The notes beneath the pieces are model-generated. The model was not told the origin of the DNA. It ran no database searches and saw nothing but the letters and a program-made list of their open reading frames with translations. From Catenulispora sp. MAP5-51 (GTDB lineage: Bacteria > Actinomycetota > Actinomycetes > Streptomycetales > Catenulisporaceae), in the NCBI RefSeq assembly GCF_041261205.1, contig NZ_JBGCCH010000001.1:744001-808000 (forward strand): a DNA stretch of 64,000 nt. The letters run 5' to 3'. Position numbers and translations under genes: made by a program. Positions 1 to 64,000 of the stretch are shown here, piece after piece; within the stretch, counting starts at the first letter, position 1; the number at the start of each line of letters is the position of its first letter.

Positions 1-863
1 CCGTTCACCTCGATCCGCATCGCGTTCTTCCGGCCCGGCGCGAAGCGCGTGGCCTCGAACGTGGCCACCGCCCCGCCCTCGCAGTCGGCGAAGAACACCG
101 CCGCGTCGTCGACGGTGACCGGGCCGCGCTCGGTGCCGGCCGCGCCGCTGAGCCCCGAGGCGGCCGTGGCCAGCGGCCGCTCCGGCACGAAGGTGCGTGT
201 CAGGGCACTCACTCCGGTCAGGCGACGGCCGGTCAGGAAATAGGCGAGGTCCACCAAGTGCGCGCCGAGGTCGCCGAGCGCCCCGGATCCCGCTTCCTCT
301 TTACGGAGCCGCCACACCAGCGGGAACTCCGGATCGTTGATCCAGTCCTGCAAGTAGACGGCCCGCACGTGCCGGATCTCGCCGAGCCTGCCCTGGGCCA
401 CCAGATCCCGCGCCAGCGCGAGCGCCGGAGTGCGCCGGTAGTTGAACCCGACCATGGACAGCACTCCGCGCGTCGCCGCCTCCTCGGCCGCCACCGCCAT
501 CTCCCGCGCCTCGGCGAGGGTGTTGGCCAGCGGTTTCTCGCACAGCACGTGCTTGCCCGCGGCCAGCGCCGCCAGCGCGATCTCGGCGTGCAGCGCGCCG
601 GGCGTGGTGATGTCGACGACGTCGATGTCGTCCCGCTCGACCAGCGTGCGCCAGTCGTCGGTCCAGGACTGCCAGCCCCAGGCGCGCGCCGCGCGCTCGA
701 CGGATCCGGCGTTGCGGCCGGCGATCGCGGTCAGCTCCGGCTCCAGCGGCAGGTCGACAGCGCGTCCGACGGCCTGCCAGGCCAGGGAGTGCATCCGGCC
801 CATGAAGCCGTGTCCGACCAGGCCGATCCGCAGGGCGGCGGGCGTGCTGCTCGTCGGACTCAC
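1..863 (-). CDS. Gfo/Idh/MocA family oxidoreductase (3' end cut by window edge)
   Basis: Predicted NAD(P)-dependent sugar or inositol-type dehydrogenase. The visible 287 residues start with a Rossmann motif (RIGLVGHGFMGRMHS), followed by the family signature EKPLANTLAEA around residue 105 and a GALGDLGAHLVDLAYFLTG segment typical of the C-terminal substrate domain. The C-terminus runs off the left edge. The GTG start at 863 overlaps the TGA of the upstream GH3 gene (GTGA), so the two are probably translationally coupled, and the enzyme may act on the sugar the GH3 releases. Substrate unknown. Confidence 0.88.
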   Translation of the reverse strand, partial: MSPTSSTPAALRIGLVGHGFMGRMHSLAWQAVGRAVDLPLEPELTAIAGRNAGSVERAARAWGWQSWTDDWRTLVERDDIDVVDITTPGALHAEIALAALAAGKHVLCEKPLANTLAEAREMAVAAEEAATRGVLSMVGFNYRRTPALALARDLVAQGRLGEIRHVRAVYLQDWINDPEFPLVWRLRKEEAGSGALGDLGAHLVDLAYFLTGRRLTGVSALTRTFVPERPLATAASGLSGAAGTERGPVTVDDAAVFFADCEGGAVATFEATRFAPGRKNAMRIEVN

Positions 864-3800
864 GATCCGGCCGCCGGCATCAGCTGCGCCATGTTGAACT
901 CGGCGACGTTCTTGTTGTCCCCGATGCCGCCTCCCCATTGCAGATAGCCGTTGCGGACGCCGGTGTCGACGTTGTTGAACATCGCGGAGATGGAGAACAC
1001 GCTGTTGGCCGTCGGCTGCACCGAGGTCAGGTCGCTCCACGGGATCGCGACTTCGTAGAGCGTGGTGTGGTCGGTGTCGTCCCGGGTGACGTGGACCTGC
1101 GCGTCGGTCACGAGTCCGGCGCCCTGCGAGGGGCTGATCCAGCGGTACAGCTGTGAGCTGGCCGGGGTGAGTGCGGCCCCGTATTCATAGTGGCCTTCCA
1201 GGGAGGCGTCGCTCGTCGCGGCCGAGGAGCCCGGCACCCCGGAGGTCGTCGAGACCTGGAGGCTGTCACCCTTCCAGATGTCCCCGCCGGTGCTGGTCTG
1301 GGAGAACGCGGCCTCGGTCATGTCGGCGGTGACGTAGAGGTTCTGAGCGTCCCAGTCGAACCACATCTTGCCCGACAGGTAGGAGTCGCCGCCGTAGGGC
1401 AGGGAGCCGTCCAACGACCCCCAGGTGCCGTCCGCGCTGGTCGAGAAGTTCACGGAGGGACCGTCCTGGACGTCGGCGACGGTCCAGGAGCTGCCCAGGC
1501 TCTTGTTCACCACGGGCAGGAAGGTGACATGCCCGCCGAGCGCCTCCGAGGACAGGCCGCCGGAGATGACGCTGCTGACGGTCAGCGGGTAGATCGTGGC
1601 GAAGCTGATGCCGGTCACCGGCACGGTCACCGTGGTCGTCGATCCGGCGGCGATGGTCGCGCTGACCGGAGCGGTTCCGGACAGGCTGCCCAGCTGCCAC
1701 TTGACCCCGGTCACCGTGGTGGGGGTGTCGGAGGGGTTGTTCAGCACGACCTGGAGCGCGCCGGCCGCCGGGCTGGTCGAGGTGATCACCGGCGTGGCCT
1801 GCTGCGGGGTGGCCCCGGAGGTCACGGTGACCGCGCTGACGGAGTCCTCCTTGTAGGGTCCTGCGGCACCGGTCAACGTGGTGCTGGCATCCAGCTCGGT
1901 CTGCGTGCCGGGGCTGGCGGCCGCCGGGATCGCGACGCTCCAGCTGGCGGTCGCCTTCTGGCCGGGGGCCAGGCTCTTCACCGATACCGGCGTGGAGGCG
2001 GTCGCGGTCCAGCCGGCCGGTGTGCTCAGGGCGAACTTCACGTCCCGAACGGGCTTGTCACCGCTGTTGGTGAAGGTCTCCGTCGCGGTGATCGTGGTGG
2101 CCGGCTTCACGATGGACGGAGCCTGCACGGCGAACGCGTCCCGCACCACGATCGGGGCGGTGCCGGTCACGCCGTTCACCGTCACCTTGATCGTGGCCGC
2201 GCCCGGCGCGTGCATGCTGACCACGCCGGAGTCGCTGACCGTGGCGACCCGCGGGTCGCTGCTGCTGTAGCGGACGAGCGCGTGGGCCAGGTCGACGAAG
2301 GACTGGTCGTCGTCGGAGGCCTCGACGATGTTCGCGGCCGGGGCGTGGTTCTGCTCCAGCGCCGCATTGGTGTCCGGCGCGATCCAGGGGTTGGCGCCGG
2401 TGAGGTCCAGGGTCTGGCCGGCGGTGAAGACCACCTGGTCGGGCTGGACGGCGACGGTCTGGACGTGCGGGGTCATGGTGCCGTGGACGGTCACGGCGCC
2501 GGTGCCGGCCGTCGTCGCGGAGTCCGGTCCGACGCGGAACTGGTAGGCGCCGTCGGCGACGACCTGCTTCAGGCTGGTCTCGTCCCACGCGCTCAGGCTG
2601 GAGACCTTCACCGCCAAGGTGATGTGCTGGCTCTGGCCGGGCTGGAGCGACTTCGTCTTCTGGAATCCGGCGAGCTGTCCGCGGGAGGTGTCGCCGCTCC
2701 CGGCACCGGGAGGCGCCGCGTACAGCTGGGCGACGGTGGTGCCGGCGACGGTTCCGGTGTTGGTGACGTCGAAGGAGACGTGCACGGTCCCGTCGGCGTC
2801 AGTGCTTTGCGGACCGACCTGCACGTGGGAGTACGTGAAGTCGCTGTAGGACAGGCCGTAGCCGAACGGGTAGGTCGGCGTGCCGGTGAAGTACTGGTAG
2901 GTCCGGCCCAGGCCGCCGGTCTGCGACGGGGTCAGGCCGTAGTTGTCCATCGGCGCGAGCTGGGCGTCGCCGGCGTACCAGGTGAAGTCCAGGTGCCCGG
3001 CCGGGTTCTGCCGGCCGAAGAGCACTTGGGCCAGCGCGGTGCCCTGGCTTTCGCCGTTGTAGCCGCTGAAGACGATGGCCGGGAAGTCCTTCTGCGCGTC
3101 CTGGATGTCGTACGGGCCGTCGGCCTGCATCACCAGCGCGGTCCGCGGATTGCCGATCGCTGCGACCTGGCTGATCAGCGAGTCGTAGTTGCCCGGCAGG
3201 GCCAGGGTGGCGCGGTCGTTGGCCTCGTCGGCCACGCTCAGGTCGGAGCCTGCGACCACGAGCACCAGGTCGGCGTTCTTGATCGCGGTCTGGGTCGCCG
3301 CCGAGCACACGGCCGGCGTGGTGATCTGGGTGCCGGTACCGCAGGCGTCGAAGGTGACGGTGGCCGACGGGTTCGCGGCCTTGACCGCCGCGGTGATCCC
3401 CTGCACGGCGTTCACTTGGAGCGTCGGCTCGCCGGAGTAGCCGCCGAGGGTCACCTTGTTCGCCAGGTCGCCGACGATCACGATGTTGTTCGTCTTGGCC
3501 GGGTCCACCGGCAGCAGCTTTGCGGAACTGCCGGCCAGCGCGCGGTTCTGGAGCAGCACGATGTCGTTCGCGGCGACCTGCTCGGCCAGCGTCTGGTGCG
3601 CCGGGGATTCGATCTGTGTCTTGGCGATCTTCGTATACGCCACCTTGCTGGCCGGGTCGAACTCGCCGGTCTCCATGCGCACGGTGAACAGCCGGGTCAG
3701 CGTGGCGTCGACGACTCCGGTGGAGAGCAGGCCGAGGTCGATGGCGGCGCCGATGTTCTGCGCGGTCATCTCACCGCCGGCGCAGTTCAGCTGGGTGCCG

Positions 3801-4888
3801 GCGCGGATCGCGAAGGCCTGGCCGCCGGCCGCCGCCGAGATCTGCTGACCGGTGGCGTTGTTCGTCCAGCTGGTGCCGTTGCTGGTCCAGCCCGGCGGGG
3901 CCCAGTCGTGGGAGGCGGCGCCGTAGACGTCGCCGATCGCGCCGCAGTCGGAGGTGGTGTAGCCGGCGAAGCCGTAGGTGGCTTGGAGGAGTTCGTCGAC
4001 GGTGTAGGTGTCGGCCGGGGACGGCGTGCCGTTCACCGCGTTGTAGGAGGTCATGATGCCCGAGACGTGGGCGTTCTGGACCAGGCTGGCGAACTGCTTG
4101 GTGTAGTAGTCCCGGATGTTGGCGTCGGTGGTGTCCGAGCTGCCGGTGTGCCGGGAGTCCTCGATGTTGTTCAGGGCGTAGTGCTTGGCGGTGGCGGCGA
4201 CCTTCAGATAAGGGGTCTGCTGCTGCCCGGTCATGCTCTGGCCCTGGTAGCCGTCGACGAAGGCGCCGGCCATCGTGGAGGTGAGGTAGGGGTCCTCGCC
4301 GAAGGACTCGTTCGTGCGTCCCCACAACGGATCGCGGTCCATGTTGACGTTCGGGGCCCAGAACGTCAGCGCGCCGTAGTCGCTCGCCGAGGGCCCCAGG
4401 TTGTTCTGCCCGGTCCCCCACAGCGACTTGTCCAGGAACCCGCGCACCTCATCGGATATCGCGGTGGTCTCCTTGTACGTCAGCGCCGGATCCCAGCTCA
4501 TCGTCGCGGCGAAGTTCACCGGGAAGCTGGTCGCGTGCACGCCGCCGGTGACGCCCCCGCGATCGGAGTCGGCGCCCAGCGTGTTGACCCCGTGCTGGCC
4601 CTCGCTCCAGTACGTGTACTCCTGCACGCCCAGGCGCGGGATCGCCGGCGCGCTGTTGGTCTGCAACTGCGCGACCTTCTCCGGCAGCGTCATCCGCGAC
4701 ACCAGATCCGCCGCGCGCTCGGCGAAGGAGTAGTGCGTGTCGAGGTAGATCGGCTGCGCGGACTGCGCGGACTGAGCCCCGCCCGGCGGCGCGGCGGTCG
4801 GCGAGGTGGCATACGCGGCGGTCGGTGCCAGTGCGAGGGCGATTGCGGTACAGAGCAGGGTGCGAACTGGGCGCATCATGGGATGCAT
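860..4888 (-). CDS. Secreted multidomain GH3 beta-xylosidase/beta-glucosidase with C-terminal CBM9-like domain
   Basis: 1342 aa with an N-terminal signal peptide (about 1-28, ending APTAAYA). GH3 N domain at about 55-400; the catalytic nucleophile is probably the Asp near residue 314 in YTTSDCGAIGD. GH3 C domain at about 440-650 and a fibronectin-III-like GH3 cap from about 683. Then come a Big-like domain (about 806-915), a NEW3-like domain (about 919-1010) and a C-terminal domain from about 1126 resembling the CBM9-like carbohydrate-binding fold. This is far longer than a simple GH3 (750-900 aa). Beta-xylosidase is favoured by the arabinoxylan context but the specificity is inferred. The start is uncertain: no strong ribosome site, and Met at 4879 or 4876 is also possible. 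Confidence 0.92.
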   Translation of the reverse strand: MHPMMRPVRTLLCTAIALALAPTAAYATSPTAAPPGGAQSAQSAQPIYLDTHYSFAERAADLVSRMTLPEKVAQLQTNSAPAIPRLGVQEYTYWSEGQHGVNTLGADSDRGGVTGGVHATSFPVNFAATMSWDPALTYKETTAISDEVRGFLDKSLWGTGQNNLGPSASDYGALTFWAPNVNMDRDPLWGRTNESFGEDPYLTSTMAGAFVDGYQGQSMTGQQQTPYLKVAATAKHYALNNIEDSRHTGSSDTTDANIRDYYTKQFASLVQNAHVSGIMTSYNAVNGTPSPADTYTVDELLQATYGFAGYTTSDCGAIGDVYGAASHDWAPPGWTSNGTSWTNNATGQQISAAAGGQAFAIRAGTQLNCAGGEMTAQNIGAAIDLGLLSTGVVDATLTRLFTVRMETGEFDPASKVAYTKIAKTQIESPAHQTLAEQVAANDIVLLQNRALAGSSAKLLPVDPAKTNNIVIVGDLANKVTLGGYSGEPTLQVNAVQGITAAVKAANPSATVTFDACGTGTQITTPAVCSAATQTAIKNADLVLVVAGSDLSVADEANDRATLALPGNYDSLISQVAAIGNPRTALVMQADGPYDIQDAQKDFPAIVFSGYNGESQGTALAQVLFGRQNPAGHLDFTWYAGDAQLAPMDNYGLTPSQTGGLGRTYQYFTGTPTYPFGYGLSYSDFTYSHVQVGPQSTDADGTVHVSFDVTNTGTVAGTTVAQLYAAPPGAGSGDTSRGQLAGFQKTKSLQPGQSQHITLAVKVSSLSAWDETSLKQVVADGAYQFRVGPDSATTAGTGAVTVHGTMTPHVQTVAVQPDQVVFTAGQTLDLTGANPWIAPDTNAALEQNHAPAANIVEASDDDQSFVDLAHALVRYSSSDPRVATVSDSGVVSMHAPGAATIKVTVNGVTGTAPIVVRDAFAVQAPSIVKPATTITATETFTNSGDKPVRDVKFALSTPAGWTATASTPVSVKSLAPGQKATASWSVAIPAAASPGTQTELDASTTLTGAAGPYKEDSVSAVTVTSGATPQQATPVITSTSPAAGALQVVLNNPSDTPTTVTGVKWQLGSLSGTAPVSATIAAGSTTTVTVPVTGISFATIYPLTVSSVISGGLSSEALGGHVTFLPVVNKSLGSSWTVADVQDGPSVNFSTSADGTWGSLDGSLPYGGDSYLSGKMWFDWDAQNLYVTADMTEAAFSQTSTGGDIWKGDSLQVSTTSGVPGSSAATSDASLEGHYEYGAALTPASSQLYRWISPSQGAGLVTDAQVHVTRDDTDHTTLYEVAIPWSDLTSVQPTANSVFSISAMFNNVDTGVRNGYLQWGGGIGDNKNVAEFNMAQLMPAAGS

Positions 4889-4981
4889 ATAAAACCCGGG
4901 ATGTTATGCGCGGCAAGGCTAGCCGTGAACATTTCCCTTGCAGGCTTCTGATCTGCGAGAACGTCACCTGATTCTCTGGTG

Positions 4982-5011
4982 GATAAAGCATAAGATCGCG
5001 CAGACTGTCAA
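4982..5011 (-). promoter_or_regulatory. Candidate promoter for the GH3-oxidoreductase operon
   Basis: Read on the minus strand, TTGACA (5011-5006) is followed after 18 nt by TTTATC (4987-4982), about 94 nt before the GH3 start. The -35 is a consensus match and the -10 is weak. It lies between divergent genes, so it could only serve the minus-strand operon. Confidence 0.4.
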
Positions 5012-5081
5012 TTAAGTGGGTTACCATGTGGCCCATGGCAACGGCTGGACCCCTTCACCAGCTCGCCACCTGGGAGCCCGC

Positions 5082-5918
5082 ATGAAGATCTTCATCTCCT
5101 CCGACATGGAGGGCACCGCCGGCGTGGTCAACTGGGACCAGTGCCGCCCCGGCCAGCAGGACTACGAGCACTACCGCGCCCTGCTCCAGGCCGAGGTGAA
5201 CGCCGCCATCGACGGCGCGAACCGGGCCGGCGGGCCGCACGAGTTCCTGGTCAACGATTCGCACGGCCGGATGGCGAACCTGCGTCCCGAGCAGCTGAGC
5301 GGGGAGGCCTCGTATCTGTCGGGGCACCACAAGCCGCTGTACATGATGCAGGGCCTGGACGAGTCGTTCGACGCGATCTTCTTCGTGTCCTACCACGGCT
5401 CGGCTTCGGCCGGTCCGGCCACGCTGTCGCACACCTACAACCCGGCGGCGGTCGCCGAGGCGCGGCTCAACGGCGAGATCGCCGGGGAGTCCGGGATCAA
5501 CTCGCTGGTCGCGGCCGACCTCGGGGTGCCGGTCGTGCTGGTCACCGGCGACCAGACCACGGCGAGCGAGCTGAAGACGTTCTGGCCCGAGGCGCGCGCC
5601 GCCGTGGTCAAGCAGTCGGTCTCCCGGTTCGCCGCGGAGAGCCTGCATCCGGCGCGGGCCAACCGGCTGATCGCCGAGCAGGCGCAGCAGGCGATCGAGA
5701 CTCTGCGCGGCGGCATGGCCCCGGTCCACATCGAGCGCCCGAGCACCCTCACCGTCCGCCTGCGCAATCCGGACCTGGCCGAGATGGCGACCTGGCTGGA
5801 GCGCGTCGAGCCGGACCCATCCGATCCCACCGTCGTGCACCTGCGCGACGAAGACCTGATCCGGCTCTACCGCACCTTCATCACCTTGGTCCTGCTCACC
5901 CGGGGCATCGCCGAGTAG
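5082..5918 (+). CDS. dppA: M55 family D-aminopeptidase (DppA-like)
   Basis: 278-aa zinc peptidase of the DppA family, which removes N-terminal D-amino acids from peptides. The N-terminus carries the metal-site signature ISSDMEGTAGV (Asp and Glu ligands), followed by NDSHG and a conserved SYHGSASAGP segment near residue 105, then GDQTTASE. The length matches the family. The ATG at 5082 was chosen because it begins exactly at the family start (MKIFISSDMEG) and has GGGAG just upstream. It stands alone, convergent with the LacI gene, and has no visible peptide-transport partner. Confidence 0.9.
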   Translation: MKIFISSDMEGTAGVVNWDQCRPGQQDYEHYRALLQAEVNAAIDGANRAGGPHEFLVNDSHGRMANLRPEQLSGEASYLSGHHKPLYMMQGLDESFDAIFFVSYHGSASAGPATLSHTYNPAAVAEARLNGEIAGESGINSLVAADLGVPVVLVTGDQTTASELKTFWPEARAAVVKQSVSRFAAESLHPARANRLIAEQAQQAIETLRGGMAPVHIERPSTLTVRLRNPDLAEMATWLERVEPDPSDPTVVHLRDEDLIRLYRTFITLVLLTRGIAE

Positions 5919-5953
5919 GGCGACGTCCGGCGACCGGCGTCCCCGGGCGCAGC

Positions 5954-6988
5954 TCAGCGCGCGATCCCCGCCGTGCTCTCCCGCACCTTCAACGTGAACG
6001 GCGCCCGCACGTCCTGCGGCTCCATGCCCTTGTCCCCGCGTCCGCCGCGGATCGGGTCCACGCGCCGGTCGGCCAGGTTCACGGCCGCCTCGGCGATCGC
6101 CGCCTTGTCCGGGGCGATGGTGGTCAGCGACGGGAGGCTGTAGCTGCCCTCGGCGATGTCGTCGAAGCCGGCGACGGCCACCTGGTCCGGCACCGAGACG
6201 CCGCGCTCGGCGCCGGCGCGCATCGCGCCGATGGCCAGCAGGTCGTTGCAGCAGAAGACGGCGTCCGGCGGTTCGGGCAGCGCGAGCAGGTGCGCCATGG
6301 CCTCGGCGCCGTCGGCGCGCTGGTAGTTCTCCACCGCGACGACCAGGTCCGGGTCGGTCGCGATCCCCGCGGCATCGAGCGCCTGCCGATATCCGGCGGT
6401 GCGCAGCAGGCCGGTGCCGCCGTTCTTGGCCGGCTGGTCGCCGATGATCGCGATGCGGCGGCGGCCGATGCCGATGAGGTGCTCCACGACCGTGCGGGCG
6501 GCGGCGACGTTGTCGATCGCGACGTGGTCGGCCGGGCCCGGGATGTCGCGCTCGCCGAGCAGGACCAGCGGGGTCCCGGGGTCGGCGCGTCGCAGGTCGT
6601 CCGGTTCCATGGCCAGCGGGCTCAGGATCGCGGCGTCGATGCGCTGCGGGCCCATCGAGGTGATGACCGCCTGCTCGCGCTCGCGGGAGCCCTGCGTCTG
6701 CTCGACGAGCACCGTCCACTGCCTGCGGTGCGCGGCGGTGATCACCAGCCCGGTGAGCTCGGCGAAGTACGGGTTGTCCAGCTCGGGCACGGCCAGCACG
6801 ATGAAGCCGGTCCGGCCCTTGCGCAGGTTCCGCGCGCCGAGGTTGGGGCGGTAGCCGGTCTCGGCGATCGCGGCTTCCACGCGCTCGCGTGTCGCCGGGG
6901 TGATGAAGGCGTAGCCGTTCACCACGTTCGAGACCGTCTTGATCGAGACGCCGGCCCGTTCGGCCACGTCCTTCAGTGTTGGGGGCAC
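5954..6988 (-). CDS. LacI family transcriptional regulator
   Basis: 344-aa repressor. The N-terminal helix-turn-helix and hinge are clear (LKDVAERAGVSIKTVSNVVNG; RERVEAAIAETGYRPN), followed by a periplasmic-binding-protein-like effector domain (FIVLAVPELDNPYFAEL, GIGRRRIAIIGD, VAVAGFDDIAEGSYSLPSLTTIAPD). GTG start at 6988. It is divergent from the sugar ABC transporter/GH51 operon and most likely represses it and itself, released by an arabinose- or xylose-containing oligosaccharide. The effector is inferred from neighbours. Confidence 0.93.
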   Translation of the reverse strand: MPPTLKDVAERAGVSIKTVSNVVNGYAFITPATRERVEAAIAETGYRPNLGARNLRKGRTGFIVLAVPELDNPYFAELTGLVITAAHRRQWTVLVEQTQGSREREQAVITSMGPQRIDAAILSPLAMEPDDLRRADPGTPLVLLGERDIPGPADHVAIDNVAAARTVVEHLIGIGRRRIAIIGDQPAKNGGTGLLRTAGYRQALDAAGIATDPDLVVAVENYQRADGAEAMAHLLALPEPPDAVFCCNDLLAIGAMRAGAERGVSVPDQVAVAGFDDIAEGSYSLPSLTTIAPDKAAIAEAAVNLADRRVDPIRGGRGDKGMEPQDVRAPFTLKVRESTAGIAR

Positions 6989-7036
6989 CTGTCGGGTCCG
7001 CCCTTCCCGTGAGTTCGTGCGGCTCAGCCTACGCCT

Positions 7037-7062
7037 TTACAACGTTGTAGACAACGATGTAG
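7037..7062. promoter_or_regulatory. Tandem LacI-type operator candidates
   Basis: Two adjacent 10-mers, ACAACGTTGT (7039-7048, a perfect palindrome within TTACAACGTTGTAG) and ACAACGATGT (7051-7060), sit between the divergent LacI and ABC-transporter genes. LacI family operators typically have a central CG, as here. A third related element, ACACGTCGTAGAC, lies at 7132-7144 near the transporter start. Assignment to the adjacent regulator is inference. Confidence 0.6.
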
Positions 7063-7190
7063 AACTGACCCCACCCCGATTTCCGTGACGTGACCGGAGT
7101 CACACACCGGGGGCGTTCCGGTACCTCGCGGACACGTCGTAGACAAGATCAAGTCAAGAACGAGACATCCCTCACAGACATCGAGGACCC

Positions 7191-8456
7191 ATGAAGACGC
7201 ACGTGAAAGTCGCCGCAGCGGCCGTCGCCGCCGCCGGCTTGCTCGCCGCCGCGGGTTGCAGCAGCTCCTCCTCGGCCGGCTCCGGGTCCGGCGGCGGCGT
7301 GGTGAAGCTGTCCGTGCTGACCGGCTTCACCGGCCCGGACGGACCCTCCTACCAGGCTCTGGTCTCGCAGTTCAACGCCTCGCACCCGAACATCAAGGTC
7401 ACCATGGACATCCAGCCGTGGGACGCCATCGGACAGAAGCTGCCCTCGGAGTGGGCGACCGGGCAGGGCCCGGACCTGGCCACGCCGAACTTCGACCCGG
7501 GCGTGATCTTCAACTACATCAAGACGAACTCGGTGCTGCCGCTGGACTCCTCGGTCGGCGCCGGCGACAGCCAGATCGACTCCGCGGCGTTCCCGTCCGC
7601 GGTGACCAAGGCCTTCACGGTCAACGGGCACCTGTACGCGGTCCCGGCGAACCTCGCGACCGTCGCGCTCTACTACAACAAGACGATGTTCACCGCGGCC
7701 GGCATCACGGAGGCGCCGAAGACCTCGGACGAGTTCGTCGCCGACGTCAAGAAGCTGACCCTGGGCGGCGCGAACCCGACGCAGTACGGCATCTCCCTGG
7801 CCGACCACCAGACCATCGAGATGTGGCCGATCCTGCAGTGGATGAACGGCGGCGACATCGTCGGCCCCGACGGCTGCGCGACCATCGACTCCGCGGCCAG
7901 CGTGCAGGCCCTGCAGACCTGGGCCGGCCTGGTGCAGAACAACCACGTCAGCCCGGTCGGCCAGACCGGCGCCGACGCCGACACGCTGTTCTCGGCGAAG
8001 AAGGCCGCGATGGAGCTCAACGGCCCCTGGGCCGCCGACGGCTTCCGCAAGGCCGGCATCGACCTGGGCATCGCGCCGGTCCCGGTGGGCTCGGCCGGTC
8101 CGGTCACCCTGGCCTCGACCGTGCCGATGATGATCGCCAAGAACACCAAGCACAAGGAACAGGCTCTGGAGTTCCTGAGCTGGTGGACCGGCAAGACCGC
8201 GCAGGCCTCGTTCTCCAAGGGCTCCGGGTACCCGCCGGCGCGCAGCGACGTCACGGTCGACGACCCGAACGTCGCGGTGTTCGCCCAGGGCCTGCCCACC
8301 GCGCGGCTGTACCTGGCCGGGCTGCCGACCTCCTCGCAGATCGACACCGACGTCTACACGCCGCTGCTGGGCCAGCTGACCCGCGGCGCGGACGCCCAGA
8401 AGTCGGCCGACGCCGCGGCCAAGTCCATCAACCAGCTCACCGGCTGCAAGAGCTGA
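7191..8456 (+). CDS. Sugar ABC transporter substrate-binding lipoprotein
   Basis: 421-aa extracellular solute-binding protein of the family-1 (MalE/UgpB-like) type. Signal peptide with lipobox LAAAGC, then a Ser/Gly-rich linker. Family segments include LTGFTGPDGPSYQALVSQFNASHPNIKV, YAVPANLATVALYYNKTMF and AALEFLSWWTG-like sequence near the C-terminus. GAGG at 7183-7186 sets the ATG. First gene of the transporter operon ending in a GH51 arabinofuranosidase, so arabino-oligosaccharides are the likely ligand (inference). No ATPase gene is in the operon; a shared MsiK-like ATPase elsewhere is usual in actinomycetes. Confidence 0.95.
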   Translation: MKTHVKVAAAAVAAAGLLAAAGCSSSSSAGSGSGGGVVKLSVLTGFTGPDGPSYQALVSQFNASHPNIKVTMDIQPWDAIGQKLPSEWATGQGPDLATPNFDPGVIFNYIKTNSVLPLDSSVGAGDSQIDSAAFPSAVTKAFTVNGHLYAVPANLATVALYYNKTMFTAAGITEAPKTSDEFVADVKKLTLGGANPTQYGISLADHQTIEMWPILQWMNGGDIVGPDGCATIDSAASVQALQTWAGLVQNNHVSPVGQTGADADTLFSAKKAAMELNGPWAADGFRKAGIDLGIAPVPVGSAGPVTLASTVPMMIAKNTKHKEQALEFLSWWTGKTAQASFSKGSGYPPARSDVTVDDPNVAVFAQGLPTARLYLAGLPTSSQIDTDVYTPLLGQLTRGADAQKSADAAAKSINQLTGCKS

Positions 8457-8521
8457 CGCGGTAGGGCCGACGACGAATACGCAGACGAATACGCAGAAGA
8501 AGACGACGAAGAAGGCAATCG

Positions 8522-9460
8522 ATGGCACATCTCGCTGAACCAGCTGCCGACGCCCCGGCGCGGCCGCGCGGACCGGAACGCCGGGGCAGGAGCCGGCTGT
8601 CCCGGATCAACCCCGCCTACCTGTTCGTGGCGCCCGCGCTCCTGCTGGCCGCTGTGTTCATCGTCTGGCCGATCGTCCAATCGGGCTGGATGAGCCTGCA
8701 CGACTGGACGATCGGCGACGACTCGCACAAGTGGCTGGGCTTCGGGAACTACACCGAGCTCTTCCACGACTCGCGCTTCTGGAACGCGCTGAAGGTCACG
8801 CTCGTGTACGCCTTCTTCGTCGTCATCGGCCAGGTGGCGATCGGGCTGGCGCTGGCCCAGTGGCTGCGCCGCACCACCTGGTACACGATGCTGCTGCGCT
8901 CGGCGTTCTTCTTCCCGACGATCGCCTCGCTGGCCGTCACCGGCATCATCTTCAAGTTCCTGCTGGACCCGCAGGTCGGCCTGGTCGACGGCTGGCTGGG
9001 CAAGGTCGGGGTCTCCTCGCAGGCCTGGCTGCAGGACACGCACCTGGCGCTGCCGGCGCTGATCGCGGTCGGGATCTGGAAGAACTTCGGCTTCTCGATG
9101 ATCGTCCTGCTCGCCGGCGTCCAGGGGGTCCGCAAGGAGCTCCTGGAGGCCGCGACCCTGGACGGCGCCGGCCCGGTCGCGCGGTTCCGGCACGTGACCC
9201 TGCCGGCCCTGCGCCCGGCGATCCTGTTCACGGTCGTGATCGGCACGGTCAACGCCCTGCAGCTGTTCGACCTGACGTACGTGATGACCGACGGCGGGCC
9301 GCTGTTCCACACCGAGTCCATCGTCATGTACCTCTACCAGCGCGGATTCGTCGACTTCCGGCTCGGCTACGCCAGCGCGATCGCCTGGGTGCTGTTCCTG
9401 ATCATCATCGCCGTCTCCGTCGTGCAACTCCGAATGCTGAGGTACCGCGATGACGACTGA
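8522..9460 (+). CDS. Sugar ABC transporter permease (MalF/UgpA-like)
   Basis: 312-aa inner-membrane permease with six predicted hydrophobic segments (first at FVAPALLLAAVFIVWPIVQSG) and the cytoplasmic EAA loop EAATLDGAGPVARFRHVTLPAL that contacts the ATPase. It follows the binding protein by 65 nt and overlaps the next permease gene by 11 nt. Together they form the heterodimeric channel of a CUT1-type sugar importer. Confidence 0.95.
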   Translation: MAHLAEPAADAPARPRGPERRGRSRLSRINPAYLFVAPALLLAAVFIVWPIVQSGWMSLHDWTIGDDSHKWLGFGNYTELFHDSRFWNALKVTLVYAFFVVIGQVAIGLALAQWLRRTTWYTMLLRSAFFFPTIASLAVTGIIFKFLLDPQVGLVDGWLGKVGVSSQAWLQDTHLALPALIAVGIWKNFGFSMIVLLAGVQGVRKELLEAATLDGAGPVARFRHVTLPALRPAILFTVVIGTVNALQLFDLTYVMTDGGPLFHTESIVMYLYQRGFVDFRLGYASAIAWVLFLIIIAVSVVQLRMLRYRDDD

Positions 9461-10343
9461 GCTCACCACGCAGGCCTCGTCGCTGCCGGCCGGCACCCCG
9501 GCCTGGGCCGTCCCGGTGCTGCGCACGGCCAGATCCTCCGCCAGGGTTCTGGCCTGGGCAGTCCTCTCGATCGCGGCGCTGGTCACGATCGTGCCGTTCC
9601 TGTGGATGCTCGGGGTGGCCTTCCGCACCCCGGCGGACCTGTACGCCGATCCGTCCCGGCTGTGGCCGGACCACTGGTCGGTCTCGGGCTTCCACGCGGT
9701 GTTCACCCAGCTGCCGTTCTTCCGGCTGGCGGTGAACAGTGTCGTGTTCGCCGGCGGTACCACGGTGTTGCTGCTGCTGATCGACTCGCTGTGCGCCTAC
9801 GCGCTGGCCCGGCTGCGGTTCCGCGGGCAGAACTTCGTGTTCTGGGTCATCCTGCTCACGCTCATGGTGCCCTTCCAGGTCATGCTGATCCCGCTGTTCC
9901 TCACCGTGTTCCACCTGGGCTGGCTGAACACCTTCCAGGGCCTGATCATCCCGCGCTCGGTGAGCGCGCTGGGCATCTTCATGCTCCGCCAGTTCTTCAT
10001 CAAGATCCCCAAGGAGCTGGACGAGGCAGCGAAGATGGACGGCGCCGGGCCCCTGCGCATCTACTGGCAGATCATCATGCCGCTGGCCCGTCCGGCCCTG
10101 GCCTCGCTGTTCGTCATCCAGTTCATGGCGCTGTGGAACGACTTCCTGTGGCCGCTGGTCATCTCCAGCGACACCGACATGCGGACCCTGCCCTCCGCTC
10201 TGACCTTGTTCTCCAGCACCTCGGGCGTCGACCACGCCGCACTCATGGCCGGCGCCGCGATCTCCCTGGCGCCCCTGGCCATCGCCTTCCTGCTCGCCCA
10301 GCGGTTCTTCACCGAGGGCATCGCCGCAACAGGTATCAAGTAA
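9450..10343 (+). CDS. Sugar ABC transporter permease (MalG/UgpE-like)
   Basis: 297-aa membrane protein and partner of the preceding permease. It has the EAA loop ELDEAAKMDGAGPLRIYWQIIMP and typical MalG-like segments (VPFLWMLGVAFRTPADL; QFMALWNDFLWPLVI). Its ATG lies inside the 3' end of the upstream gene, suggesting coupled translation. The GH51 gene starts 13 nt after its stop. Confidence 0.95.
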   Translation: MTTELTTQASSLPAGTPAWAVPVLRTARSSARVLAWAVLSIAALVTIVPFLWMLGVAFRTPADLYADPSRLWPDHWSVSGFHAVFTQLPFFRLAVNSVVFAGGTTVLLLLIDSLCAYALARLRFRGQNFVFWVILLTLMVPFQVMLIPLFLTVFHLGWLNTFQGLIIPRSVSALGIFMLRQFFIKIPKELDEAAKMDGAGPLRIYWQIIMPLARPALASLFVIQFMALWNDFLWPLVISSDTDMRTLPSALTLFSSTSGVDHAALMAGAAISLAPLAIAFLLAQRFFTEGIAATGIK

Positions 10344-10356
10344 AAGGAACATCCCC

Positions 10357-11871
10357 TTGCTGACAGCACACGCCACCCTCGACCCGGCCTTCCGGATCGC
10401 GCCGGTCGACCGCCGCCTGTTCGGTTCTTTCGTGGAGCACATGGGCCGCTGCGTCTACGGCGGCATCTACGAGCCCGGACACTCCGAGTCCGACCCCGAC
10501 GGCGCCCGCCTGGACGTCCTGGAGCTGACCCGCGAGCTCGGGATCAGCGTCATCCGCTACCCCGGCGGGAACTTCGTGTCCGGCTACCGCTGGGAGGACG
10601 GCGTCGGCCCGGTCTCCGAGCGGCCCCGGCGCCTGGACCAGGCCTGGCGGTCCATCGAGACCAACGAGTTCGGGCTGAACGAGTTCATGGCCTGGGCCGC
10701 TCGGGCGCGGGTGGAGCCGATGATGGCGGTGAACCTGGGCACCCGCGGCATCCAGGAGGCCTGCGATCTGCTGGAGTACGCCAACCACCCCGGCGGCACC
10801 TACTTCTCCGACCTTCGCCGCAAGCACGGCGTCGAGCAGCCGCACGACATCAAGCTGTGGTGCCTGGGCAACGAGATGGACGGCCCCTGGCAGACCGGGC
10901 ACAAGACCGCCGAGGAGTACGGCCGGCTGGCCGCCGAGACCGCCAAGGCGATGCGCCAGGTGGACCCGCGCATCGAGCTGGTGGCCTGCGGCAGCTCGAA
11001 CGCGCAGATGCCGACCTTCGGCTCCTGGGAGTCCACGGTCCTGGAGCACACCTTCGACTACGTGGACTACATCTCCCTGCACGCCTACTACGAGCAGCAC
11101 GGCCAGGACCGCGCCAGCTTCCTGGGCGCCGCGGTCGGGATGGACCGCTTCATCGACGGCGTGGTGGCCACCGCGGACCACGTCTCGGCCAAGAAGAAGT
11201 CCCGCAAGAAGCTCAACCTGTCCTTCGACGAGTGGAACCTTTGGCAGGAGAGCCGTTTCGCCGGCCACACCAACCTGGACTGGGAGCAGGCGCCGCGGCT
11301 GATCGAGGACACCTACACCGTGCAGGACGCGGTGGTCTTCGGCAGCCTGCTGATGTCCCTGCTGCGCCACGCCGACCGGGTCACCATCGCGTGCCTGGCA
11401 CAGCTGGTGAACGTGATCGGCCCGATCCGCGCCGAGCCGGACCGTCCGGCCTGGGCGCAGACCATCTTCCACCCCTTCGCGCTCACCGCCCGCCACGCGG
11501 CCGGGGACGTGCTGAGGGTTCCTACGGCCACCTCCCTCTACGACACCGACGAGCACGGCGACGTGCCGCTGGTGGACGTGGTGGCCACGCACGACCGCGA
11601 AAGCGGGCAGGTCACGGTGTTCGCGATGAACCGGCACACCGAGGACCCGGCCCGCCTGGAGATCGACCTGCGGGCGTTCGGCGACCTGGTGGTGGCCGAA
11701 CACCTGCATCTCGGCGGCGAGCAGGACCTCGACGCCGTGAACTCGATCGAGACGCCCACGGCGATAGCGCCGGAGAGCGTCGACGGCGCGAGCACCGAGG
11801 GGCGGCGCCTGACGGCTTCCCTGCCGCCGGTGTCCTGGAACATGATCCGGCTCGTTCCCACCGACCGGTAA
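10357..11871 (+). CDS. abfA: Intracellular GH51 alpha-L-arabinofuranosidase
   Basis: 504 aa with no signal peptide. It removes terminal alpha-L-arabinofuranosyl units from imported oligosaccharides. Family sequence is clear throughout: FGSFVEHMGRCVYGGIYEPGH, the acid/base Glu173 in CLGNEMDGPWQ, and the nucleophile Glu292 in LSFDEWNLW. TTG at 10357 is the best start, with AAAAGGA about 8 nt upstream; CTG at 10360 is possible. It is the last gene of the LacI-controlled transporter operon, and the hairpin after it supports that. Confidence 0.95.
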   Translation: MLTAHATLDPAFRIAPVDRRLFGSFVEHMGRCVYGGIYEPGHSESDPDGARLDVLELTRELGISVIRYPGGNFVSGYRWEDGVGPVSERPRRLDQAWRSIETNEFGLNEFMAWAARARVEPMMAVNLGTRGIQEACDLLEYANHPGGTYFSDLRRKHGVEQPHDIKLWCLGNEMDGPWQTGHKTAEEYGRLAAETAKAMRQVDPRIELVACGSSNAQMPTFGSWESTVLEHTFDYVDYISLHAYYEQHGQDRASFLGAAVGMDRFIDGVVATADHVSAKKKSRKKLNLSFDEWNLWQESRFAGHTNLDWEQAPRLIEDTYTVQDAVVFGSLLMSLLRHADRVTIACLAQLVNVIGPIRAEPDRPAWAQTIFHPFALTARHAAGDVLRVPTATSLYDTDEHGDVPLVDVVATHDRESGQVTVFAMNRHTEDPARLEIDLRAFGDLVVAEHLHLGGEQDLDAVNSIETPTAIAPESVDGASTEGRRLTASLPPVSWNMIRLVPTDR

Positions 11872-11887
11872 AGCCCTGATTCCACAC

Positions 11888-11916
11888 CAGCCGGGGGCCC
11901 GTGCCCCCGGCCGGTG
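11888..11916. terminator. Terminator-like hairpin after the GH51 gene
   Basis: CCGGGGGC (11891-11898), a 4-nt loop and GCCCCCGG (11903-11910), with partial extension on both sides. There is no U-run, as is common in high-GC actinobacteria. It lies between the GH51 operon and the separately secreted GH54 enzyme. Confidence 0.6.
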
Positions 11917-11966
11917 GTTCCTGCTCGCGTCACCTGCCATCCCATCGAGCAAGTGATTGGAACCAG

Positions 11967-14774
11967 ATGTTCAATCGCTCCACACCGGCGTTCCCGCGCC
12001 GATTGCTCTCCCTGTTGGGCGCGCTGCTCGCAGTCGCCGCCATGCTGGTCCTCAGCCCTCCGTCGCGTGCGGCGGCCGGCGGCTCCTCGGCCTCGGCCTC
12101 GACCTCTACCTCGACCTCTACCTCCACCCTGCCCTGCGACACATTCGGCAGCGGCGGCACGCCGTGCGTCGCCGCGTACAGCTCGGTCCGTGCCATGTAC
12201 GCGACCTACAACGGCCCGCTCTACCAGGTGACGCGCGCCTCCGACGGCGCGGCGTCCGACATCGGACTGCTGGCCGCCGGCGGCTACTCCAACGCCGCCG
12301 CGCAGGACTCGTTCTGCGCCGGCACGGTCTGCACCATCACGAAGATCTACGACCAGTCGTCGAACCACAACGACCTCACCATCGCCCCGGTCGGCGACGC
12401 CGGGTCCAGCGACGTGGGCGCGCGCGCCGACGCGCTGCCGGTCACCGTCGGCGGCCACAAGGCCTACGGCATCGCCACGTTCCCCCGCACCGGCTACCGG
12501 CGCTCGGTGGGGACCGGGGTCGCGACCGGCAGCCAGCCGGAGTCGATGTACGAGGTGGCCAGCGGCACCAACGCGACCAACGGCTGTTGCTCGGACTTCG
12601 GCAACGTCGAGAACGCCTCGAAGGACACCGGCGCGGCGCACATGGACGCGCTGATCGTCTCCTCCTATTGCAGTGCTTCGCCGTGCTCGGGGCCGGGGCC
12701 GTGGATCCAGGCCGACCTGGAGAACGGCGTGTTCATGGGCAACGGATCCGGCAATCCGTCCAACACGACGCTGCACAGTCCGTTCGTCACAGCGGTACTG
12801 CGCAACGACGGGACGGCGAACTTCGCCCTGGACGGAGGTGATGCGACGCAGCCAACGGTGCCATCGCTGTACAGCGGTGCACTGCCATCGGGATACGCGC
12901 CGATGAAGAAGGAAGGCGGCATCGCCCTGGGCACCGGCGGTGACAACAGCAACGCCGCTCCGGGCGCGTTCTTCGAGGGCGCGATGACATCGGGGTACGC
13001 CTCGAACGCCACTGTCGCCTCGCTGCAGACCAATATTTCCTCGGCTGCTTATACCGGCACCTCCGGCGGCGGTCCGGGCGTCGGGATCACCGGTCCCGGC
13101 GGCAAGTGCCTGGACGTCTACGGTGACGACAACGGTGGCGACGGCACCAACGTCGACCTGTGGGACTGCAAGCACGACGCGGTCGACCAGCACTGGGAGT
13201 ACATGCGCAACACGCCGCTGGTGTACATCACCGGCGGGACTCCTGAGTACCAGTACGACTTGAAGACGCTCGGCCGCTGTCTGGACATCAAGGGCAACGG
13301 CACCGCCTCCGGTACGCAGGTCGAGCTGTGGGACTGTAATGGCGTCGGCGGGCAGCAGTGGGTCCCGCAATCGAACGGCACGCTGCTGAACCCGCAGTCA
13401 GGGCTCTGTCTCACCAGTCCGGGCGGCAGCACCACCGACGGTGTCGTACTGGACATCGAGGCCTGCACCGGGAGCGCGGGGCAGCGGTTCATCATCTCCC
13501 CCGGACCGGTGTTCCAGAGCACGCCGATCAACGCCCCGGCCGGCAAGTGCGTCGACAACGCCAACGGGACCTCCGGTGCCGACGGCGCGAACGTCGTCAT
13601 CACCGCCTGCGCCCGCGAGGCGAACGGCCAGGCCTGGTGGAAGAACTCGGACGGTTCGATCACCACGCTGGGGCTGTGCCTGGACATCAAGGGCAACGTC
13701 ACCACCGCCGGCACGCAGGTCGAGCTGTGGGACTGTAATGGCGTTGGCGGGCAGAAGTGGGTGCAGCAGGCTGACGGGTCGCTGCTGAACCCGCAGTCGG
13801 GCCTGTGCTTGACGGATCCCGGCGGCAACTCGTCGAACGGCACCGTGCTCGACATCGAGTCCTGCACCGGCGCCGCCTCGCAGAAGTTCGCCGTCTCCGG
13901 CGGCGCGGCGGTCAACGCACCCGGCGGCAAGTGCATGGACGTCGCGGGCAACGACCCCTACGGCGGCTTCGGCTTCGCGGTGCAGCTGTGGGACTGCATC
14001 CCGACGGCGGTGGATCAGCACTGGGTCCACACCGCGTCGAACACGCTGGAGACCCTGACCCGCTGCCTGGACATCGACGGTGACTCCACGGCGGTCGGCG
14101 CCAAGGTGGAGCTGTGGAACTGCAACGGCATCGGCGGGCAGCAGTGGGTGCAGCAGGCTGACGGGACGCTGCTGAACCCCCAGTCCGGCCTGTGCCTGAC
14201 CGATCCCGGCGCCAACACCGCGAACGGCACGGTCCTGGACATCGAGGCCTGCGTCGGGGCGGCAGACCAGGTGTTCACGTATCAGAGCACGGCGGCCCTG
14301 ACCCCCGGCACGGAGGTCTCGTTCCGGGCGACGACGCCGTGCTGCACGTCGGACTACATCCGTCATCAGAACGGAGTGGCGAAGATCTCGGGTATCAACG
14401 GCGGCAACCCGACTCTGGACAAGCAGGACGCTACCTGGATCGTTCACCAGGGCTTGAGCAACAGCTCGTGCCTGTCGTTCGAGGCGAAGGACTTCGCCAA
14501 CGGGTACCTGCGCCAGAGCAGCGGCGCGGTGTATCAGCAGCAGAACGATGGGAGCGCGCAGTTCGCGTCGGACGCGACGTTCTGTCCGACGCGCGCGAAT
14601 AATGGGAACGGGCAGGGGGTGTCGCTGTATTCAGTGGCGAACCCGTCGCTGTTCCTGCGGCATTACAACGGGCAGGTGTATATCGCGAGCAATGGCGGTT
14701 CCGATGCTTGGGACGCTACGAGCTCGTGGGCGGATGACAGTAGTTTCATTGCGACGGTGGGGTGGGCGCCGTGA
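11967..14774 (+). CDS. Secreted GH54 alpha-L-arabinofuranosidase with three ricin-type CBM13 domains and a CBM42
   Basis: 935 aa. Signal peptide (about 1-36) and a short Ser/Thr linker are followed by a GH54 catalytic domain (about 40-365; LPCDTFGSGGTPCVAAYSS, CTITKIYDQSSNHNDL). The predicted nucleophile is Glu215 in CCSDFGNVEN, by alignment with the fungal CCFDYGNAE signature. Three ricin-B-like CBM13 units (about 371-775) follow, with repeated LDIKGN, VELWDCNG and GGQQW motifs. An AbfB/CBM42 arabinofuranose-binding domain closes the protein (about 778-935). The ATG at 11967 gives a clean signal peptide. The enzyme probably supplies the oligosaccharides imported by the operon upstream. Confidence 0.93.
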   Translation: MFNRSTPAFPRRLLSLLGALLAVAAMLVLSPPSRAAAGGSSASASTSTSTSTSTLPCDTFGSGGTPCVAAYSSVRAMYATYNGPLYQVTRASDGAASDIGLLAAGGYSNAAAQDSFCAGTVCTITKIYDQSSNHNDLTIAPVGDAGSSDVGARADALPVTVGGHKAYGIATFPRTGYRRSVGTGVATGSQPESMYEVASGTNATNGCCSDFGNVENASKDTGAAHMDALIVSSYCSASPCSGPGPWIQADLENGVFMGNGSGNPSNTTLHSPFVTAVLRNDGTANFALDGGDATQPTVPSLYSGALPSGYAPMKKEGGIALGTGGDNSNAAPGAFFEGAMTSGYASNATVASLQTNISSAAYTGTSGGGPGVGITGPGGKCLDVYGDDNGGDGTNVDLWDCKHDAVDQHWEYMRNTPLVYITGGTPEYQYDLKTLGRCLDIKGNGTASGTQVELWDCNGVGGQQWVPQSNGTLLNPQSGLCLTSPGGSTTDGVVLDIEACTGSAGQRFIISPGPVFQSTPINAPAGKCVDNANGTSGADGANVVITACAREANGQAWWKNSDGSITTLGLCLDIKGNVTTAGTQVELWDCNGVGGQKWVQQADGSLLNPQSGLCLTDPGGNSSNGTVLDIESCTGAASQKFAVSGGAAVNAPGGKCMDVAGNDPYGGFGFAVQLWDCIPTAVDQHWVHTASNTLETLTRCLDIDGDSTAVGAKVELWNCNGIGGQQWVQQADGTLLNPQSGLCLTDPGANTANGTVLDIEACVGAADQVFTYQSTAALTPGTEVSFRATTPCCTSDYIRHQNGVAKISGINGGNPTLDKQDATWIVHQGLSNSSCLSFEAKDFANGYLRQSSGAVYQQQNDGSAQFASDATFCPTRANNGNGQGVSLYSVANPSLFLRHYNGQVYIASNGGSDAWDATSSWADDSSFIATVGWAP

Positions 14775-14853
14775 TGTGTGGCTGCTGATTTAGTGGGCTG
14801 CTGATGGCGGGCGCCGGTTCTGGGAGCGTGATGTTTCCGGGGCCGGCGCCTCT

Positions 14854-14894
14854 GCTTTCGCTTTTGCTTTTGCTCTTGCTCTTGCTCTTGCTCT
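14854..14894. repeat. GCTYTT hexamer microsatellite
   Basis: About six copies of GCTTTT/GCTCTT in tandem just downstream of the GH54 stop. Unusually pyrimidine-rich for this genome. Confidence 0.7.
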
Positions 14895-15187
14895 CGAGTG
14901 GCGGCTGGGGGTCTCCATGTTCACAACCACGCACAGGTCCGAGTCACTGCGCACGCGTTTGGTCTGGCGGGTGTCTGCCGCGTTTGGTGGGTGCCTAAGA
15001 TCAAGAGCAGGTGCCTCCGGCGGGCGCTCTACAGCGGGGGGTGCCCCCTGCGGGCCTGCTTGATGGCGGCGGCCCGCGACTGTTCGGCTTTGTCTTCGTG
15101 CGTGGGCGCGTCGCGTTGTTCGGTGGCGGTGCTGCTTGTGGTCACCGTGTTCCGGGTCCCCCGAACAAACCCCCCTCTATGGGATGC

Positions 15188-15251
15188 GGGATCCACCTGT
15201 CACACGGTGGTCGGCCCTCGATAGCCGACTCCCGTGTGAGACGTGGATCCC
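15188..15251. repeat. Large imperfect inverted repeat (64 nt)
   Basis: A 20-nt left arm (15188-15207) and right arm (15232-15251) pair at 18 of 20 positions, with GGGATCCAC and GTGGATCCC at the ends. An inner 6-bp stem GTCGGC/GCCGAC (15210-15215, 15224-15229) continues it. It could be a bidirectional terminator for the convergent flanking genes, or the remnant of a small palindromic mobile repeat. Confidence 0.65.
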
Positions 15252-15284
15252 GTAAACCATGTGCGAAGCCGTAAGACAATGCCC

Positions 15285-16445
15285 TTAAGCCACCAACAAA
15301 CCGGCAGCCTTATACGCAGCGGCAATAAGCCGATCGTTCTCCGGCCCCGGTGCTGCGGGGAACGGCATGCGCCGCCGCGTGTACCCGTAGGCGATGCCGT
15401 TGCGCGGATCGGCGAACGCCTGCTGGCCGCCGGCGCCGCTGTGGCCGAAGGAGCCCTGGCCGAGTTGTGGGTAGTACTCGGCGACCGCGTGGAATCCGAC
15501 GGTGAAGGCCTTCGGCATGCCGAGGACGGCGTCGGTGCCGATGGACTGGATCTGGCCGACCGTGCCGAGTGTGTCGGGGGTGAGCAGCGGGTCGGCGCCG
15601 TCGACCGTGCTGATCGCGGCGGCGTACATCCGGGCCAGGCCGCGCGCTGAGGCGACGCCGCCGAAGGACGCGGTGCCCAGCGTGCGCACCACCTGATGGT
15701 TCGGCAGCTCCCACACTTGCGGACCTCCCGGCCGGTGGCGGTTGAAGGCTATGCCGTTGAGGCTGGTCGGGGCCTTGGTGTCGCGGGCGAGTTCGGCCAG
15801 GCGCTCGGGGGTCTCGAGCATCGGGAGCGTGGGGCGGTAGCGCGGTTCGAGCTCGGCCGGGAGCCCTAGATGGAAGTCGACGGCGTGGGCCTTGGTCATG
15901 CGCTCGGAGAACAGGTCCTGCAGGCTGCTGCCGGTTGCGCGGCGTACCACCTCGGCGCTGAGTGCGCCCATGACCAGCGCGTGGTAGCCGAACGCAGTGC
16001 CCGGCCGCCAGTACGGACGCTGCGCGCCCAGCCGCTCGGCCACCACCCGGTCGTCGGCGAGTTCCTCCAGGCTGAAGCCGGCGTCGGCGCCGACCAGTCC
16101 GGACCGGTGCGCGGTCAGTTCGCGCAGTGTCAGGTCGCCCTTGCCGGCGGCCGCGAACTCCGGCCAGTAGTGGCTGACCTTCTGCTCGTAGTCCAGGACT
16201 CCGTCCTGCACGAGTGAGGCGACGATCAGGTGCGTGGCGCCTTTGGAGGCGGAGTACGCACCGAACAACGCGTCGCCGTCGATGTCCGGGCCGGTCCACA
16301 GGTCCACGACCTGGTGCCCGTGTCGGTACAGCGCGACCTGCGCGGCGTAGTCGGCGCCCTGGCCGGCGGCGATCGCGGCGAACTCCTCGCGGACCTGCTC
16401 GAAGCCGTTCGCCACCGTGCCGTGGATCTGGTTCTGATGCTTCAT
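15285..16445 (-). CDS. Beta-lactamase-like serine hydrolase (class C/esterase EstB type)
   Basis: 386 aa, no clear signal peptide. It has the SxxK catalytic motif in YSASKGATH near residue 67, a Tyr motif in FGYHALVMGALSAEV near 165, and a C-terminal HSGAGGQQAF segment taking the place of the KTG box. This arrangement is typical of family VIII esterases and penicillin-binding-protein-like hydrolases rather than true beta-lactamases. Its substrate is not indicated. The minus-strand gene is convergent with the GH54 gene. Confidence 0.85.
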   Translation of the reverse strand: MKHQNQIHGTVANGFEQVREEFAAIAAGQGADYAAQVALYRHGHQVVDLWTGPDIDGDALFGAYSASKGATHLIVASLVQDGVLDYEQKVSHYWPEFAAAGKGDLTLRELTAHRSGLVGADAGFSLEELADDRVVAERLGAQRPYWRPGTAFGYHALVMGALSAEVVRRATGSSLQDLFSERMTKAHAVDFHLGLPAELEPRYRPTLPMLETPERLAELARDTKAPTSLNGIAFNRHRPGGPQVWELPNHQVVRTLGTASFGGVASARGLARMYAAAISTVDGADPLLTPDTLGTVGQIQSIGTDAVLGMPKAFTVGFHAVAEYYPQLGQGSFGHSGAGGQQAFADPRNGIAYGYTRRRMPFPAAPGPENDRLIAAAYKAAGLLVA

Positions 16446-16609
16446 GCGACCAGGGTAGCCGATTTAGAGACCAGTGGTCACTAAATGGTCGAGGGATTCA
16501 CATCTGTGAACGCCAATCACTTATCTGAAGTTTTACTCGCCAACTCCTTGTGCGGGCCCGTATACGCGTACGAAATTGTGAGTCCCCACACCGATGCAGG
16601 AGCCAGCAC

Positions 16610-18043
16610 ATGAGCTTTGCTTCCGCGCGCGCCCTCACGGCCGCCGCACTCGCCGTCGCCGCACTCTGTGCCGCCGGGACCGCCCAAGCCCAGCAACATG
16701 CCGCGCCGGCCGCCGGCCTGGCCATCACCGTTCACCCCGGCCAGATCGGCCATCAACTGCGTCCCGGCTTCGTCGGGCTCTCCTTCGGCGCCGCGACGGT
16801 CGCCGCCGACGACTACTCCAGTACCGACCTCGCCGGGTATCTCAGGACCCTTGGTTCCGGCGGCGTGCTGCGGGTCGGGGGCAACTCCGGCGACGGCACG
16901 TTCTGGACCTCCACCGGCGAGACCGCCCCGGCCTGGGCCACCTCCGGCACCATCACGCCGGACAAGCTCCGGCACCTGGCCACGATCGCGCACGCGACCG
17001 GCTGGAAGGTGATCCTGGCGGTGAACCTCAAGCACCGCGATCCGGCGCGCGCCGCCGACGAGGCGAAGTATGCGCGGCAGATCTTCGGCCGGTCGTTGCT
17101 GGCGATCGAGGTGGGCAACGAGCCGAACTTCTACGAGACCGACGCCGCCGCCTACTACGCCGACTTCGAGACGTACGCCTCGGCCATCCGCGCCGCCGTC
17201 CCCGGCATCGGCCTGACCGGCCCGGACGCCGAGACGAACCACGCCTCCTGGCTGGCCGGCTTCGCCGACGCCGACGCCGCGCACCCGGACGTCTCGCTGG
17301 TCACCGACCACACCTACCCGACCAGTGCCTGCGGCGGCCAGGTCGCCACCATCGCGCAGCTGCTGAGCACGGCCTCGACGCAGTACGAGAACGCCAACGC
17401 GCAGGCGGCCCTGAGCGCGGCGGGCCAACTGCACGTCCCGGCGGCGATGACCGAGACCAACTCGACGGTCTGCGCGGGCACGGCCGGCGTCAGCGACACC
17501 TTCGCCTCGGCGCTGTGGGCCCTGGACTACAACCTGCTGCTCGCCCAGGACGGCATCACCAGCGCCGAGTTCATGGACGGCACCAACGCAGCAGGCTGCG
17601 ACCCTTACACCCCGCTGTGCCCGACGACCGGCGACCTGACCCCGCGCCCGTTGTACTACGGCATGCTGGCCACGTCACTGGTCGGCAGCGGCGACTTCGT
17701 GGCGCTGGACAACCCGGACGCGGCCGACGTGCGCGCCTACGCGGTGCGGGAAGGCGGGCATCTGACGGTCGTGCTCGACGACGTGCAGGACCCGGCGAAC
17801 CACGCGGCGACGACCGTGAACCTGGCCCTCGGACTGCCTGGCCTGAACCACGGAAGCGCCACGACGCTGGCCACCACCTCGGCGGCCGGCCTCGCGGCCA
17901 CCACCGACATCACGCTCGGCGGACAGCAGGTCGGGGCGCACGGGGCCTTCCCGGCACCGCGGCACACGCCGGTCTCGGTGCACCACGGGAGCGCGAGTGT
18001 GACCGTGCAGGCGGGCAGTGCGGTGATCATCCGGTTCAGTTGA
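16610..18043 (+). CDS. Secreted GH79-like glycoside hydrolase (beta-glucuronidase/heparanase-like)
   Basis: 477 aa with a signal peptide (ends AAGTAQAQQ). The TIM-barrel contains a clan GH-A pair: acid/base Glu171 in IEVGNEPNFYE and nucleophile Glu282 in AMTETNSTVC. A C-terminal beta-sandwich follows (VRAYAVREGGHLTVVLDD). Family resemblance is best to GH79, whose members release glucuronic or 4-O-methylglucuronic acid; this would suit glucuronoxylan or arabinogalactan side chains. GGAG at 16599-16602 fixes the ATG at 16610. GH30 or GH39-like families are less likely alternatives. Confidence 0.78.
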   Translation: MSFASARALTAAALAVAALCAAGTAQAQQHAAPAAGLAITVHPGQIGHQLRPGFVGLSFGAATVAADDYSSTDLAGYLRTLGSGGVLRVGGNSGDGTFWTSTGETAPAWATSGTITPDKLRHLATIAHATGWKVILAVNLKHRDPARAADEAKYARQIFGRSLLAIEVGNEPNFYETDAAAYYADFETYASAIRAAVPGIGLTGPDAETNHASWLAGFADADAAHPDVSLVTDHTYPTSACGGQVATIAQLLSTASTQYENANAQAALSAAGQLHVPAAMTETNSTVCAGTAGVSDTFASALWALDYNLLLAQDGITSAEFMDGTNAAGCDPYTPLCPTTGDLTPRPLYYGMLATSLVGSGDFVALDNPDAADVRAYAVREGGHLTVVLDDVQDPANHAATTVNLALGLPGLNHGSATTLATTSAAGLAATTDITLGGQQVGAHGAFPAPRHTPVSVHHGSASVTVQAGSAVIIRFS

Positions 18044-18074
18044 GCGCTGCCGCGCTATCCTGGATGCCATACGA

Positions 18075-18105
18075 ACGCCGCCCCGCCCCAGCGTCGGGGC
18101 GGCGT
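18075..18105. terminator. Strong hairpin terminator after the GH79-like gene
   Basis: ACGCCGCCCCG (18075-18085), a 9-nt loop and CGGGGCGGCGT (18095-18105): a perfect 11-bp stem starting 31 nt after the stop codon. It rules out a methyltransferase start at the in-frame ATG 18064. Confidence 0.75.
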
Positions 18106-18151
18106 CATCCCCGTCGATGGCCCAGGCGCGCCGCGAAGCGCCACCAACGAA

Positions 18152-18202
18152 ATGAAGAGCCCGATGAACTCTCTGCCGGAGCCGCAGAAGACCACCTGGT
18201 GA
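18152..18202 (+). CDS. Possible 16-codon upstream ORF of the methyltransferase gene
   Basis: ATG AAG AGC CCG ATG runs for 16 codons (MKSPMNSLPEPQKTTW) and its TGA overlaps the GTG start of the next gene (GTGA). Position suggests translational coupling or a leader peptide. It has no good ribosome site and could be chance. Confidence 0.3.
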   Translation: MKSPMNSLPEPQKTTW

Positions 18203-18723
18203 CCGCGTCCGCCGTGCGGGTGAAGTCCCCCCGCGATCTGCGCACCGAACGCCGCCACCGCTCCCACAGCTGCTGGGACCACCTCATCGCCGCACCCCTG
18301 TGGCCCATGCACGAAGCCAACCTCGGCACCCTGCTGCGCACCTGCGACGCGGTCGGGGCGTGCCTGGCCGTGCCGAGGCTGCGCTGGGTGCCGGAGGCCC
18401 TGGCACGCGGCAACACCCTGCGAAAGCCCGCGTGCGTGCACTGGACCGGCGACCAGCTCACCTGGCTGGCCCGGCAGCAGGCCCGCAAGGACACCACCAT
18501 CGTCGGCGCCGAACTCGCCGACGAGGCGGTGCGCCTGGCCGACCTGCCGACCGCCCGCAACCGCACCGTCCTGGTCCTCGGGCACGAACGCGACGGCATC
18601 CCGCCGGACGCGGTGGAACTGCTCGACGTGGCGGTCGAGATCCCCATGATCGGGACCGGGGCCAGCCTCAACGTCGCGGTCGCCGGTTCGCTGGTTTTGT
18701 ACCGGCTGGCCGGGCTGCTGTGA
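18199..18723 (+). CDS. TrmH/SpoU-family RNA 2'-O-ribose methyltransferase
   Basis: 174 aa from the chosen GTG at 18199. It shows all late SpoU motifs: N-terminal HEANLGTLLRTCDAVGA (motif 1), VLVLGHERDGIP (motif 2) and IPMIGTGASLNVAVAGSLVLYRL (motif 3), which build the SAM-binding trefoil knot. The target is probably a tRNA or rRNA ribose. The catalytic Arg and Asn are present. An upstream in-frame ATG (18064) would put the terminator hairpin inside the gene and was rejected; GTG 18214 is another option. Confidence 0.85.
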   Translation: MTASAVRVKSPRDLRTERRHRSHSCWDHLIAAPLWPMHEANLGTLLRTCDAVGACLAVPRLRWVPEALARGNTLRKPACVHWTGDQLTWLARQQARKDTTIVGAELADEAVRLADLPTARNRTVLVLGHERDGIPPDAVELLDVAVEIPMIGTGASLNVAVAGSLVLYRLAGLL

Positions 18724-18952
18724 GCCGGAGCCCGCTGCGGCTCTATCGGCCAGTCGAGTGAGACATCCCCGGCCGCGTTTCACCGAAGGCCGCGGCGGGT
18801 GACCTTGATCGCTGGGAGGGCAACGTATTCCGACAATCACACCACTGAAGATCCAGCGGAAAGGTGAAAGCCGAATCATGCCCAAGGGCCGTAGGCTCAC
18901 CGGCGATCACGAGTTCGAGAGCTGACCGGGCACTGTGGGATAGCGTCATGGG

Positions 18953-19975
18953 ATGCCGCAGATATTGGTGCTCGCCGGAGACGTCAACTTGCAGGGCCGC
19001 GCGGATCCCGCCTCCGCCTTCACGCATGTGAAGGACCTGCTGGCGTCCGCCGACGTGCGCTTCGTCAATCTCGAAGGCGTGTTGTGCGGGTCCCGGGACG
19101 ATCCGCTCGACCCTGACATCGCGCACAAGCCGGGCTGGCGCCACTCCGAGCCGGACATGGTCAAGGGCCTGGTCGCGGCCGGTATCGACGCGGTCGGCGT
19201 CGCCAACAACGTCACGTTCCCGCCGAGTGCGGTGCTGGCCGGTCTGGACACCCTCGACGGCGCCGGCATCGCGCACTGCGGCGCCGGCGCCGACCTGCGG
19301 CACGCCCATCGCCCTGTCGTGCTCGAACGGGACGGCACCCGGTTCGGGTTCCTGGCCTACACCTCCATCTGCTGGCCCTTCGGGATGGCCGCCGGGATAC
19401 AGACAGCGGGGGTGGCGAGCCTGCGCGCCTCGACGTCCTACGTTCCCGACCTGCGGTCGGCCGAGGTTCCCGGCCGGCCGCCGCGCGTCCTGACCGAGCC
19501 GGTTCTCCACGAGCTGGCCGCGATGGTCCGGGACGTGGAAGAACTGCGGACCCGCTGCGACGTCCTGGTCGTCTCCTGCCACTGGGGCGTGGCCGGCGAC
19601 ACTGTGTGCGACTACCAGCAGGCCATCGGCCGTGCTGCCATCGACGCCGGCGCGGACCTCGTCATGGGCCACGGGCCGCACACGCTTCAGGGCGTCGAGC
19701 CGTACCGCGGCCGACCGATCTTCTACAGCCTTGGGAACTTCGTCTTCGACTGGCCCGCGATGACCGGCCGGCATCTCGATGGGCTCGTCCTGCGCTGTCG
19801 GATCGAGGACCGCCGTCTGCGCAGCGTCGAACTTCGTCCGGTCCGCCGCGGGCGCGACAACGACGTGCGGCCGCTGACCGGTGACGATGCCGCAGACGTT
19901 CTCCACCGAGTCGCCGCCCTTTCCGCGGGGTTCGGCTCCCCTGTTTCCGCTGACGGGGTCGTGACCATCTCCTGA
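18953..19975 (+). CDS. CapA-family metallophosphoesterase-like protein (PgsA/poly-gamma-glutamate type)
   Basis: 340 aa. Family motifs are in order: LAGDVNLQGR near the N-terminus, VNLEG, GVANNVTF, VSCHWG near 204 and GHGPHTLQGVEPYRGRPIFYSLGNFVFD near 240. The usual His after ANN is Val here. Members belong to the calcineurin-like fold and are linked to poly-gamma-glutamate or capsule processes, but many actinobacterial homologues are uncharacterised. No signal peptide is seen. Single gene with its own hairpin terminator. Confidence 0.82.
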   Translation: MPQILVLAGDVNLQGRADPASAFTHVKDLLASADVRFVNLEGVLCGSRDDPLDPDIAHKPGWRHSEPDMVKGLVAAGIDAVGVANNVTFPPSAVLAGLDTLDGAGIAHCGAGADLRHAHRPVVLERDGTRFGFLAYTSICWPFGMAAGIQTAGVASLRASTSYVPDLRSAEVPGRPPRVLTEPVLHELAAMVRDVEELRTRCDVLVVSCHWGVAGDTVCDYQQAIGRAAIDAGADLVMGHGPHTLQGVEPYRGRPIFYSLGNFVFDWPAMTGRHLDGLVLRCRIEDRRLRSVELRPVRRGRDNDVRPLTGDDAADVLHRVAALSAGFGSPVSADGVVTIS

Positions 19976-19990
19976 GACAGGAGCGCGAAC

Positions 19991-20022
19991 GCCTGGCCGC
20001 GGGCGACAACCCGCGGCCAGGC
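19991..20022. terminator. Bidirectional hairpin terminator
   Basis: GCCTGGCCGCGGG (19991-20003), a 6-nt loop and CCCGCGGCCAGGC (20010-20022): a perfect 13-bp stem in the 81-nt gap between the convergent CapA-like and GH16 genes. Confidence 0.75.
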
Positions 20023-20056
20023 ACCTCACACTCGCTCTCTCATCTCACCATGGAGG

Positions 20057-23000
20057 TCACGCGTAGACGCCGAACTCGTAGAGCGAGTAGCCGTACGTGG
20101 TCCCGCGTGCCGTGCCGTACATGCGTACATAGCGACCGGTCCCCGACACGTCGAACGTCTCGACGCCTCCGGCTCCGGTCGTGGTGCTGTACACGGTGGT
20201 CCAGTTCGTCCCGTCGTTCGACACCTGGATCTGGTACGCCTTCGCGTACGCCGACTCCCAGCCCAGCTGGATGTGCTTGATCGCGGTGCTCTGGCCGAGG
20301 TCGACCTGGATCCACTGCGGGTCGCTCCAGTCACTGGCCCAGCGCGTGGTCCAGTTCCCGTCGGTGGCGTTGCCCGCGACGTAGGTCAGTCCGTTGGCCG
20401 CGGCCTGGAACGAGGAGGCCGTGGTCGGCTTGCCCAGCGCCACGTTCGTGCCGGCGACGGGAGGCGCGACCACGCGGAACGACTCGGACTGGATGCCGAC
20501 ACCGCCGTGCTGGTCGTAGACGTACACGTACACCTTCCACACGCCGAGCGTCTGCGGCGCGGTGATGGTGAACGCCCCGGGACCGGTCTGGGTGTAGCTG
20601 GACGGGGACTGCAACGGGGTGTTGCCGTTCACGTACTTGCTCGACAGCGCCACGTTGTAGCTCAGCGCGTCCCCGGTCGGGTTGTTCGCCCCGACGTTCA
20701 TGGTGAACTGGCCGCCGGCCGGCACGCTGGCGGTGTTGCTCAGGGTCATCGAGGTGATCTCCGGGGGCGTGTTCGTCTGTGCCTGGCCGGTGAAGGCCTG
20801 CTTGACCGCGTAGTACGACAGCCGCCGCCAGCCGCCGGTGAGCAGGTTGAACCAGACGCCGCCGAAGTCGTTCTCGACGCCGTAGTTGAACAGCGTCCCG
20901 CCGAAGGAGACCCCCGGGTGCCCGGCGATGCAGTTCCACGCGCTGGTGTAGCCGTCGCGCTGCTGCTGGTCGGTGGGCTCGTTGGGCACGCCGTTGGCGT
21001 CGTTGGGCACCTCCCACTCGCCGGGGTCGCCGGACTCGGTGACGATGTACGGCTTGGTGTACCCGCCGTTGACCCAGTCGGTGTTCACGTTGCACACCGA
21101 GCCGTAGGAGTTCACGGCCAGCAGGTCCAGGCTCGGCGTGTACTGCTTGTAGTACGGCCAGGCGCCGGTCCAGGCGTCCGTCGAGGTGACCGGGTGGTTG
21201 GGGTCGATGGCGTGGATCGCCTCGGTGACCTGCTCCACGTACTGCGCGTAGGCGACGCGCTCCTGTTCGACCGTGGCGCCGTTGGGATAGGTGTAGTTCT
21301 GCGAGGTGAGGATGACCTCGTTCCCCACGTCCCACATCAGCGTTGCTGGATGGTCCTTGTATTGCGTGACGAACTGTTTGATGGAGTTCAGGGTGTTGGT
21401 CTTGTAGGTCGTGTCGTTGAGATAGTCAGCTCCCTGATTCAGCCAGAAGCCGTTGATGACCTTTATGCCCCGGGCCGCGGCCGCGTCCAGCAGCGGTTGG
21501 GAGGTGGCGTCGGTGCCCCAAGTCCGGATGGTGTTGACCCCCATCGACGCGGCGTCGGCCAGGTAGCCGTCGCCGGCCTGGTTGCCCGGACCCCAGGTGA
21601 CACCCTTGACCTGGTACGGCGCGCCGTTCACGGTCAGCGCCCAGTTCCCCTGGCTGCCGGTGACCTTCACGACGTTGGACCCGGTCGCCGCAGGTGGCGG
21701 CTGCAGCGGCGTCGGGGCCGGGCCGGTGGTGGTGTAGACGGCGACCGGTCCGACGCTCAGCGTGCCGCCGGAGGTGGTCGCCGCGGTCGGGGACGTGCAG
21801 CCGCAGTCGACGTTCGGCCAGGAGCCGCCGACCGCCAGGTCCAGGATCAGGAAGAAGCCGTGGTCCACGGCGTTCTGCCAGGTGGTCACCCCGACCTGGC
21901 TCTCGCTGACGGTCCAGGTGACCTGGCCGTCGACCGAGAAGCGGATCTGCTCGTCGGACTTCGTGCGGTCGATGACCTCGGTGTAGGTGTGGTAGCTGCT
22001 CAGGCAGGCGGTGCAGGTTCGCAGACCGCTGCCACGGCCGCTGTACTCGTTGCACGGACCGTTCGGCGCGACGCCGCAGTGCAGGCCCGACGACGTGGTC
22101 GAATGACCGTTGACGTTCTCCATGATGTCGGTCTCGCCGATGGCCGGCCAGGTGCCCGCGCCGGTGCGCGAACCGCTGCCGAGGGCCCAGAACGCGGGCC
22201 AGTAGCCGGCCGGGTCGGCGACGTTCGGCTGCTTGATGTTCGCGGTGACCTCCAGCATGCCGCCGGCGGGCGCCGCGAAGTCAGAGCGTTGTGTCTCCAG
22301 ACGGCCCGACGTCCAGTTCCCCGAGCTGTCCTCGAGAGCTGTGATGTTCAGGTGGCCGCTGCCGTCCACGGAAACGTTTGCGGTCGACGACGACGCGGAC
22401 TCCACCTCACCGGTGCCCCAGTCCGCCGGACCGCCCGCGGAGTTGTGGCCGGTGTCCTCGATCCAGTTGGCCGAGGAGGGGGCGGTGCCGGAGGTGCCAC
22501 CGAAGGTGTCCTGCCAGACCAGGTTCCAGTTCGGCGGCGGCGGGGTGCTGCTGCCTCCGCCGTAGACGCTGAACTCCCAGAGCGAGTAGCCGTAGCCGGT
22601 GTTGCGCGCGGTGCCGTACATCCGGATGTAGCGACCGGAGCCGGACACGTTCAGCGTCTCGGTGCCACCGGGGCCGGTGGTCGTGGAGTAGATCGTGGTC
22701 CAGTTCGCGGCGTCGTTCGAGGTCTGGATCTGGTAGGCCTTGCCGGACGCGGTCTCCCAGTTCAGGACGACTTCGCAGATGTTCTGGGTGCTGCCCAGGT
22801 CGACCTGGAGCCACTGGGGGTCGGACCACTGGGACGCCCAGCGCGTCCCGGTGTTCCCGTCCACAGCGGCCGAAGCCGCGTACCCGGCCCCTTCCAGCGA
22901 CGAGGCCGTGGCGGTCTTGTTCAAAGCCAGGTTCGTGCCGGTGTCGCAGCCGGCCGCCCGGGCCCGCCCCGCCCCCAGCGACGGCACGGACAGGACGGCC

Positions 23001-23071
23001 AGCATCATGGCCAGGACCAGCAATAATGCCGACGATCTGGATCTCCGTGAAGATCTTCGTGCGGGAATCAT
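20057..23071 (-). CDS. Secreted CBM32-GH16-GH2-like-CBM32 bifunctional glycanase
   Basis: 1004 aa. Signal peptide (1-39), then an F5/8C-type CBM32 (about 42-172) and a GH16 domain (about 183-450) with the EhDxxE active site GETDIMEN: nucleophile Glu313, Asp315, acid/base Glu318. A clan-A TIM barrel resembling GH2 catalytic domains follows (about 455-790), with acid/base Glu in MWDVGNEV and probable nucleophile Glu in YIVTESGDPG. An Ig-like linker and a second CBM32 (about 878-1004) complete it. GH16 members cleave beta-1,3- or mixed-linked glucans or galactans; the second activity is unknown. Divergent from the beta-helix protein. Confidence 0.9.
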   Translation of the reverse strand: MIPARRSSRRSRSSALLLVLAMMLAVLSVPSLGAGRARAAGCDTGTNLALNKTATASSLEGAGYAASAAVDGNTGTRWASQWSDPQWLQVDLGSTQNICEVVLNWETASGKAYQIQTSNDAANWTTIYSTTTGPGGTETLNVSGSGRYIRMYGTARNTGYGYSLWEFSVYGGGSSTPPPPNWNLVWQDTFGGTSGTAPSSANWIEDTGHNSAGGPADWGTGEVESASSSTANVSVDGSGHLNITALEDSSGNWTSGRLETQRSDFAAPAGGMLEVTANIKQPNVADPAGYWPAFWALGSGSRTGAGTWPAIGETDIMENVNGHSTTSSGLHCGVAPNGPCNEYSGRGSGLRTCTACLSSYHTYTEVIDRTKSDEQIRFSVDGQVTWTVSESQVGVTTWQNAVDHGFFLILDLAVGGSWPNVDCGCTSPTAATTSGGTLSVGPVAVYTTTGPAPTPLQPPPAATGSNVVKVTGSQGNWALTVNGAPYQVKGVTWGPGNQAGDGYLADAASMGVNTIRTWGTDATSQPLLDAAAARGIKVINGFWLNQGADYLNDTTYKTNTLNSIKQFVTQYKDHPATLMWDVGNEVILTSQNYTYPNGATVEQERVAYAQYVEQVTEAIHAIDPNHPVTSTDAWTGAWPYYKQYTPSLDLLAVNSYGSVCNVNTDWVNGGYTKPYIVTESGDPGEWEVPNDANGVPNEPTDQQQRDGYTSAWNCIAGHPGVSFGGTLFNYGVENDFGGVWFNLLTGGWRRLSYYAVKQAFTGQAQTNTPPEITSMTLSNTASVPAGGQFTMNVGANNPTGDALSYNVALSSKYVNGNTPLQSPSSYTQTGPGAFTITAPQTLGVWKVYVYVYDQHGGVGIQSESFRVVAPPVAGTNVALGKPTTASSFQAAANGLTYVAGNATDGNWTTRWASDWSDPQWIQVDLGQSTAIKHIQLGWESAYAKAYQIQVSNDGTNWTTVYSTTTGAGGVETFDVSGTGRYVRMYGTARGTTYGYSLYEFGVYA

Positions 23072-23169
23072 GACCCTCCTACGCGGGTGGCTGCGGTGCG
23101 GTGAACCGTGCGGGGAGGGCGCCCCTTCGGTCCTGAATCGTCAGCCCTCTGTTGGTCGGTGTCAAGGGG

Positions 23170-23229
23170 GGAACCGGTTCCGGAACTGGTTTCGGAACCG
23201 CTAACGAAACCAGTTCCGGAACCGGTTCT
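23170..23229. promoter_or_regulatory. 24-bp perfect palindrome with nested GAACCGGTTC operators
   Basis: Arms 23171-23194 and 23205-23228 are perfectly complementary around a 10-nt spacer. Each arm holds GAACCGGTTC (itself a palindrome) and a GAACTGGTTTC element, so the block contains several AACC/GGTT-centred sites of LacI-operator style. It lies in the 232-nt gap between two divergent secreted CBM32 genes, next to a TTGACA (23233-23238) facing the plus-strand gene. Confidence 0.7.
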
Positions 23230-23315
23230 GTATTGACAGTAGGTAACGCGTGCGCCACTTTTAGGACCCGAGGGCGCTCTCTTCGGTTCGCAAACCCCAC
23301 GCCTTGGAGAGCAAA

Positions 23316-25580
23316 TTGAGCAGTACTCTGGCCCGGCCACGGGCCGCTTTGTTCGTTGTACTCACGCTGCTGCTGGCAGCGCTGTCCGTGCCGTCGTTCG
23401 GCGCGCGGCCGGCGGCGGCCGCCAGTTGCGACACCGGCACGAATCTGGCTTTGAACAAGACCGCGACGGCATCATCCGTGGAGAACTCGGGCACGCCGGC
23501 CTCGGCCGCGGTGGACGGGAACTCCGGAACGCGCTGGTCGTCGCAGTTCTCGGATCCGCAGTGGCTGCAGGTGGACCTGGGCAGCACGCAGAGCATCTGC
23601 GAGGTGACCCTGAACTGGGAGACCGCCTCGGGCAAGGCCTATCAGATCCAGACCTCGAACGACGCCGCGAACTGGACCACGATCTACTCCACGACCTCGG
23701 GTCCGGGCGGTAACGAAACGCTCAACGTGTCCGGCTCCGGTCGTTACATCCGGATGTACGGCACCGCACGCAACACCGGCTACGGCTACTCGCTGTGGGA
23801 GCTCGGCGTCTACGGCGGCACCAACGGAGGCGGCGGCACTCCCCCGCCCCCGACCGGCGGCGCCCTGGGCTCCAACGTGATCGTGTTCAACCCGTCGATG
23901 TCCCAGTCCTCGATCCAGTCCCAGCTGAACGCGATCTCCGACCAGCAGGTCCCCAGCGAGTTCGGGACCGGCCGGTACGAGCTGCTGTTCCAGCCCGGGA
24001 CCTACGGCTCGGCGGCGAACCCGCTGATCTTCACGGTCGGCTTCTACGAGGCCGTCGCGGGGCTCGGGCAGAACCCCGGCGCCGTCGTCATCAACGGCAC
24101 CGTCGACTCCTACAACCAGTGCTCCGGCAGCACCTGCAACGCGACCACGAACTTCTGGCGCTCGCTGACCAACCTGACGATCAACGTCGCGGGCATGTCC
24201 GGCTGCCAGAGCGGCGACGACTTCTGGGCCGTGTCGCAGGCCGCGCCGATGCGCCGGGTGCACATCAACGGCAACGTGAGTCTGATGGACTACTGCGTCG
24301 GCGGCCCCGGCTACGCCAGCGGCGGTTTCATCGCCGACTCGCAGTTCACCGGCGGCACCGTCACCAACGGCTCGCAGCAGCAGTACATCACGCGGAACTC
24401 GGCGCTGGACGGCTGGAGCAACGGCGTCTGGAACCAGGTCTTCTGCGGCGACCCGGGCGCGCCGGCGCAGAGCTTCGCCGCCAACTCCGGCCTGTCCGGC
24501 GGGCCGAACCCGTACACCACGCTCGGGACCTGCCCGGTCACGCGCGAGGCGCCGTACCTGTACCAGGACTCCGGCGGGAACTACAGCGTGTTCGTGCCCT
24601 CGCTGGCGACGAACTCCAACGGCCCCAGCTGGACCAACGGCCAGACCCCGGGCAAGTCGCTGTCGCTGAACACGTTCTTCGTGGTGCAGCCCTCGGCGAC
24701 CGTGGCCCAGATCAACGCCGCCCTGAACGCCGGCGACAACCTGCTGTTCACGCCGGGTGTCTACAGCGTCCCGTCGACCATCGCGGTGACGCACCCGGAC
24801 ACGCAGATCGTCGGTCTGGGCTTCGCCACGCTGGTCCCGACCGGTGGCAACACGACGCTGAGCGTCGCGGACGTCAGCGGCGTGCAGGTCAGCGGCCTGA
24901 TCTTCGACGCGGGCGCGACGACCTCGCCCTCGCTGCTGCAGGTCGGCACGGCCGGTTCCACCACCCGGCACGACACCGACCCGGTGGCCCTGGACGACGT
25001 GTTCTTCCGCGTCGGCGGCGCGACCGCGGGCTCGGTGACCACGCCGCTGGTCGACAACAGCAACGACTCGCTGCTGGACGACGTGTGGATCTGGCGCGCG
25101 GACCACGGCGCGGGCGCCGGGACGTGGACCGGCGACCAGAGCCCGACCGGCCTGGTGGTCAACGGGAACAACGTCACGTCCTACGGCCTGGCGGTGGAGC
25201 ACTTCCAGCAGAACGAGGTGGACTGGAACGGCCAGAACGGCACGGTGATCTTCTTCCAGAACGAGAACCCCTACGAGGTGCCCAACCAGGCCTCGTGGAT
25301 GGCCTCGGCGTCCCAGAAGGGGTACCCGGCGCTGTACATCCCGAACTCGGTGTCCTCCTTCCAGGGCTACGGACTGGGCAGCTACAGCTACTTCGACCAG
25401 GGGGTGGACATCCACAACGCGATGGCGTTCCAGGTGCCGCAGACCTCCGGGGTGCAGCTGCACGACCTGCTGAGCGTGTTCCTGAACGGCTCCGGCGGCA
25501 TCGACTCGGTCGTCAACGGCACCGGGAAGGCGGTGAGCTCGGCGTTCGGCGGCCCGTCGGACATCGTCAGCTACCCGTGA
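23316..25580 (+). CDS. Secreted CBM32 plus right-handed beta-helix protein (GH55-like, function unproven)
   Basis: 754 aa. Signal peptide ending SFGARPAAAA, then a CBM32 almost identical to the N-terminal CBM32 of the divergent GH16 protein, a Gly/Pro linker, and a long C-terminal region (about 190-754) of beta-helix type. Recurrent segments such as VIVFNPSMSQSSIQSQL, LLFQPGTYGSAANPLIFTV, LLFTPGVYSVPSTIAV and VSGLIFDAGATTSP suggest two pectate-lyase-superfold halves, as in GH55 exo-beta-1,3-glucanases. I cannot identify catalytic residues. TTG at 23316 is preferred over TTG 23304 because GGAGA sits 6-10 nt before it. Confidence 0.82.
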   Translation: MSSTLARPRAALFVVLTLLLAALSVPSFGARPAAAASCDTGTNLALNKTATASSVENSGTPASAAVDGNSGTRWSSQFSDPQWLQVDLGSTQSICEVTLNWETASGKAYQIQTSNDAANWTTIYSTTSGPGGNETLNVSGSGRYIRMYGTARNTGYGYSLWELGVYGGTNGGGGTPPPPTGGALGSNVIVFNPSMSQSSIQSQLNAISDQQVPSEFGTGRYELLFQPGTYGSAANPLIFTVGFYEAVAGLGQNPGAVVINGTVDSYNQCSGSTCNATTNFWRSLTNLTINVAGMSGCQSGDDFWAVSQAAPMRRVHINGNVSLMDYCVGGPGYASGGFIADSQFTGGTVTNGSQQQYITRNSALDGWSNGVWNQVFCGDPGAPAQSFAANSGLSGGPNPYTTLGTCPVTREAPYLYQDSGGNYSVFVPSLATNSNGPSWTNGQTPGKSLSLNTFFVVQPSATVAQINAALNAGDNLLFTPGVYSVPSTIAVTHPDTQIVGLGFATLVPTGGNTTLSVADVSGVQVSGLIFDAGATTSPSLLQVGTAGSTTRHDTDPVALDDVFFRVGGATAGSVTTPLVDNSNDSLLDDVWIWRADHGAGAGTWTGDQSPTGLVVNGNNVTSYGLAVEHFQQNEVDWNGQNGTVIFFQNENPYEVPNQASWMASASQKGYPALYIPNSVSSFQGYGLGSYSYFDQGVDIHNAMAFQVPQTSGVQLHDLLSVFLNGSGGIDSVVNGTGKAVSSAFGGPSDIVSYP

Positions 25581-25618
25581 CGCTGCTGAGCGAGCAGTTC
25601 TGAGCCCGAAGTAGGGTC

Positions 25619-25661
25619 GGGGCCGGCTTTCCGAGATCTGATCATCTCGGGAGCCGGCTCC
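25619..25661. terminator. Hairpin terminator
   Basis: A long stem built from GCCGGCT/AGCCGGC and CCGAGAT/ATCTCGG around CTGATC, with small internal mismatches, after the beta-helix gene and before the oxidoreductase gene. Confidence 0.65.
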
Positions 25662-25683
25662 GGCGCGCGGCTATGCTGACGCG

Positions 25684-26667
25684 GTGACGCAGAACAAGAT
25701 CCGTTGGGGCATCCTGGCGACCGGCGGCATCGCCGCCACTTTCACCGCTGACCTGCAGACTCTCGACGACGCCGAGGTCGTCGCCGTCGGGTCGCGCTCG
25801 CTCGACACGGCCCAGGCCTTCGCCGACCGCCATGGTATCCCCCGCGCCCACGGCTCCTGGGCAGAGTTGGCCGCGGACCCCGAGGTCGACATCGTCTACG
25901 TCGCCACCCCGCACTCGGCCCACCACGCGGCGGCCGCCCTGTGCCTGGACGCCGGCAAGGCCGTGCTGTGCGAGAAGCCGCTCACCCTGGACGCGGCGCA
26001 GGCCGAAGACCTGTGCCGCCGCGCCGAGGCCGCGGGCGTCTTCTTCATGGAGGCGATGTGGACGCGCACCGTCCCGGCCGTCCTGCGCATGGTCGAGATG
26101 GTGCGCGCCGGCGCCATCGGCGAACCCCGCCTGGTCACCGCCGACTTCTCGGTCAGCTTCACCGGCGGCCCCGAACACCGCATGCGCAACCCCGAACTCG
26201 GCGGCGGCGCACTGCTGGACCTCGGCGTCTACCCGCTGGCGATCGCCCAGCTGGTCTTCGGCACGCCGAGCACCGTGCAGGCGGTCGGCACGCTGACCCC
26301 GGAGGGCGTCGACGACACCACCGCGGTGACCCTCGTCCACCCCGGCGGCGGCATCGCAGCCCTGACCTGCTCGATCTCGGCCGACGGCACCTGGAGCGCG
26401 ACCGTGGCCGGCACCGAGGGACGGATCGAGTTCGGACGCGGCTTCACCTCCCCGACCGGCTTCTCGCTGTACCGCGGAAACGAGCAGGCGCAACGGATCG
26501 AGGAGCCGTATCTGGCTCAGGGCATGGTGCACGAGGCGATCGAAGCCCAGCGCTGCCTGCGCGCCGGGCTTCGGGAGAGCCCGCTGGCGCCGTGGTCGGA
26601 GACGCTCGCGGTCATGCGGACCATGGATGCGGTGCGGGGTCAGATCGGGGTCAGCTACCCGGGGTAG
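25684..26667 (+). CDS. Gfo/Idh/MocA family oxidoreductase
   Basis: 327 aa. N-terminal Rossmann fold with IRWGILATGGIAATF, the signature CEKPLTLDAAQAEDL near residue 98 and MEAMWTRTVPAVLRM, close to trans-1,2-dihydrobenzenediol or glucose-fructose oxidoreductase-like members. The C-terminal substrate domain includes GGGALLDLGVYPLAIAQLVFG. GTG start at 25684. Only distantly related to the partial oxidoreductase at the left edge. Sugar substrate unknown. Confidence 0.92.
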   Translation: MTQNKIRWGILATGGIAATFTADLQTLDDAEVVAVGSRSLDTAQAFADRHGIPRAHGSWAELAADPEVDIVYVATPHSAHHAAAALCLDAGKAVLCEKPLTLDAAQAEDLCRRAEAAGVFFMEAMWTRTVPAVLRMVEMVRAGAIGEPRLVTADFSVSFTGGPEHRMRNPELGGGALLDLGVYPLAIAQLVFGTPSTVQAVGTLTPEGVDDTTAVTLVHPGGGIAALTCSISADGTWSATVAGTEGRIEFGRGFTSPTGFSLYRGNEQAQRIEEPYLAQGMVHEAIEAQRCLRAGLRESPLAPWSETLAVMRTMDAVRGQIGVSYPG

Positions 26668-26738
26668 GACTCCGGTCGGCGAGTCCGTGGCCTGAAAAGC
26701 CGTGGACGAGCGCCGCTCGCGCGCGGACCATCGCGGAC

Positions 26739-27326
26739 ATGTATGTCTACCTCATCCAGCACGCGGAAAAGCTGCGGGAACCAGGTGACCCCGACATCAC
26801 GAGGCTCGGGCGTGCCCACGCCGCGCTCACCGGTAGGTGGGCGCGGCGCACCGGCATACGTCGGGTCTATTGCAGTCCATTGCGACGCTCGCGCGAGACC
26901 GCGCAAATCATCGCCGATGCGGTCGCCGTTCAGCCCGTCGAGGACAAGCGGGCCATCGAGCGCATGAACTGGGACGGCACAATGCCGTTCGCAGACTTTG
27001 GCGCCGAATGGGCCAGGACGGTGGAGGACCGCGCCTACGTGCCCGCCATCGGCGACTCCTCGCACGCCGCAGCCGACCGATTGCTCGCGCTGGTCCGCGC
27101 GGTCGGCGCCTCCGATAGCCCCGCCGCCATCGTCACCCATGGCGGCGTGACCGCGGACCTGCTCCGCACCCTGTTGGGCGACTCAGCCGTCGGCGACAGC
27201 CTTCTCACGACGGGAGTACCGTCCTGCGCGATCACCACGCTCAACGGCACGGCCGTCGAATCGGTGGCGTCGGTCGAGCACTTGGCCGGCGTCCTAGGGA
27301 ACCAGCGCCACGAAGCTGAGTCCTGA
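26739..27326 (+). CDS. Histidine phosphatase superfamily protein (SixA/PGM-like)
   Basis: 195 aa. The N-terminal catalytic motif is LIQHAEK instead of the usual RHG, as in some SixA-like proteins, so His is kept but the preceding Arg is Gln. CSPLRRSRETAQ (second phosphate-binding Arg) and the distal VTHGGVTADLLR (second catalytic His) are present. Substrate unknown. The last 33 nt overlap the convergent oxidoreductase gene. Confidence 0.82.
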   Translation: MYVYLIQHAEKLREPGDPDITRLGRAHAALTGRWARRTGIRRVYCSPLRRSRETAQIIADAVAVQPVEDKRAIERMNWDGTMPFADFGAEWARTVEDRAYVPAIGDSSHAAADRLLALVRAVGASDSPAAIVTHGGVTADLLRTLLGDSAVGDSLLTTGVPSCAITTLNGTAVESVASVEHLAGVLGNQRHEAES

Positions 27327-28346
27327 CGTACGCTCCGCGAGGTCAAGGGCGGCCGCCGGGTCGTCCAGGCCGACCGTCAGCGGTTCGAGCGCGGACAGGT
27401 CCAGCAGCCCGGAACGGATCAGGTTCCAGACCGTGATCACCGTCTCCTGGTCGGTCATCCAGGAGCCGCGCAGCGTGATCCTGCGGTGCATCAGGTCGCC
27501 GTACGGGATGGTGAGGTCCTGGCGTACCCCGCCGATGAGTGCCATGGTGCCTCCCACCCGCAGGCTGTCGTAGGCCGCCATGGTCGCCTCGGCGGTCGGC
27601 GTGGCGCCGAGGGCGTCCAGGGCCACGTCCACCGGGCCGATCCCGGCCGCGTCGGTCGCCCGGTCGCCGGTCAGGCGGTGGACGCGGACGCGGGAACCGA
27701 GCTCGGCGAGCCGGTCCAGCGCATCCTGGTTGCGGCCCACGGCCGTCACCGTCGCCGCGCCCTCGGCCAGCGCCACCAGCACCGCCGCGCCGCCGAGCTG
27801 GCCGGTCGCGCCGATGATCGCGACGTCGCGGCCGGTGAGGGGGCCCGCGGCGTGCAGCCCGGCGGCGGCGATGGTCAGCCACGGCAGGAAGGACAGGCGC
27901 GCCAAGTCCGGGTAGTCCTGCGCGCCGGGCAGCTTGACCAGCGTCTCCTTCGCGCAGAGCGCCTGCTCGGCGAAGACGCCGTCGTGCCACACCTTCCGCA
28001 TCCGATCGGTACGCCCGCTGCCGGTCCCGGTTCCTCCGAGGCCGACCCAGCCCACCAGGATCTCATCGCCCTCGCCCGCGTCGAGCAGCGCCGTGTCCAC
28101 CACGACGTCGCCCGGGGCGAGGTGGAAGACGTCGGGCGCGACGTCGATGACGCGCCCGATGCAGGCGGCGCCGAGGGTCAGCGGGACCGGCAGACCGCCC
28201 CGGCCGCCGTTCACCACAGCCTTCGTATACGCCGGGAGGTGCGCGGCGAGCACCTCCACCACCACGCCGCCGCCCTGAAGCGTGGGCTCGGGAACGTCCG
28301 ACACGCGCAGGTCATCATCTTGAGATGCAACAGTCCAAGCTCGCAT
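27294..28346 (-). CDS. MDR superfamily (quinone oxidoreductase-like) dehydrogenase
   Basis: 350 aa. The N-terminal GroES-like half carries the family's glycines (LTLGAACIGRVIDVAPDVFHLAPGD), and the Rossmann half begins VAIIGATGQLGGAAVLVALAEGA. No catalytic zinc ligands are obvious, so zinc-independent reduction or oxidation of a small carbonyl compound is likely. It diverges from an XRE regulator with only 68 nt between, a common pairing in which the regulator controls the enzyme. Confidence 0.88.
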   Translation of the reverse strand: MRAWTVASQDDDLRVSDVPEPTLQGGGVVVEVLAAHLPAYTKAVVNGGRGGLPVPLTLGAACIGRVIDVAPDVFHLAPGDVVVDTALLDAGEGDEILVGWVGLGGTGTGSGRTDRMRKVWHDGVFAEQALCAKETLVKLPGAQDYPDLARLSFLPWLTIAAAGLHAAGPLTGRDVAIIGATGQLGGAAVLVALAEGAATVTAVGRNQDALDRLAELGSRVRVHRLTGDRATDAAGIGPVDVALDALGATPTAEATMAAYDSLRVGGTMALIGGVRQDLTIPYGDLMHRRITLRGSWMTDQETVITVWNLIRSGLLDLSALEPLTVGLDDPAAALDLAERTSGLSFVALVP

Positions 28347-28378
28347 GGGACAAGCTTGGCGGCGCGTTAAGCTGGTAT

Positions 28379-28398
28379 CCAGAATCGCCTTATTCTGG
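28379..28398. promoter_or_regulatory. Operator candidate between MDR and XRE genes
   Basis: CCAGAAT-N6-ATTCTGG, a perfect 7-bp inverted repeat 17 nt before the XRE start and 33 nt before the divergent MDR gene. Autorepression by the XRE protein is inferred from position. Confidence 0.5.
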
Positions 28399-28414
28399 TA
28401 CTGGAGGTTCTAGG

Positions 28415-29194
28415 GTGAGCGTGGAGCTGGGCGCGTTCCTGCGCAGCCGCCGCGAGCGGACCGACCCCGCGCAGACAGGCCTGCCGATCACCGGCCGCCG
28501 CCGGACGCCCGGCCTGCGCCGCGAGGAGTTGGCCCTGCTGGCCGGCATCAGCGCGACCTGGCTGACGTATCTGGAGCAGGGCCGCGACGTGAACCCCTCC
28601 AGCCAGGTACTCGACGCCCTGGCCCGCGCCCTGAACCTGACCGGCGCCGAGCAGGAGCACCTGCACCGGCTGGCCGCCGAAGGGGCCGCGTCCGAGGACG
28701 GCGTCCCCGACCCGGACGCCTTCGAACAGGCCGCGCCGGAGGTCGCCGGCGTCCCAGCCCTGCTCGGCGAGAACCCGGCGTACGTCACAGGACTCTGCTA
28801 CGACGTCCTGGCCGCCAACGACGCCGCCACGGAACTCTTCCGCGGCATCAAGCCCGACGGCAACGTCGTCCTCTGGATGTTCACCGAACCCGCCGCCCGC
28901 GAGGTCCTCGTCGACTGGGAACCCGAAGCCCGCCACATCCTGGCCCGCCTCCGCGCCATCGCCGGCCGCCACCCCGACCACCCGCGCGTGACCCGCCTCG
29001 TCGCCGACCTGACCGAAGCCAGCCCCGAGGTACGGCAATGGTGGCCGCTGTACGACATCCAGTTCAGCCGCGCGGGCCACAAGCGCGTCCGGCACCCGAG
29101 GCTGGGCCTGATCACCCTGTCGCACGCGGCGTTCCATGTCGCCGAGCGACCGGAGCAGACGCTGGTGGTGTATCGGCTGCCGACCACGGATTGA
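28415..29194 (+). CDS. XRE-family regulator with MmyB-like ligand-binding domain
   Basis: 259 aa. N-terminal helix-turn-helix (TPGLRREELALLAGISATWLTYLEQGRD) followed by an MmyB-type domain (VLAANDAATELFRG, VRQWWPLYDIQ, HPRLGLITLSHAAFHVAE), a fold that in some members binds fatty acids. GTG at 28415 has GGAGG 8 nt upstream. It most likely controls the divergent MDR dehydrogenase. Confidence 0.92.
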   Translation: MSVELGAFLRSRRERTDPAQTGLPITGRRRTPGLRREELALLAGISATWLTYLEQGRDVNPSSQVLDALARALNLTGAEQEHLHRLAAEGAASEDGVPDPDAFEQAAPEVAGVPALLGENPAYVTGLCYDVLAANDAATELFRGIKPDGNVVLWMFTEPAAREVLVDWEPEARHILARLRAIAGRHPDHPRVTRLVADLTEASPEVRQWWPLYDIQFSRAGHKRVRHPRLGLITLSHAAFHVAERPEQTLVVYRLPTTD

Positions 29195-29232
29195 CCGCGG
29201 CACCTGAAGGACTCGTGCTGCTGGTGCGGGGC

Positions 29233-29287
29233 GCTGGCCGGTTGCGGTTGGGGCCTGTAACCCACACCCCAACCGCAACCGGCCAGC
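29233..29287. terminator. Perfect 21-bp hairpin, bidirectional terminator
   Basis: Arms 29233-29253 and 29267-29287 pair perfectly with a 13-nt loop. A second hairpin, CCCGCGG/CCGCGGG (29317-29336), follows on the side of the minus-strand gene. Both sit between convergent genes. Confidence 0.75.
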
Positions 29288-29378
29288 CCGACGGTCGCCA
29301 AACGACCGAGCCAGGCCCCGCGGCGACCACCGCGGGACCCGGCTCATGCTCTCACTCTCGCTCTCGCCGTCCCGCCGG

Positions 29379-30479
29379 TCAGCTCACCGTCGCGTGCGTC
29401 AGCGCGCAGCTGTTGGTGTCGTTGGACCAGCTGCCCTGCTCGGTGTACGTGCCGTTCCCCATCGGGACGTTGCCCGCGCCGCCGGTCACGCCCTTGAGCC
29501 AGGCGCACTCGTCGGCGTTCTCCTGGCCGGTCGAGGTGTTCGTCCAGCCGCCGGGCGGGTTCTGGTCGGTGAGGGTCTCCGAGTACTCGTGGCCCAGGGT
29601 CATCGTCCAGCCGTCGAGGGTGCCCTTGCTGCCGGTGTTCAGGAAGTTCACGCCGCAGCCGGCGCCGGAGTCCATGTTGTAGGGCTGGTTGGAGAAGGCG
29701 AAGTCGCCGACGTCGGAGGAGACCGCGCCGCCGGTCAGGGTGCTGTCGCCGTTGTAGTCGTGCCAGGCGCAGTAAGCACCCTGATAGCTGTCGGGGTTGG
29801 TACCGTGCGGGGATAGGATCACGTAGTACGCGTGCCGGTTCGCCGCGGCGGTGGTGTTGCCGAAGTGGTGGGCCGCGGCCAGCGCCTCGGTGCCCAGCTG
29901 GTTGCCCGACGCGGTCTGCGGGGAGGCCGCGGTGTTGTCGTACCAGACACCGGCCAGCACACCCGCGCCGCCGCTCGGGTACGGCACGTGCGCCGCACTG
30001 GCCGAACAGCTGGTGGCGCCCTTGGCGACCAGCGGGCCGTCGCAATACTGCGTCATGGTCCCGGACCACTGCTCGCCGCCGGTGCCGATGCCCTTGAACA
30101 TCATCTGCGCGGTCGGCGCGCCGGCGTCGGGATCGTTGCTGAAGGTCAGGTTGCCATTGGCGTCAGTGCCCTGTGTTCCCCACTGGCTCCCGTAGAACAC
30201 CAGGTAGACCTGAGGCTGCCCGTCCATCACGCCGATGCCGTCGATGCCGCCGCCGTAGGTGAGCGTCTTGGAGCCGTGCCGCGTGGCTGCCCGCGCCGCC
30301 TGCGCGTCCGCGACGTCCGGCATGTAGCCGTGACCCCGGTTGGCGTGCGCCGCACTCGAGGCCGGTGCGGCGGGCGCTGCGGAGGCGGTACCGGTGGCCA
30401 CCGCCGAACCGAGTGCGAGCAGAGAAGAGCCGACGACGGCTGCGGCGACGCGGCGCCGCTGAGACGAACCGTGGAACAT
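29379..30479 (-). CDS. Secreted protein of unknown function with HEYSE metal-site-like motif
   Basis: 366 aa from the ATG at 30479, which has a strong GGAAGGAAG site. Signal peptide ends GTASAAPA. The mature protein has GGGIDGIGVMDGQPQVYLVFYGSQW, PHGTNPDSYQGAYCAWHD and, near the C-terminus, TMTLGHEYSETLTDQNPPGGW. The layout recalls EXORDIUM/phosphate-induced-like proteins and HExxH proteases, but HEYSE is not a full HExxH. Five or more Cys suggest extracellular disulfides. Function not established. Confidence 0.75.
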   Translation of the reverse strand: MFHGSSQRRRVAAAVVGSSLLALGSAVATGTASAAPAAPASSAAHANRGHGYMPDVADAQAARAATRHGSKTLTYGGGIDGIGVMDGQPQVYLVFYGSQWGTQGTDANGNLTFSNDPDAGAPTAQMMFKGIGTGGEQWSGTMTQYCDGPLVAKGATSCSASAAHVPYPSGGAGVLAGVWYDNTAASPQTASGNQLGTEALAAAHHFGNTTAAANRHAYYVILSPHGTNPDSYQGAYCAWHDYNGDSTLTGGAVSSDVGDFAFSNQPYNMDSGAGCGVNFLNTGSKGTLDGWTMTLGHEYSETLTDQNPPGGWTNTSTGQENADECAWLKGVTGGAGNVPMGNGTYTEQGSWSNDTNSCALTHATVS

Positions 30480-30697
30480 GTGCTTCCTTCCGATGTGGGG
30501 GAAAGCGCGCCGGCGCGCGGGGTCGCGGCCGGCGTTCCGTACCGGACGTCCGTTCCGGCGCGCGCGGGATCGCCGCGGCACGCCGAAGAGCGCGTCCGTC
30601 GTTCAGGCGGTGGTGGCATCACGGGCGGCCGAGGCCTCGGGGCTGAGGAATCGTCGCCGCCCGTGATGCGGGAAACTAGCAACCACTGACGTTGACG

Positions 30698-31624
30698 TCA
30701 ACGGATGGTGATCGGGGGGTTTCCGCCTGACGCCGGGGTGTAGTGGGCCGCCTCGTCGCCTTCCAGGATCCGGCTGGCCGCGCCGTCCACGCCGATCGGC
30801 ACGTCGCCGGCGATGGTGACGCGGTTGAGGCGCCGGGGCAGCGAGTCGTAGTCATCCGGCGCGTAGTGCTGCGTGATGCGGTTGTCGAAGACCACGACGT
30901 CGCCCGGATTCCACTGCACCCGCAACACATTCTCCGGCCGCGTGACATAGGCCTGCAGCAGTCGCAGGACGTCCTTCGACTCGGTCGTGCTGAGGCCTTC
31001 GATACCCTGCGCGAACGCCCCGATGAACAGGCCGCGCTCGCCGGTCTCCGGGTGGACGCGGACCACCGGGTGCGCGGTGCGGTACTTCGTGGAGACGAAC
31101 ACCTCGCGGTACTGCTGCCGCCGCTCGTCGTCGTCCTTCGCCTGCGGGCCGGCGTAGTCGTAGTCGTTGGTGTGCACGGCCCACAGCGTGTCGGCCAGGT
31201 CGCGCAGCGGCTTGGGCAGGTCGCGGTAGGCGCCGGCGGTGTTGGCGATCAGGGTGTTGCCGCCGTAGGGCGGGATCACGATACCCCGCAGCGTCGAGGC
31301 CTTCGGCGGCGACTGCACGAACGTGACGTCCGTGTGCCACACGTTCGCCGCTCCGCGCTCGCTGTCCACCGGCAGGATCTGCGGCTGCTCGGCGATGCCG
31401 GGGACGGTCGGGTGCGCGGTGGTGAGGGCGCCGAACTGCGACGCGAAGCGGATCTGGCCCTCGTCGTCGAGGTTCTGATCGCGGAACACGAGTGCCTTGT
31501 GCTCCAGCAGCGCGTCCTTGACCTCCTTCAGGATGCCCTCGGCGAGGTCGCCGGTCAGATCGACGCCGGTGATCTCGGCGCCGATCCTCCCGCCTATGCG
31601 GCGGATGTCGAAGTCGGTAGTCAT
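30698..31624 (-). CDS. TauD/TfdA-type Fe(II)/2-oxoglutarate dioxygenase
   Basis: 308 aa. Iron-binding triad: His and Asp in VWHTDVTF and the distal His in NRITQHYAPDDY, plus an Arg in NRVTIAGD for 2-oxoglutarate. Members release sulfite from taurine, or sulfate from alkyl sulfates. Last gene of the minus-strand sulfur operon, 14 nt after the FMN-dependent monooxygenase. Alkylsulfatase (AtsK-like) or taurine activity cannot be told apart here. Confidence 0.92.
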   Translation of the reverse strand: MTTDFDIRRIGGRIGAEITGVDLTGDLAEGILKEVKDALLEHKALVFRDQNLDDEGQIRFASQFGALTTAHPTVPGIAEQPQILPVDSERGAANVWHTDVTFVQSPPKASTLRGIVIPPYGGNTLIANTAGAYRDLPKPLRDLADTLWAVHTNDYDYAGPQAKDDDERRQQYREVFVSTKYRTAHPVVRVHPETGERGLFIGAFAQGIEGLSTTESKDVLRLLQAYVTRPENVLRVQWNPGDVVVFDNRITQHYAPDDYDSLPRRLNRVTIAGDVPIGVDGAASRILEGDEAAHYTPASGGNPPITIR

Positions 31625-31638
31625 TGCGGATCTTCCTC

Positions 31639-33030
31639 TCAGTGCTGCGATGCGGAGACGAGCAGGGGTTCGGCGGACTCGGAGGATTCAGCGGATTCAG
31701 CGGGTTCGGTGAAGCGGTCGGCGGGCCGCGCCAGTCCGTAGTGCTCGCGCAGCGTGCTCCCGCTGTACTCGCTCCGGAACAGACCGCGGCGCTGGAGTTC
31801 GGGCACGACGTGGTCGACGAAGTCCTCCAGCCCGGTCGGCAGGATCGGCGGCATGATGTTGAAGCCGTCGGCGGCCCCGGCGCGGAACCAGGACTCGAGC
31901 GCGTCGGCGATCTGCTCCGGCGTCCCGGTCACCACGCGGTGCCCGCGGCCGCCGCCGAGCCGGGCGATGATCTGCCGGATGGTCAGCCGCTCCCGGACCA
32001 GTTCGGCGACCAGGGTGAAGCGGCTCTTGTTGCCGTTGACCTCGTCCTCGGTCGGCAGGACGTCCTCCGGCAGCGGCTCGTCCAGGCGGTAGCCGGCCAG
32101 GTCGACGTTGAGCATGTTCGAGAGCTGACCCAGTCCGTAGTCGATGACCTGCAGCTCGGTGAGCTCGTCCTCCAGCGCGCGGGCCTCGGCCTCGGTGGCG
32201 CCGATGATCGGGCAGATTCCCGGCAGGATCAGCGGCAGGCCGTCCCGGCCGAAGGCGGCGGCACGTGCCCTGACGTCCGCGGCGAACCGCTGCGCCTCGG
32301 CCAGGGTCTGCTGCGCGGTGAACACGGCCTCGGCGTAGCGGGCCGCGAACTCCTTGCCGTCCTCGGAGGACCCGGCCTGGACCAACAGCGGCCAGCCCTG
32401 CGGCGAGCGCTGGACATTGAGCGGCCCGCGCACCTTGAAGAAGTCGCCGGAGTGCTCGATCTCGCGCAGCCGCTCGGGATCGGCGTAAACCCCGGCGGCC
32501 TTGTCCAGCACCACCGCGTCGTCGGCCCAGCTGTCCCACAGCCGGGTGGCGACCTCCAGGAACTCCGCGGCGCGCTCGTAGCGGACAGCGTGGTCGATGT
32601 GCTCGTCCAGGTTGAAGTTGTTGGCCTCGATCACGGAGCCGGAGGTGACGATGTTCCAGCCGGCCCGGCCGCCGGAGACGTGGTCGAGCGAGGAGAAGCG
32701 GCGGGCCAGGTGGAAGGGCTCGTTGAAGGTGGTGGAGGCGGTGGCGATCAGGCCGATGTGCCGGGTGGCCACGGCGATCGCGGGCAGCACGGTCAGCGGC
32801 TCCAGCCCGCCGGTGACGTTCGCCCCGGCCCGGCCGCCCCACAGCGCGAGCCCGTCGGCGAAGAAGATCGAGTCGAACTTGCCGCGCTCGGCGGTCTGCG
32901 CGAGCTGCTGGAAGTAGGTGATGTCGTTGACCCGGTGCGGCTGGCTGGCCGGGTGGCGCCAGGCCGCGTCGTGGTGCCCCGGCGCCATGAGGAAGGCGTT
33001 CAGGTGCAGCTGTCTCGCGTCGGTGGTCAT
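31639..33030 (-). CDS. NtaA/SnaA/DszA-type FMN-dependent monooxygenase
   Basis: 463 aa, luciferase-like family. Family sequence is clear: LNAFLMAPGHHDAAWRHPAS, SGGRAGWNIVTSGS and WPLLVQAGSSEDGKEFAARYAEAVFTAQQ. Relatives are two-component monooxygenases that oxidise sulfones or aliphatic sulfonates using FMNH2 from a separate reductase, here the ssuE-like gene in the same operon. Probable role: opening a C-S bond so sulfite can be assimilated. SsuD is an alternative, but length and motifs favour the NtaA branch. Confidence 0.92.
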   Translation of the reverse strand: MTTDARQLHLNAFLMAPGHHDAAWRHPASQPHRVNDITYFQQLAQTAERGKFDSIFFADGLALWGGRAGANVTGGLEPLTVLPAIAVATRHIGLIATASTTFNEPFHLARRFSSLDHVSGGRAGWNIVTSGSVIEANNFNLDEHIDHAVRYERAAEFLEVATRLWDSWADDAVVLDKAAGVYADPERLREIEHSGDFFKVRGPLNVQRSPQGWPLLVQAGSSEDGKEFAARYAEAVFTAQQTLAEAQRFAADVRARAAAFGRDGLPLILPGICPIIGATEAEARALEDELTELQVIDYGLGQLSNMLNVDLAGYRLDEPLPEDVLPTEDEVNGNKSRFTLVAELVRERLTIRQIIARLGGGRGHRVVTGTPEQIADALESWFRAGAADGFNIMPPILPTGLEDFVDHVVPELQRRGLFRSEYSGSTLREHYGLARPADRFTEPAESAESSESAEPLLVSASQH

Positions 33031-33058
33031 GTGTCAGTCCTCGAATTCACAAAGTCGG

Positions 33059-33895
33059 TCAGGCGCCGGTCGCCGGACGCCAGCGCGTGAGCCGGCGCTC
33101 GAGCAGCACCAGCAGGTGGTTGAAGACCAGCCCGAGCACCGCGATGGCGATGATCGCGGCGTACATGTCGGGGATGGCGAAGTTCTGCTGCGAGGCGTTG
33201 ACCAGGTAGCCCAGGCCCGCCTTGGCGCCGACCATCTCGGCGGCGACCAGCACCAGGATCGAGGACGCGCCGGCCAGCCGGATGCCGGTGAACACGGTCG
33301 GCAGCGACGCCGGCAGGATCACCTTGGCGAACAGCCGGTGCGCCGGCAGCGCCATCGAGCGCGCCGATTTGACCAGGACCGGATCGACGTCGCGCACGCC
33401 GCTGATCGTGTTCAGCAAAATGGGCCAGGTGCAGGCGTAGACCACGATGGCGATCTTCGAGGTCTCCCCGATGCCCAGCAGCAGGATGAACACCGGAAGC
33501 AGCGCCAGGGCCGCGGTGTTGCGGAACACCTCCAGCAGCGGTCCGAGGATCTCCGCGACCGGCCGGTACCAGCCGATCAGCAGCCCCAGCGGCACGCCGA
33601 CGCCGATCGCGATGAGGAAGCCGGACAGCGAGCGGACCAGGCTGGCCCGGGTGTTGTCCCACAGCTGGCCGTCCTTCGCCAGCTCTATCAGGGCTCTGAC
33701 GGCCTCGGAGAACGGCACCAGGAACGTGCGGTCCACCAGGCCCACGCGCGGCGCGACCTCCCAGAGCGCCAGGAACGCGGCGATCGCGACGGTGCGCTTG
33801 CCGACCGCCGCCAGCCCCGACCCGACCCGGGTCAGCGGCGCCGGCACCGTCCGCTTCAGCAGCTGGACGGTCGCCGTGATCGGTATCTCAGCCAA
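33059..33895 (-). CDS. ssuC: SsuC/TauC-like ABC transporter permease
   Basis: 278-aa membrane protein with the EAA-like loop VKSARSMALPAHRLFAKVILPASLPTV and about six hydrophobic segments. TTG at 33895 overlaps the ATPase 3' end by 8 nt and has GGGAGG 9 nt upstream. Channel of the sulfonate/sulfate-ester importer. Confidence 0.92.
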   Translation of the reverse strand: MAEIPITATVQLLKRTVPAPLTRVGSGLAAVGKRTVAIAAFLALWEVAPRVGLVDRTFLVPFSEAVRALIELAKDGQLWDNTRASLVRSLSGFLIAIGVGVPLGLLIGWYRPVAEILGPLLEVFRNTAALALLPVFILLLGIGETSKIAIVVYACTWPILLNTISGVRDVDPVLVKSARSMALPAHRLFAKVILPASLPTVFTGIRLAGASSILVLVAAEMVGAKAGLGYLVNASQQNFAIPDMYAAIIAIAVLGLVFNHLLVLLERRLTRWRPATGA

Positions 33896-34712
33896 CGGAA
33901 ACGACCTCCCTGACAGCGGTGACCTCGTCGCGCAGCAGGCTCCAGACCTGATGGCGGTATTCGGCGAACTCCGCGCTCGAGCGCACGTCGTCCTCGGCTC
34001 CCCGCTCGCCCAGGCGGACGTCGACGATCTCCTTGATCCGGCCCGGCCGCGAGGTCATCACCGCGACCCGCTGCCCCAGATAGACCGCCTCGTCGATGCC
34101 GTGCGTGATGAACACGATCGTGGTGCCGGTCTTGTGCCAGATCCGCAGCAGCTCCTCCTGGAGCCCGTCGCGGGTCTGGGCGTCCAGGGCCGCGAACGGC
34201 TCGTCCATCAGCAGCACGGCCGGGTCGGCGACCAGCGCGCGGGCGATCGCGACGCGCTGGCGCATCCCGCCGGACAACTCGTGCGGGTAGCGGTCCTCGA
34301 ACCCTGACAAGCCGACCAGGTCCAGGTACTCCCGGGCGCGCTCGGCCCGGCTCTTGCGGTTCAGCCGGTCCAGGCGCGGCTGCGCCTCCAGAGCGAACTC
34401 GACGTTGCGCAGCGCGGTGCGCCACGGCAGCAGCGCGTACTGCTGGAAGACGATGCCGCGGTCCAGGGCGGGGCCGGCCACCGGCGCGCCGTCCAGCAGG
34501 ATCCGGCCGGTGCTGGGCTTGGTCAGGCCGCTGATGAGGTCCAGCAGCGTCGACTTCCCGCAGCCGCTGGGGCCCACCACGACCAGGAACTCCCCCGGCG
34601 CCACGTGCAGCGTGACGTCGTCCAGCGCGGTGAAGGCCTCGCCGCCGCGCACGTCGAAGATCTTGCTGACGGCCTCGATGCGGATCTTCTCCGCGGTGCC
34701 GGTCGCGGCCAT
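33888..34712 (-). CDS. ssuB: SsuB/TauB-like ABC transporter ATPase
   Basis: 274 aa with Walker A GPSGCGKST, Q-loop FQQYALLPW, signature LSGGMRQRVAIARAL, Walker B VLLMDEPFAALD and His-loop FITHGIDEA. One nt separates it from the binding-protein gene upstream. It may also drive the second permease (36688-37893), which lacks its own ATPase. Confidence 0.95.
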   Translation of the reverse strand: MAATGTAEKIRIEAVSKIFDVRGGEAFTALDDVTLHVAPGEFLVVVGPSGCGKSTLLDLISGLTKPSTGRILLDGAPVAGPALDRGIVFQQYALLPWRTALRNVEFALEAQPRLDRLNRKSRAERAREYLDLVGLSGFEDRYPHELSGGMRQRVAIARALVADPAVLLMDEPFAALDAQTRDGLQEELLRIWHKTGTTIVFITHGIDEAVYLGQRVAVMTSRPGRIKEIVDVRLGERGAEDDVRSSAEFAEYRHQVWSLLRDEVTAVREVVSVG

Positions 34713-34713
34713 G

Positions 34714-35748
34714 TCAGCTCCCTGCCTTGGCGAAGGAGTTGTACTTGTTGGTGTAGACGTCGGCCGCCTTGACCTTGCCCTTGGGGATCTGGCCCTGCTG
34801 TTCCAGCCAGGTGATCCAGGTGGCGAACTCCTTCTCGGCGACGACGCCGCCGGTGCCGGCGATGCCGTAGGACTTGAAGTACTTCAGGGTCGAGGTGTCC
34901 TCGTTCCGGCCGCGCTTCTTGATGATCTCGGTGAAGCGGTCGACGACCTCGGGCAGCGGCGTGGTGCGCGCCCACTCGATCGCCTTGCCCACTCCGGAGG
35001 TGAAGGCGCGGACGGTGTCAGGGTTCTTGGCCAGGAAGTCGTTGCGGAAGACATAGGTCCCGGCGCTGAACGTACCGAGCAGGTCATAGTCCGTGAACAA
35101 CGCCTTGATGTCGCCGTCGGCCAGGGCCTTGTCCCGCAGGACGCCGCCGAGCGTCGCGACGTCGATCTGGTGCGCCCGCAGCGACTGCTCGGTGTTGACC
35201 GGCGGCACCACCAGCGGCTCGACCTTCTTGACGTCGCCCGCGGAGACGCCGTTGCGGCCGAGGTAGATGTCCAGGACCGCTTCGAGGTGCGCGCCGAGGG
35301 TGTTCATCCCGACCTTCTTGCCGAACAGGCCCTGCGCGGAGCTGATCGAGCTGTCGGCCAGGGTGTAGAAGCCGTTGTACGAGTACTGGTCGACGCCGTA
35401 GTAGCTGATGACGGCGGTGATCGGGGCGCCGGCGGAGTGGAGCTTGGCGACCGCGCCGTTGAACGCGCCGCCGAACTCGGTCTGGCCGGTGGCCGCCGAC
35501 TGGATGTCCTGCGGACCGCTGGTCGTGTTGCCGACCCAGTCCAGCGTGACAGGGCCCAGATATCCCAGGTCGGCCGCCAGCTCCGGCGGCGTGACGGAGC
35601 CGACCGAGCCCTGGTAGCGCAACCGGGTGGTCTTCTTGGCCGACCCTCCGGATGAGGAGCCGCATCCGGCGGCCAGCGCGGCGGTCCCGACCAGGCCGAG
35701 GAACCCGCGTCTGGTGGGGCCGGAGGGGACCGGTGCCAGGATGCTCAT
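34714..35748 (-). CDS. ssuA: SsuA/TauA-like substrate-binding lipoprotein
   Basis: 344 aa. The N-terminus has a twin-arginine-like RRGFLGLVGTAALAAGC, combining Tat and lipobox features. The mature part follows the NMT1/SsuA pattern (TRLRYQGSVGSVTPPELAADLGYL; GQTEFGGAFNGAVAKLHSAGAPI). Its ATG overlaps the FMN reductase stop (ATGA). Binds an organosulfur compound by context; ligand unknown. Confidence 0.93.
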   Translation of the reverse strand: MSILAPVPSGPTRRGFLGLVGTAALAAGCGSSSGGSAKKTTRLRYQGSVGSVTPPELAADLGYLGPVTLDWVGNTTSGPQDIQSAATGQTEFGGAFNGAVAKLHSAGAPITAVISYYGVDQYSYNGFYTLADSSISSAQGLFGKKVGMNTLGAHLEAVLDIYLGRNGVSAGDVKKVEPLVVPPVNTEQSLRAHQIDVATLGGVLRDKALADGDIKALFTDYDLLGTFSAGTYVFRNDFLAKNPDTVRAFTSGVGKAIEWARTTPLPEVVDRFTEIIKKRGRNEDTSTLKYFKSYGIAGTGGVVAEKEFATWITWLEQQGQIPKGKVKAADVYTNKYNSFAKAGS

Positions 35749-36308
35749 CGCCCGACCGCCGCCAGCTCGCGGACCCCGTAAAGGCCCAGGGCGTCGGAGA
35801 AGCGCTCCAGGGTGTCGGTCAGCCGGCGGTCGGCCTCCGGAGCAAGGCGTGCGTCCCCTGATTCGCCGCGCACGATGTCGGAGTCCAGCAGGAACCGGCC
35901 CGGCACGACGTGGTCGGCGCCCAGCGCGGTGAGCACGGGACGCAGCGCGTAGTCGATGGCCAGCAGGTGCCCGACCGTGCCGCCGGTGGCCACCGGCAGG
36001 ACGACCTTTCCGGCCAGCGCGTTCTCCGGCAGCAGGTCCAGGAACGCCTTCAGGACGCCGGTGTAGGAGGCCTTGTAGATCGGTGAGGCGATGATGACGC
36101 CGTCGGCCTGGGCCACGGCGGCTATGGCCTCCCGCACGGCCAGCGTGGCGCGCGTGCCGGCGAGCAGGTCGGCCGGCGGCAGGTCGCGGACGGCCAGATG
36201 CTTGGTGGCATGGCCTTGCGAGGCCAGCCAGGCCGCCGCGTGGTCGAGGGCCGCCGCCGTCCGGGAAGTGGGCGACGGACTGCCGGAGACAGCCAGGATC
36301 GAGGGCAT
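35745..36308 (-). CDS. ssuE: NADPH-dependent FMN reductase (SsuE-like)
   Basis: 187 aa flavodoxin-fold reductase with ILAVSGSPSPTSRTAA, DGVIIASPIYKASYTGVLKAFLDLLPENALAGKVVLPVATGG. It supplies FMNH2 to the monooxygenase of the same operon. ATG at 36308 is supported by AGGAG 8 nt upstream. First structural gene after the leader peptide ORF. Confidence 0.92.
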   Translation of the reverse strand: MPSILAVSGSPSPTSRTAAALDHAAAWLASQGHATKHLAVRDLPPADLLAGTRATLAVREAIAAVAQADGVIIASPIYKASYTGVLKAFLDLLPENALAGKVVLPVATGGTVGHLLAIDYALRPVLTALGADHVVPGRFLLDSDIVRGESGDARLAPEADRRLTDTLERFSDALGLYGVRELAAVGR

Positions 36309-36434
36309 GGTGAAGCTCCTAGAAAAGGACGAGAAAAGCGGAACACTAAAGCCGTTAAGCAATGCGCTCACACAAGAGAAGGGCGCGCCAGAACGGCGGC
36401 GCGAAGCCGTACAGAAATAGCCGGCAGGGCAGGG

Positions 36435-36518
36435 CTACGGGACGTCAGGACAGATGGCGCTCGCGGTCCGTCGCAGATCGACGTGACGGCGAGCCACAAG
36501 AAGTCGGCCCTGGTTCAT
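36435..36518 (-). CDS. Cys-containing sulfur leader peptide, operon 1 (27 aa)
   Basis: ORF beginning MNQGR and containing LLVARRHVDLRRTASAIC, ending 4 residues after its only Cys codon. It matches the actinobacterial leader-peptide pattern with an R-R-H-V-D-L core before Cys, known upstream of sulfur genes; in mycobacteria, leaderless poly-Cys relatives act as cysteine-responsive attenuators. TTGACG (36554-36549), an 18-nt spacer and CATTCT (36530-36525) place the transcript start at or next to the ATG, so it may be leaderless. It lies 126 nt upstream of the FMN reductase gene. The function here is inferred from the pattern. Confidence 0.7.
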   Translation of the reverse strand: MNQGRLLVARRHVDLRRTASAICPDVP

Positions 36519-36524
36519 AGCATG

Positions 36525-36554
36525 AGAATGACAGCGGAACTGCGACTTCGTCAA
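36525..36554 (-). promoter_or_regulatory. Candidate promoter of sulfonate operon 1
   Basis: On the minus strand, TTGACG, 18 nt, CATTCT, then six nt to the leader ATG. That -10 to ATG distance is typical of leaderless actinobacterial mRNAs. The second operon has CACTCT at the same distance from its leader ATG. Confidence 0.45.
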
Positions 36555-36628
36555 TGGATGTTCCGGCAGTCTCGCATCCCGGAAGTCCGATGCCTGTTAT
36601 TCGAGAACGCGTGAGACGGCACAAAAAT

Positions 36629-36665
36629 GCGTCGGGCCCCGATGTATTCCATCGGGACCCGACGC
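36629..36665 (-). terminator. Rho-independent terminator of the second sulfonate operon
   Basis: GCGTCGGG and CATCGG stem halves pair with CCGATG and CCCGACGC around TATTC, with one 2-nt internal mismatch. On the minus strand the hairpin is followed by ATTTTTGT, a true U-run. It lies 23 nt after the permease stop. Confidence 0.8.
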
Positions 36666-36687
36666 GAAGGCCGTCGCGAAACTCAGT

Positions 36688-37893
36688 TCATGTAAGACCC
36701 CTGCTTCGCAGCACGCGCCGCTCCAACGGCACGAACAGCAGCTGGTTGACCGCGACGCCGACCGCGAGGATCAGCACGATCGCCGCGAACGCCCCGGCCA
36801 TGTCGTTGGAGTCCTGGGCGTTCTTCAGCAGGAAGCCGAGCGAGTGCCCCAGATCCGCGGACTCCACGATGATCTCTGCCGCCAACAGCGAGCGCCACGA
36901 GAACGCCCAACCCTGCCGCAGCCCGGCCAGGTACCCCGGCAGCGCCGCGGGCAGCAGCACATAGCGCACCGAGGACAACCCGCGCGCGCCGAGGTTGCGC
37001 CCCACCCGCAGGTACAGCGGCGGCACCTGGTCCAACCCCGACACCACCCCGACCGCGATCGAGGGCACGGCCCCGGCCAGCACGACCGCGTACAGCATCG
37101 CGGGCTTCGGCCCGAAGAACATCAGGGCCGGGGGAACCCAGGCCACCGACGGCAGCGACTGCAGCCCGGACAGGATCGGCCCCAGCCCCGCCCGCACCGG
37201 CCGCAGCCGCCCGACCAGCAGGCCCAGCGGCGTACCGATGACAACGGAGGCACAGAAGCCGATCGCACCGTGCTCGACGCTGTGCCCGACCGAGGGCAGC
37301 GCATCGCCGCTGGAGAAGGTGCTCTTCAGCGAGGAGAACGTCTCGGAGGGCCCGGGCAGCTTCCAGTCCGGCCAGATCTTGGCCGCGTAGAGGATCTGCC
37401 AGACGGCGATGATGAGGACGATGGCCAGGATCGGCGGATAGGCGGCGCGCAGGACCGCCACGAGCCTGCCGGTCTCGTGGACGGCGGTGGGCTGTGCGGT
37501 CTCCAGGGCGTCGAGGCCGGCCTCGACTTCTTGGAGGGCGTCGGGGGCTTCGGAATCGGGGGCACCGGGCTCGGGAACCTCAGCAGCTTCCGGCTCGGCG
37601 GCATCAGCCTCGGCCTCAAGCTCGGGCTCGGGATCGGGATCGGGATCGGCAGCCGGCTCATCGCCGGCCGAGAGCTCCGGTCCGCCATCAGCCTCCTGAG
37701 CCGCCTCGACAACCTCAGGCTCGCCCGACTCCCCCACCGCGCCCGGTCCGGCCTCAGCCTCGACCTCGACCCCGACCCCGACCTCGGCCGAGGCCACCGC
37801 CCCGTCCGCCACCGGCCCGTCCAGCTCCACCCCGTCCACCTCCGGCCCGGCGGCCTCGGCCACCGAGCCGGCCTTCGTGGATTCCTCGCTCAC
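36688..37893 (-). CDS. SsuC-like ABC permease with long acidic N-terminal extension
   Basis: 401 aa. The first about 140 residues are Glu/Asp/Ala/Pro-rich low complexity (VEVEAEAG, ADPDPDPEPELEAEADAAEPEAAEV) with no predicted fold. The permease domain then starts near AVLRAAYPPILAIVLIIAVWQILY, with the EAA loop GARGLSSVRYVLLPAALPGYLAGL. GTG start at 37893 overlaps the binding-protein TGA (GTGA). Typical family members are 250-280 aa. No ATPase gene is beside it, so it may share the ATPase of the neighbouring operon. Confidence 0.9.
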   Translation of the reverse strand: MSEESTKAGSVAEAAGPEVDGVELDGPVADGAVASAEVGVGVEVEAEAGPGAVGESGEPEVVEAAQEADGGPELSAGDEPAADPDPDPEPELEAEADAAEPEAAEVPEPGAPDSEAPDALQEVEAGLDALETAQPTAVHETGRLVAVLRAAYPPILAIVLIIAVWQILYAAKIWPDWKLPGPSETFSSLKSTFSSGDALPSVGHSVEHGAIGFCASVVIGTPLGLLVGRLRPVRAGLGPILSGLQSLPSVAWVPPALMFFGPKPAMLYAVVLAGAVPSIAVGVVSGLDQVPPLYLRVGRNLGARGLSSVRYVLLPAALPGYLAGLRQGWAFSWRSLLAAEIIVESADLGHSLGFLLKNAQDSNDMAGAFAAIVLILAVGVAVNQLLFVPLERRVLRSRGLT

Positions 37894-38993
37894 TTCGCGC
37901 CCAGTCCCGCGTCGGAGACCGCCGGCTGGCCGTTCTTCTGCAGTTCGGCGTTCAGGATCGAGAGGTCGAAGATGCCGTGCAGGTCGGTCGCCTTCAGCAG
38001 CTTCACCGCGACCGCGTGGTCCAGCGAGGTCTGCAGGGTGGGGGCGTCGGGGTCGTTGGTGACCTTCTGCTCGCTGAAGGCGCGCTGGATCTCGGCGGCG
38101 GTCAGGGCCTTGCCGGTGAGCGCCTTCAGCTGGTCGTTGACCAGCTTCTGGGCGTCGGTGGGGTCCGAGGTGATCCACTGGTTGGCGGCGATCTGGCCGT
38201 CGATCAGGGCCCTGACGGTGTCCGGGTGCTTGGTCAGGAAGCTGGTGGCCACCACGAGCGTGGTGGTCGAGAACTGGCCGTTGGGCCACAGGCTGCGCTC
38301 GTCCACCAGGACCTTGGCCCCGGCCTCGCTGACCAGGCGCGAGGCCCAGGGCTCGGGCAGCCAGGCGCCGTCGATGTGGCCGGCCTTGAACTGGTCCAGG
38401 GTGGTCGCGTTGTCCTGCGGGTCCACCGAGACGTCGCCGGTGCCGTCGGGGTTGGCGGTCAGGCCCTGCTGCTTGAGCCAGTAGCGCAGCGCCACGTCCT
38501 GGGTGTTGCCCTTCTGCGGGGTCGCCAGGGTCTTGCCCTTGAGGTCCGCCGCCGAGGTGATCGAGGGCTTGACCACGAGTTCGGCGCCGCCCTCGGTGGC
38601 CCCTGCGACGATCTTCAGCGCCTCGCCGTGGGACTGCACGAAGGCCGACAGCGCCGAGGAGGGGCCGACGTACGCGGCGTCCAGCTGGCCGCCGAGCACC
38701 GCGGTCATCTCGGCGGGGCCGGCGTTGTAGATCTGCGTGGTGAGCTTCGTGCCCGCCCCCAGCGCCTTGGCGAAGTCGCCGTGCGCGACCCCGACCACGG
38801 CGGTGGCGTGCGTGACGTTCGCGAAGTAGCCCAGGCGCACCGTGGAGGCGGCCGAACCGCCGGAGACGGCGGCGGCGGTCTTGGCCGTGGAATCAGAGCT
38901 CTTCGACGACCCGCACGCGGCGGCCGAGGCGACGATCCCGAGGACGGCGCCAAAGGCCGCGACCGAACGTACCAGAGTCTTGATGTCTATCAC
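37890..38993 (-). CDS. SsuA-like sulfonate-binding lipoprotein
   Basis: 367 aa. Signal peptide with lipobox ASAAACG, then the NMT1/SsuA-type fold: VRLGYFANVTHATAVVGVAHGDF, NAGPAEMTAVLGGQLDAAYVGPSSALSAF, LVVKPSITSAADLKGKTLATPQKGNTQD. GTG at 38993 gives a normal signal peptide and has GGGAG upstream; GTG 39023 is a weaker alternative. First gene of a two-gene transport operon behind a leader peptide. Confidence 0.92.
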   Translation of the reverse strand: MIDIKTLVRSVAAFGAVLGIVASAAACGSSKSSDSTAKTAAAVSGGSAASTVRLGYFANVTHATAVVGVAHGDFAKALGAGTKLTTQIYNAGPAEMTAVLGGQLDAAYVGPSSALSAFVQSHGEALKIVAGATEGGAELVVKPSITSAADLKGKTLATPQKGNTQDVALRYWLKQQGLTANPDGTGDVSVDPQDNATTLDQFKAGHIDGAWLPEPWASRLVSEAGAKVLVDERSLWPNGQFSTTTLVVATSFLTKHPDTVRALIDGQIAANQWITSDPTDAQKLVNDQLKALTGKALTAAEIQRAFSEQKVTNDPDAPTLQTSLDHAVAVKLLKATDLHGIFDLSILNAELQKNGQPAVSDAGLGAK

Positions 38994-39127
38994 AGGAAGG
39001 CTCCCGAAAGGATCGCCGGGCACACCGGCGGGCGGCTTGTCGCAGCCGCTGGAATCAAGGAAGGGGAAATGACTGGCCGATCACCCGCACCCCAGGTGCG
39101 AACCGGCCCTGAACAGGCACAGGCGGA

Positions 39128-39214
39128 TCAGAACACGGCCGGACAGCTGGCGCTGGACAGCCGTCCGAAGTCGACGTATCGCCGACCGACCAGGGCCACT
39201 CCATCGCGGGACAT
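39128..39214 (-). CDS. Cys-containing sulfur leader peptide, operon 2 (28 aa)
   Basis: ORF beginning MSRDG and containing VALVGRRYVDFGRLSSASC, then PAVF and TGA. It aligns with the operon 1 leader: R-R-[HY]-V-D-[LF]-x-R-x-[AS]-S-A-x-C in both. CACTCT ends 6 nt before its ATG, again suggesting a leaderless transcript. It lies 134 nt upstream of the binding-protein gene. The match between two independently read leaders is strong evidence that both are real. Confidence 0.7.
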   Translation of the reverse strand: MSRDGVALVGRRYVDFGRLSSASCPAVF

Positions 39215-39255
39215 GGCTAGAGAGTGGCACGGTCTCGGATTCCCGTCTATTTCTT

Positions 39256-39347
39256 GTCCGATATATGGACGCCCAAAAGGCTTCGGGAAACCACTATTTC
39301 CGGGACCATTAATATCGGTGTCCGAACCTTTTTCGGTCCGATATATC
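39256..39347. repeat. TCCGATATAT direct repeat in an AT-rich upstream region
   Basis: TCCGATATAT occurs at about 39257-39266 and again at about 39336-39345, with AATATCGG between. The 355-nt gap 38994-39348 otherwise holds the leader ORF and its presumed promoter. AT-rich tracts stand out against the GC-rich background. Confidence 0.4.
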
Positions 39348-39348
39348 T

Positions 39349-40002
39349 TCAGAGATCGACCACGATCCCGTCGGCGTCGGCCCAGTGCTCGAAGCTCGCG
39401 AACCGGAGCGTCGCGGTGTTGATGCTGTCGACCATCGACTCCACCGCCGCCGGCTCGACGCGCAGCGACCGGCCCGGCTCGTCGATCAGATCCACGACCA
39501 ATACCGGATGGCGCGGAACACCGACGGCGAGTTCGTCGACGATGACGAGGAGTTTGTTCTCGTAGTCGTTCGGGATCCGGTTGAGCACTTGCAGCGTCGA
39601 CAGCCCACGGAACGCGGCGTCGTCCAGCAGCTCGGCGTCGGTGCGGCAGCCTTCTTCAACGGGCTTGAGGACAGCCGTACCGATGGCTCGCCAGGCGTCA
39701 TCGTCGGAGAAGTCCGTGCGGACCACAACAGTTGAACGCGTGCGCGGCAGCACGGCCACCGGGGCGCCGCAGCGTCCGCAGATGAAGTCCCGCGGCGCCA
39801 CCGGCTGGTCAAGCCCGAATTCTCGGCGGTACACGTCGAGGACTTCGACCGGCAGTTGCCCACGAGACGCCACGGAGATACCACGGCCGGCGGCCCACGC
39901 CCTGATCAGACGGCTGTCGGGGTGGTCATGCCCGCGTCGTACCTCGGCGAGCCTTCGCGCGGCGAAGTTCTCGAAGTCGCCATCAACGTCATGAAGGTGC
40001 AT
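39349..40002 (-). CDS. Lsr2-like DNA-binding domain fused to a DUF6924-like domain
   Basis: 217 aa. Residues about 30-58 (RLIRAWAAGRGISVASRGQL) match the C-terminal DNA-binding domain of Lsr2, including an RGQ in place of the AT-hook-like RGR. A possible zinc knuckle follows (CGRCG, near 75). The C-terminal half (TDFSDDDAWRAIG; VLVVDLIDEPGRSLRVEP; NTATLRFASFEHWADADGIV) resembles DUF6924, of unknown function. The Lsr2 dimerisation domain is absent. It may be a small nucleoid or xenogeneic-silencing-type regulator. It sits just upstream of sulfonate operon 2. Confidence 0.7.
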   Translation of the reverse strand: MHLHDVDGDFENFAARRLAEVRRGHDHPDSRLIRAWAAGRGISVASRGQLPVEVLDVYRREFGLDQPVAPRDFICGRCGAPVAVLPRTRSTVVVRTDFSDDDAWRAIGTAVLKPVEEGCRTDAELLDDAAFRGLSTLQVLNRIPNDYENKLLVIVDELAVGVPRHPVLVVDLIDEPGRSLRVEPAAVESMVDSINTATLRFASFEHWADADGIVVDL

Positions 40003-40069
40003 GGTTTGCCTTACCGAGGTTCACGCTCTGTCGTGGCCACGCCACCACATGGAGTGACGCACGTATGCG

Positions 40070-40897
40070 TCAGCATGCTTGCATACTGACCGCTTTCCCG
40101 CCCGCCTGCCCCCGACGCCGAGCCCCAGGCACCACCAACGGCGTCCCCGTCTCCGGATCCTCGATCACCCGGCACGGCAGCCCGAACACCGACTCCACCA
40201 GCTCGGCGGTGACGATCCGCGCCGGCGGGCCGGAGGCGGCCACCCGGCCGTCGCAGAGCACGATGAGGTGCGTGGCGTAGCGCGCGGCCTGGTTGAGATC
40301 GTGCAGGACCGCCACCAGGGTGCGGCCCTCCTCCTCGTGCAGGCGGGCGCACAGGTCCAGGATCTCGATCTGGTGGGCGATGTCCAGGTACGTCGTGGGC
40401 TCGTCGAGCAGCAGCAGGGGCGTCTGCTGCGCCAGCACCATCGCCGTCCACACGCGCTGGCGTTGGCCGCCGGACAGCTCGTCCACGGCCCGCTCGGCCA
40501 GGTCCGACACGCCGGTGGCGGCCATCGACTCGGCCACGACGCGCTCGTCCTCGCGCGACCACTGGCGCAGCAGGCCCTGGTGCGGGTGGCGGCCGCGGGA
40601 GACCAGGTCGGCGACCGTGATGCCGTCCGGGGCGATCGGGCCTTGCGGGAGCAGGCCGACGATGCGCGCGACCTGCTTGGTGGGCAGCGAGGCGATGTCC
40701 GCGCCGTCCAGGACTACGGTGCCGGCCTTCGGTTTCAGCAGGCGCGACAGGGCCCTGAGAAGGGTGGACTTGCCGCAGGCGTTGGGACCGATGATGACCG
40801 TGAAGGACCGGTCCGGGATCGCCACGGACAGGTCCTCGGCGACCGTCCGTCCGTCGTAGGCCAGGGTCAGGCCGGTGCCGCTCAGGCGCGTGGTCAT
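40070..40897 (-). CDS. Siderophore ABC transporter ATPase (FecE/FepC-like)
   Basis: 275 aa with Walker A GPNACGKST, signature LSGGQRQRVWTAM, Walker B LLLLDEPTTYLD and VLHDLNQAARYATH, the pattern of iron-siderophore importers. ATG at 40897 has AGGAG upstream. Third gene of the iron-box-controlled minus-strand operon with the two FecCD permeases. Confidence 0.95.
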   Translation of the reverse strand: MTTRLSGTGLTLAYDGRTVAEDLSVAIPDRSFTVIIGPNACGKSTLLRALSRLLKPKAGTVVLDGADIASLPTKQVARIVGLLPQGPIAPDGITVADLVSRGRHPHQGLLRQWSREDERVVAESMAATGVSDLAERAVDELSGGQRQRVWTAMVLAQQTPLLLLDEPTTYLDIAHQIEILDLCARLHEEEGRTLVAVLHDLNQAARYATHLIVLCDGRVAASGPPARIVTAELVESVFGLPCRVIEDPETGTPLVVPGARRRGQAGGKAVSMQAC

Positions 40898-40932
40898 GGT
40901 GCTCGTCTCCTTGTATTGGCTGTGCGCCACTG

Positions 40933-41958
40933 TCAGATCCGCCCCGCCTTGCGTCCGGCCGCCAGCAGCCAGATCAGATAGCCGCCGCCGAGCAGGCCGG
41001 TGACCACCCCGACCGGCAGCTGCCGTCCGGGAATCGCATGCTGCGCAACGAGATCGGCGCACGTGAGGAGCACGGCACCGACCAGCATCGAGGGGATCAG
41101 GTTCGGTCCGGGCGCGCGCGTCAGGCGCCGGGCGAGCTGCGGGGCGGTGAGCGCGACGAAGGACACCGGTCCGGCCGCCGCCGCGGCGAACGAGGTGAGC
41201 AGCACCGCGGCGGCCAGCGTCGCGAGCCGGACCCGCTCCACCGGGACGCCCAGCGCCCGGGCCACGTCGTCGCCCATCTCGATGACGTGCAGAGCCCTGC
41301 CGCAGCCCACGATCACCACCGGCGCCAGTACCGCCATGGCCACCACCAACGGCACCACGTCGCTCCAGCCCCGGCCGTCCAGGCTCCCGGTCAGCCACAA
41401 CATCGCCCGCGCGGCGTCCATCAGCTGGGCCTTGGTCATCAGATAGCCGTTGACCCCGCTCAGGATCGCCGAGACCCCGATGCCGACGAGGATCAGCCGG
41501 TAGCCGTGCACGCCCCGGCGCCAGGCCAGGACGTACACCCCGACTCCGGTCGCCACACCGCCGGCCACCGCCCCGCACGCCAGCGCCAGACTGCTGCCGC
41601 CGGCCACCACCACGACCAGCGCGCCGGTCGCCGCGCCCTCGGTGAAGCCGAGCATGTCCGGACTGCCCAGCGGATTGCGGACCAGGGACTGGAAGGCGGC
41701 GCCGGCGAGCGCCAGCGCGGCCCCGACCAGCAACGCGGTCACCACGCGCGGCAGGCGCAGCTGCACGACGATGAAGTGGTCCGCCATCGACCCGCCCCCG
41801 GCCAGCGTCCGCAGGACCTCGCCCGGCGGGATCCGGTAGTCGCCGCTGCCGAGGGTGACGACCATCGCGGCGAACGCGAGCAGGACACAGGCGATCGAGG
41901 CGGCCAGGGCCCGGGGCCGGTAGCGCACCGACAGCGCGGTGGTTCGCAGAACCCTCAT
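40933..41958 (-). CDS. FecCD-family siderophore permease 2
   Basis: 341 aa, 9-10 transmembrane segments. Family sequence VVQLRLPRVVTALLVGAALALAGAAFQSLVRNPLGSPDMLGFTEGA and AAGPVSFVALTAPQLARRL. ATG overlaps the end of permease 1 (ATGA). It forms a heterodimeric channel with it for ferrioxamine-type ligands (inference from the desABCD neighbours). Confidence 0.95.
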   Translation of the reverse strand: MRVLRTTALSVRYRPRALAASIACVLLAFAAMVVTLGSGDYRIPPGEVLRTLAGGGSMADHFIVVQLRLPRVVTALLVGAALALAGAAFQSLVRNPLGSPDMLGFTEGAATGALVVVVAGGSSLALACGAVAGGVATGVGVYVLAWRRGVHGYRLILVGIGVSAILSGVNGYLMTKAQLMDAARAMLWLTGSLDGRGWSDVVPLVVAMAVLAPVVIVGCGRALHVIEMGDDVARALGVPVERVRLATLAAAVLLTSFAAAAAGPVSFVALTAPQLARRLTRAPGPNLIPSMLVGAVLLTCADLVAQHAIPGRQLPVGVVTGLLGGGYLIWLLAAGRKAGRI

Positions 41959-43043
41959 GCCCGCACCGCCTTCGCGCGCCGCAGGAAGTACAGGAAGACC
42001 GGTCCGCCGATCACACTGGTGACCACGCCGACCTGGATCTCGCCGGGCCGGGCCAGCACCCGCCCGAGCACGTCGGCGCCCAGCAGTACCACCGGAGCCA
42101 GTACGGCGCAGTACGGCAGCAACCAGCGCAGGTCCGGGCCGGTGATGGTGCGCACGACGTGCGGCACCATCAGCCCGACGAACACGATCGGCCCGCAGGC
42201 CGCCGTAGCCGCCCCGCACAACAGAGTCACCGCCACGATCGCCGCCGCGCGCACCGCCGTCGGCCGCGAACCCAGCGCGCGTGCCGAGTCCTCGCCGAGG
42301 GCCAGGGCATTGAGCGGCCGGGCCAGGACCAGGGCGAGCACCAGGCCGACGGCGACGAACGGCAGGACCCTGACGACCGTCGAGGACGTGGCGTCGGCCA
42401 GCGACCCGACGGTCCAGAACCGCATGGCCTCCAGCGACGCCGAGTCCAGCAGCATCGCGGCGCTGACGAAGGAGAACAGCGTGGCGTTCAGCGCGGCGCC
42501 GGCCAGGGCCAGCCGGACCGGCGTGGCCGAGCGGCCGCCGCCGACCAGGTAGCCGGCGGTGGTGGCGATCGCCGCGCCGCCCAGGGCGAACCATATGTAG
42601 CCCTCGAAGGTCCCGATCCCGAACAGCCAGATGGAGGTGACGACGGCGGCCGAGGCGCCGGCGTTGATGCCGAGCAGTCCCGGGTCGGCCAGCGGGTTGC
42701 GGGTCAGCGCCTGCATCACCGCGCCGGCCAGGCCCAGGGCCAGCCCGACGATCAGGCCGAGCAGCGTGCGGGGCAGCCGCATCCGGTGCACGACGGTGTA
42801 GTACGGGGAGCCGGAGTCGGCCAGGCCGTGCCACACCTGGCCGGGCGAGAGCGACTTGGCCCCGAAGCAGATGCTCAGGACCAGGACCGCCAGCAGCAGC
42901 ACGGCCGCGACCGCCAGGCCCGCGCCTCGGTTCAGGGTGCGGCGGGCGGCCGGTCCCGGTGGGCCTCCGGGTGTCGGGACGGCGGCCTCAGGGGCCTGCG
43001 GTGGTGCGGTGGCGGACAAGACCAGGCTCCGGTTCGACGGCAC
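41955..43043 (-). CDS. FecCD-family siderophore permease 1
   Basis: 362 aa with a 40-residue Pro/Ala-rich N-terminus, then the FecCD membrane domain: HRMRLPRTLLGLIVGLALGLAGAVMQALTRNPLADPGLLGINAGAS and CGPIVFVGLMVPHVVR. GTG start at 43043. First gene of the importer operon, 31 nt from the iron box. Confidence 0.93.
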   Translation of the reverse strand: MPSNRSLVLSATAPPQAPEAAVPTPGGPPGPAARRTLNRGAGLAVAAVLLLAVLVLSICFGAKSLSPGQVWHGLADSGSPYYTVVHRMRLPRTLLGLIVGLALGLAGAVMQALTRNPLADPGLLGINAGASAAVVTSIWLFGIGTFEGYIWFALGGAAIATTAGYLVGGGRSATPVRLALAGAALNATLFSFVSAAMLLDSASLEAMRFWTVGSLADATSSTVVRVLPFVAVGLVLALVLARPLNALALGEDSARALGSRPTAVRAAAIVAVTLLCGAATAACGPIVFVGLMVPHVVRTITGPDLRWLLPYCAVLAPVVLLGADVLGRVLARPGEIQVGVVTSVIGGPVFLYFLRRAKAVRA

Positions 43044-43073
43044 GGAGGGGGGCGACCCCCCTTGGGCGAGTGG

Positions 43074-43092
43074 TGAGGTTAGGCTAACCTAA
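43074..43092. promoter_or_regulatory. DmdR/IdeR-type iron box
   Basis: TGAGGTTAGGCTAACCTAA matches the actinobacterial iron-box consensus TTAGGTTAGGCTAACCTAA at 18 of 19 positions. It lies between the divergent importer and desEFABCD operons, so one Fe(II)-repressor site probably controls both. Confidence 0.92.
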
Positions 43093-43148
43093 CTTCACCG
43101 GCGCCGGGTATGCGCCCCCTTCCTTTCCCCTGCACGAAAGCGACATCC

Positions 43149-44180
43149 ATGGCTTATTCACCATCAGCGTCCGTTTTGTCCCGTCGTGGCATGGTGGCGA
43201 CCGTCGGCGGCGGCGCCGTCGCCACCGTCCTCGCGGCCTGCGGCAGCGGCGGTAGCAGTGGCACCAGCGGCAAAAGCAGTCCCAGTTCCTGGTCCTTCAC
43301 CGACGACCGGAAGCAGATGGTGAAAGCCCCCTCGGCGCCCACGAGGGTCGTCGCGTTCACCGGCACCGCCGCCGCGCTCGTCGACTTCGGCCTGGACCAC
43401 CAGATCGTCGGCGTCTTCGGGGAGACGACGCAGGCCGACGGCAAGGCCACGGCGCAGGCCGGCGACCTCAACGTCGGCAAGGTGACGGTGCTGGGCAACG
43501 CCTGGGGCGAGTTCAACGTCGAGAAGTACGCCGCCCTCAGCCCCCAACTGCTCGTCACGCACATGTACGACCCCGGGAAGCTCTGGTACGTGCCGGACGA
43601 GAGCAAGGACCAGATCGCCAAGCTCGCCCCGAGCGTGGCGATCAACGTGGCCAAGGTCTCGCTGCCCACACCGATCCAGCGCTACGCCGAGCTGGCGCAA
43701 TCGCTCGGGGCGGACCTGAACGCCAAGAAGGTGACCGACGCCAAGACCCGGTTCCAGACCGCGGCCGAGACGCTGCGCACAGCGGCCAAGGCGGCCGGCG
43801 GCCTGAAGGTCCTGGCCGCCTCCGGCAGCCCCGACACCTTCTACGCGTCCAACCCGGACATCGCCGCGGACCTGATGTACTTCGCCGAGCTCGGCGTGGA
43901 TCTGATCGTCCCGAACAAGCTCGACTCCGGCGACTACTTCGAGAGCCTGAGTTGGGAGAACGCCGACAAGTACAAGGCCGACCTGATCCTGCTCGACAGC
44001 CGCTCCACCGCCTTGCAGCCCGCCGCGCTGGCGTCAAAGCCGTCGTGGACCGCGCTGCCCGCGGTGAAGGCCGGCCAGGTCGCGCCGTGGGACGCCGTGC
44101 CGCGCTTCTCCTACGCCGGCGCCGCTCCCCTGCTGGAGAACCTGGCCAAGGCGATTCAGAATGCGAAGAAGGTGAGCTGA
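43149..44180 (+). CDS. desE: Siderophore-binding lipoprotein (DesE-like)
   Basis: 343 aa. Tat-like RRGMVATVGGG and lipobox LAAC, then a FecB/type-III binding-protein fold (APTRVVAFTGTAAALVDFGLDHQIVGVFG; YAALSPQLLVTHMYDPG; PWDAVPRFSYAGAAPLLENL). In S. coelicolor, desE begins the desEFABCD cluster and the order here is the same. Binds ferrioxamines at the outer face of the membrane. First gene on the plus-strand side of the iron box. Confidence 0.93.
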   Translation: MAYSPSASVLSRRGMVATVGGGAVATVLAACGSGGSSGTSGKSSPSSWSFTDDRKQMVKAPSAPTRVVAFTGTAAALVDFGLDHQIVGVFGETTQADGKATAQAGDLNVGKVTVLGNAWGEFNVEKYAALSPQLLVTHMYDPGKLWYVPDESKDQIAKLAPSVAINVAKVSLPTPIQRYAELAQSLGADLNAKKVTDAKTRFQTAAETLRTAAKAAGGLKVLAASGSPDTFYASNPDIAADLMYFAELGVDLIVPNKLDSGDYFESLSWENADKYKADLILLDSRSTALQPAALASKPSWTALPAVKAGQVAPWDAVPRFSYAGAAPLLENLAKAIQNAKKVS

Positions 44181-44185
44181 CGACC

Positions 44186-45151
44186 ATGGCCTCCTCCTCC
44201 TCAATGGCCTCCTCAATGACCGCGGTGCTGGCTGCCGCCGAAGCCGAATCAGCCTCCGCACTCGTGCACGGCAAGTTCCGCTTCTTCCAAGTCCGCGTGG
44301 TCGCCACCTGCCGGCTCGGGCCCTCGATGGTCCGCATCACCTTCGGCGGCGAGCAGCTGCGGGACTTCGACAGTGGCGGCCGCGACCAGAGCTTCTCGCT
44401 GTTCCTGCCACAGCCGGGGCAGTACGCGCCGACAGTCCCCTTCGACGCCGGCGACGACTGGTTCGCCCAGTGGCGCGCGATGCCCGAGCACGAACGCGCC
44501 ATCATGCGCTCATACACTGTCCGCTCCCAGGACCGCCACCGCCACGAGGTCGACGTCGACTTCGTCCTGCACTCTCCCGCAGGGCCCGCGTCACGCTGGG
44601 CCGCCGAGGCCGTACCGGGCGATCGGGCGGTGCTGCTGGGGCCGGCGTTCGAGGACAACCGCAGCATCGGCTTCCAGCTGCCGGAGGCGACGGACTGGGT
44701 CCTGCTCGCCGCCGACGAGACCGCGCTGCCGGCCGCCGCCGCGATCCTGGAATGGCTGCCGGACGGCTTGCGCGCCCGGGCCTGGATCGAGGTCCCGAAC
44801 CTCAAGGACGTCCAGGAACTGCTCAGCCCCGCCGAGGCCGACATCACCTGGCTGATCCGCGACCCGTTGCGGCGGCCAGGAACCTTGCTGACCGAGGAGA
44901 TCCACGGCACGGCCTTCCCCGACGGCGCGCCGTACGCGTGGATCGCCGGCGAGTCGGGCATGGTCAAGACCCTGCGACGCCACCTGGTCGGCGAGCGCGG
45001 CATCGACCGCAGGCGGGTGGAGTTCTCCGGGTACTGGCGCTTGGGCGCGACCGAGGAGGATCTGCGGACCGAGAAGATCTCCGCAGCTGAAAAGATCTCC
45101 GCAGCCGAGCAGAGCTCTGTGCAAGAGCAGAGCGCCGGTGGTGCTCAGTGA
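44186..45151 (+). CDS. desF: Siderophore-interacting FAD reductase (DesF-like)
   Basis: 321 aa, ViuB/SIP type: FAD-binding [25 protein letters not shown]-binding [22 protein letters not shown], and [17 protein letters not shown]. It reduces Fe(III)-siderophore in the cytoplasm to release iron. The C-terminus has a direct repeat [16 protein letters not shown] beyond the normal family end. Its end overlaps desA (GTGA). Confidence 0.93.
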
Positions 45152-46707
45152 GCCCCCAGGCCTCCGCCGTCGCGACCGCGCGCGCCATCTTCTCCCCCGC
45201 CGTCGAGGAAGCCGCCGGGCACCTGTTCAACGACCGGACCCTGGACCGCTACCGGCACAGCATGGCCGAGGGCGTCGACCGCGTCGCGGACCGGATCGCC
45301 CGCACGGACCGGCCCTTCACCGGCGTCTCCCCCGACGACCTGGCCCCCGGCGTGTCGGGCGTCGATCTCGACCGGCCGCTGGCCGATCCCTCGGCGGCGC
45401 TGGACGAGCTCGAAGAGCTCTATCTCCGCGACGCCGTCTACTTCCACCATCCGCGCTACCTCGCGCATCTCAACTGCCCGGTCGTGATCCCGGCGCTGCT
45501 CGGCGAGGCCGTCCTGACCGCGGTCAACTCCTCGCTGGACACCTGGGACCAGAGCGCGGGCGGGACGCTCATCGAGCGGCGGCTCATCGACTGGACCGCC
45601 GGACGGATCGGGTTCGGCCCGGCCGCCGACGGGGTGTTCACCAGCGGCGGCAGCCAGTCGAACTTCCAGGCGCTGCTGCTGGCCCGGGAGGAGATCCTGG
45701 CGAAAGCGGCCGCCGCCGAATCGGCACCGGGACGCCCGGTCGCGCCTTTCGACAGCAGGCGCGATGTCATGGACCGGCTGCGCATCTTCGTCTCCGAGGC
45801 CGGCCACTTCAGCGTCCGCAAATCGGCGAAGATGCTCGGCCTGAGTCCGGACGCCGTGGTGAGCGTCGAGACCGACGCCCGCAAACGGATGCGTCCGCAG
45901 GCGTTGGAGTGGGAGCTGGAGCAGTGCCGCTGGGCCGGCTTCATCCCGATGGCGGTCGTGGCCACCGCGGGCACCACCGACTTCGGCTCCATCGACCCGC
46001 TGCACGCGATCGCCAACCTGTGCGCGGAATCCGGTGCCTGGTTCCACGTCGACGCCGCGTACGGCTGCGGTCTGCTCGTCTCACGCTCCCGGCGCGGCCT
46101 GCTCGGCGGGATCGAGCGCGCGGACTCGGTCACCGTGGACTTCCACAAGTCGTTCTTCCAGCCGGTCAGCTCCAGCGCGCTGGTCGTCCGCGACCGCGCG
46201 GTCCTGGCGCACGCGACGTACCACGCCGACTACCTCAACCCGGCGCGCATGGTCGAGCAGCGCATCCCGAACCAGGTCGACAAGAGCATCCAGACCACGC
46301 GCCGCTTCGACGCGCTCAAGCTCTGGATGACGCTGCGGATCATGGGCCCGGACGCCGTCGGCGCGCTGTTCGACGAGGTCGTCGACCGGGCCGCGCAGGC
46401 CTGGGTGCTGCTCACGGTCGATCCGCGCTTCGAGGTGGTGGCCCGCTCCCAACTCAGCACCCTGGTGTTCCGCTACCTGCCGCCGGAGGGCCCGGACCGG
46501 GACCTGGCCGACGGCGCGAACCTGTACGCCCGCGAAGCCCTGGCCGCCTCCGGCGCCGCGGTGGTGGCCGGGACGAAGGTCGGCGGGCGGCACTACCTGA
46601 AGGTCACGCTGCTGAACCCCCAGACCACGGTCGACGACATCGCGCACGTCCTGGACCTGATCGCGGACCACGCCGCCGAATACGTCGAGCGCCGGAGAAC
46701 CTCTTGA
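45148..46707 (+). CDS. desA: Lysine decarboxylase, PLP-dependent (DesA-like)
   Basis: 519 aa, group II decarboxylase. The PLP-binding Lys is in [13 protein letters not shown] and the Asp-containing FHVDAAYG binds the ring nitrogen. Makes cadaverine from lysine, the first step of desferrioxamine synthesis. GTG start in a GTGA overlap with desF and a TTGA overlap with desB. Confidence 0.95.
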
Positions 46708-48008
46708 GCACGCACGACTTCATCGCCATCGGGCTGGGCCCCTACAACCTGGGCCTGGCGTGCCTGACCGAGCCGATCGACGGACTGGACGGGCTCTTTC
46801 TCGAGGCCCGTCCCGAGGCCGGCTACGCCTGGCACCCCGGGATGCTGCTGTCCTCGGCCACGCTGCAGACGCCGTTCATGGCCGATCTGGTCACGCTGGC
46901 CGATCCGACGTCGCCGTACTCGTTCCTCAACTTCCTGAAGGAGACCGGACGGCTCTACCCGTTCTACATCCGGGAGAACTTCTACCCGGTGCGCGCGGAG
47001 TACGACGAGTACTGCCGGTGGGCCGCGACCCGGCTGCGCAACGTCCGCTTCGGCCGGACGGTGTCGCGGGTCGAGTACGACGAAGCAGAAGCCTGCTACG
47101 TCGTTCGGTCGGTCGACGCCGACAGCGGTGCGGTCATCGAGGACCGCGCACGGCATCTGGTGCTGGGGACCGGGACGCCGCCGCACATCCCAGAACCCTG
47201 TCGCGGGATCGGCGGCGACCTGGTGCACAGCGCGGACTACCTCGCCACCAGGGAACTGTTGCAGAGCAAAGAGAGCATCACCGTGGTCGGCAGCGGCCAG
47301 AGCGCGGCCGAGATCTACCTGGACCTGCTCGCCGGCGCCGGAGCCGACACCTACCACCTGAGCTGGGTGACCAGATCCCCGCGGTTCTTCCCGCTGGAGT
47401 ACACCAAGCTCACGCTGGAGATGACCTCGCCGGACTACGTCGACTACTTCCACGCGCTGCCCGAGGCGACCAGGTACCGACTGGAGGCCGAGCAGAAGGG
47501 CCTGTTCAAGGGCATCGACGCGGTGCTGATCAACGAGATCTTCGACACGCTCTACCTCAAGAGCGTGCGCGGCCAGGTGGCCACCCGGATGGTGACCAAC
47601 ACCGAGCTGCGCGGCGCGTCCTACGACGAGCCCGGCGGCACCTACACCCTGGACCTGCACCACGAGGAGCAGGACCGCGGGTTCTCGCTCGCGACGCAGG
47701 GGCTGGTCCTGGCCACCGGGTACCGCTATCAGGTCCCTGTCTTCCTCGAACCGGTCCGGGACCGCATCCGCTTCGACGGCGGCGGACGCTTCGACGTCGC
47801 ACGCAACTACACGATCGACGTGGCCGGACGGGAGATCTTCCTGCAGAACGCCGGCACCCACACGCACAGCGTCACCTCCCCGGACCTGGGCATGGGCGCC
47901 TACCGGAACTCCTGGATAATCAGCGAGATGCTGGGCCGGGACTACTACCCGGTGGAGAAGTCCATCGCGTTCCAGGAGTTCGGCGCGCCGGACGGACTGC
48001 CCACATGA
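46704..48008 (+). CDS. desB: Cadaverine/lysine N-monooxygenase (DesB-like)
   Basis: 434 aa. FAD-binding [15 protein letters not shown] at the N-terminus, NADPH-binding [15 protein letters not shown] near residue 200, and the C-terminal ATGYRYQVP motif of class-B N-hydroxylases. It makes N-hydroxycadaverine. TTG start with GGAGA upstream, overlapping the desA stop. Confidence 0.95.
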
Positions 48009-48562
48009 TCACATTCCGTCCGGTCGATGCGGACTCCGACGCCGAGATCGAGATGCTGCACCGCTGGGTCACGCATCCCAAGGCGCAGTTCTGGCTGATG
48101 CAGGACTTCTATGCCGAACAGGTGCGCGAAGAATACCGACGGATAGCCGAGCATCCACACCACGAAGCGCTCCTCGGGCTGATAGACGGAAATCCGGCGT
48201 TCCTGGCCGAACGCTACGACCCCGGCCGGGTCGAGCTGGTCGGCTTGTACGAGCACGAAGACGGCGACGTCGGCATGCACTTCCTGTGCGCGCCGACCGA
48301 CACGCCGGTCCACGGCTTCACCCGGGCCGTCCTCACCGCCGTGCTGGCATGGATCTTCGCCGATCCGGACGCGCTGCGCGTGGTCGTGGAGCCGGACGTG
48401 CGCAACACCGCCGTCCAGGCGCTGAACGCCGCTGTCGGCTTCCGCGTCGTCGGGCCGATCGCCAAGCCCGAGAAGCAGGCGCTGCTGAGCGTCTGCACCT
48501 GGCATGACTTCCAGGCCGCGACCACTGCGGCTGTCATTCCGCGCATAGGAGCCTTCGAATGA
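48005..48562 (+). CDS. desC: Acyl-CoA N-acyltransferase (DesC-like)
   Basis: 185 aa, IucB/RhbD-type GNAT fold: [28 protein letters not shown] and [22 protein letters not shown]. It transfers acetyl or succinyl groups to N-hydroxycadaverine. ATGA overlaps with both neighbours. Confidence 0.95.
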
Positions 48563-50364
48563 ACCCCCGCGACGCCGTCCGCCATCTGACCCCCGAGAAC
48601 TGGGAGCGCGCCAACCGGCTGCTGGTACGCAAAGCGATCGCAGAGTTCTCCCACGAGCGGCTGCTCACGCCGAAGCCGTTGGCCGGATCCGACCAGGGTT
48701 TCGCAGTACACAGCGACGACGACACCGTGGAGTACCGCTTCACGGCGAAGGTACTGGCGCTGAACCACTGGCAGGTCGACGCGGAGAGCATCGTTCGCAT
48801 CCGCGGCGGCCGGCAGGCGCCATTGGACATGGCCGACTTCTGCATCGAGCTGCGCGACACGCTCGGCCTGAGCGACTCGGTGCTGCCGGTCTACCTGGAG
48901 GAGATCGCCTCCACGCTGGCGAGCGCCGCCTACAAGCTGAGCAAGCCGCCGGTTTCCGCAGCCGAGGTGGCGCGCGCCGACTTCCAGCGGATCGAGACGG
49001 AGATGACCGAGGGGCATCCCAGCTTCGTCGCAGGCAACGGCCGGCTCGGTTTCGGCGTGGACGACTTCCGGCGGCACGCGCCGGAGGCCGCGCATCCGGT
49101 GCACCTGATCTGGGTGGCCGCGCACCGCGACCGCGCGGCGTTCACAGCGTGCGCGGACACCGAGTACGAGAGCTTCATCCGGGCCGAGCTCGGCGAGGAG
49201 TTGCTGGGGCTGTTCGGCAAGGTGATGGCCGGGCTGGGGCTGGATCTGGCGGACTATCTGCTGATCCCGGTGCATCCCTGGCAGTGGTGGAACAAGCTGT
49301 CGGTGACGTTCGCCGGGGACATCGCCCGGCAGTACCTGGTCTGTCTGGGGCCCGGCGATGACGAACACTTGGCGCAGCAGTCGATCCGGACGTTCTTCAA
49401 CGTCACCGATCCCTCGAAACACTATGTGAAGACGGCGCTGTCGGTGCTGAACATGGGCTTCATGCGCGGGCTGTCGGCCGCCTACATGGAAGCTACGCCG
49501 GCCATCAACGACTGGCTGGCCGCGCTGATCGCCGACGACGCCGTGCTGAAGCAGACCCGGCTGTCGGTGATCCGGGAGCGCGCGGCCGTGGGCTACCGGC
49601 ACCGGCAGTTCGAGGCGGCGACGGCGTCATCGTCGCCGTATCGGAAGATGCTGGCGGCGTTGTGGCGCGAGAGCCCGGTACCGGCGCTGGAGCCGGGGCG
49701 GCGGTTGGCGACGATGGCCGGTCTGCTGCACGTGGACCGGGACGGCGGCTCGCTGGCGGCGGCGCTGATCGCGGAGTCGGGGCTGGCTCCGGAGGTGTGG
49801 CTGCGGAGGTATCTGGACGCGTACCTGACGCCCTTGCTCCACGCTTTCTACGCGTACGGCCTGGCGTTCATGCCGCACGGCGAGAACGTCATCCTGGTCC
49901 TGGACGGCGGCGCGGTGGAGCGGGTCGTCTTCAAGGACATCGCCGAGGAGATCGTGGTGATGGACCCGGAGGTTTCGCTGCCGCCGAGCGTCGAGCGGAT
50001 CCGGGCGGAGGTGCCGGAGGAGGTCCGGCTGCTGTCGATCTTCACTGATGTGTTCGACTGCTTCCTGCGGTATCTCAACGCGATTCTGGCCGAGCGGGAG
50101 GTCCTGGCCGAAGATGTGTTCTGGCGGACGGTCGCCGAATGTGTTCACGCCTATCAGGACTCTTACGGTGGCTCCTCACCTGAGACGGAGGACCGGTTCC
50201 GGCGTTTCGACCTGTTCGCACCACAGTTCGACCTGTCGTGTCTGAACCGGCTCCAGCTGCGCGACAACCAGAAGATGCTGGATCTCACCGATCCCTCGGC
50301 GGCGTTGCAGTTGGTGGGGACGCTGGACAACCCGATCGCCCCCTTCGTCCGGTTGGCGGGCTGA
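48559..50364 (+). CDS. desD: NIS synthetase, IucA/IucC family (DesD-like)
   Basis: 601 aa, ATP-dependent synthetase that oligomerises and macrocyclises the hydroxamate units. Family sequence: LTPKPLAGSDQGFAVHSDDDTVEYRF, TEGHPSFVAGNGRLGFG, LIPVHPWQWWNKL, SIRTFFNVTDPSKHYVKTALSVLNMGFMRGL and MPHGENVILVLDGG. Length typical. Last core des gene; a dioxygenase follows 21 nt later. Confidence 0.96.
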   Translation: MNPRDAVRHLTPENWERANRLLVRKAIAEFSHERLLTPKPLAGSDQGFAVHSDDDTVEYRFTAKVLALNHWQVDAESIVRIRGGRQAPLDMADFCIELRDTLGLSDSVLPVYLEEIASTLASAAYKLSKPPVSAAEVARADFQRIETEMTEGHPSFVAGNGRLGFGVDDFRRHAPEAAHPVHLIWVAAHRDRAAFTACADTEYESFIRAELGEELLGLFGKVMAGLGLDLADYLLIPVHPWQWWNKLSVTFAGDIARQYLVCLGPGDDEHLAQQSIRTFFNVTDPSKHYVKTALSVLNMGFMRGLSAAYMEATPAINDWLAALIADDAVLKQTRLSVIRERAAVGYRHRQFEAATASSSPYRKMLAALWRESPVPALEPGRRLATMAGLLHVDRDGGSLAAALIAESGLAPEVWLRRYLDAYLTPLLHAFYAYGLAFMPHGENVILVLDGGAVERVVFKDIAEEIVVMDPEVSLPPSVERIRAEVPEEVRLLSIFTDVFDCFLRYLNAILAEREVLAEDVFWRTVAECVHAYQDSYGGSSPETEDRFRRFDLFAPQFDLSCLNRLQLRDNQKMLDLTDPSAALQLVGTLDNPIAPFVRLAG

Positions 50365-50385
50365 GGGGCCGGGTACGACTAGCTG

Positions 50386-51255
50386 GTGTCAGAGCTGCGC
50401 GTGGCCAACGACCACCTCGGCGATCCGTCGCGCCTTCGGGCCCTGTTCGACGACCAGGGATACCTGTTCTTCCGCGACGTCCTGGACCAGGACGCGGTGC
50501 TGGCCGCCGGACGGCAGGTGGTTCGAACACTGATCGAACAGGGACTCGTCCAGCGCATGCCGTTGTCGAATGAGGACGACGCCAGCCTCCAGGACGCGCT
50601 GAACGCGCAGCAGCTCTGGGAACGACTGGTCACCACCCCTTCGGTGGCGGCCTTCTTCACGAAGGTGGCCGGCGCGCCGGTCCGCTTCATCCCGCTGGCG
50701 CGCTACCGCGTCATGGCACCGGGCAGCGTGACCCTGACCCATCAGGACGCACTGCTCAATCCGGGCTTCGACATGACGACCGCGTGGATCCCGCTGATGG
50801 CGGTGGACGCCGAACTCGGCGGCCTGGCGGTGGCGGAGGGCAGCCACCGCCGGGGCTGCGTGCCGTTGGAGGAGCTGCCGCCGCTGGAGAATCTGTGGCG
50901 CGGCGCCGTGTACGAGCCGGGCGACGTCGTCCTCATGCACGAGGCACTGGTCCACACCGGACTGCCGAACCGCTCACCGGACGGCTTGCGGCTGTCGATC
51001 GACGTACGGTTCCAGAACCCGGCGGCCCCGCCGGCGGTCGTCGGGCACATCGCCGAAGTGGACGCGGCCTCGGTGCGCATCGAGGGCGAGGACGGCAAGA
51101 GCGTGACGCTCGGCCTGGACGCCTCCACACTGCTGCGCGGCGCGTCCGGGCAACGGATTCCGCTGGCGGAGCTGACGGAATCGGAGCTCGCGCCGGGTCA
51201 GCGTGTCATCGCCTCGCAGCGGGACGGTACCGCGGTGATGGTCAAGGCGCTGTAG
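50386..51255 (+). CDS. PhyH-like Fe(II)/2-oxoglutarate dioxygenase downstream of desD
   Basis: 289 aa. Iron ligands His and Asp in LTHQDALL and distal His in MHEALVHTGLPN, with Arg in LRLSIDVRF for 2-oxoglutarate. The last about 70 residues (IEGEDGKSVTLGLDASTLLRG) form an extra small domain. It is 21 nt after desD in the same direction, so probably in the iron-controlled operon. It could hydroxylate the siderophore or a side product. This is not a standard des gene. Confidence 0.85.
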   Translation: MSELRVANDHLGDPSRLRALFDDQGYLFFRDVLDQDAVLAAGRQVVRTLIEQGLVQRMPLSNEDDASLQDALNAQQLWERLVTTPSVAAFFTKVAGAPVRFIPLARYRVMAPGSVTLTHQDALLNPGFDMTTAWIPLMAVDAELGGLAVAEGSHRRGCVPLEELPPLENLWRGAVYEPGDVVLMHEALVHTGLPNRSPDGLRLSIDVRFQNPAAPPAVVGHIAEVDAASVRIEGEDGKSVTLGLDASTLLRGASGQRIPLAELTESELAPGQRVIASQRDGTAVMVKAL

Positions 51256-51940
51256 GCACCACCCACGGAAAACCATCGGGATCCGCGGCGATGCGCGCTT
51301 GCAGATCCTCGTCCCGGTGACCGCGAATCCGGTCCAAGAACGGGAAATCCTCGGGACCCACCGCGAGCTTGGCCAACGGCTCGACCGGCACGGGGCTCGC
51401 GGCCTGCGCGACGTGCACCTGGGTATCGCCGAAGCCGGCCACGAGCGGCGGCTGGGCTTCGAAGCTGCTCGCCGGGAGTAGGTAGACCGTCCCTTGGCGC
51501 CACGGCTTCTGCTGGAGTGCCGTGTCGCTGATGGAGAAGTAGTAGAACGGATCGCTGAGCCCGCCGGTCTGCGAGGCGAGCCGGACGCAGGAGTTGACCA
51601 GCATCATCGGATGGCGCTCGCGGTCCAGCACCGCGTAGTACATCGGCCACAGGCCGTCGGCTGCGGCGAAGACCGCGCGGCGGTTGCTGAACTCGAGCGG
51701 ATCGTCCGGCTGGCGGGGCTCGAACCTGGCGATGGCGGGGTCGCCCGAGCCGTGCAGGACCAGGCCCGCCCGCTCCGCCACGTGGGAGAGGAACTGCCAT
51801 TTCGGCAGATCGAGCCGGTAGTCGATGCAGTGGCCCGGGCCCTGTTCGAGGGCCCGGGCCACCAGCTGGTCGACCGCCGCCAGCGTGTCGCCGTCGCGGC
51901 GCAGGTCAGGTCTGCGGAGCCAATAGGCTGGCATGTCCAC
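51242..51940 (-). CDS. Conserved hypothetical protein
   Basis: 232 aa from GTG 51940 (Met at 51934 also possible). No membrane segment or signal. Contains LPKWQFLSHVAERAGLVLHGSG, FEPRQPDDPLEFSNRRAVFAAADGLWPMYYAVLDRE and VYLLPASSFE. I do not recognise the family. Its last 14 nt overlap the convergent dioxygenase gene. Confidence 0.75.
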   Translation of the reverse strand: MDMPAYWLRRPDLRRDGDTLAAVDQLVARALEQGPGHCIDYRLDLPKWQFLSHVAERAGLVLHGSGDPAIARFEPRQPDDPLEFSNRRAVFAAADGLWPMYYAVLDRERHPMMLVNSCVRLASQTGGLSDPFYYFSISDTALQQKPWRQGTVYLLPASSFEAQPPLVAGFGDTQVHVAQAASPVPVEPLAKLAVGPEDFPFLDRIRGHRDEDLQARIAADPDGFPWVVPTAP

Positions 51941-51977
51941 CGCGGCACCTTACCGCGCACGCGTCAGGCAGTCGCCC

Positions 51978-53732
51978 CTAACTCTTGGCCGAAGCCGAAG
52001 CCGAAGCCGGTGCTGATGCCGCCGCCGAAGCCGGACCCCACGGCTCGAGATCCCACGCCGGGAACGAGAACGCGTCCCACATCGCGCGCTCGGCCTCCTG
52101 CGGCCCGTCCTGCACGCGCTCCGTGACGTCCCAGATCTTCGTGGCGCGGGTGGCCGGGGTGTAGCTCGGCCAGCCGGGACGGCCGTCGCGGGCGAAGCCG
52201 GACCACGCGTCCATCATGTCCCGGGACAGGGTCGTCAGCTGCGGGCGTTCGGCGGCCAGGGTGGCGGCGCCGCGCGGGTAGTCGGCGATGTCCAGGTTGC
52301 CCAGGACGAAGGGCACCTCCTCGGTGTGCATCGCGCCGAGGTTCTGGGCCTCCGGCAGGCCGCTGACATAGGGGACGTGCCAGTCGAACTGGTAGACGTA
52401 CGTGGGACGCCAGCGGGATTGGGCCTGGGCCATGCGCAGGCTGGGGACGCGGAACATCTGGTCGGTGAGCATGGCGTTCACCACGCGGCCCGGGGGCAGG
52501 CCGGGGCGGTCGGCGGCGTACCGGTCGAACATCGCCTGCTTCTGCGGGGCCAGGACCGTCGGGAAGCTGCGGTAGGCCGACAGGGGCAGGTCCAGGACCT
52601 GGGGTGCGAACAGGGCCCAGTAGTCGGTCTCGTTCTCGGTGGTGCCGACCATCAGGTCCACGTGCCGGGCGCTGCCCGCGGCGATGCGGTCGTCCACCGG
52701 GCCCGGGATCAGGGTGCCGTCGATCGAGGGGCCGAAGAACAGGGCGTCGGCGAGGCCTGACACACCCTGCTGGGCCTTGTTCTGCAACTCCATCAGCTGC
52801 TGGGTGCTCATCGCGTCCAGCTGGGCAACGCTGGTGATACCCCCGATGCTCAGCAGGTGGGCCGCGGCGTCGCGGGCGTACTGCTGGGTGTGGACCAGGT
52901 AGCCGGGGCCGCTCTCCACGATCGCGCGCCGGAAGAGGCGTTCGGGGTGGTCGCCGGCCAGGAGGGCGGAGATGGAGATCGCGCCGGCCGACTGGCCGAA
53001 GACGGTGACATCATGCGGATCGCCACCAAAGGCGCGAATCTGGCGCTGGACGAAGGTCAGGGCCGCGATCTGGTCGCGCAGACCGTTGTTGCCCGAGCCC
53101 GCGTAACTCCGGTCCAGGCCGCCGAGTTCGGTCCAGCCCAGCATCCCGAGCCGGTAGTCGACGCTGACCACGACCGCGTCCCCGCGTGCCGCCAGCGCCG
53201 AGCCGTCGAACACCGCCTCGTTCGCCGCGCCGAACTCGTCCGCGCCGCCGTGCAGGAACACCAGCACCGGCTTGTCCGCACCGCCGGAGCGCGGCTGCCA
53301 GATCTGGGTGTAGAGGCAGTCCTCGCTGCCGCCGCCCGGGCCGCTCAGGTCCTGCGGACAGCCCGGCTTGGCGGCGGTCGCCTGAAGCGTGCCGCGCCAC
53401 CGCGCGGACGGAGCCGGCGGCAGGAAGCGGCGGGCGCCGGTCGGCGGCGCGGCGTACGGGACGCCCAGGTAGGCGCAGGTGGCGCTGTGGGCCAGGCCTT
53501 GGACGCGGCCGAGCGTGGTGGCGGCGTCGCAGTCGCGGCTGCTCGGCACGCGGGACGAAGCAGCACCAGACGAAGCGGCACCAGATGACGAAGTACTAGA
53601 CAGTGCAGCACCGGACGACGCTGCACGGCCCGCAGCCGCCGCCGGGCCGGCCGCACAGAGCACGCCGCCCAGCAGCAGGCTCAGCGCGGCCGCCATCGGC
53701 CACACCCTGCCCCTGATGGTCTTGTGGAACAC
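51978..53732 (-). CDS. Secreted type-B carboxylesterase
   Basis: 584 aa. Signal peptide (ends GPAAAAGRA) and a Ser/Ala-rich linker, then a para-nitrobenzyl-esterase-type alpha/beta hydrolase: oxyanion FLHGGADEFGAAN, catalytic Ser in VTVFGQSAGAISIS and EDCLYTQIW. GTG 53732 gives a full signal peptide; Met 53696 is an alternative. The C-terminus has a SAAASAPASASASAKS tail. It may remove acetyl or feruloyl esters from plant cell walls, but the specificity is unknown. Confidence 0.92.
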   Translation of the reverse strand: MFHKTIRGRVWPMAAALSLLLGGVLCAAGPAAAAGRAASSGAALSSTSSSGAASSGAASSRVPSSRDCDAATTLGRVQGLAHSATCAYLGVPYAAPPTGARRFLPPAPSARWRGTLQATAAKPGCPQDLSGPGGGSEDCLYTQIWQPRSGGADKPVLVFLHGGADEFGAANEAVFDGSALAARGDAVVVSVDYRLGMLGWTELGGLDRSYAGSGNNGLRDQIAALTFVQRQIRAFGGDPHDVTVFGQSAGAISISALLAGDHPERLFRRAIVESGPGYLVHTQQYARDAAAHLLSIGGITSVAQLDAMSTQQLMELQNKAQQGVSGLADALFFGPSIDGTLIPGPVDDRIAAGSARHVDLMVGTTENETDYWALFAPQVLDLPLSAYRSFPTVLAPQKQAMFDRYAADRPGLPPGRVVNAMLTDQMFRVPSLRMAQAQSRWRPTYVYQFDWHVPYVSGLPEAQNLGAMHTEEVPFVLGNLDIADYPRGAATLAAERPQLTTLSRDMMDAWSGFARDGRPGWPSYTPATRATKIWDVTERVQDGPQEAERAMWDAFSFPAWDLEPWGPASAAASAPASASASAKS

Positions 53733-53752
53733 GGAGCGATCCCCTTCATACC

Positions 53753-53783
53753 GACGGCCGGGGCCCGAGTGATCCCGGCCGTC
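53753..53783. terminator. Hairpin terminator
   Basis: GACGGCCGGG (53753-53762), an 11-nt loop and CCCGGCCGTC (53774-53783): a perfect 10-bp stem between the acyltransferase gene and the esterase start on the minus strand. Confidence 0.65.
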
Positions 53784-53903
53784 CCAGCTTGGCGATCGGG
53801 GACCGGCGAGGACATCGGCGCGCGGGTGGAAAAAGGGATCTCCACCCGACAGGGCTAGGGACGCAGGTGGGCTGCGCGGCTCCACCCCGCGGGTGGAGGT
53901 GTT

Positions 53904-55070
53904 TCAGCGCCGTATCAGACGCAGACGCAGACGCTTCACGGCCTTCGATGTGAGAGCCCGGCCCCGGATCGCCCCCAGTCCGGCGGCTCCCCAGAATCCG
54001 TTCGCCAGCACGATACGGACGCTTCGGACCTCGTTCGGGGACAGCCGGTACTTGTGCGGTTCGGTGCCGCGGAGCAGCGACAGCTCCGGTATGCCTCGTT
54101 CGGCGGCCATCGTCATCGCGGCGCGGGTGAGGGCGACGGACACGTCCACGCGGGACCGCAGGGTCGGCAGGTAGCCGTACAGGTAGCCGCCGACCATGGA
54201 TCTGCCGACGACGAGGAGGTCGGAGGCGACGTGTTCCACCTCGAGCGTGTCCTTGTTCTTCAGGCTGAACTCCGCCAGGACGGCCTGGAACCCGACAGTC
54301 TCGCCGGCCTCGGTCGACGCCCGCAGCACCGTGGTGAGATGCCCCCGGAAACGCTCGGTCAGATGCTCCGTGTTGACCGGACGGTCGGCCCATTGTTGGC
54401 GGTGCAGCTCCAGGAACCTGGCCATCGCGTCCTCGGCCTCGGCCGACGGGATCAGGCGGGCTTCCAGGCCGACCCGGTCGAGCTCACGCAGCCTCCGGCG
54501 CAACTGCTGCCGGAGCTTGGTCGTCTCGATCGACTCGACGTGCTCCCCCATCGGCACCCCTGGAAGAGACAAGCACACCTCGCCGGGGACCTCCATCGCC
54601 GCGCCCCGCCAGCCGTCGCGCACCCGGGCCAGGACGCTGCCGGGCCGCACATCGGGGAAGTCCAGCACGTCGAAGCGCAGCTCCCCGCGGATCGCGGCGG
54701 CCAGCCGCCCGACGATGGCGCGCGCGTCCGGCACGCCGTCACCCGAGTCGTCGACGAGGACGTCGCAGAAATCCGACTGCTCGACTCCCACCGGCCGCAG
54801 CACCCGCCACAGCCACTGCCGGGTGAGCACAAGAGCCGCCCCACCGACCAGCACACCCCGATACCGCACGCTGACCACACGCAGCCGACCACTCGCCGGC
54901 CCGTACCACCGGCACCATGACGAGAGCCAGATCCGCGACTGGAACGGGGTCGCCGCCGAACAGCGCAGAAAAAGCCGGTCCCACTCGGCGCCCAGCGCAT
55001 CGAGTGCCTCGGCCCCCGAGGTGACGTCCGCGGTCCAGCCGGTGTCCCGGCTCGTCGATTCCGCCATCAC
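53904..55070 (-). CDS. BioF2/CelD-like GNAT acyltransferase
   Basis: 388 aa of the Acetyltransf_6 type found in exopolysaccharide and cellulose-synthesis loci (CelD). It has ALGAEWDRLFLRCSAATPFQSRIWLSSWCRWYG at the N-terminus, and KLRQQLRRRLRELDRVG and FLELHRQQWADRPV in the C-terminal acyltransferase fold. Probably acylates a surface-sugar or amine precursor. It starts with GTG 55070 or ATG 55067. A Lys/Arg-rich C-terminus (KAVKRLRLRLIRR) ends it. Confidence 0.85.
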   Translation of the reverse strand: MMAESTSRDTGWTADVTSGAEALDALGAEWDRLFLRCSAATPFQSRIWLSSWCRWYGPASGRLRVVSVRYRGVLVGGAALVLTRQWLWRVLRPVGVEQSDFCDVLVDDSGDGVPDARAIVGRLAAAIRGELRFDVLDFPDVRPGSVLARVRDGWRGAAMEVPGEVCLSLPGVPMGEHVESIETTKLRQQLRRRLRELDRVGLEARLIPSAEAEDAMARFLELHRQQWADRPVNTEHLTERFRGHLTTVLRASTEAGETVGFQAVLAEFSLKNKDTLEVEHVASDLLVVGRSMVGGYLYGYLPTLRSRVDVSVALTRAAMTMAAERGIPELSLLRGTEPHKYRLSPNEVRSVRIVLANGFWGAAGLGAIRGRALTSKAVKRLRLRLIRR

Positions 55071-55309
55071 CTACCCCGTGGTTTCAGCTGTGGGTTCGTC
55101 TCCCCAGGAACGTGGGGCGTCCCGACGGGAGCGCCGCTGCGCGTCAGATCCTAAGCCACGCTCAGCATACGGCCGTGTCCGGGCCTTGGTAGGGGGTTAG
55201 TTGGTGGTTTGCGCTAAAGGTCAGCGAATGGCCGGAAACGGCCGCCACTCCCCGAGACAGTCCCCCGAACCTATCGACGACTGCTGATATGAACGGGATA
55301 TGATGCGCT

Positions 55310-57160
55310 ATGCATCTTGGCTCGCACCTGGCCAGCGGGCACGCCCCGGAAACAGAGCCCGCGTTCATCCCCTACGACCCCGTCGAGCTCGACGAGGGCC
55401 ACCAGCTGGATCCCGCAGCTGTCGAGAAGCGCATCATGGACGCCGCACCGCAGGTTGACGCCTGTCTCGTCGCCTCGGCGCGGCTGCGCGGGCGTGTGCA
55501 GACCGACGTCCTGCTGGCGTTGCGGCCCGGCACCGATCCCGACGACGACCACGAGGGCGCGGTCCTGGCCGCGCTCAGCGGGGCCGAGGCGGCAACGATG
55601 CGGCGGGTCCTGGTGCTCGGCGCCGACCGGGAGCTGTCGGCCGACGAGCTCGAGCATCGTCGAACCCTGATCTGGCAGCAGCAGGTCGCCGAGATCGCCG
55701 GGGCGCGGCTGCCCGGGGTCGGGGCCGCCGTGGATCCGGTGCCGGCGCCCACGGAGCGCGTTCCGGTGGCGTTCGCCGGGGACGGGGAGGGGGTCGCCGG
55801 GCTCAGCTGGGGGCAGCACGAGATCTGGCAGTCCATGACCCGGCAGGGGAACTGGCTGCCGCTGGGCGGATGGCGGCCGGTGGATCCCGGGACGACAGTC
55901 GAGGCGATCGCCGAGGAGCTCGCCTATCTGCACACCCGGTTCCCGTCGATGCGGACCCTGATGCGCTTCGACCCGCAGGGCCGGCTGACGCAGGAGCTGT
56001 TCGCCTCCGGAACCACGGAGCTGGACATCTTCGACCTGGACGCCGACGCCGCCCCCGAAGCCGTCGACGAGCTCGCCGCCGCCGTCTCGGCGCACTACCA
56101 GCACCAGCCCTACGACCTGCGCAACGAATGGCCGGTGCGGATGGGCGTGGTGCGGCAGGGCGGCGAGGCCACGCGGATGATCGTCGCCATGCACCACATG
56201 GCTTTGGACGGCGGCGGGGCCGAGACCATGCTCCGCGACGTCGCGACCCGGTCCACCGAGCCGCCCTCCGGGCTCCAGCAGCTGGAGCAGAGCGCGTGGC
56301 AGCGCTCACCGGCCGGCCGCCGGCACAGTGACAGGACCCTGCGGCACTTCGCCGACATCCTGCGGGCCATGCCGACCCCGACGTTCCCGCCCTCGGACGA
56401 CCCGCGCCGCCCCCGCTACTGGAGCGCCGAGTACTACTCCCCCGCGCTGCGCCCGGCGCTGGCGGCCCTGCGCGAGCGCACCGGCGCCGACCCGACCCGG
56501 ATCCTGTTCGCGGTGTACGGGATCGCGCTGGCCCACGTCACCGGCGTGCATCCGGTCATCTTCCGGCCGGTCATCGGCAACCGCTTCCGGCACCAGCTGG
56601 CCGACGTCGTCTGCCACGCGGCCCAGGCCGGACTGGTCCTGCTCGACGTCGCCGACGCCACCGTCGAGGAGGTGATCGAGCGCGCTGGCCCGTCGGCGAT
56701 GAACGCGCTCAAGCACAGCTACTTCGATCCGGAGCAGCTCAACGAGATGACCGAGGCCATCGGCCGGGACCGCGGCGCCGAGCTGGACATCGCCTCGTTC
56801 CTGAACGACCGCCGCGTGGCCCCCGCGGCCGACGCCGCCGCTACCGCAGCCGCAACCGCGCCAGAAGCCGACACCCCGGCCGCACCGACCGCACCGACCG
56901 CACCGACCGCACCGACCGCCGAGGACTTCGCGGCGGCGCGCGCCGCGAGCCGCTTCACCTGGACCCAGCGCCGCAACGACCCGGTGGAGCGGCTGTTCCT
57001 GCACGTCGACGACGGCCCGGACGCCGTCACCCTGCTCGTCGAGGCCGACACCCGCGGCATGTCGCCGGCCCAGATCGAGCACCTGGTGCGCGAGATCGAG
57101 GAGGTCGCGGTGACGGCGGCGACGCAACCCGGGCTGAGCACGGGGATACCGGCACACTGA
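55310..57160 (+). CDS. Stand-alone condensation-domain protein (NRPS C-like)
   Basis: 616 aa. The N-terminal about 140 residues resemble the small C-terminal subdomain of AMP-binding enzymes (MDAAPQVDACLVASARLRGRV). From about 165 it is a condensation domain: LSWGQHEIWQSM and the intact active-site motif HHMALDGGG (HHxxxDG) near residue 301, then FRPVIGNRFRHQL. A PTA-repeat linker (about 525-545) and a C-terminal helical tail follow. No adenylation or carrier domain is nearby. It may act in trans with a carrier protein or as an amide- or ester-forming enzyme. Confidence 0.8.
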   Translation: MHLGSHLASGHAPETEPAFIPYDPVELDEGHQLDPAAVEKRIMDAAPQVDACLVASARLRGRVQTDVLLALRPGTDPDDDHEGAVLAALSGAEAATMRRVLVLGADRELSADELEHRRTLIWQQQVAEIAGARLPGVGAAVDPVPAPTERVPVAFAGDGEGVAGLSWGQHEIWQSMTRQGNWLPLGGWRPVDPGTTVEAIAEELAYLHTRFPSMRTLMRFDPQGRLTQELFASGTTELDIFDLDADAAPEAVDELAAAVSAHYQHQPYDLRNEWPVRMGVVRQGGEATRMIVAMHHMALDGGGAETMLRDVATRSTEPPSGLQQLEQSAWQRSPAGRRHSDRTLRHFADILRAMPTPTFPPSDDPRRPRYWSAEYYSPALRPALAALRERTGADPTRILFAVYGIALAHVTGVHPVIFRPVIGNRFRHQLADVVCHAAQAGLVLLDVADATVEEVIERAGPSAMNALKHSYFDPEQLNEMTEAIGRDRGAELDIASFLNDRRVAPAADAAATAAATAPEADTPAAPTAPTAPTAPTAEDFAAARAASRFTWTQRRNDPVERLFLHVDDGPDAVTLLVEADTRGMSPAQIEHLVREIEEVAVTAATQPGLSTGIPAH

Positions 57161-57215
57161 CGGCATCGCGGGACGTTCCGCAAACGTGTCCGCGTGCCCT
57201 GATACGGCGTCGGGA

Positions 57216-57244
57216 CCTGCCTTCACCCCGCCTGTGAAGGCAGG
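57216..57244. terminator. Hairpin terminator overlapping a stop codon
   Basis: CCTGCCTTCAC (57216-57226), a 7-nt loop and GTGAAGGCAGG (57234-57244), a perfect 11-bp stem. It includes the stop codon of the minus-strand membrane gene (57223-57225) and lies after the plus-strand condensation gene. Confidence 0.65.
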
Positions 57245-58224
57245 CCCCGGCGCACCACACGGCGCTTGGCGGCCGACAGCACGGCCAGCACGAGGAACCC
57301 GACGCCCATCGCGGCCGCCACGGCGCCGAACGAGCCGAGGCTGAAATACGGGTCGGTCATCTCCTCCACCAGCTCCGGGGCGAGACTGCCCATGATGGCC
57401 GCCGCCGCGGCGACCGGCCACACCGGCGAGCTCCAGGCCTGGACACAGACCGCCAACCCCGAGGCGAGCAGGATCGCGTACATGACTTCGTTGCCGGTCA
57501 CCGGGACGACCCGGTGCACCACCGCGGGCAGTATGTGAGCCAGGCTCGCACCGCCGAAGGCGATCGCGGGAATCAGGGCCGCGAGCCAGCGCCGGGAGTG
57601 GCGGACCGGCGCGGCGCCACGCCCGAAGGACAGCATGACCGCACCGGCCGTCACCACATAAGGAATCGAGCCGTACAGTCGCGCATTCGCCAACGTCCCC
57701 ATCGCGAACGATCCCGCGGTGAGAGTGGAGCCGGCCGCCAGCGCCACGACCAGCGTGATGCCCGTACGCCGCCACCCCGCGACCAGCGCCACGAAGGCGA
57801 CAAGCCAGCCGGCCTGGGCAAAGGCAATCCATTCCCGCGCCGTCCCCATCCGCAGCGCCGACGGCACACTGCCCGATGCGTACAGGGTGAACCGGGCCAT
57901 GAGGACCGCCTCGACAATCCCCTGCATCGCCATCAGCAGAACGCTGAGCAAGGCCACGATGCGGACGGCCTCGACACGGTCGGCGGCCTCCGCCGACTGG
58001 TGATCCATCCCGAACCGGGCCCGGATCCCCAGTCCGGCCAGGCTGAACACCTCGCCGACCTTCGGCCACTGCTGCCCCGGACCGCTCTTGTCCATGAGCA
58101 CGGCGTGCAGTTCCTCACCGCGCTCGGCTCGATACACTTTCGGCAGAACCATCAGAAGCCTGCGATAGCGCCGCTGGAGAACTTCGCTCGTGCGATCCCC
58201 CGCCGGGTCACTCGATGAACTCAT
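57223..58224 (-). CDS. Multi-pass membrane protein of unknown function
   Basis: 333 aa. The N-terminal soluble part RYRRLLMVLPKVYRAERGEELHAVLMD is a segment often found in actinobacterial membrane proteins paired with PadR regulators. About seven to eight hydrophobic segments follow. The ATG is only 3 nt after a 12-bp palindrome, and there is no ribosome site, so a leaderless transcript is likely. Confidence 0.8.
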   Translation of the reverse strand: MSSSSDPAGDRTSEVLQRRYRRLLMVLPKVYRAERGEELHAVLMDKSGPGQQWPKVGEVFSLAGLGIRARFGMDHQSAEAADRVEAVRIVALLSVLLMAMQGIVEAVLMARFTLYASGSVPSALRMGTAREWIAFAQAGWLVAFVALVAGWRRTGITLVVALAAGSTLTAGSFAMGTLANARLYGSIPYVVTAGAVMLSFGRGAAPVRHSRRWLAALIPAIAFGGASLAHILPAVVHRVVPVTGNEVMYAILLASGLAVCVQAWSSPVWPVAAAAAIMGSLAPELVEEMTDPYFSLGSFGAVAAAMGVGFLVLAVLSAAKRRVVRRGLPSQAG

Positions 58225-58227
58225 GGA

Positions 58228-58239
58228 CGATATATATCG
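58228..58239. promoter_or_regulatory. CGATATATATCG palindrome at the membrane-gene start
   Basis: Perfect 12-bp AT-rich palindrome immediately before the ATG. It contains a possible -10 (TATATAT) and looks like a PadR-family operator (ATAT-rich dyad). No padR gene is in the window. Confidence 0.45.
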
Positions 58240-58247
58240 CCTGCCGA

Positions 58248-58277
58248 GCTATAGCCGCAAGCGGGTGCGGCTATAGC
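58248..58277. terminator. Terminator of the GH51-like/LPMO operon
   Basis: GCTATAGCCGCA (58248-58259), a 6-nt loop and TGCGGCTATAGC (58266-58277), a perfect 12-bp stem 24 nt after the GH51-like stop on the minus strand. Confidence 0.7.
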
Positions 58278-58301
58278 CCGGGTGATCGCGGGGCCCTGTG
58301 A

Positions 58302-60401
58302 TCAGGAGCTGTAGGTCGTCGTGCAGACCGTGCCGTTCAGGCTGATCGCCGCCGGAGAGGGATACGCTCCGGTGTTGTTCCCGGCGAACCCGATGCTGGC
58401 CGAGTTGCCGCCGTTCGCCGCCAGGTTCGCGTTCCAGCTCAGGCTGGTGGCCTCGACGTTCTGGCCGCTGCCGGACCAGTTCGCGTTCCAGCCGGAGGAC
58501 AGGCTCTCGCCGGTGCTCGGGAAGCTGAAGGTGAGCGACCAGCCGTCGATCGGGGCGGGCCCGGTGTCGGTGACGGTGAGCGCGGCGACGTAGCCGTTCC
58601 CCCATCCCGTCGTCACCTGGTAGTCCACGGCGCAGGTACTGGCCGCCGGCGTGCCGGTGGTGAAGGCCAGCGGGTCCGAGGGCGGCGACAGGTTCCCGTT
58701 CTGGTCGGTGGCCAGCACGTTGAGGGTGTAGCCGGTCCCGGGCACCAGGTTGGCGATCGTCGCCGAGGTGGACGTCGACTCGGCGAGCAGTTCGCTGGTC
58801 GTGCCGAACTGCCGGTAGACCTCGTAACGGGTGGCCGTGCCGCCGGTGGACGGAGTCCAGCTGACCGTCGCCTGCGTCCCGGTGACCTGCGAGACGGTCG
58901 GCGTACCCGGCGCCGTCAGGGTGCTGACGGGGTTGCCGGACGGGGTCAGCACGACGGTCTCGATCGAGTACGGCGGCAGGGTCTGGACCGCCCTGCTGCC
59001 GACGGCCGCGGACGTGATCGAGGTGGCCTCGTCGCCGTAGGTGTAGACGGTCGGCGTCGCGGTGCTCGGCGTGTACCCGGCATAGTGCAGGTTCACCGTG
59101 TAGGCATTGGCAGGGTCCTTGTTCACCAGCATGACCGCCAGGTTCCCGTTCGCCTGCTTGACCGCGTGCGCGGCGACGAGCTGCTGGTCGGTGCCGGCCC
59201 GGACCATCTGATCGCCGGGACGTCCGAGCTTGCTCAGCATGCTGATGGCGTAGTAGCTCGGGAACGGCGTGTTCATGGCCGGTTCGCAGACCGAGCCCAC
59301 GCAAGTGCCGCTAGACAGCACGCCCCAGTCGTCGTAGTCCGTGGCGCCGTCAGGCGCGGTGCTGATCTGGGTCGGTCCGTTGTGGGTGTCCCACCAGTCG
59401 ACGGTGAACACGCCTTGTTCCAACGCCGTGAGGTAGGTGTCGGCGCCGAACAGCGCGTCCGGCTGCGTGTCCTCGTCGACGCCGGCGTTCACCTCGGTGA
59501 GCGCGACCCCGAGATGAGAGGCGTTCGCCCCACCGTACTCGGCGATCTCGCTGCGCAGCTGCGCCAGCTCTCCCGGCAGCTGTGCCGGTTCGCCCAGCGC
59601 GGTGGCGGCACCGCTGCCGTTCGGATACCAGTGCACGATGACGAAGTCGACCGCCGAGCCGGCGATCGAGAGCACCTGCCGGTTCCAGTCGGCCGAGTCC
59701 CCGGAGGCCACCACGCCGTCCGGCCAGTTGCCGGGCAGTGTGAGCACGGCGCCCACCTTGATCGTGGGGTCGACCGCCTTCATCGCCTTGCTGTACTGGA
59801 TGACGTTCTGGGCGTAGGTCGCAGGGCTCTTACTGTTGTGGTCGTCGGCCTCCCAGCCGTTGCCGTAATAGCCGTTGCCGTAGTTCTCGTTGCCGACCTC
59901 CCAGTACTTGTCGCCGTAGCCCTTGGTGACGTTGGCGTACTGGACCCAGTCGGCGGCTTCCTGCGGCGTGCCGGTGCCGTAGTTGGCGATCAGGATGGGC
60001 TGGGCCCCGATCTTCTTGACCGTGCCCATGAAGGAGTCGAAATCGGTGCCGGGGGCCACGTAGCCGCCGGGAGCGGTGTTGGTCTGCCAGTTGTACATGT
60101 CGCCGTAGGAACCGCCGGGGTAGCGCAGCATCCCGATCCCGGCCTGGCCGAGCAGGCCCTGGACCGCCGGGGTGTTCATCTGGCTGTCCCAGACCGCGCT
60201 GTTGAGGCCGTAGCCGGTGGCCGGGATGGTGCCCAGGCCTTCCAAGGTGTTGACGGTAACGTTGACCGGTGCGGCGGCCGCGGCGGTGGTCGCCGAGGCG
60301 TTGCCGACCGGGCCGGTGGCCACGACGCCGGTGACGGCGAGCAGCCCGGCAGCGGCGGCCGTGCCGAACCTCCCACCGCTCATGAATCTCCCGCCACTCA
60401 T
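58302..60401 (-). CDS. Secreted GH51-like arabinofuranosidase/xyloglucanase-type enzyme with FnIII and CBM2
   Basis: 699 aa from ATG 60401. A signal peptide (ends GNASATTAAAAAP) precedes a clan-A catalytic domain (about 45-480) with acid/base Glu in EVGNENYGNGYYG and nucleophile Glu in VALTEVNAGVDE. Then FnIII (about 500-585; VSWTPSTGGTATRYEVYRQF) and a C-terminal CBM2 (about 595-699; WGNGYVAALTVTDTGPAPIDGWSLTF, SGWNANWSGSGQNVEATSLSWN). The N-terminus shows the repeat MSGGRF MSGGRF and several start options (TTG 60419, GTG 60413, ATG 60401, ATG 60383). Downstream partner of the LPMO gene set. Confidence 0.85.
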   Translation of the reverse strand: MSGGRFMSGGRFGTAAAAGLLAVTGVVATGPVGNASATTAAAAAPVNVTVNTLEGLGTIPATGYGLNSAVWDSQMNTPAVQGLLGQAGIGMLRYPGGSYGDMYNWQTNTAPGGYVAPGTDFDSFMGTVKKIGAQPILIANYGTGTPQEAADWVQYANVTKGYGDKYWEVGNENYGNGYYGNGWEADDHNSKSPATYAQNVIQYSKAMKAVDPTIKVGAVLTLPGNWPDGVVASGDSADWNRQVLSIAGSAVDFVIVHWYPNGSGAATALGEPAQLPGELAQLRSEIAEYGGANASHLGVALTEVNAGVDEDTQPDALFGADTYLTALEQGVFTVDWWDTHNGPTQISTAPDGATDYDDWGVLSSGTCVGSVCEPAMNTPFPSYYAISMLSKLGRPGDQMVRAGTDQQLVAAHAVKQANGNLAVMLVNKDPANAYTVNLHYAGYTPSTATPTVYTYGDEATSITSAAVGSRAVQTLPPYSIETVVLTPSGNPVSTLTAPGTPTVSQVTGTQATVSWTPSTGGTATRYEVYRQFGTTSELLAESTSTSATIANLVPGTGYTLNVLATDQNGNLSPPSDPLAFTTGTPAASTCAVDYQVTTGWGNGYVAALTVTDTGPAPIDGWSLTFSFPSTGESLSSGWNANWSGSGQNVEATSLSWNANLAANGGNSASIGFAGNNTGAYPSPAAISLNGTVCTTTYSS

Positions 60402-60413
60402 GAATCTCCCCAC
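60380..60413 (-). repeat. Tandemly repeated translation start (18-nt unit)
   Basis: The unit GGGAGATTCATGAGTGGC (18 nt) occurs in near-perfect tandem, each copy carrying GGGAG and an in-frame ATG (60401 and 60383). A third degenerate unit (GGGAGGTTC) follows. So the gene has two equivalent ribosome sites and starts. Confidence 0.7.
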
Positions 60414-60465
60414 TCTCAAACCAGTGACTCCCTTCGATGAAACGGTTATCAGGGGATGGCGAACC

Positions 60466-61641
60466 TCAACAGCCGATCCGGCTCGTGCTCAGCACCACGT
60501 CGTCGAACCACAGGGTGTCGTCGCCGCTGCTGTAGTTCTCCCAGCCGAGCTTCAGATCGGTGAGCTGCGGACGCCATGAGGCCCCGGTGCCGGACAGCCA
60601 CTGGTCGTCGACGTCCGGCGTGGACACGCCGTCCTCCGTGAGGCCCGCGACCGGGCTGCCGTTGTACCAGGTGTGGATCTGGCCGCCGGCGCCGTCCACG
60701 GAGAACTCCAGGCACTCCCACGCCCCGGTCGGGAACACGACGCTCTGCGCCACCCCGGCCGGGCTCTGGTCCGGCAGCGTGGCGTCGTCGGACTGGCGGT
60801 TCCACATCAGCGCGCCGTTCTGGGCGCCGAGGCGCAGGTCGGTGTTGCCGTGGGCGGAGTCGTTCATGGCCAGGAAGGTGGTGTGGTTGGTCGGCAGCGG
60901 CGCGGTGTGCTTCATCCAGAAGCGGACGTACCAGGTCGGTGCGGCGGTCGCCATGTCCGTCGAATCGCTGGCGAAGACGTGGTTGCAGTACGTTCCGTGG
61001 CCGTCGATCTCCAGGGACTTCACGCCGGAGTGCTCCTGCGCGGTGGTGATCGCGGCGGTACCGATGCCAGAACAGCTCGGGGTGACGATGGACCATCGGC
61101 CGGAGGGCGCGCTCGAGGTCTGATTCTCGAAGCCGTCGCAGAACACCGCGCTCGCCGGACAGGGTCCGCTGCTCGGCTGGCTCGAAGGTGAAGTCGAAGG
61201 TGAGCTGGAAGGCGAGCTCGGCGTCCCGATGCCGCTGCACGGCACCCCGTTGAACGCGAAGTTTGCCGGCGCACTGTTCGTCCCGGAATACGTGGCCTGG
61301 AAACCGAACCCGGCCGTGGCCCCAGACGCGACCGATCCGTTGTACGGCTCACTGGCGGCGCTGACCTGCTGACCGCTTTGGCTCAACTGCGCGTTCCACC
61401 CGGAGGTGACCTGCTGGTTCCCGGTCCACGACCAGGTCGCCGTCCAGGCGCTCACCGCCGGGCCGTTGTTGGTCACCGTGACATCGGCGGTGAAGCCGGT
61501 GCTCCACTGGTTCACCTGATAGGTGACCGTGCAGCCGGCACCGGCGCCCTCGGCCGGTCTGGATCCGAAGACGAACATCGCCGACAGGGCCACAACGGCC
61601 GCAGCCACCAAGGCCAGCGTGCGGATGCTGCGCACATACAT
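60466..61641 (-). CDS. Secreted CBM2 plus Cip1-like/polysaccharide-lyase-like protein
   Basis: 391 aa. Signal peptide, CBM2 (about 36-132; NQWSTGFTADVTVTNNGPAVSAWTATWSW, SGWNAQLSQSGQQV), a Ser/Pro linker (PSSPSSSPSTSPSSQPSSGP), then a domain (about 160-391) resembling the Cip1 core: FCDGFENQTSSAPSGRW, LEIDGHGTYCNHVF, VYFRFWMKHTA-like YVRFWMKHTAPL, TLWFDDVVLSTSRIGC. Fungal Cip1 is a cellulose-induced glucuronan-lyase-like protein. ATG 61641 overlaps the preceding stop as TGATG and has GGAGG upstream. Confidence 0.82.
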   Translation of the reverse strand: MYVRSIRTLALVAAAVVALSAMFVFGSRPAEGAGAGCTVTYQVNQWSTGFTADVTVTNNGPAVSAWTATWSWTGNQQVTSGWNAQLSQSGQQVSAASEPYNGSVASGATAGFGFQATYSGTNSAPANFAFNGVPCSGIGTPSSPSSSPSTSPSSQPSSGPCPASAVFCDGFENQTSSAPSGRWSIVTPSCSGIGTAAITTAQEHSGVKSLEIDGHGTYCNHVFASDSTDMATAAPTWYVRFWMKHTAPLPTNHTTFLAMNDSAHGNTDLRLGAQNGALMWNRQSDDATLPDQSPAGVAQSVVFPTGAWECLEFSVDGAGGQIHTWYNGSPVAGLTEDGVSTPDVDDQWLSGTGASWRPQLTDLKLGWENYSSGDDTLWFDDVVLSTSRIGC

Positions 61642-62579
61642 CAGGGCACCTCCACTGTGAATGCGGCCGTATGTTCGACCCCTGAGGTCTCGAACTGGAC
61701 GAACAGCCGCCACGTGCCGGGCTCGGGGAAGAGAATCTGCGCCGTCAGAGCTCCGGCACCGCCGGCGCCTCCGGCGGAGCGTCCGGTGGACAGTGCTCGG
61801 GCGAAGGCCGCGTCTCCGGTGTGGAACGCGGTCAGGTGCGCGTAACCGTCGAGCAGCCGGTCGAACTGCTGGACGGCCTTGCCGTCCTTGGCGACGGCGA
61901 CTCCGAGGTCCGTCTCAGATCCCTGACGCGGCGAGCCGGTCAGTTTGAGCGTGTAGCCGTCGGCGGTCGCCGTGTCGGTCGCCGGAGGCAAGGGGGCGGC
62001 AGCAGCAGCGGCGCCGGACACCGTCAGCGGCTGGGACAGCGAGTACGACAAAGGGGTCCCGGCGCTGGAATCGGGCGCCGCGAACGTGATGTAGGCGCGG
62101 TACGAGCCGGCCGTCAGCGCCGGCAGCGGGACCGTCCAGGTCCCGTCGGCACGCATCGAGGCGGTCAGCTGGTGGAAGTCGCCGAGGTCGCTCCGGACGA
62201 GATAGAACACCAGGAGCTGGCCCTCGTACGGCTGGAACCGCGTGACGTTCTTACCGCCGGGGCCGGTGATGTGGAACGTGTACTGCGCGGGCGAACCCGC
62301 TGCCATCGTGGCGGCGCCGGCGACGTAGGAGTAGCCGCCGACAGCGCCGTGCAGGCCGTTGTCGGCGGCCACCGCCGCAGCGACCTTCGGACCGCTGGGG
62401 GATCCCATGCCCGGCATGTCCATACCGTTCATGCCGCTCATGCCGTTCATGTCCATGCCGGACATGCTCTTGGCCCCCGACGAGTGACCGCAGGCCGCCA
62501 GCGCACAGACGAGCGCGGCGGTGACCACCACACGACGGAGCCGTGGGCGAACCGGCATGGACATGGCAGGACCCTTCAT
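61641..62579 (-). CDS. Met-rich lipoprotein, candidate copper handling
   Basis: 312 aa. Signal with lipobox (ALAACG), then a Met/Gly cluster at about residues 34-53 (repeated MSGM, GMNGMDM) of the type that binds Cu(I). Two YtkA/heavy-metal-associated-like beta domains follow (RFQPYEGQLLVFYLVRSDLGDFHQL; AHLTAFHTGDAAFARAL...LFPEPGTWRLFVQFE). It lies 25 nt after the LPMO gene and is coupled to the Cip1-like gene. LPMOs need copper, so delivery to the secreted LPMO is a plausible role (inference). Confidence 0.8.
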   Translation of the reverse strand: MKGPAMSMPVRPRLRRVVVTAALVCALAACGHSSGAKSMSGMDMNGMSGMNGMDMPGMGSPSGPKVAAAVAADNGLHGAVGGYSYVAGAATMAAGSPAQYTFHITGPGGKNVTRFQPYEGQLLVFYLVRSDLGDFHQLTASMRADGTWTVPLPALTAGSYRAYITFAAPDSSAGTPLSYSLSQPLTVSGAAAAAAPLPPATDTATADGYTLKLTGSPRQGSETDLGVAVAKDGKAVQQFDRLLDGYAHLTAFHTGDAAFARALSTGRSAGGAGGAGALTAQILFPEPGTWRLFVQFETSGVEHTAAFTVEVP

Positions 62580-62604
62580 CGCAGGAGAAATGGACGGGCT
62601 GGTC

Positions 62605-63651
62605 CTACGGACTGGTGCAGGACAGGCTCTCCGGCTGGGTGGGAGCGCTCGTCTGGTTGGCGACGAAGCCGAAGTTCGTACTGGCTCCGGCGGCCAGTTG
62701 CGAGTTCCAGTCCGCCGACTTCATCGAGGCCAGCGAGCCGGACTGCGACAGCGTTCCGTTCCAAGCGCTGACCACGGTCTCGCCGTCGGCCAGGACCCAG
62801 CCGACCGTCCACTTGTTCATCGGGGTGGTGCCGGGGTTGGTGACGGTGATCTGGGCCTGGAAGCCGCCGCTCCAGGAGTTGGTCACCGAGTACGTGGCCT
62901 GACACGGCGTCGAGGGCGGCGGCGGGGCGGTCGCGCCGATGCCGGTCACCTGGCCGGTGCCGCCGTCGAACACGACGTCCGAGCAGCCGTAGAAGGTCTC
63001 GGGGCTGTCGGAGCGGGCCCAGACCGAGTAGATGATGTGGCGGCCGGTCTTGTTCGCCGGCAGCGTCGCGTTCCAGTAGTAGTAGCTCTGCAGCGTCGCC
63101 ACGGTGCCGGTGTTCGCCGGGTTCGTGATCGTGGAGAACGGCGCCGGCTCCAGGTCGGCCCAGGTCAAGGGCTTGGTCTGGTCCCAGCCGTCCTTGGTGA
63201 TGTACAGGCTGAACGTGCCCGGGTGCGCGGCCCACCGGTTGTAGTCGATCGTGATGTCGCCACCGGCGGTCAGGTGCGTGACCGGCCAGTCGGCGCTGAC
63301 TTGGTCGAACCCTGAGAAGTCGTAGTAGTTGCTGTTGCCGCTGCACAGCTTCCCGTCGGGGATGAACCCGACTGTGCCGCCGCTGGTGGTCCCGCTGCGG
63401 TTGCCGACCGCGAACCAGTTGTAGAGCGGGGTGGTGCCGCTGGTGGCCACCGCCGACTGGCAGGCCGGGTTCTGCGGGACGATCTGGCCGGTGGAGGTCA
63501 GGCCGTCCTCGTAGCAAAAGAACGTCCGGCTGCCGGGGACCATCATCGCGCCGTGCGCCGAGGCCGTCGGCGCGAGGGTGACGGTGGTCCCGATCAGGCC
63601 GGCCAGCGCGAGCAGCACGCCGGCCAGCTTCCTGGGGATCTTTCTGCTCAC
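62605..63651 (-). CDS. AA10 lytic polysaccharide monooxygenase with CBM2
   Basis: 348 aa. Signal peptide ends APTASA, so the mature protein begins with the copper-brace His in HGAMMVPGSRTFFC. The second copper His is likely in WPVTHLTAGGD. FYGCSDVVFDG closes the AA10 domain (about residue 225); a short Pro linker and CBM2 (about 240-348; WSGGFQAQITVTNPGTTPMNKWTVGW) follow. AA10 proteins cleave cellulose or chitin oxidatively with copper. The CBM2 and neighbours favour cellulose. GTG at 63651. Confidence 0.95.
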   Translation of the reverse strand: MSRKIPRKLAGVLLALAGLIGTTVTLAPTASAHGAMMVPGSRTFFCYEDGLTSTGQIVPQNPACQSAVATSGTTPLYNWFAVGNRSGTTSGGTVGFIPDGKLCSGNSNYYDFSGFDQVSADWPVTHLTAGGDITIDYNRWAAHPGTFSLYITKDGWDQTKPLTWADLEPAPFSTITNPANTGTVATLQSYYYWNATLPANKTGRHIIYSVWARSDSPETFYGCSDVVFDGGTGQVTGIGATAPPPPSTPCQATYSVTNSWSGGFQAQITVTNPGTTPMNKWTVGWVLADGETVVSAWNGTLSQSGSLASMKSADWNSQLAAGASTNFGFVANQTSAPTQPESLSCTSP

Positions 63652-64000
63652 ATCGCTCGCCTTTCCATTCGCCTCTCCACAGATACAGACGTGGCGGACT
63701 GTGTCGGGCGGAGCGTAGCTCCGCCGCCGCGCACCGTTACGCGGCGGCGAAATCATTGCTCGGCGGGCGGTCCGTCGAACGCCGTCGAACGGGCATGTCA
63801 GAGGCCGTACTGGCACGGGCCGGCTCGTCGCGGCTCGGAGGTGGTGCCGCGAAAGTTTCGCAGGACGACTGCGGTGACCTGCGGTGCTTTCGCAGAGCTT
63901 TGACGCTGCTCGAACCGGCGGCGGACCATGCCACTGCCCGGGCCCGCCGAGAAGCCGACCCGGCCGCGCCGCGAACACGGACCCGACCGCAATCCACGGA
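63652..64000. other. Upstream region of the LPMO operon
   Basis: No convincing gene in 349 nt; the short open frames lack starts and family resemblance. It contains a palindrome GCGAAAGTTTCGC (63849-63861) and a second TTTCGCAG half-site near 63888, of the CGAAA-N-TTTCG type reported for xylan/xylobiose operators in Streptomyces (from memory). Promoter position not assigned. The gene upstream lies outside the window. Confidence 0.55.

Follow-up and report, generated by a model that had tools for sequence, protein, structure and literature searches.

Two short minus-strand open reading frames (ORFs), one ahead of each of two sulfur operons, raise the question of whether they encode leader peptides that control the genes behind them. 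Both are present in the window (the whole 64,000-nucleotide stretch of DNA analyzed) where an earlier note had placed them (Table 1), and each holds a single TGT, in line with the proposal of one likely sensor cysteine codon per leader. We put the probability at about 0.6 that these are cis-acting, cysteine-responsive leader peptides, in which a shortage of Cys-tRNA would stall the ribosome at UGU and switch the operon on.

Candidate leader peptides and their operons

To place the two peptides, we compared them with profile models. Leader #1 matched NF042934 (NCBIfam cis_reg_atten, "putative leader peptide") at 36.1 bits (E 3.3e-9; cut-off 27), and leader #2 matched it at 22.2 bits (E 7.8e-5), under the cut-off. 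Judged by these matches, both are members of a family already modeled by NCBI, and the conserved RRxVD-type core claimed for them is borne out. The claim that gene callers miss such frames stands for leader #2 and fails for leader #1, which passes the NCBI model. Elsewhere in this genome, the leaders ahead of cysH and sulfite reductase are similar to leader #2, and the cysH leader likewise scores under the cut-off (20.4 bits). Neither peptide was matched in Pfam, and nothing within the window exceeded the Rfam gathering score. A short DNA pattern limited to the RR-H-V-D core (one mismatch) was found 7 times in the window against 4.9 expected, which is not above chance, so the evidence lies in the whole peptide together with its context.

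The geometry upstream agrees with the leaderless arrangement proposed earlier from the -10-like boxes. The -35-like TTGACG lies 18 nt upstream of CATTCT at leader #1, and TAGACG lies 17 nt upstream of CACTCT at leader #2. Among aligned relatives, TTGACG is kept in seven of eight for leader #1 (L181, from a different family, is without it) and TAGACG is identical in four of five for leader #2 (the exception is L103). Since each ATG follows its -10-like box by 6 nt and a -35-like partner is present, both leaders are probably leaderless. A generic sigma-70 scan of 36250-39400 returned no promoter at its cut-off, and a longer TTG-start frame (36435-36554, minus strand) encloses the ORF of leader #1. 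Across the family, a -10-like box was found 5-8 nt before the ATG in 95 of 175 leaders, whereas seven shifted positions gave between 4 and 35 of 175, and a Shine-Dalgarno (SD)-like motif preceded 25 of 175; these counts leave out 27 leaders with a GTG start only.

As had been claimed, the leaders head sulfur operons. NCBIfam cut-offs were passed by SsuE, the SsuA-family binding protein of operon 2 and the NtaA/DmoA monooxygenase, the last being the only gene of operon 1 after SsuE to do so. Operon 2 is separated from leader #1 by a terminator-like hairpin, which makes it probable that each leader heads a transcript of its own.

Table 1. Features of the two leaders and operons, in window positions
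Feature	Position	Strand	Basis
TauD-like dioxygenase, operon 1	30698-31624	-	Sulfonate/taurine-type model, below cut-off
NtaA/DmoA monooxygenase, operon 1	31639-33030	-	NCBIfam model over cut-off
Permease, operon 1	33059-33895	-	Sulfonate/taurine-type model, below cut-off
ABC ATPase, operon 1	33888-34712	-	Sulfonate/taurine-type model, below cut-off
Binding protein, operon 1	34714-35748	-	Sulfonate/taurine-type model, below cut-off
Rest of operon 1 (after SsuE)	30698..35748	-	Profile matches
SsuE-type NADPH-dependent FMN reductase, operon 1 gene 1	35745..36308	-	TIGR03567 over cut-off
Untranslated spacer #1, 126 nt, leader #1 to ssuE	36309..36434	-	
7-bp hairpin then CCCTTCTCTT, spacer #1	36384..36403	-	Terminator-like per scan
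Leader peptide ORF #1 (predicted), 27 aa, one Cys: MNQGRLLVARRHVDLRRTASAICPDVP	36435..36518	-	ORF list and NF042934 match
Proposed sensor Cys codon TGT, leader #1; next base C	36450..36452	-	Sequence and family rule
-10-like hexamer CATTCT, leader #1; ends 6 nt before ATG	36525..36530	-	Sequence; class-wide test
-35-like hexamer TTGACG, leader #1	36549..36554	-	Sequence
Terminator-like 16-pair hairpin followed by ATTTTTGTGC, interval from operon 2 to leader #1	36629..36665	-	Scan
ABC permease, operon 2, putative start	36688..37893	-	Sulfonate/taurine-type model, below equivalog cut-offs
SsuA-family substrate-binding protein, operon 2 gene 1, GTG start	37890..38993	-	TIGR01728 over cut-off
Untranslated spacer #2, 134 nt, leader #2 to ssuA	38994..39127	-	
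Leader peptide ORF #2 (predicted), 28 aa, one Cys: MSRDGVALVGRRYVDFGRLSSASCPAVF	39128..39214	-	ORF list and profile match
Proposed sensor Cys codon TGT, leader #2; next base C	39143..39145	-	Sequence
-10-like hexamer CACTCT, leader #2; ends 6 nt before ATG	39221..39226	-	Sequence
-35-like hexamer TAGACG, leader #2	39244..39249	-	Sequence

Distribution of the leader family

We performed the homology search for the RRxVD peptide that the earlier note had proposed. Across the genome (E ≤ 10) it resulted in 17 rows, of which 12 were kept as credible family copies: nine precede sulfur-type genes, and the other three lie ahead of transporter genes. The remaining five rows (L013-L017) matched 9-10 profile positions at E 0.25-9.5 and were dropped. 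The class was sampled in 148 genomes, and the family matched in 108 of them, probably a lower bound, since the wide searches scored part of the candidates per genome; the class-wide search listed part of its matches. Translation and regulation are predictions here, which leaves some room for chance ORFs, or for trans-acting small proteins, that exert no control of the operon behind them; the 12 copies by sulfur and transport genes, the spread across the class and the single-codon constraint described below argue against this, and we regard it as very improbable indeed.

The loci fetched are part of the matches listed; by hand count they represent some 90 genomes and 24 family-level groups. The resulting leader table held 248 rows. 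For counting we applied a limit of 14 bits, chosen after the table was seen; 39 rows fell below it, and the 209 above it gave 203 non-redundant leaders. Five rows under the limit have a cysteine at position 18, all TGC (L085-L088 and L160; 4.4-5.0 bits), with an in-core stop codon each. One further leader (L122) was judged a chance match and dropped, leaving 202. The leaders share descent, so p-values given below overstate their independence.

A gene behind the leader was called for 196 of these 202 leaders, and none was assigned for six. The genes were rhodanese (26), DUF4395 (21), sulfite/nitrite reductase (20), luciferase-like monooxygenase (19), ThiS type (15), FMN reductase (13), cysteine dioxygenase (9), SsuA (NMT1_2) type (8), CysH type (8), NMT1 type (6) and TauD (6), with 45 others that include permeases (8 and 6), ROK (5) and SDF (3). 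To name the genes, Pfam was applied to representatives from 20 of the 35 clusters; gene starts and control regions came from a simple script that used no annotation. The family probably consists of cysteine-sensing switches of actinomycetes. Being modeled by NCBI, related to the mycobacterial poly-Cys leaders and widespread in the class, it makes a leader before a sulfur operon something already known; what is new here is a codon rule at the terminal cysteine.

The terminal cysteine codon and the peptide core

The terminal cysteine codon was UGU in 199 of the 201 Cys-bearing rows (203 leaders), compared with 47 of 224 non-terminal cysteine codons in the same leaders and 18.7% of 1171 in background genes. 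UGU was also used in 81 of 81 leaders whose terminal cysteine is their only one, and in five of five further named loci. The two exceptions (L119 and L121) carry a Cys run in which position 18 is TGC and position 16 is TGT, and a second copy in L108 has a stop at position 18 in place of cysteine. L122, dropped as a chance match, also departs from UGU. A stop was found 0-7 codons past position 18 in 193 of 203 leaders. Conservation of the codon, beyond that of the residue, is absent from the earlier note. Among the literature matches listed, neither the UGU rule nor the RRxVD core was the subject of any paper; Canestrari 2020, outside the scope of that search, may cover part of this.

We considered other sources for these patterns. 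Gene-end bias was rejected, as cysteine codons within 8 codons of the end of coding-like ORFs were 17 TGC and 2 TGT. A downstream complement pairing with the invariant U was also rejected as an explanation, GACA not being enriched in spacers (0.39, n = 193) relative to controls (0.42, n = 115). The base after the terminal UGU (n = 199) was C in 154 leaders, T in 31, A in 14 and G in none, compared with G after 77 of 185 background TGT codons; a rule that G never follows was weakened by G in two of the five further named loci.

Use of the rarer cysteine codon at the proposed sensing position suggests a single codon tuned to be slow. In an enteric his-leader assay, NNC was faster for most NNU/NNC pairs, UGU itself being absent from the available portion of the text (PMC4046918). 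The near-invariant UGU offers a clean test of the old question of whether attenuator codons are chosen for decoding speed. Theory is said to require many regulatory codons for a sensitive response (PMC1183508, from an extract), so that the working of a single-codon sensor could be tested by a one-base synonymous change.

Within the core R-R-x-V-D-x-x-R, R5, D9 and R12 each occur in 202 of 203 leaders, encoded by several codons; near-fixed as residues while their codons vary, they appear to be under selection at the residue level. Non-Cys residues kept in this way would be superfluous for a pure codon counter, and the distance from core to terminal codon resembles that in TnaC. Both points fit a strict arrest peptide, in which the RRxVD chain, while in the tunnel, would sense cysteine, O-acetylserine or another sulfur metabolite and arrest at the terminal codon, tRNA charging playing a secondary part. 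A pure peptide sensor needs no UGU, yet UGU is near-invariant (199/201), and we consider this reading unlikely. We propose, tentatively and at somewhat less than even odds, a class-wide hybrid of hungry-codon and arrest-peptide switch: one UGU, kept by selection in a context unfavorable to decoding (a wobble U, with C as the usual next base), would be read while the RRxVDxxR chain lies in the tunnel constriction, giving a sharp response and coordinating roughly twelve operons in each genome with no transcription factor devoted to them.

Spacers, modes of control and known systems

For cysteine-responsive attenuation, the reading we prefer, we infer translation, stalling, the direction of control, the involvement of Rho and the role of the peptide as follows. 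Transcription would start at or adjacent to the ATG, and a ribosome would translate the leader. With ample Cys-tRNA, the ribosome would clear the terminal UGU and release at the stop a few codons on, and the bare C-rich, G-poor RNA would load Rho, ending transcription ahead of the operon. With Cys-tRNA short, the ribosome would stall with the single UGU in its A site and cover the downstream RNA, allowing the sulfur-scavenging operon to be expressed. The slowness of the codon would come from its UGU spelling (G:U wobble) and the usual pyrimidine after it, and the stall would probably be reinforced by nascent R-R-x-V-D-x-x-R, with RRxVD about 8-12 residues from the peptidyl-transferase center.

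The spacers between leader and gene are 41-428 nt long (median about 136; 196 leaders), and stop-start coupling to the gene was rejected on this basis. C minus G was 0.153 in spacers (186 leaders) and 0.031 in 115 control 5' regions (p 2e-24), and a C>G bubble was found in 123 of 177 leaders compared with 26 of 115 controls. The window spacers have a weak C>G bias (0.099 for #1, 0.042 for #2), and their best 60-nt bubbles reach 0.18 and 0.17 against the threshold used of 0.2. Terminator-like sites were found in 12 of 186 leader spacers and 5 of 115 controls. C-rich, G-poor spacers with few terminators would favor Rho-dependent attenuation for the family, and weakly so for the window leaders.

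An intrinsic terminator in a trp-like hairpin switch is a possible route at leader #1, where the 7-bp hairpin and pyrimidine tract, 32-51 nt past the stop codon, are terminator-like; a similar stem of 5-6 bp is readable there in the alignment of L045-L048. The scan found 3 such sites across the region against 1.6 expected, none of them in spacer #2. Across the family, a hairpin with a pyrimidine tract occurs in 18 of 183 leaders compared with 7.2 in shuffles, and one with at least four T in eight in 13 of 183 compared with 4.4, but that is roughly one leader in ten, a stricter requirement of five or more T in eight leaves only 3 of 183, and terminator-like sites differ little from the control count given above; we hold this mode to be quite improbable. 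A conserved spacer hairpin acting as the switch was rejected, as folding energy did not differ between spacers and controls (z -0.45 vs -0.41).

In translational attenuation the transcript would be full-length, and leader or spacer RNA would mask the downstream SD until the leader stalls. Consistent with translational control, the downstream SD was somewhat less accessible in leaders (0.24 unpaired) than in controls (0.35; p 1e-4). CCTCC, complementary to an SD, occurs in 44% of 193 spacers compared with 18% of 115 controls, and the mode is cited for M. smegmatis cysteine genes in the accessible part of PMC13236596. On the other hand, when the footprint of a stalled ribosome was masked, just 12 of 158 leaders had their SD freed by more than 0.3 and 5 had it hidden, and the unremarkable folding energy also counts against this mode, which we judge somewhat unlikely. 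If cysteine-responsive attenuation holds, tiny ORFs captured in part by annotation would govern much of actinomycete sulfur metabolism, antibiotic producers included, in place of, or atop, transcription factor control.

Among known systems, TnaC of E. coli is a short leader with a near-end stall, a Rho terminator and residues conserved about 8-12 positions ahead of the codon at which it stalls, all of which the proposed model shares; it differs in that free tryptophan induces, whereas the inducer proposed here is cysteine shortage. NF042934 has the same 19-position core as the window leaders and models the peptide, with codon, promoter geometry and spacer falling outside the model. Mycobacterial Cys-rich leaderless short ORFs reportedly act as cysteine-responsive attenuators in the 2020 work of Canestrari. 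These leaders (NF042933 Ms5788A, NF042936 Ms4527A) have in common with the window leaders the RRxVD core, a leaderless start (predicted here) and sulfur genes behind, and one leader of this genome, ahead of a rhodanese gene, scores 48.0 on Ms5788A, over the cut-off of 45. The window leaders carry one cysteine each, with no Cys run near the stop, and score below the cut-offs of 45 (leader #1, 28 and 13.5; leader #2, 22.4 on NF042936). The earlier note had taken them for a design separate from the poly-Cys leaders; with the RRxVDxxR core common to both and 1 to 8 cysteines per leader across the family, the single-Cys members are, by sequence, a variant and no separate design.

Mycobacterial ORFs of this kind are described as cysteine-responsive attenuators in the sections available of Shell 2015 (PMC4633059). 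Seliverstov et al. 2005 predicted Cys leader peptides in Mycobacterium, P. acnes and B. longum and proposed a Rho/TnaC-like model, which they termed weak; as here, these are Cys leaders without a terminator and with poly-pyrimidine in the spacer, but they have Cys codon runs, and the excerpted text contains neither the RRxVD core nor codon choice (PMC1262725). A further candidate Cys-codon attenuator, uORFC-8-2 before cysS in Rhodobacterales, differs in having two tandem cysteine codons, mostly UGC, and an intrinsic terminator, according to the part of the source at hand (PMC8632094).

Two leaders and their operons in the window

Two short Cys-bearing ORFs lie on the minus strand, as the earlier note had described, and inspection of the sequence places a -10-like box 6 nt ahead of each, matching the spacing claimed there, with a -35-like box 18 nt (leader #1) or 17 nt (leader #2) further up. 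Operon 1, behind leader #1, encodes an SsuE-type FMN reductase, a binding protein, an ATPase, a permease, an NtaA/DmoA monooxygenase and a TauD-like dioxygenase; operon 2, behind leader #2, encodes an SsuA-family binding protein and a permease. Operon 2 and leader #1 are parted by a 16-pair terminator-like hairpin, so each leader probably begins a transcript of its own. Translated from 37893, the operon 2 permease carries an acidic Glu/Ala/Pro-rich stretch of ~140 residues N-terminal of its membrane domain.

Features of the leader region, in window coordinates
Feature	Position	Strand	Description
Leader ORF #1	36435-36518	-	27-residue peptide, one Cys
Terminator-like hairpin	36665-36629		
Operon 2 permease	36688-37893	-	
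Leader ORF #2	39128-39214	-	28-residue peptide, one Cys

A generic sigma-70 scan of this region listed no promoter. For the family, leaderless starts are probable: a -10-like hexamer ended 5-8 nt before the ATG in 95 of the 175 leaders that have an ATG in frame (seven shifted positions gave 4-35), accompanied by a TTGAC-like signal at -36 to -32; SD-like motifs were found in 25. When leader #1 was aligned with eight relatives, seven had TTGACG and a similar -10 box, with a conserved leader and a drifting spacer (the untranslated stretch before the first gene); in the eighth, from another family (L181), the leader core alone was conserved. For leader #2, promoter, leader and the stretch ahead of the SD were conserved in four of five relatives, the fifth (L103) having no promoter boxes in register. 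Four further genomes of the genus (L045-L048) carry both leaders, arranged in the same order.

Family membership and genomic context

By profile search, the leaders belong to a family already known, the NCBIfam model NF042934 ("putative leader peptide", cut-off 27 bits), with leader #1 above the cut-off and leader #2 below it. In the window genome 12 copies were retained, seven above the cut-off. Behind them, named partly by Pfam, are both window operons, two luciferase-like monooxygenases, a rhodanese-type sulfurtransferase, one reductase of CysH type and one for sulfite/nitrite, a gene resembling cysteine dioxygenase (E 4e-9), a ThiS-type gene (assigned by reading) with a PLP enzyme of cysteine-synthase type after it, and three transporter genes, namely one NMT1-type binding protein and two permeases; we infer the sulfur-metabolism role of the monooxygenases and the PLP enzyme. 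The family was found in 14/14 genomes of the taxonomic family, window genome included (E<=0.01), and in 108/148 class genomes (E<=0.001; probably a lower bound), 93 above the cut-off. A phylum-wide draw gave matches in 19/296 genomes; the sole one outside the class (L122) was judged a chance match. The 14 control genomes gave no match at E<=0.01 or E<=0.001; at E<=10, ten of them had matches below the cut-off.

Other arrangements were also observed. On contig C8 of the window genome, two leaders (L005/L007) stand back to back on opposite strands, ~1 kb apart, one before a luciferase-like monooxygenase and the other before a permease; similar pairs occur in L067, L068, L069, L072, L073 and L076. 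At L175 (scanned) and L178 (clustered with it), the first downstream gene called by script is a 2-oxoacid:ferredoxin oxidoreductase, which is not obviously a sulfur gene. Five leaders precede a ROK-family gene (L062 scanned; L071, L075, L171 and L199 clustered with it), as does one on a Pseudonocardia plasmid (L212), which directly follows genes for a sulfonate ABC binding protein and its permease, the arrangement also seen in the window. On a Streptomyces sp. NBC_01001 plasmid, a leader (L213) precedes a sulfatase gene and is absent from the PLSDB gene table, itself incomplete.

Codon choice at the terminal Cys and the peptide core

Among 203 non-redundant leaders, the codon at the terminal Cys position (position 18 of the aligned core) was TGT in 199, TGC in two, a stop in one and another residue in one; where this Cys is the only one, it was TGT in 81/81. 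Non-terminal Cys codons of the same leaders were TGC 177 times and TGT 47 times, and TGT made up 18.7% of 1171 Cys codons in background coding-like ORFs of the same DNA. Five more leaders from named plasmid records (Embleya, Pseudonocardia, Nonomuraea and two Streptomyces) all had TGT. The base 3' of the 199 terminal TGT codons was C in 154, T in 31, A in 14 and never G; G followed TGT in 77/185 background cases and in two of the five plasmid loci. The Asp codon at position 9 comes with either wobble base (GAC 142, GAT 60), so shared ancestry alone does not account for a fixed wobble nine codons later. The complement of the terminal codon was not enriched downstream. In L108 (minus strand, offset 214), a stop replaces the terminal Cys of an intact core, whose one Cys is at position 14.

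A single tRNA-Cys, anticodon GCA, decodes both Cys codons. The simplest reading is selection for slow decoding of UGU, because in most NNU/NNC pairs NNC is decoded faster, and adjacent codons also count, according to PMC4046918. The peptide sequence itself also appears to be selected, since R5, D9 and R12 are each kept in 202/203 leaders with varying codons, and a pure codon counter would not require such residues. With UGU in the A site, R5-D9 would lie ~8-12 residues from the last-added residue, near the tunnel constriction; TnaC offers the comparison for this placement.

Possible modes of control and relation to poly-Cys leaders

Spacers had a median length of ~136 nt. C minus G was 0.153 in 186 leader spacers versus 0.031 in 115 control 5' regions (p 2e-24, a significance inflated by leader kinship, with gene starts and control regions set by a simple script), and YC steps were 0.248 versus 0.176. 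C>G bubbles occurred in 123/177 spacers versus 26/115 controls, and terminator-like sites in 12/186 versus 5/115. Such C-rich, G-poor spacers with few terminator-like sites fit Rho, which Seliverstov et al. (PMC1262725) proposed, as a weak prediction, for mycobacterial cys leaders. We therefore rank Rho-dependent attenuation ahead of translational attenuation, though not firmly, since some observations run against it: the window spacers show only a weak bias (C minus G 0.099 for #1 and 0.042 for #2), the SD sites downstream of leaders are less accessible than those of controls, 18/183 leaders (7.2 expected) have a hairpin plus pyrimidine tract, and spacer #1 itself holds a terminator-like site.

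One diverged subfamily, RLWRRVHMDL[VL]RYAGC[VM]C (L116, L117, L127, L128, L157, L160, L164, L200, L206), keeps UGU and precedes cysteine dioxygenase cluster genes (L127 scanned). In the aligned part, the 203 leaders carry from one Cys (82 leaders) to eight, with none in L122. Compared with the mycobacterial Cys-rich leaders modelled by Ms5788A (NF042933), leaders elsewhere in the class include MLTKRRAVDLCRVAGCCCCCCSC, which scores above that model's cut-off, as does the three-Cys rhodanese leader of the window genome. Leaders with a single Cys and those with several form one family; the earlier note took the single-Cys form for a different design, but "variant" is the better term.
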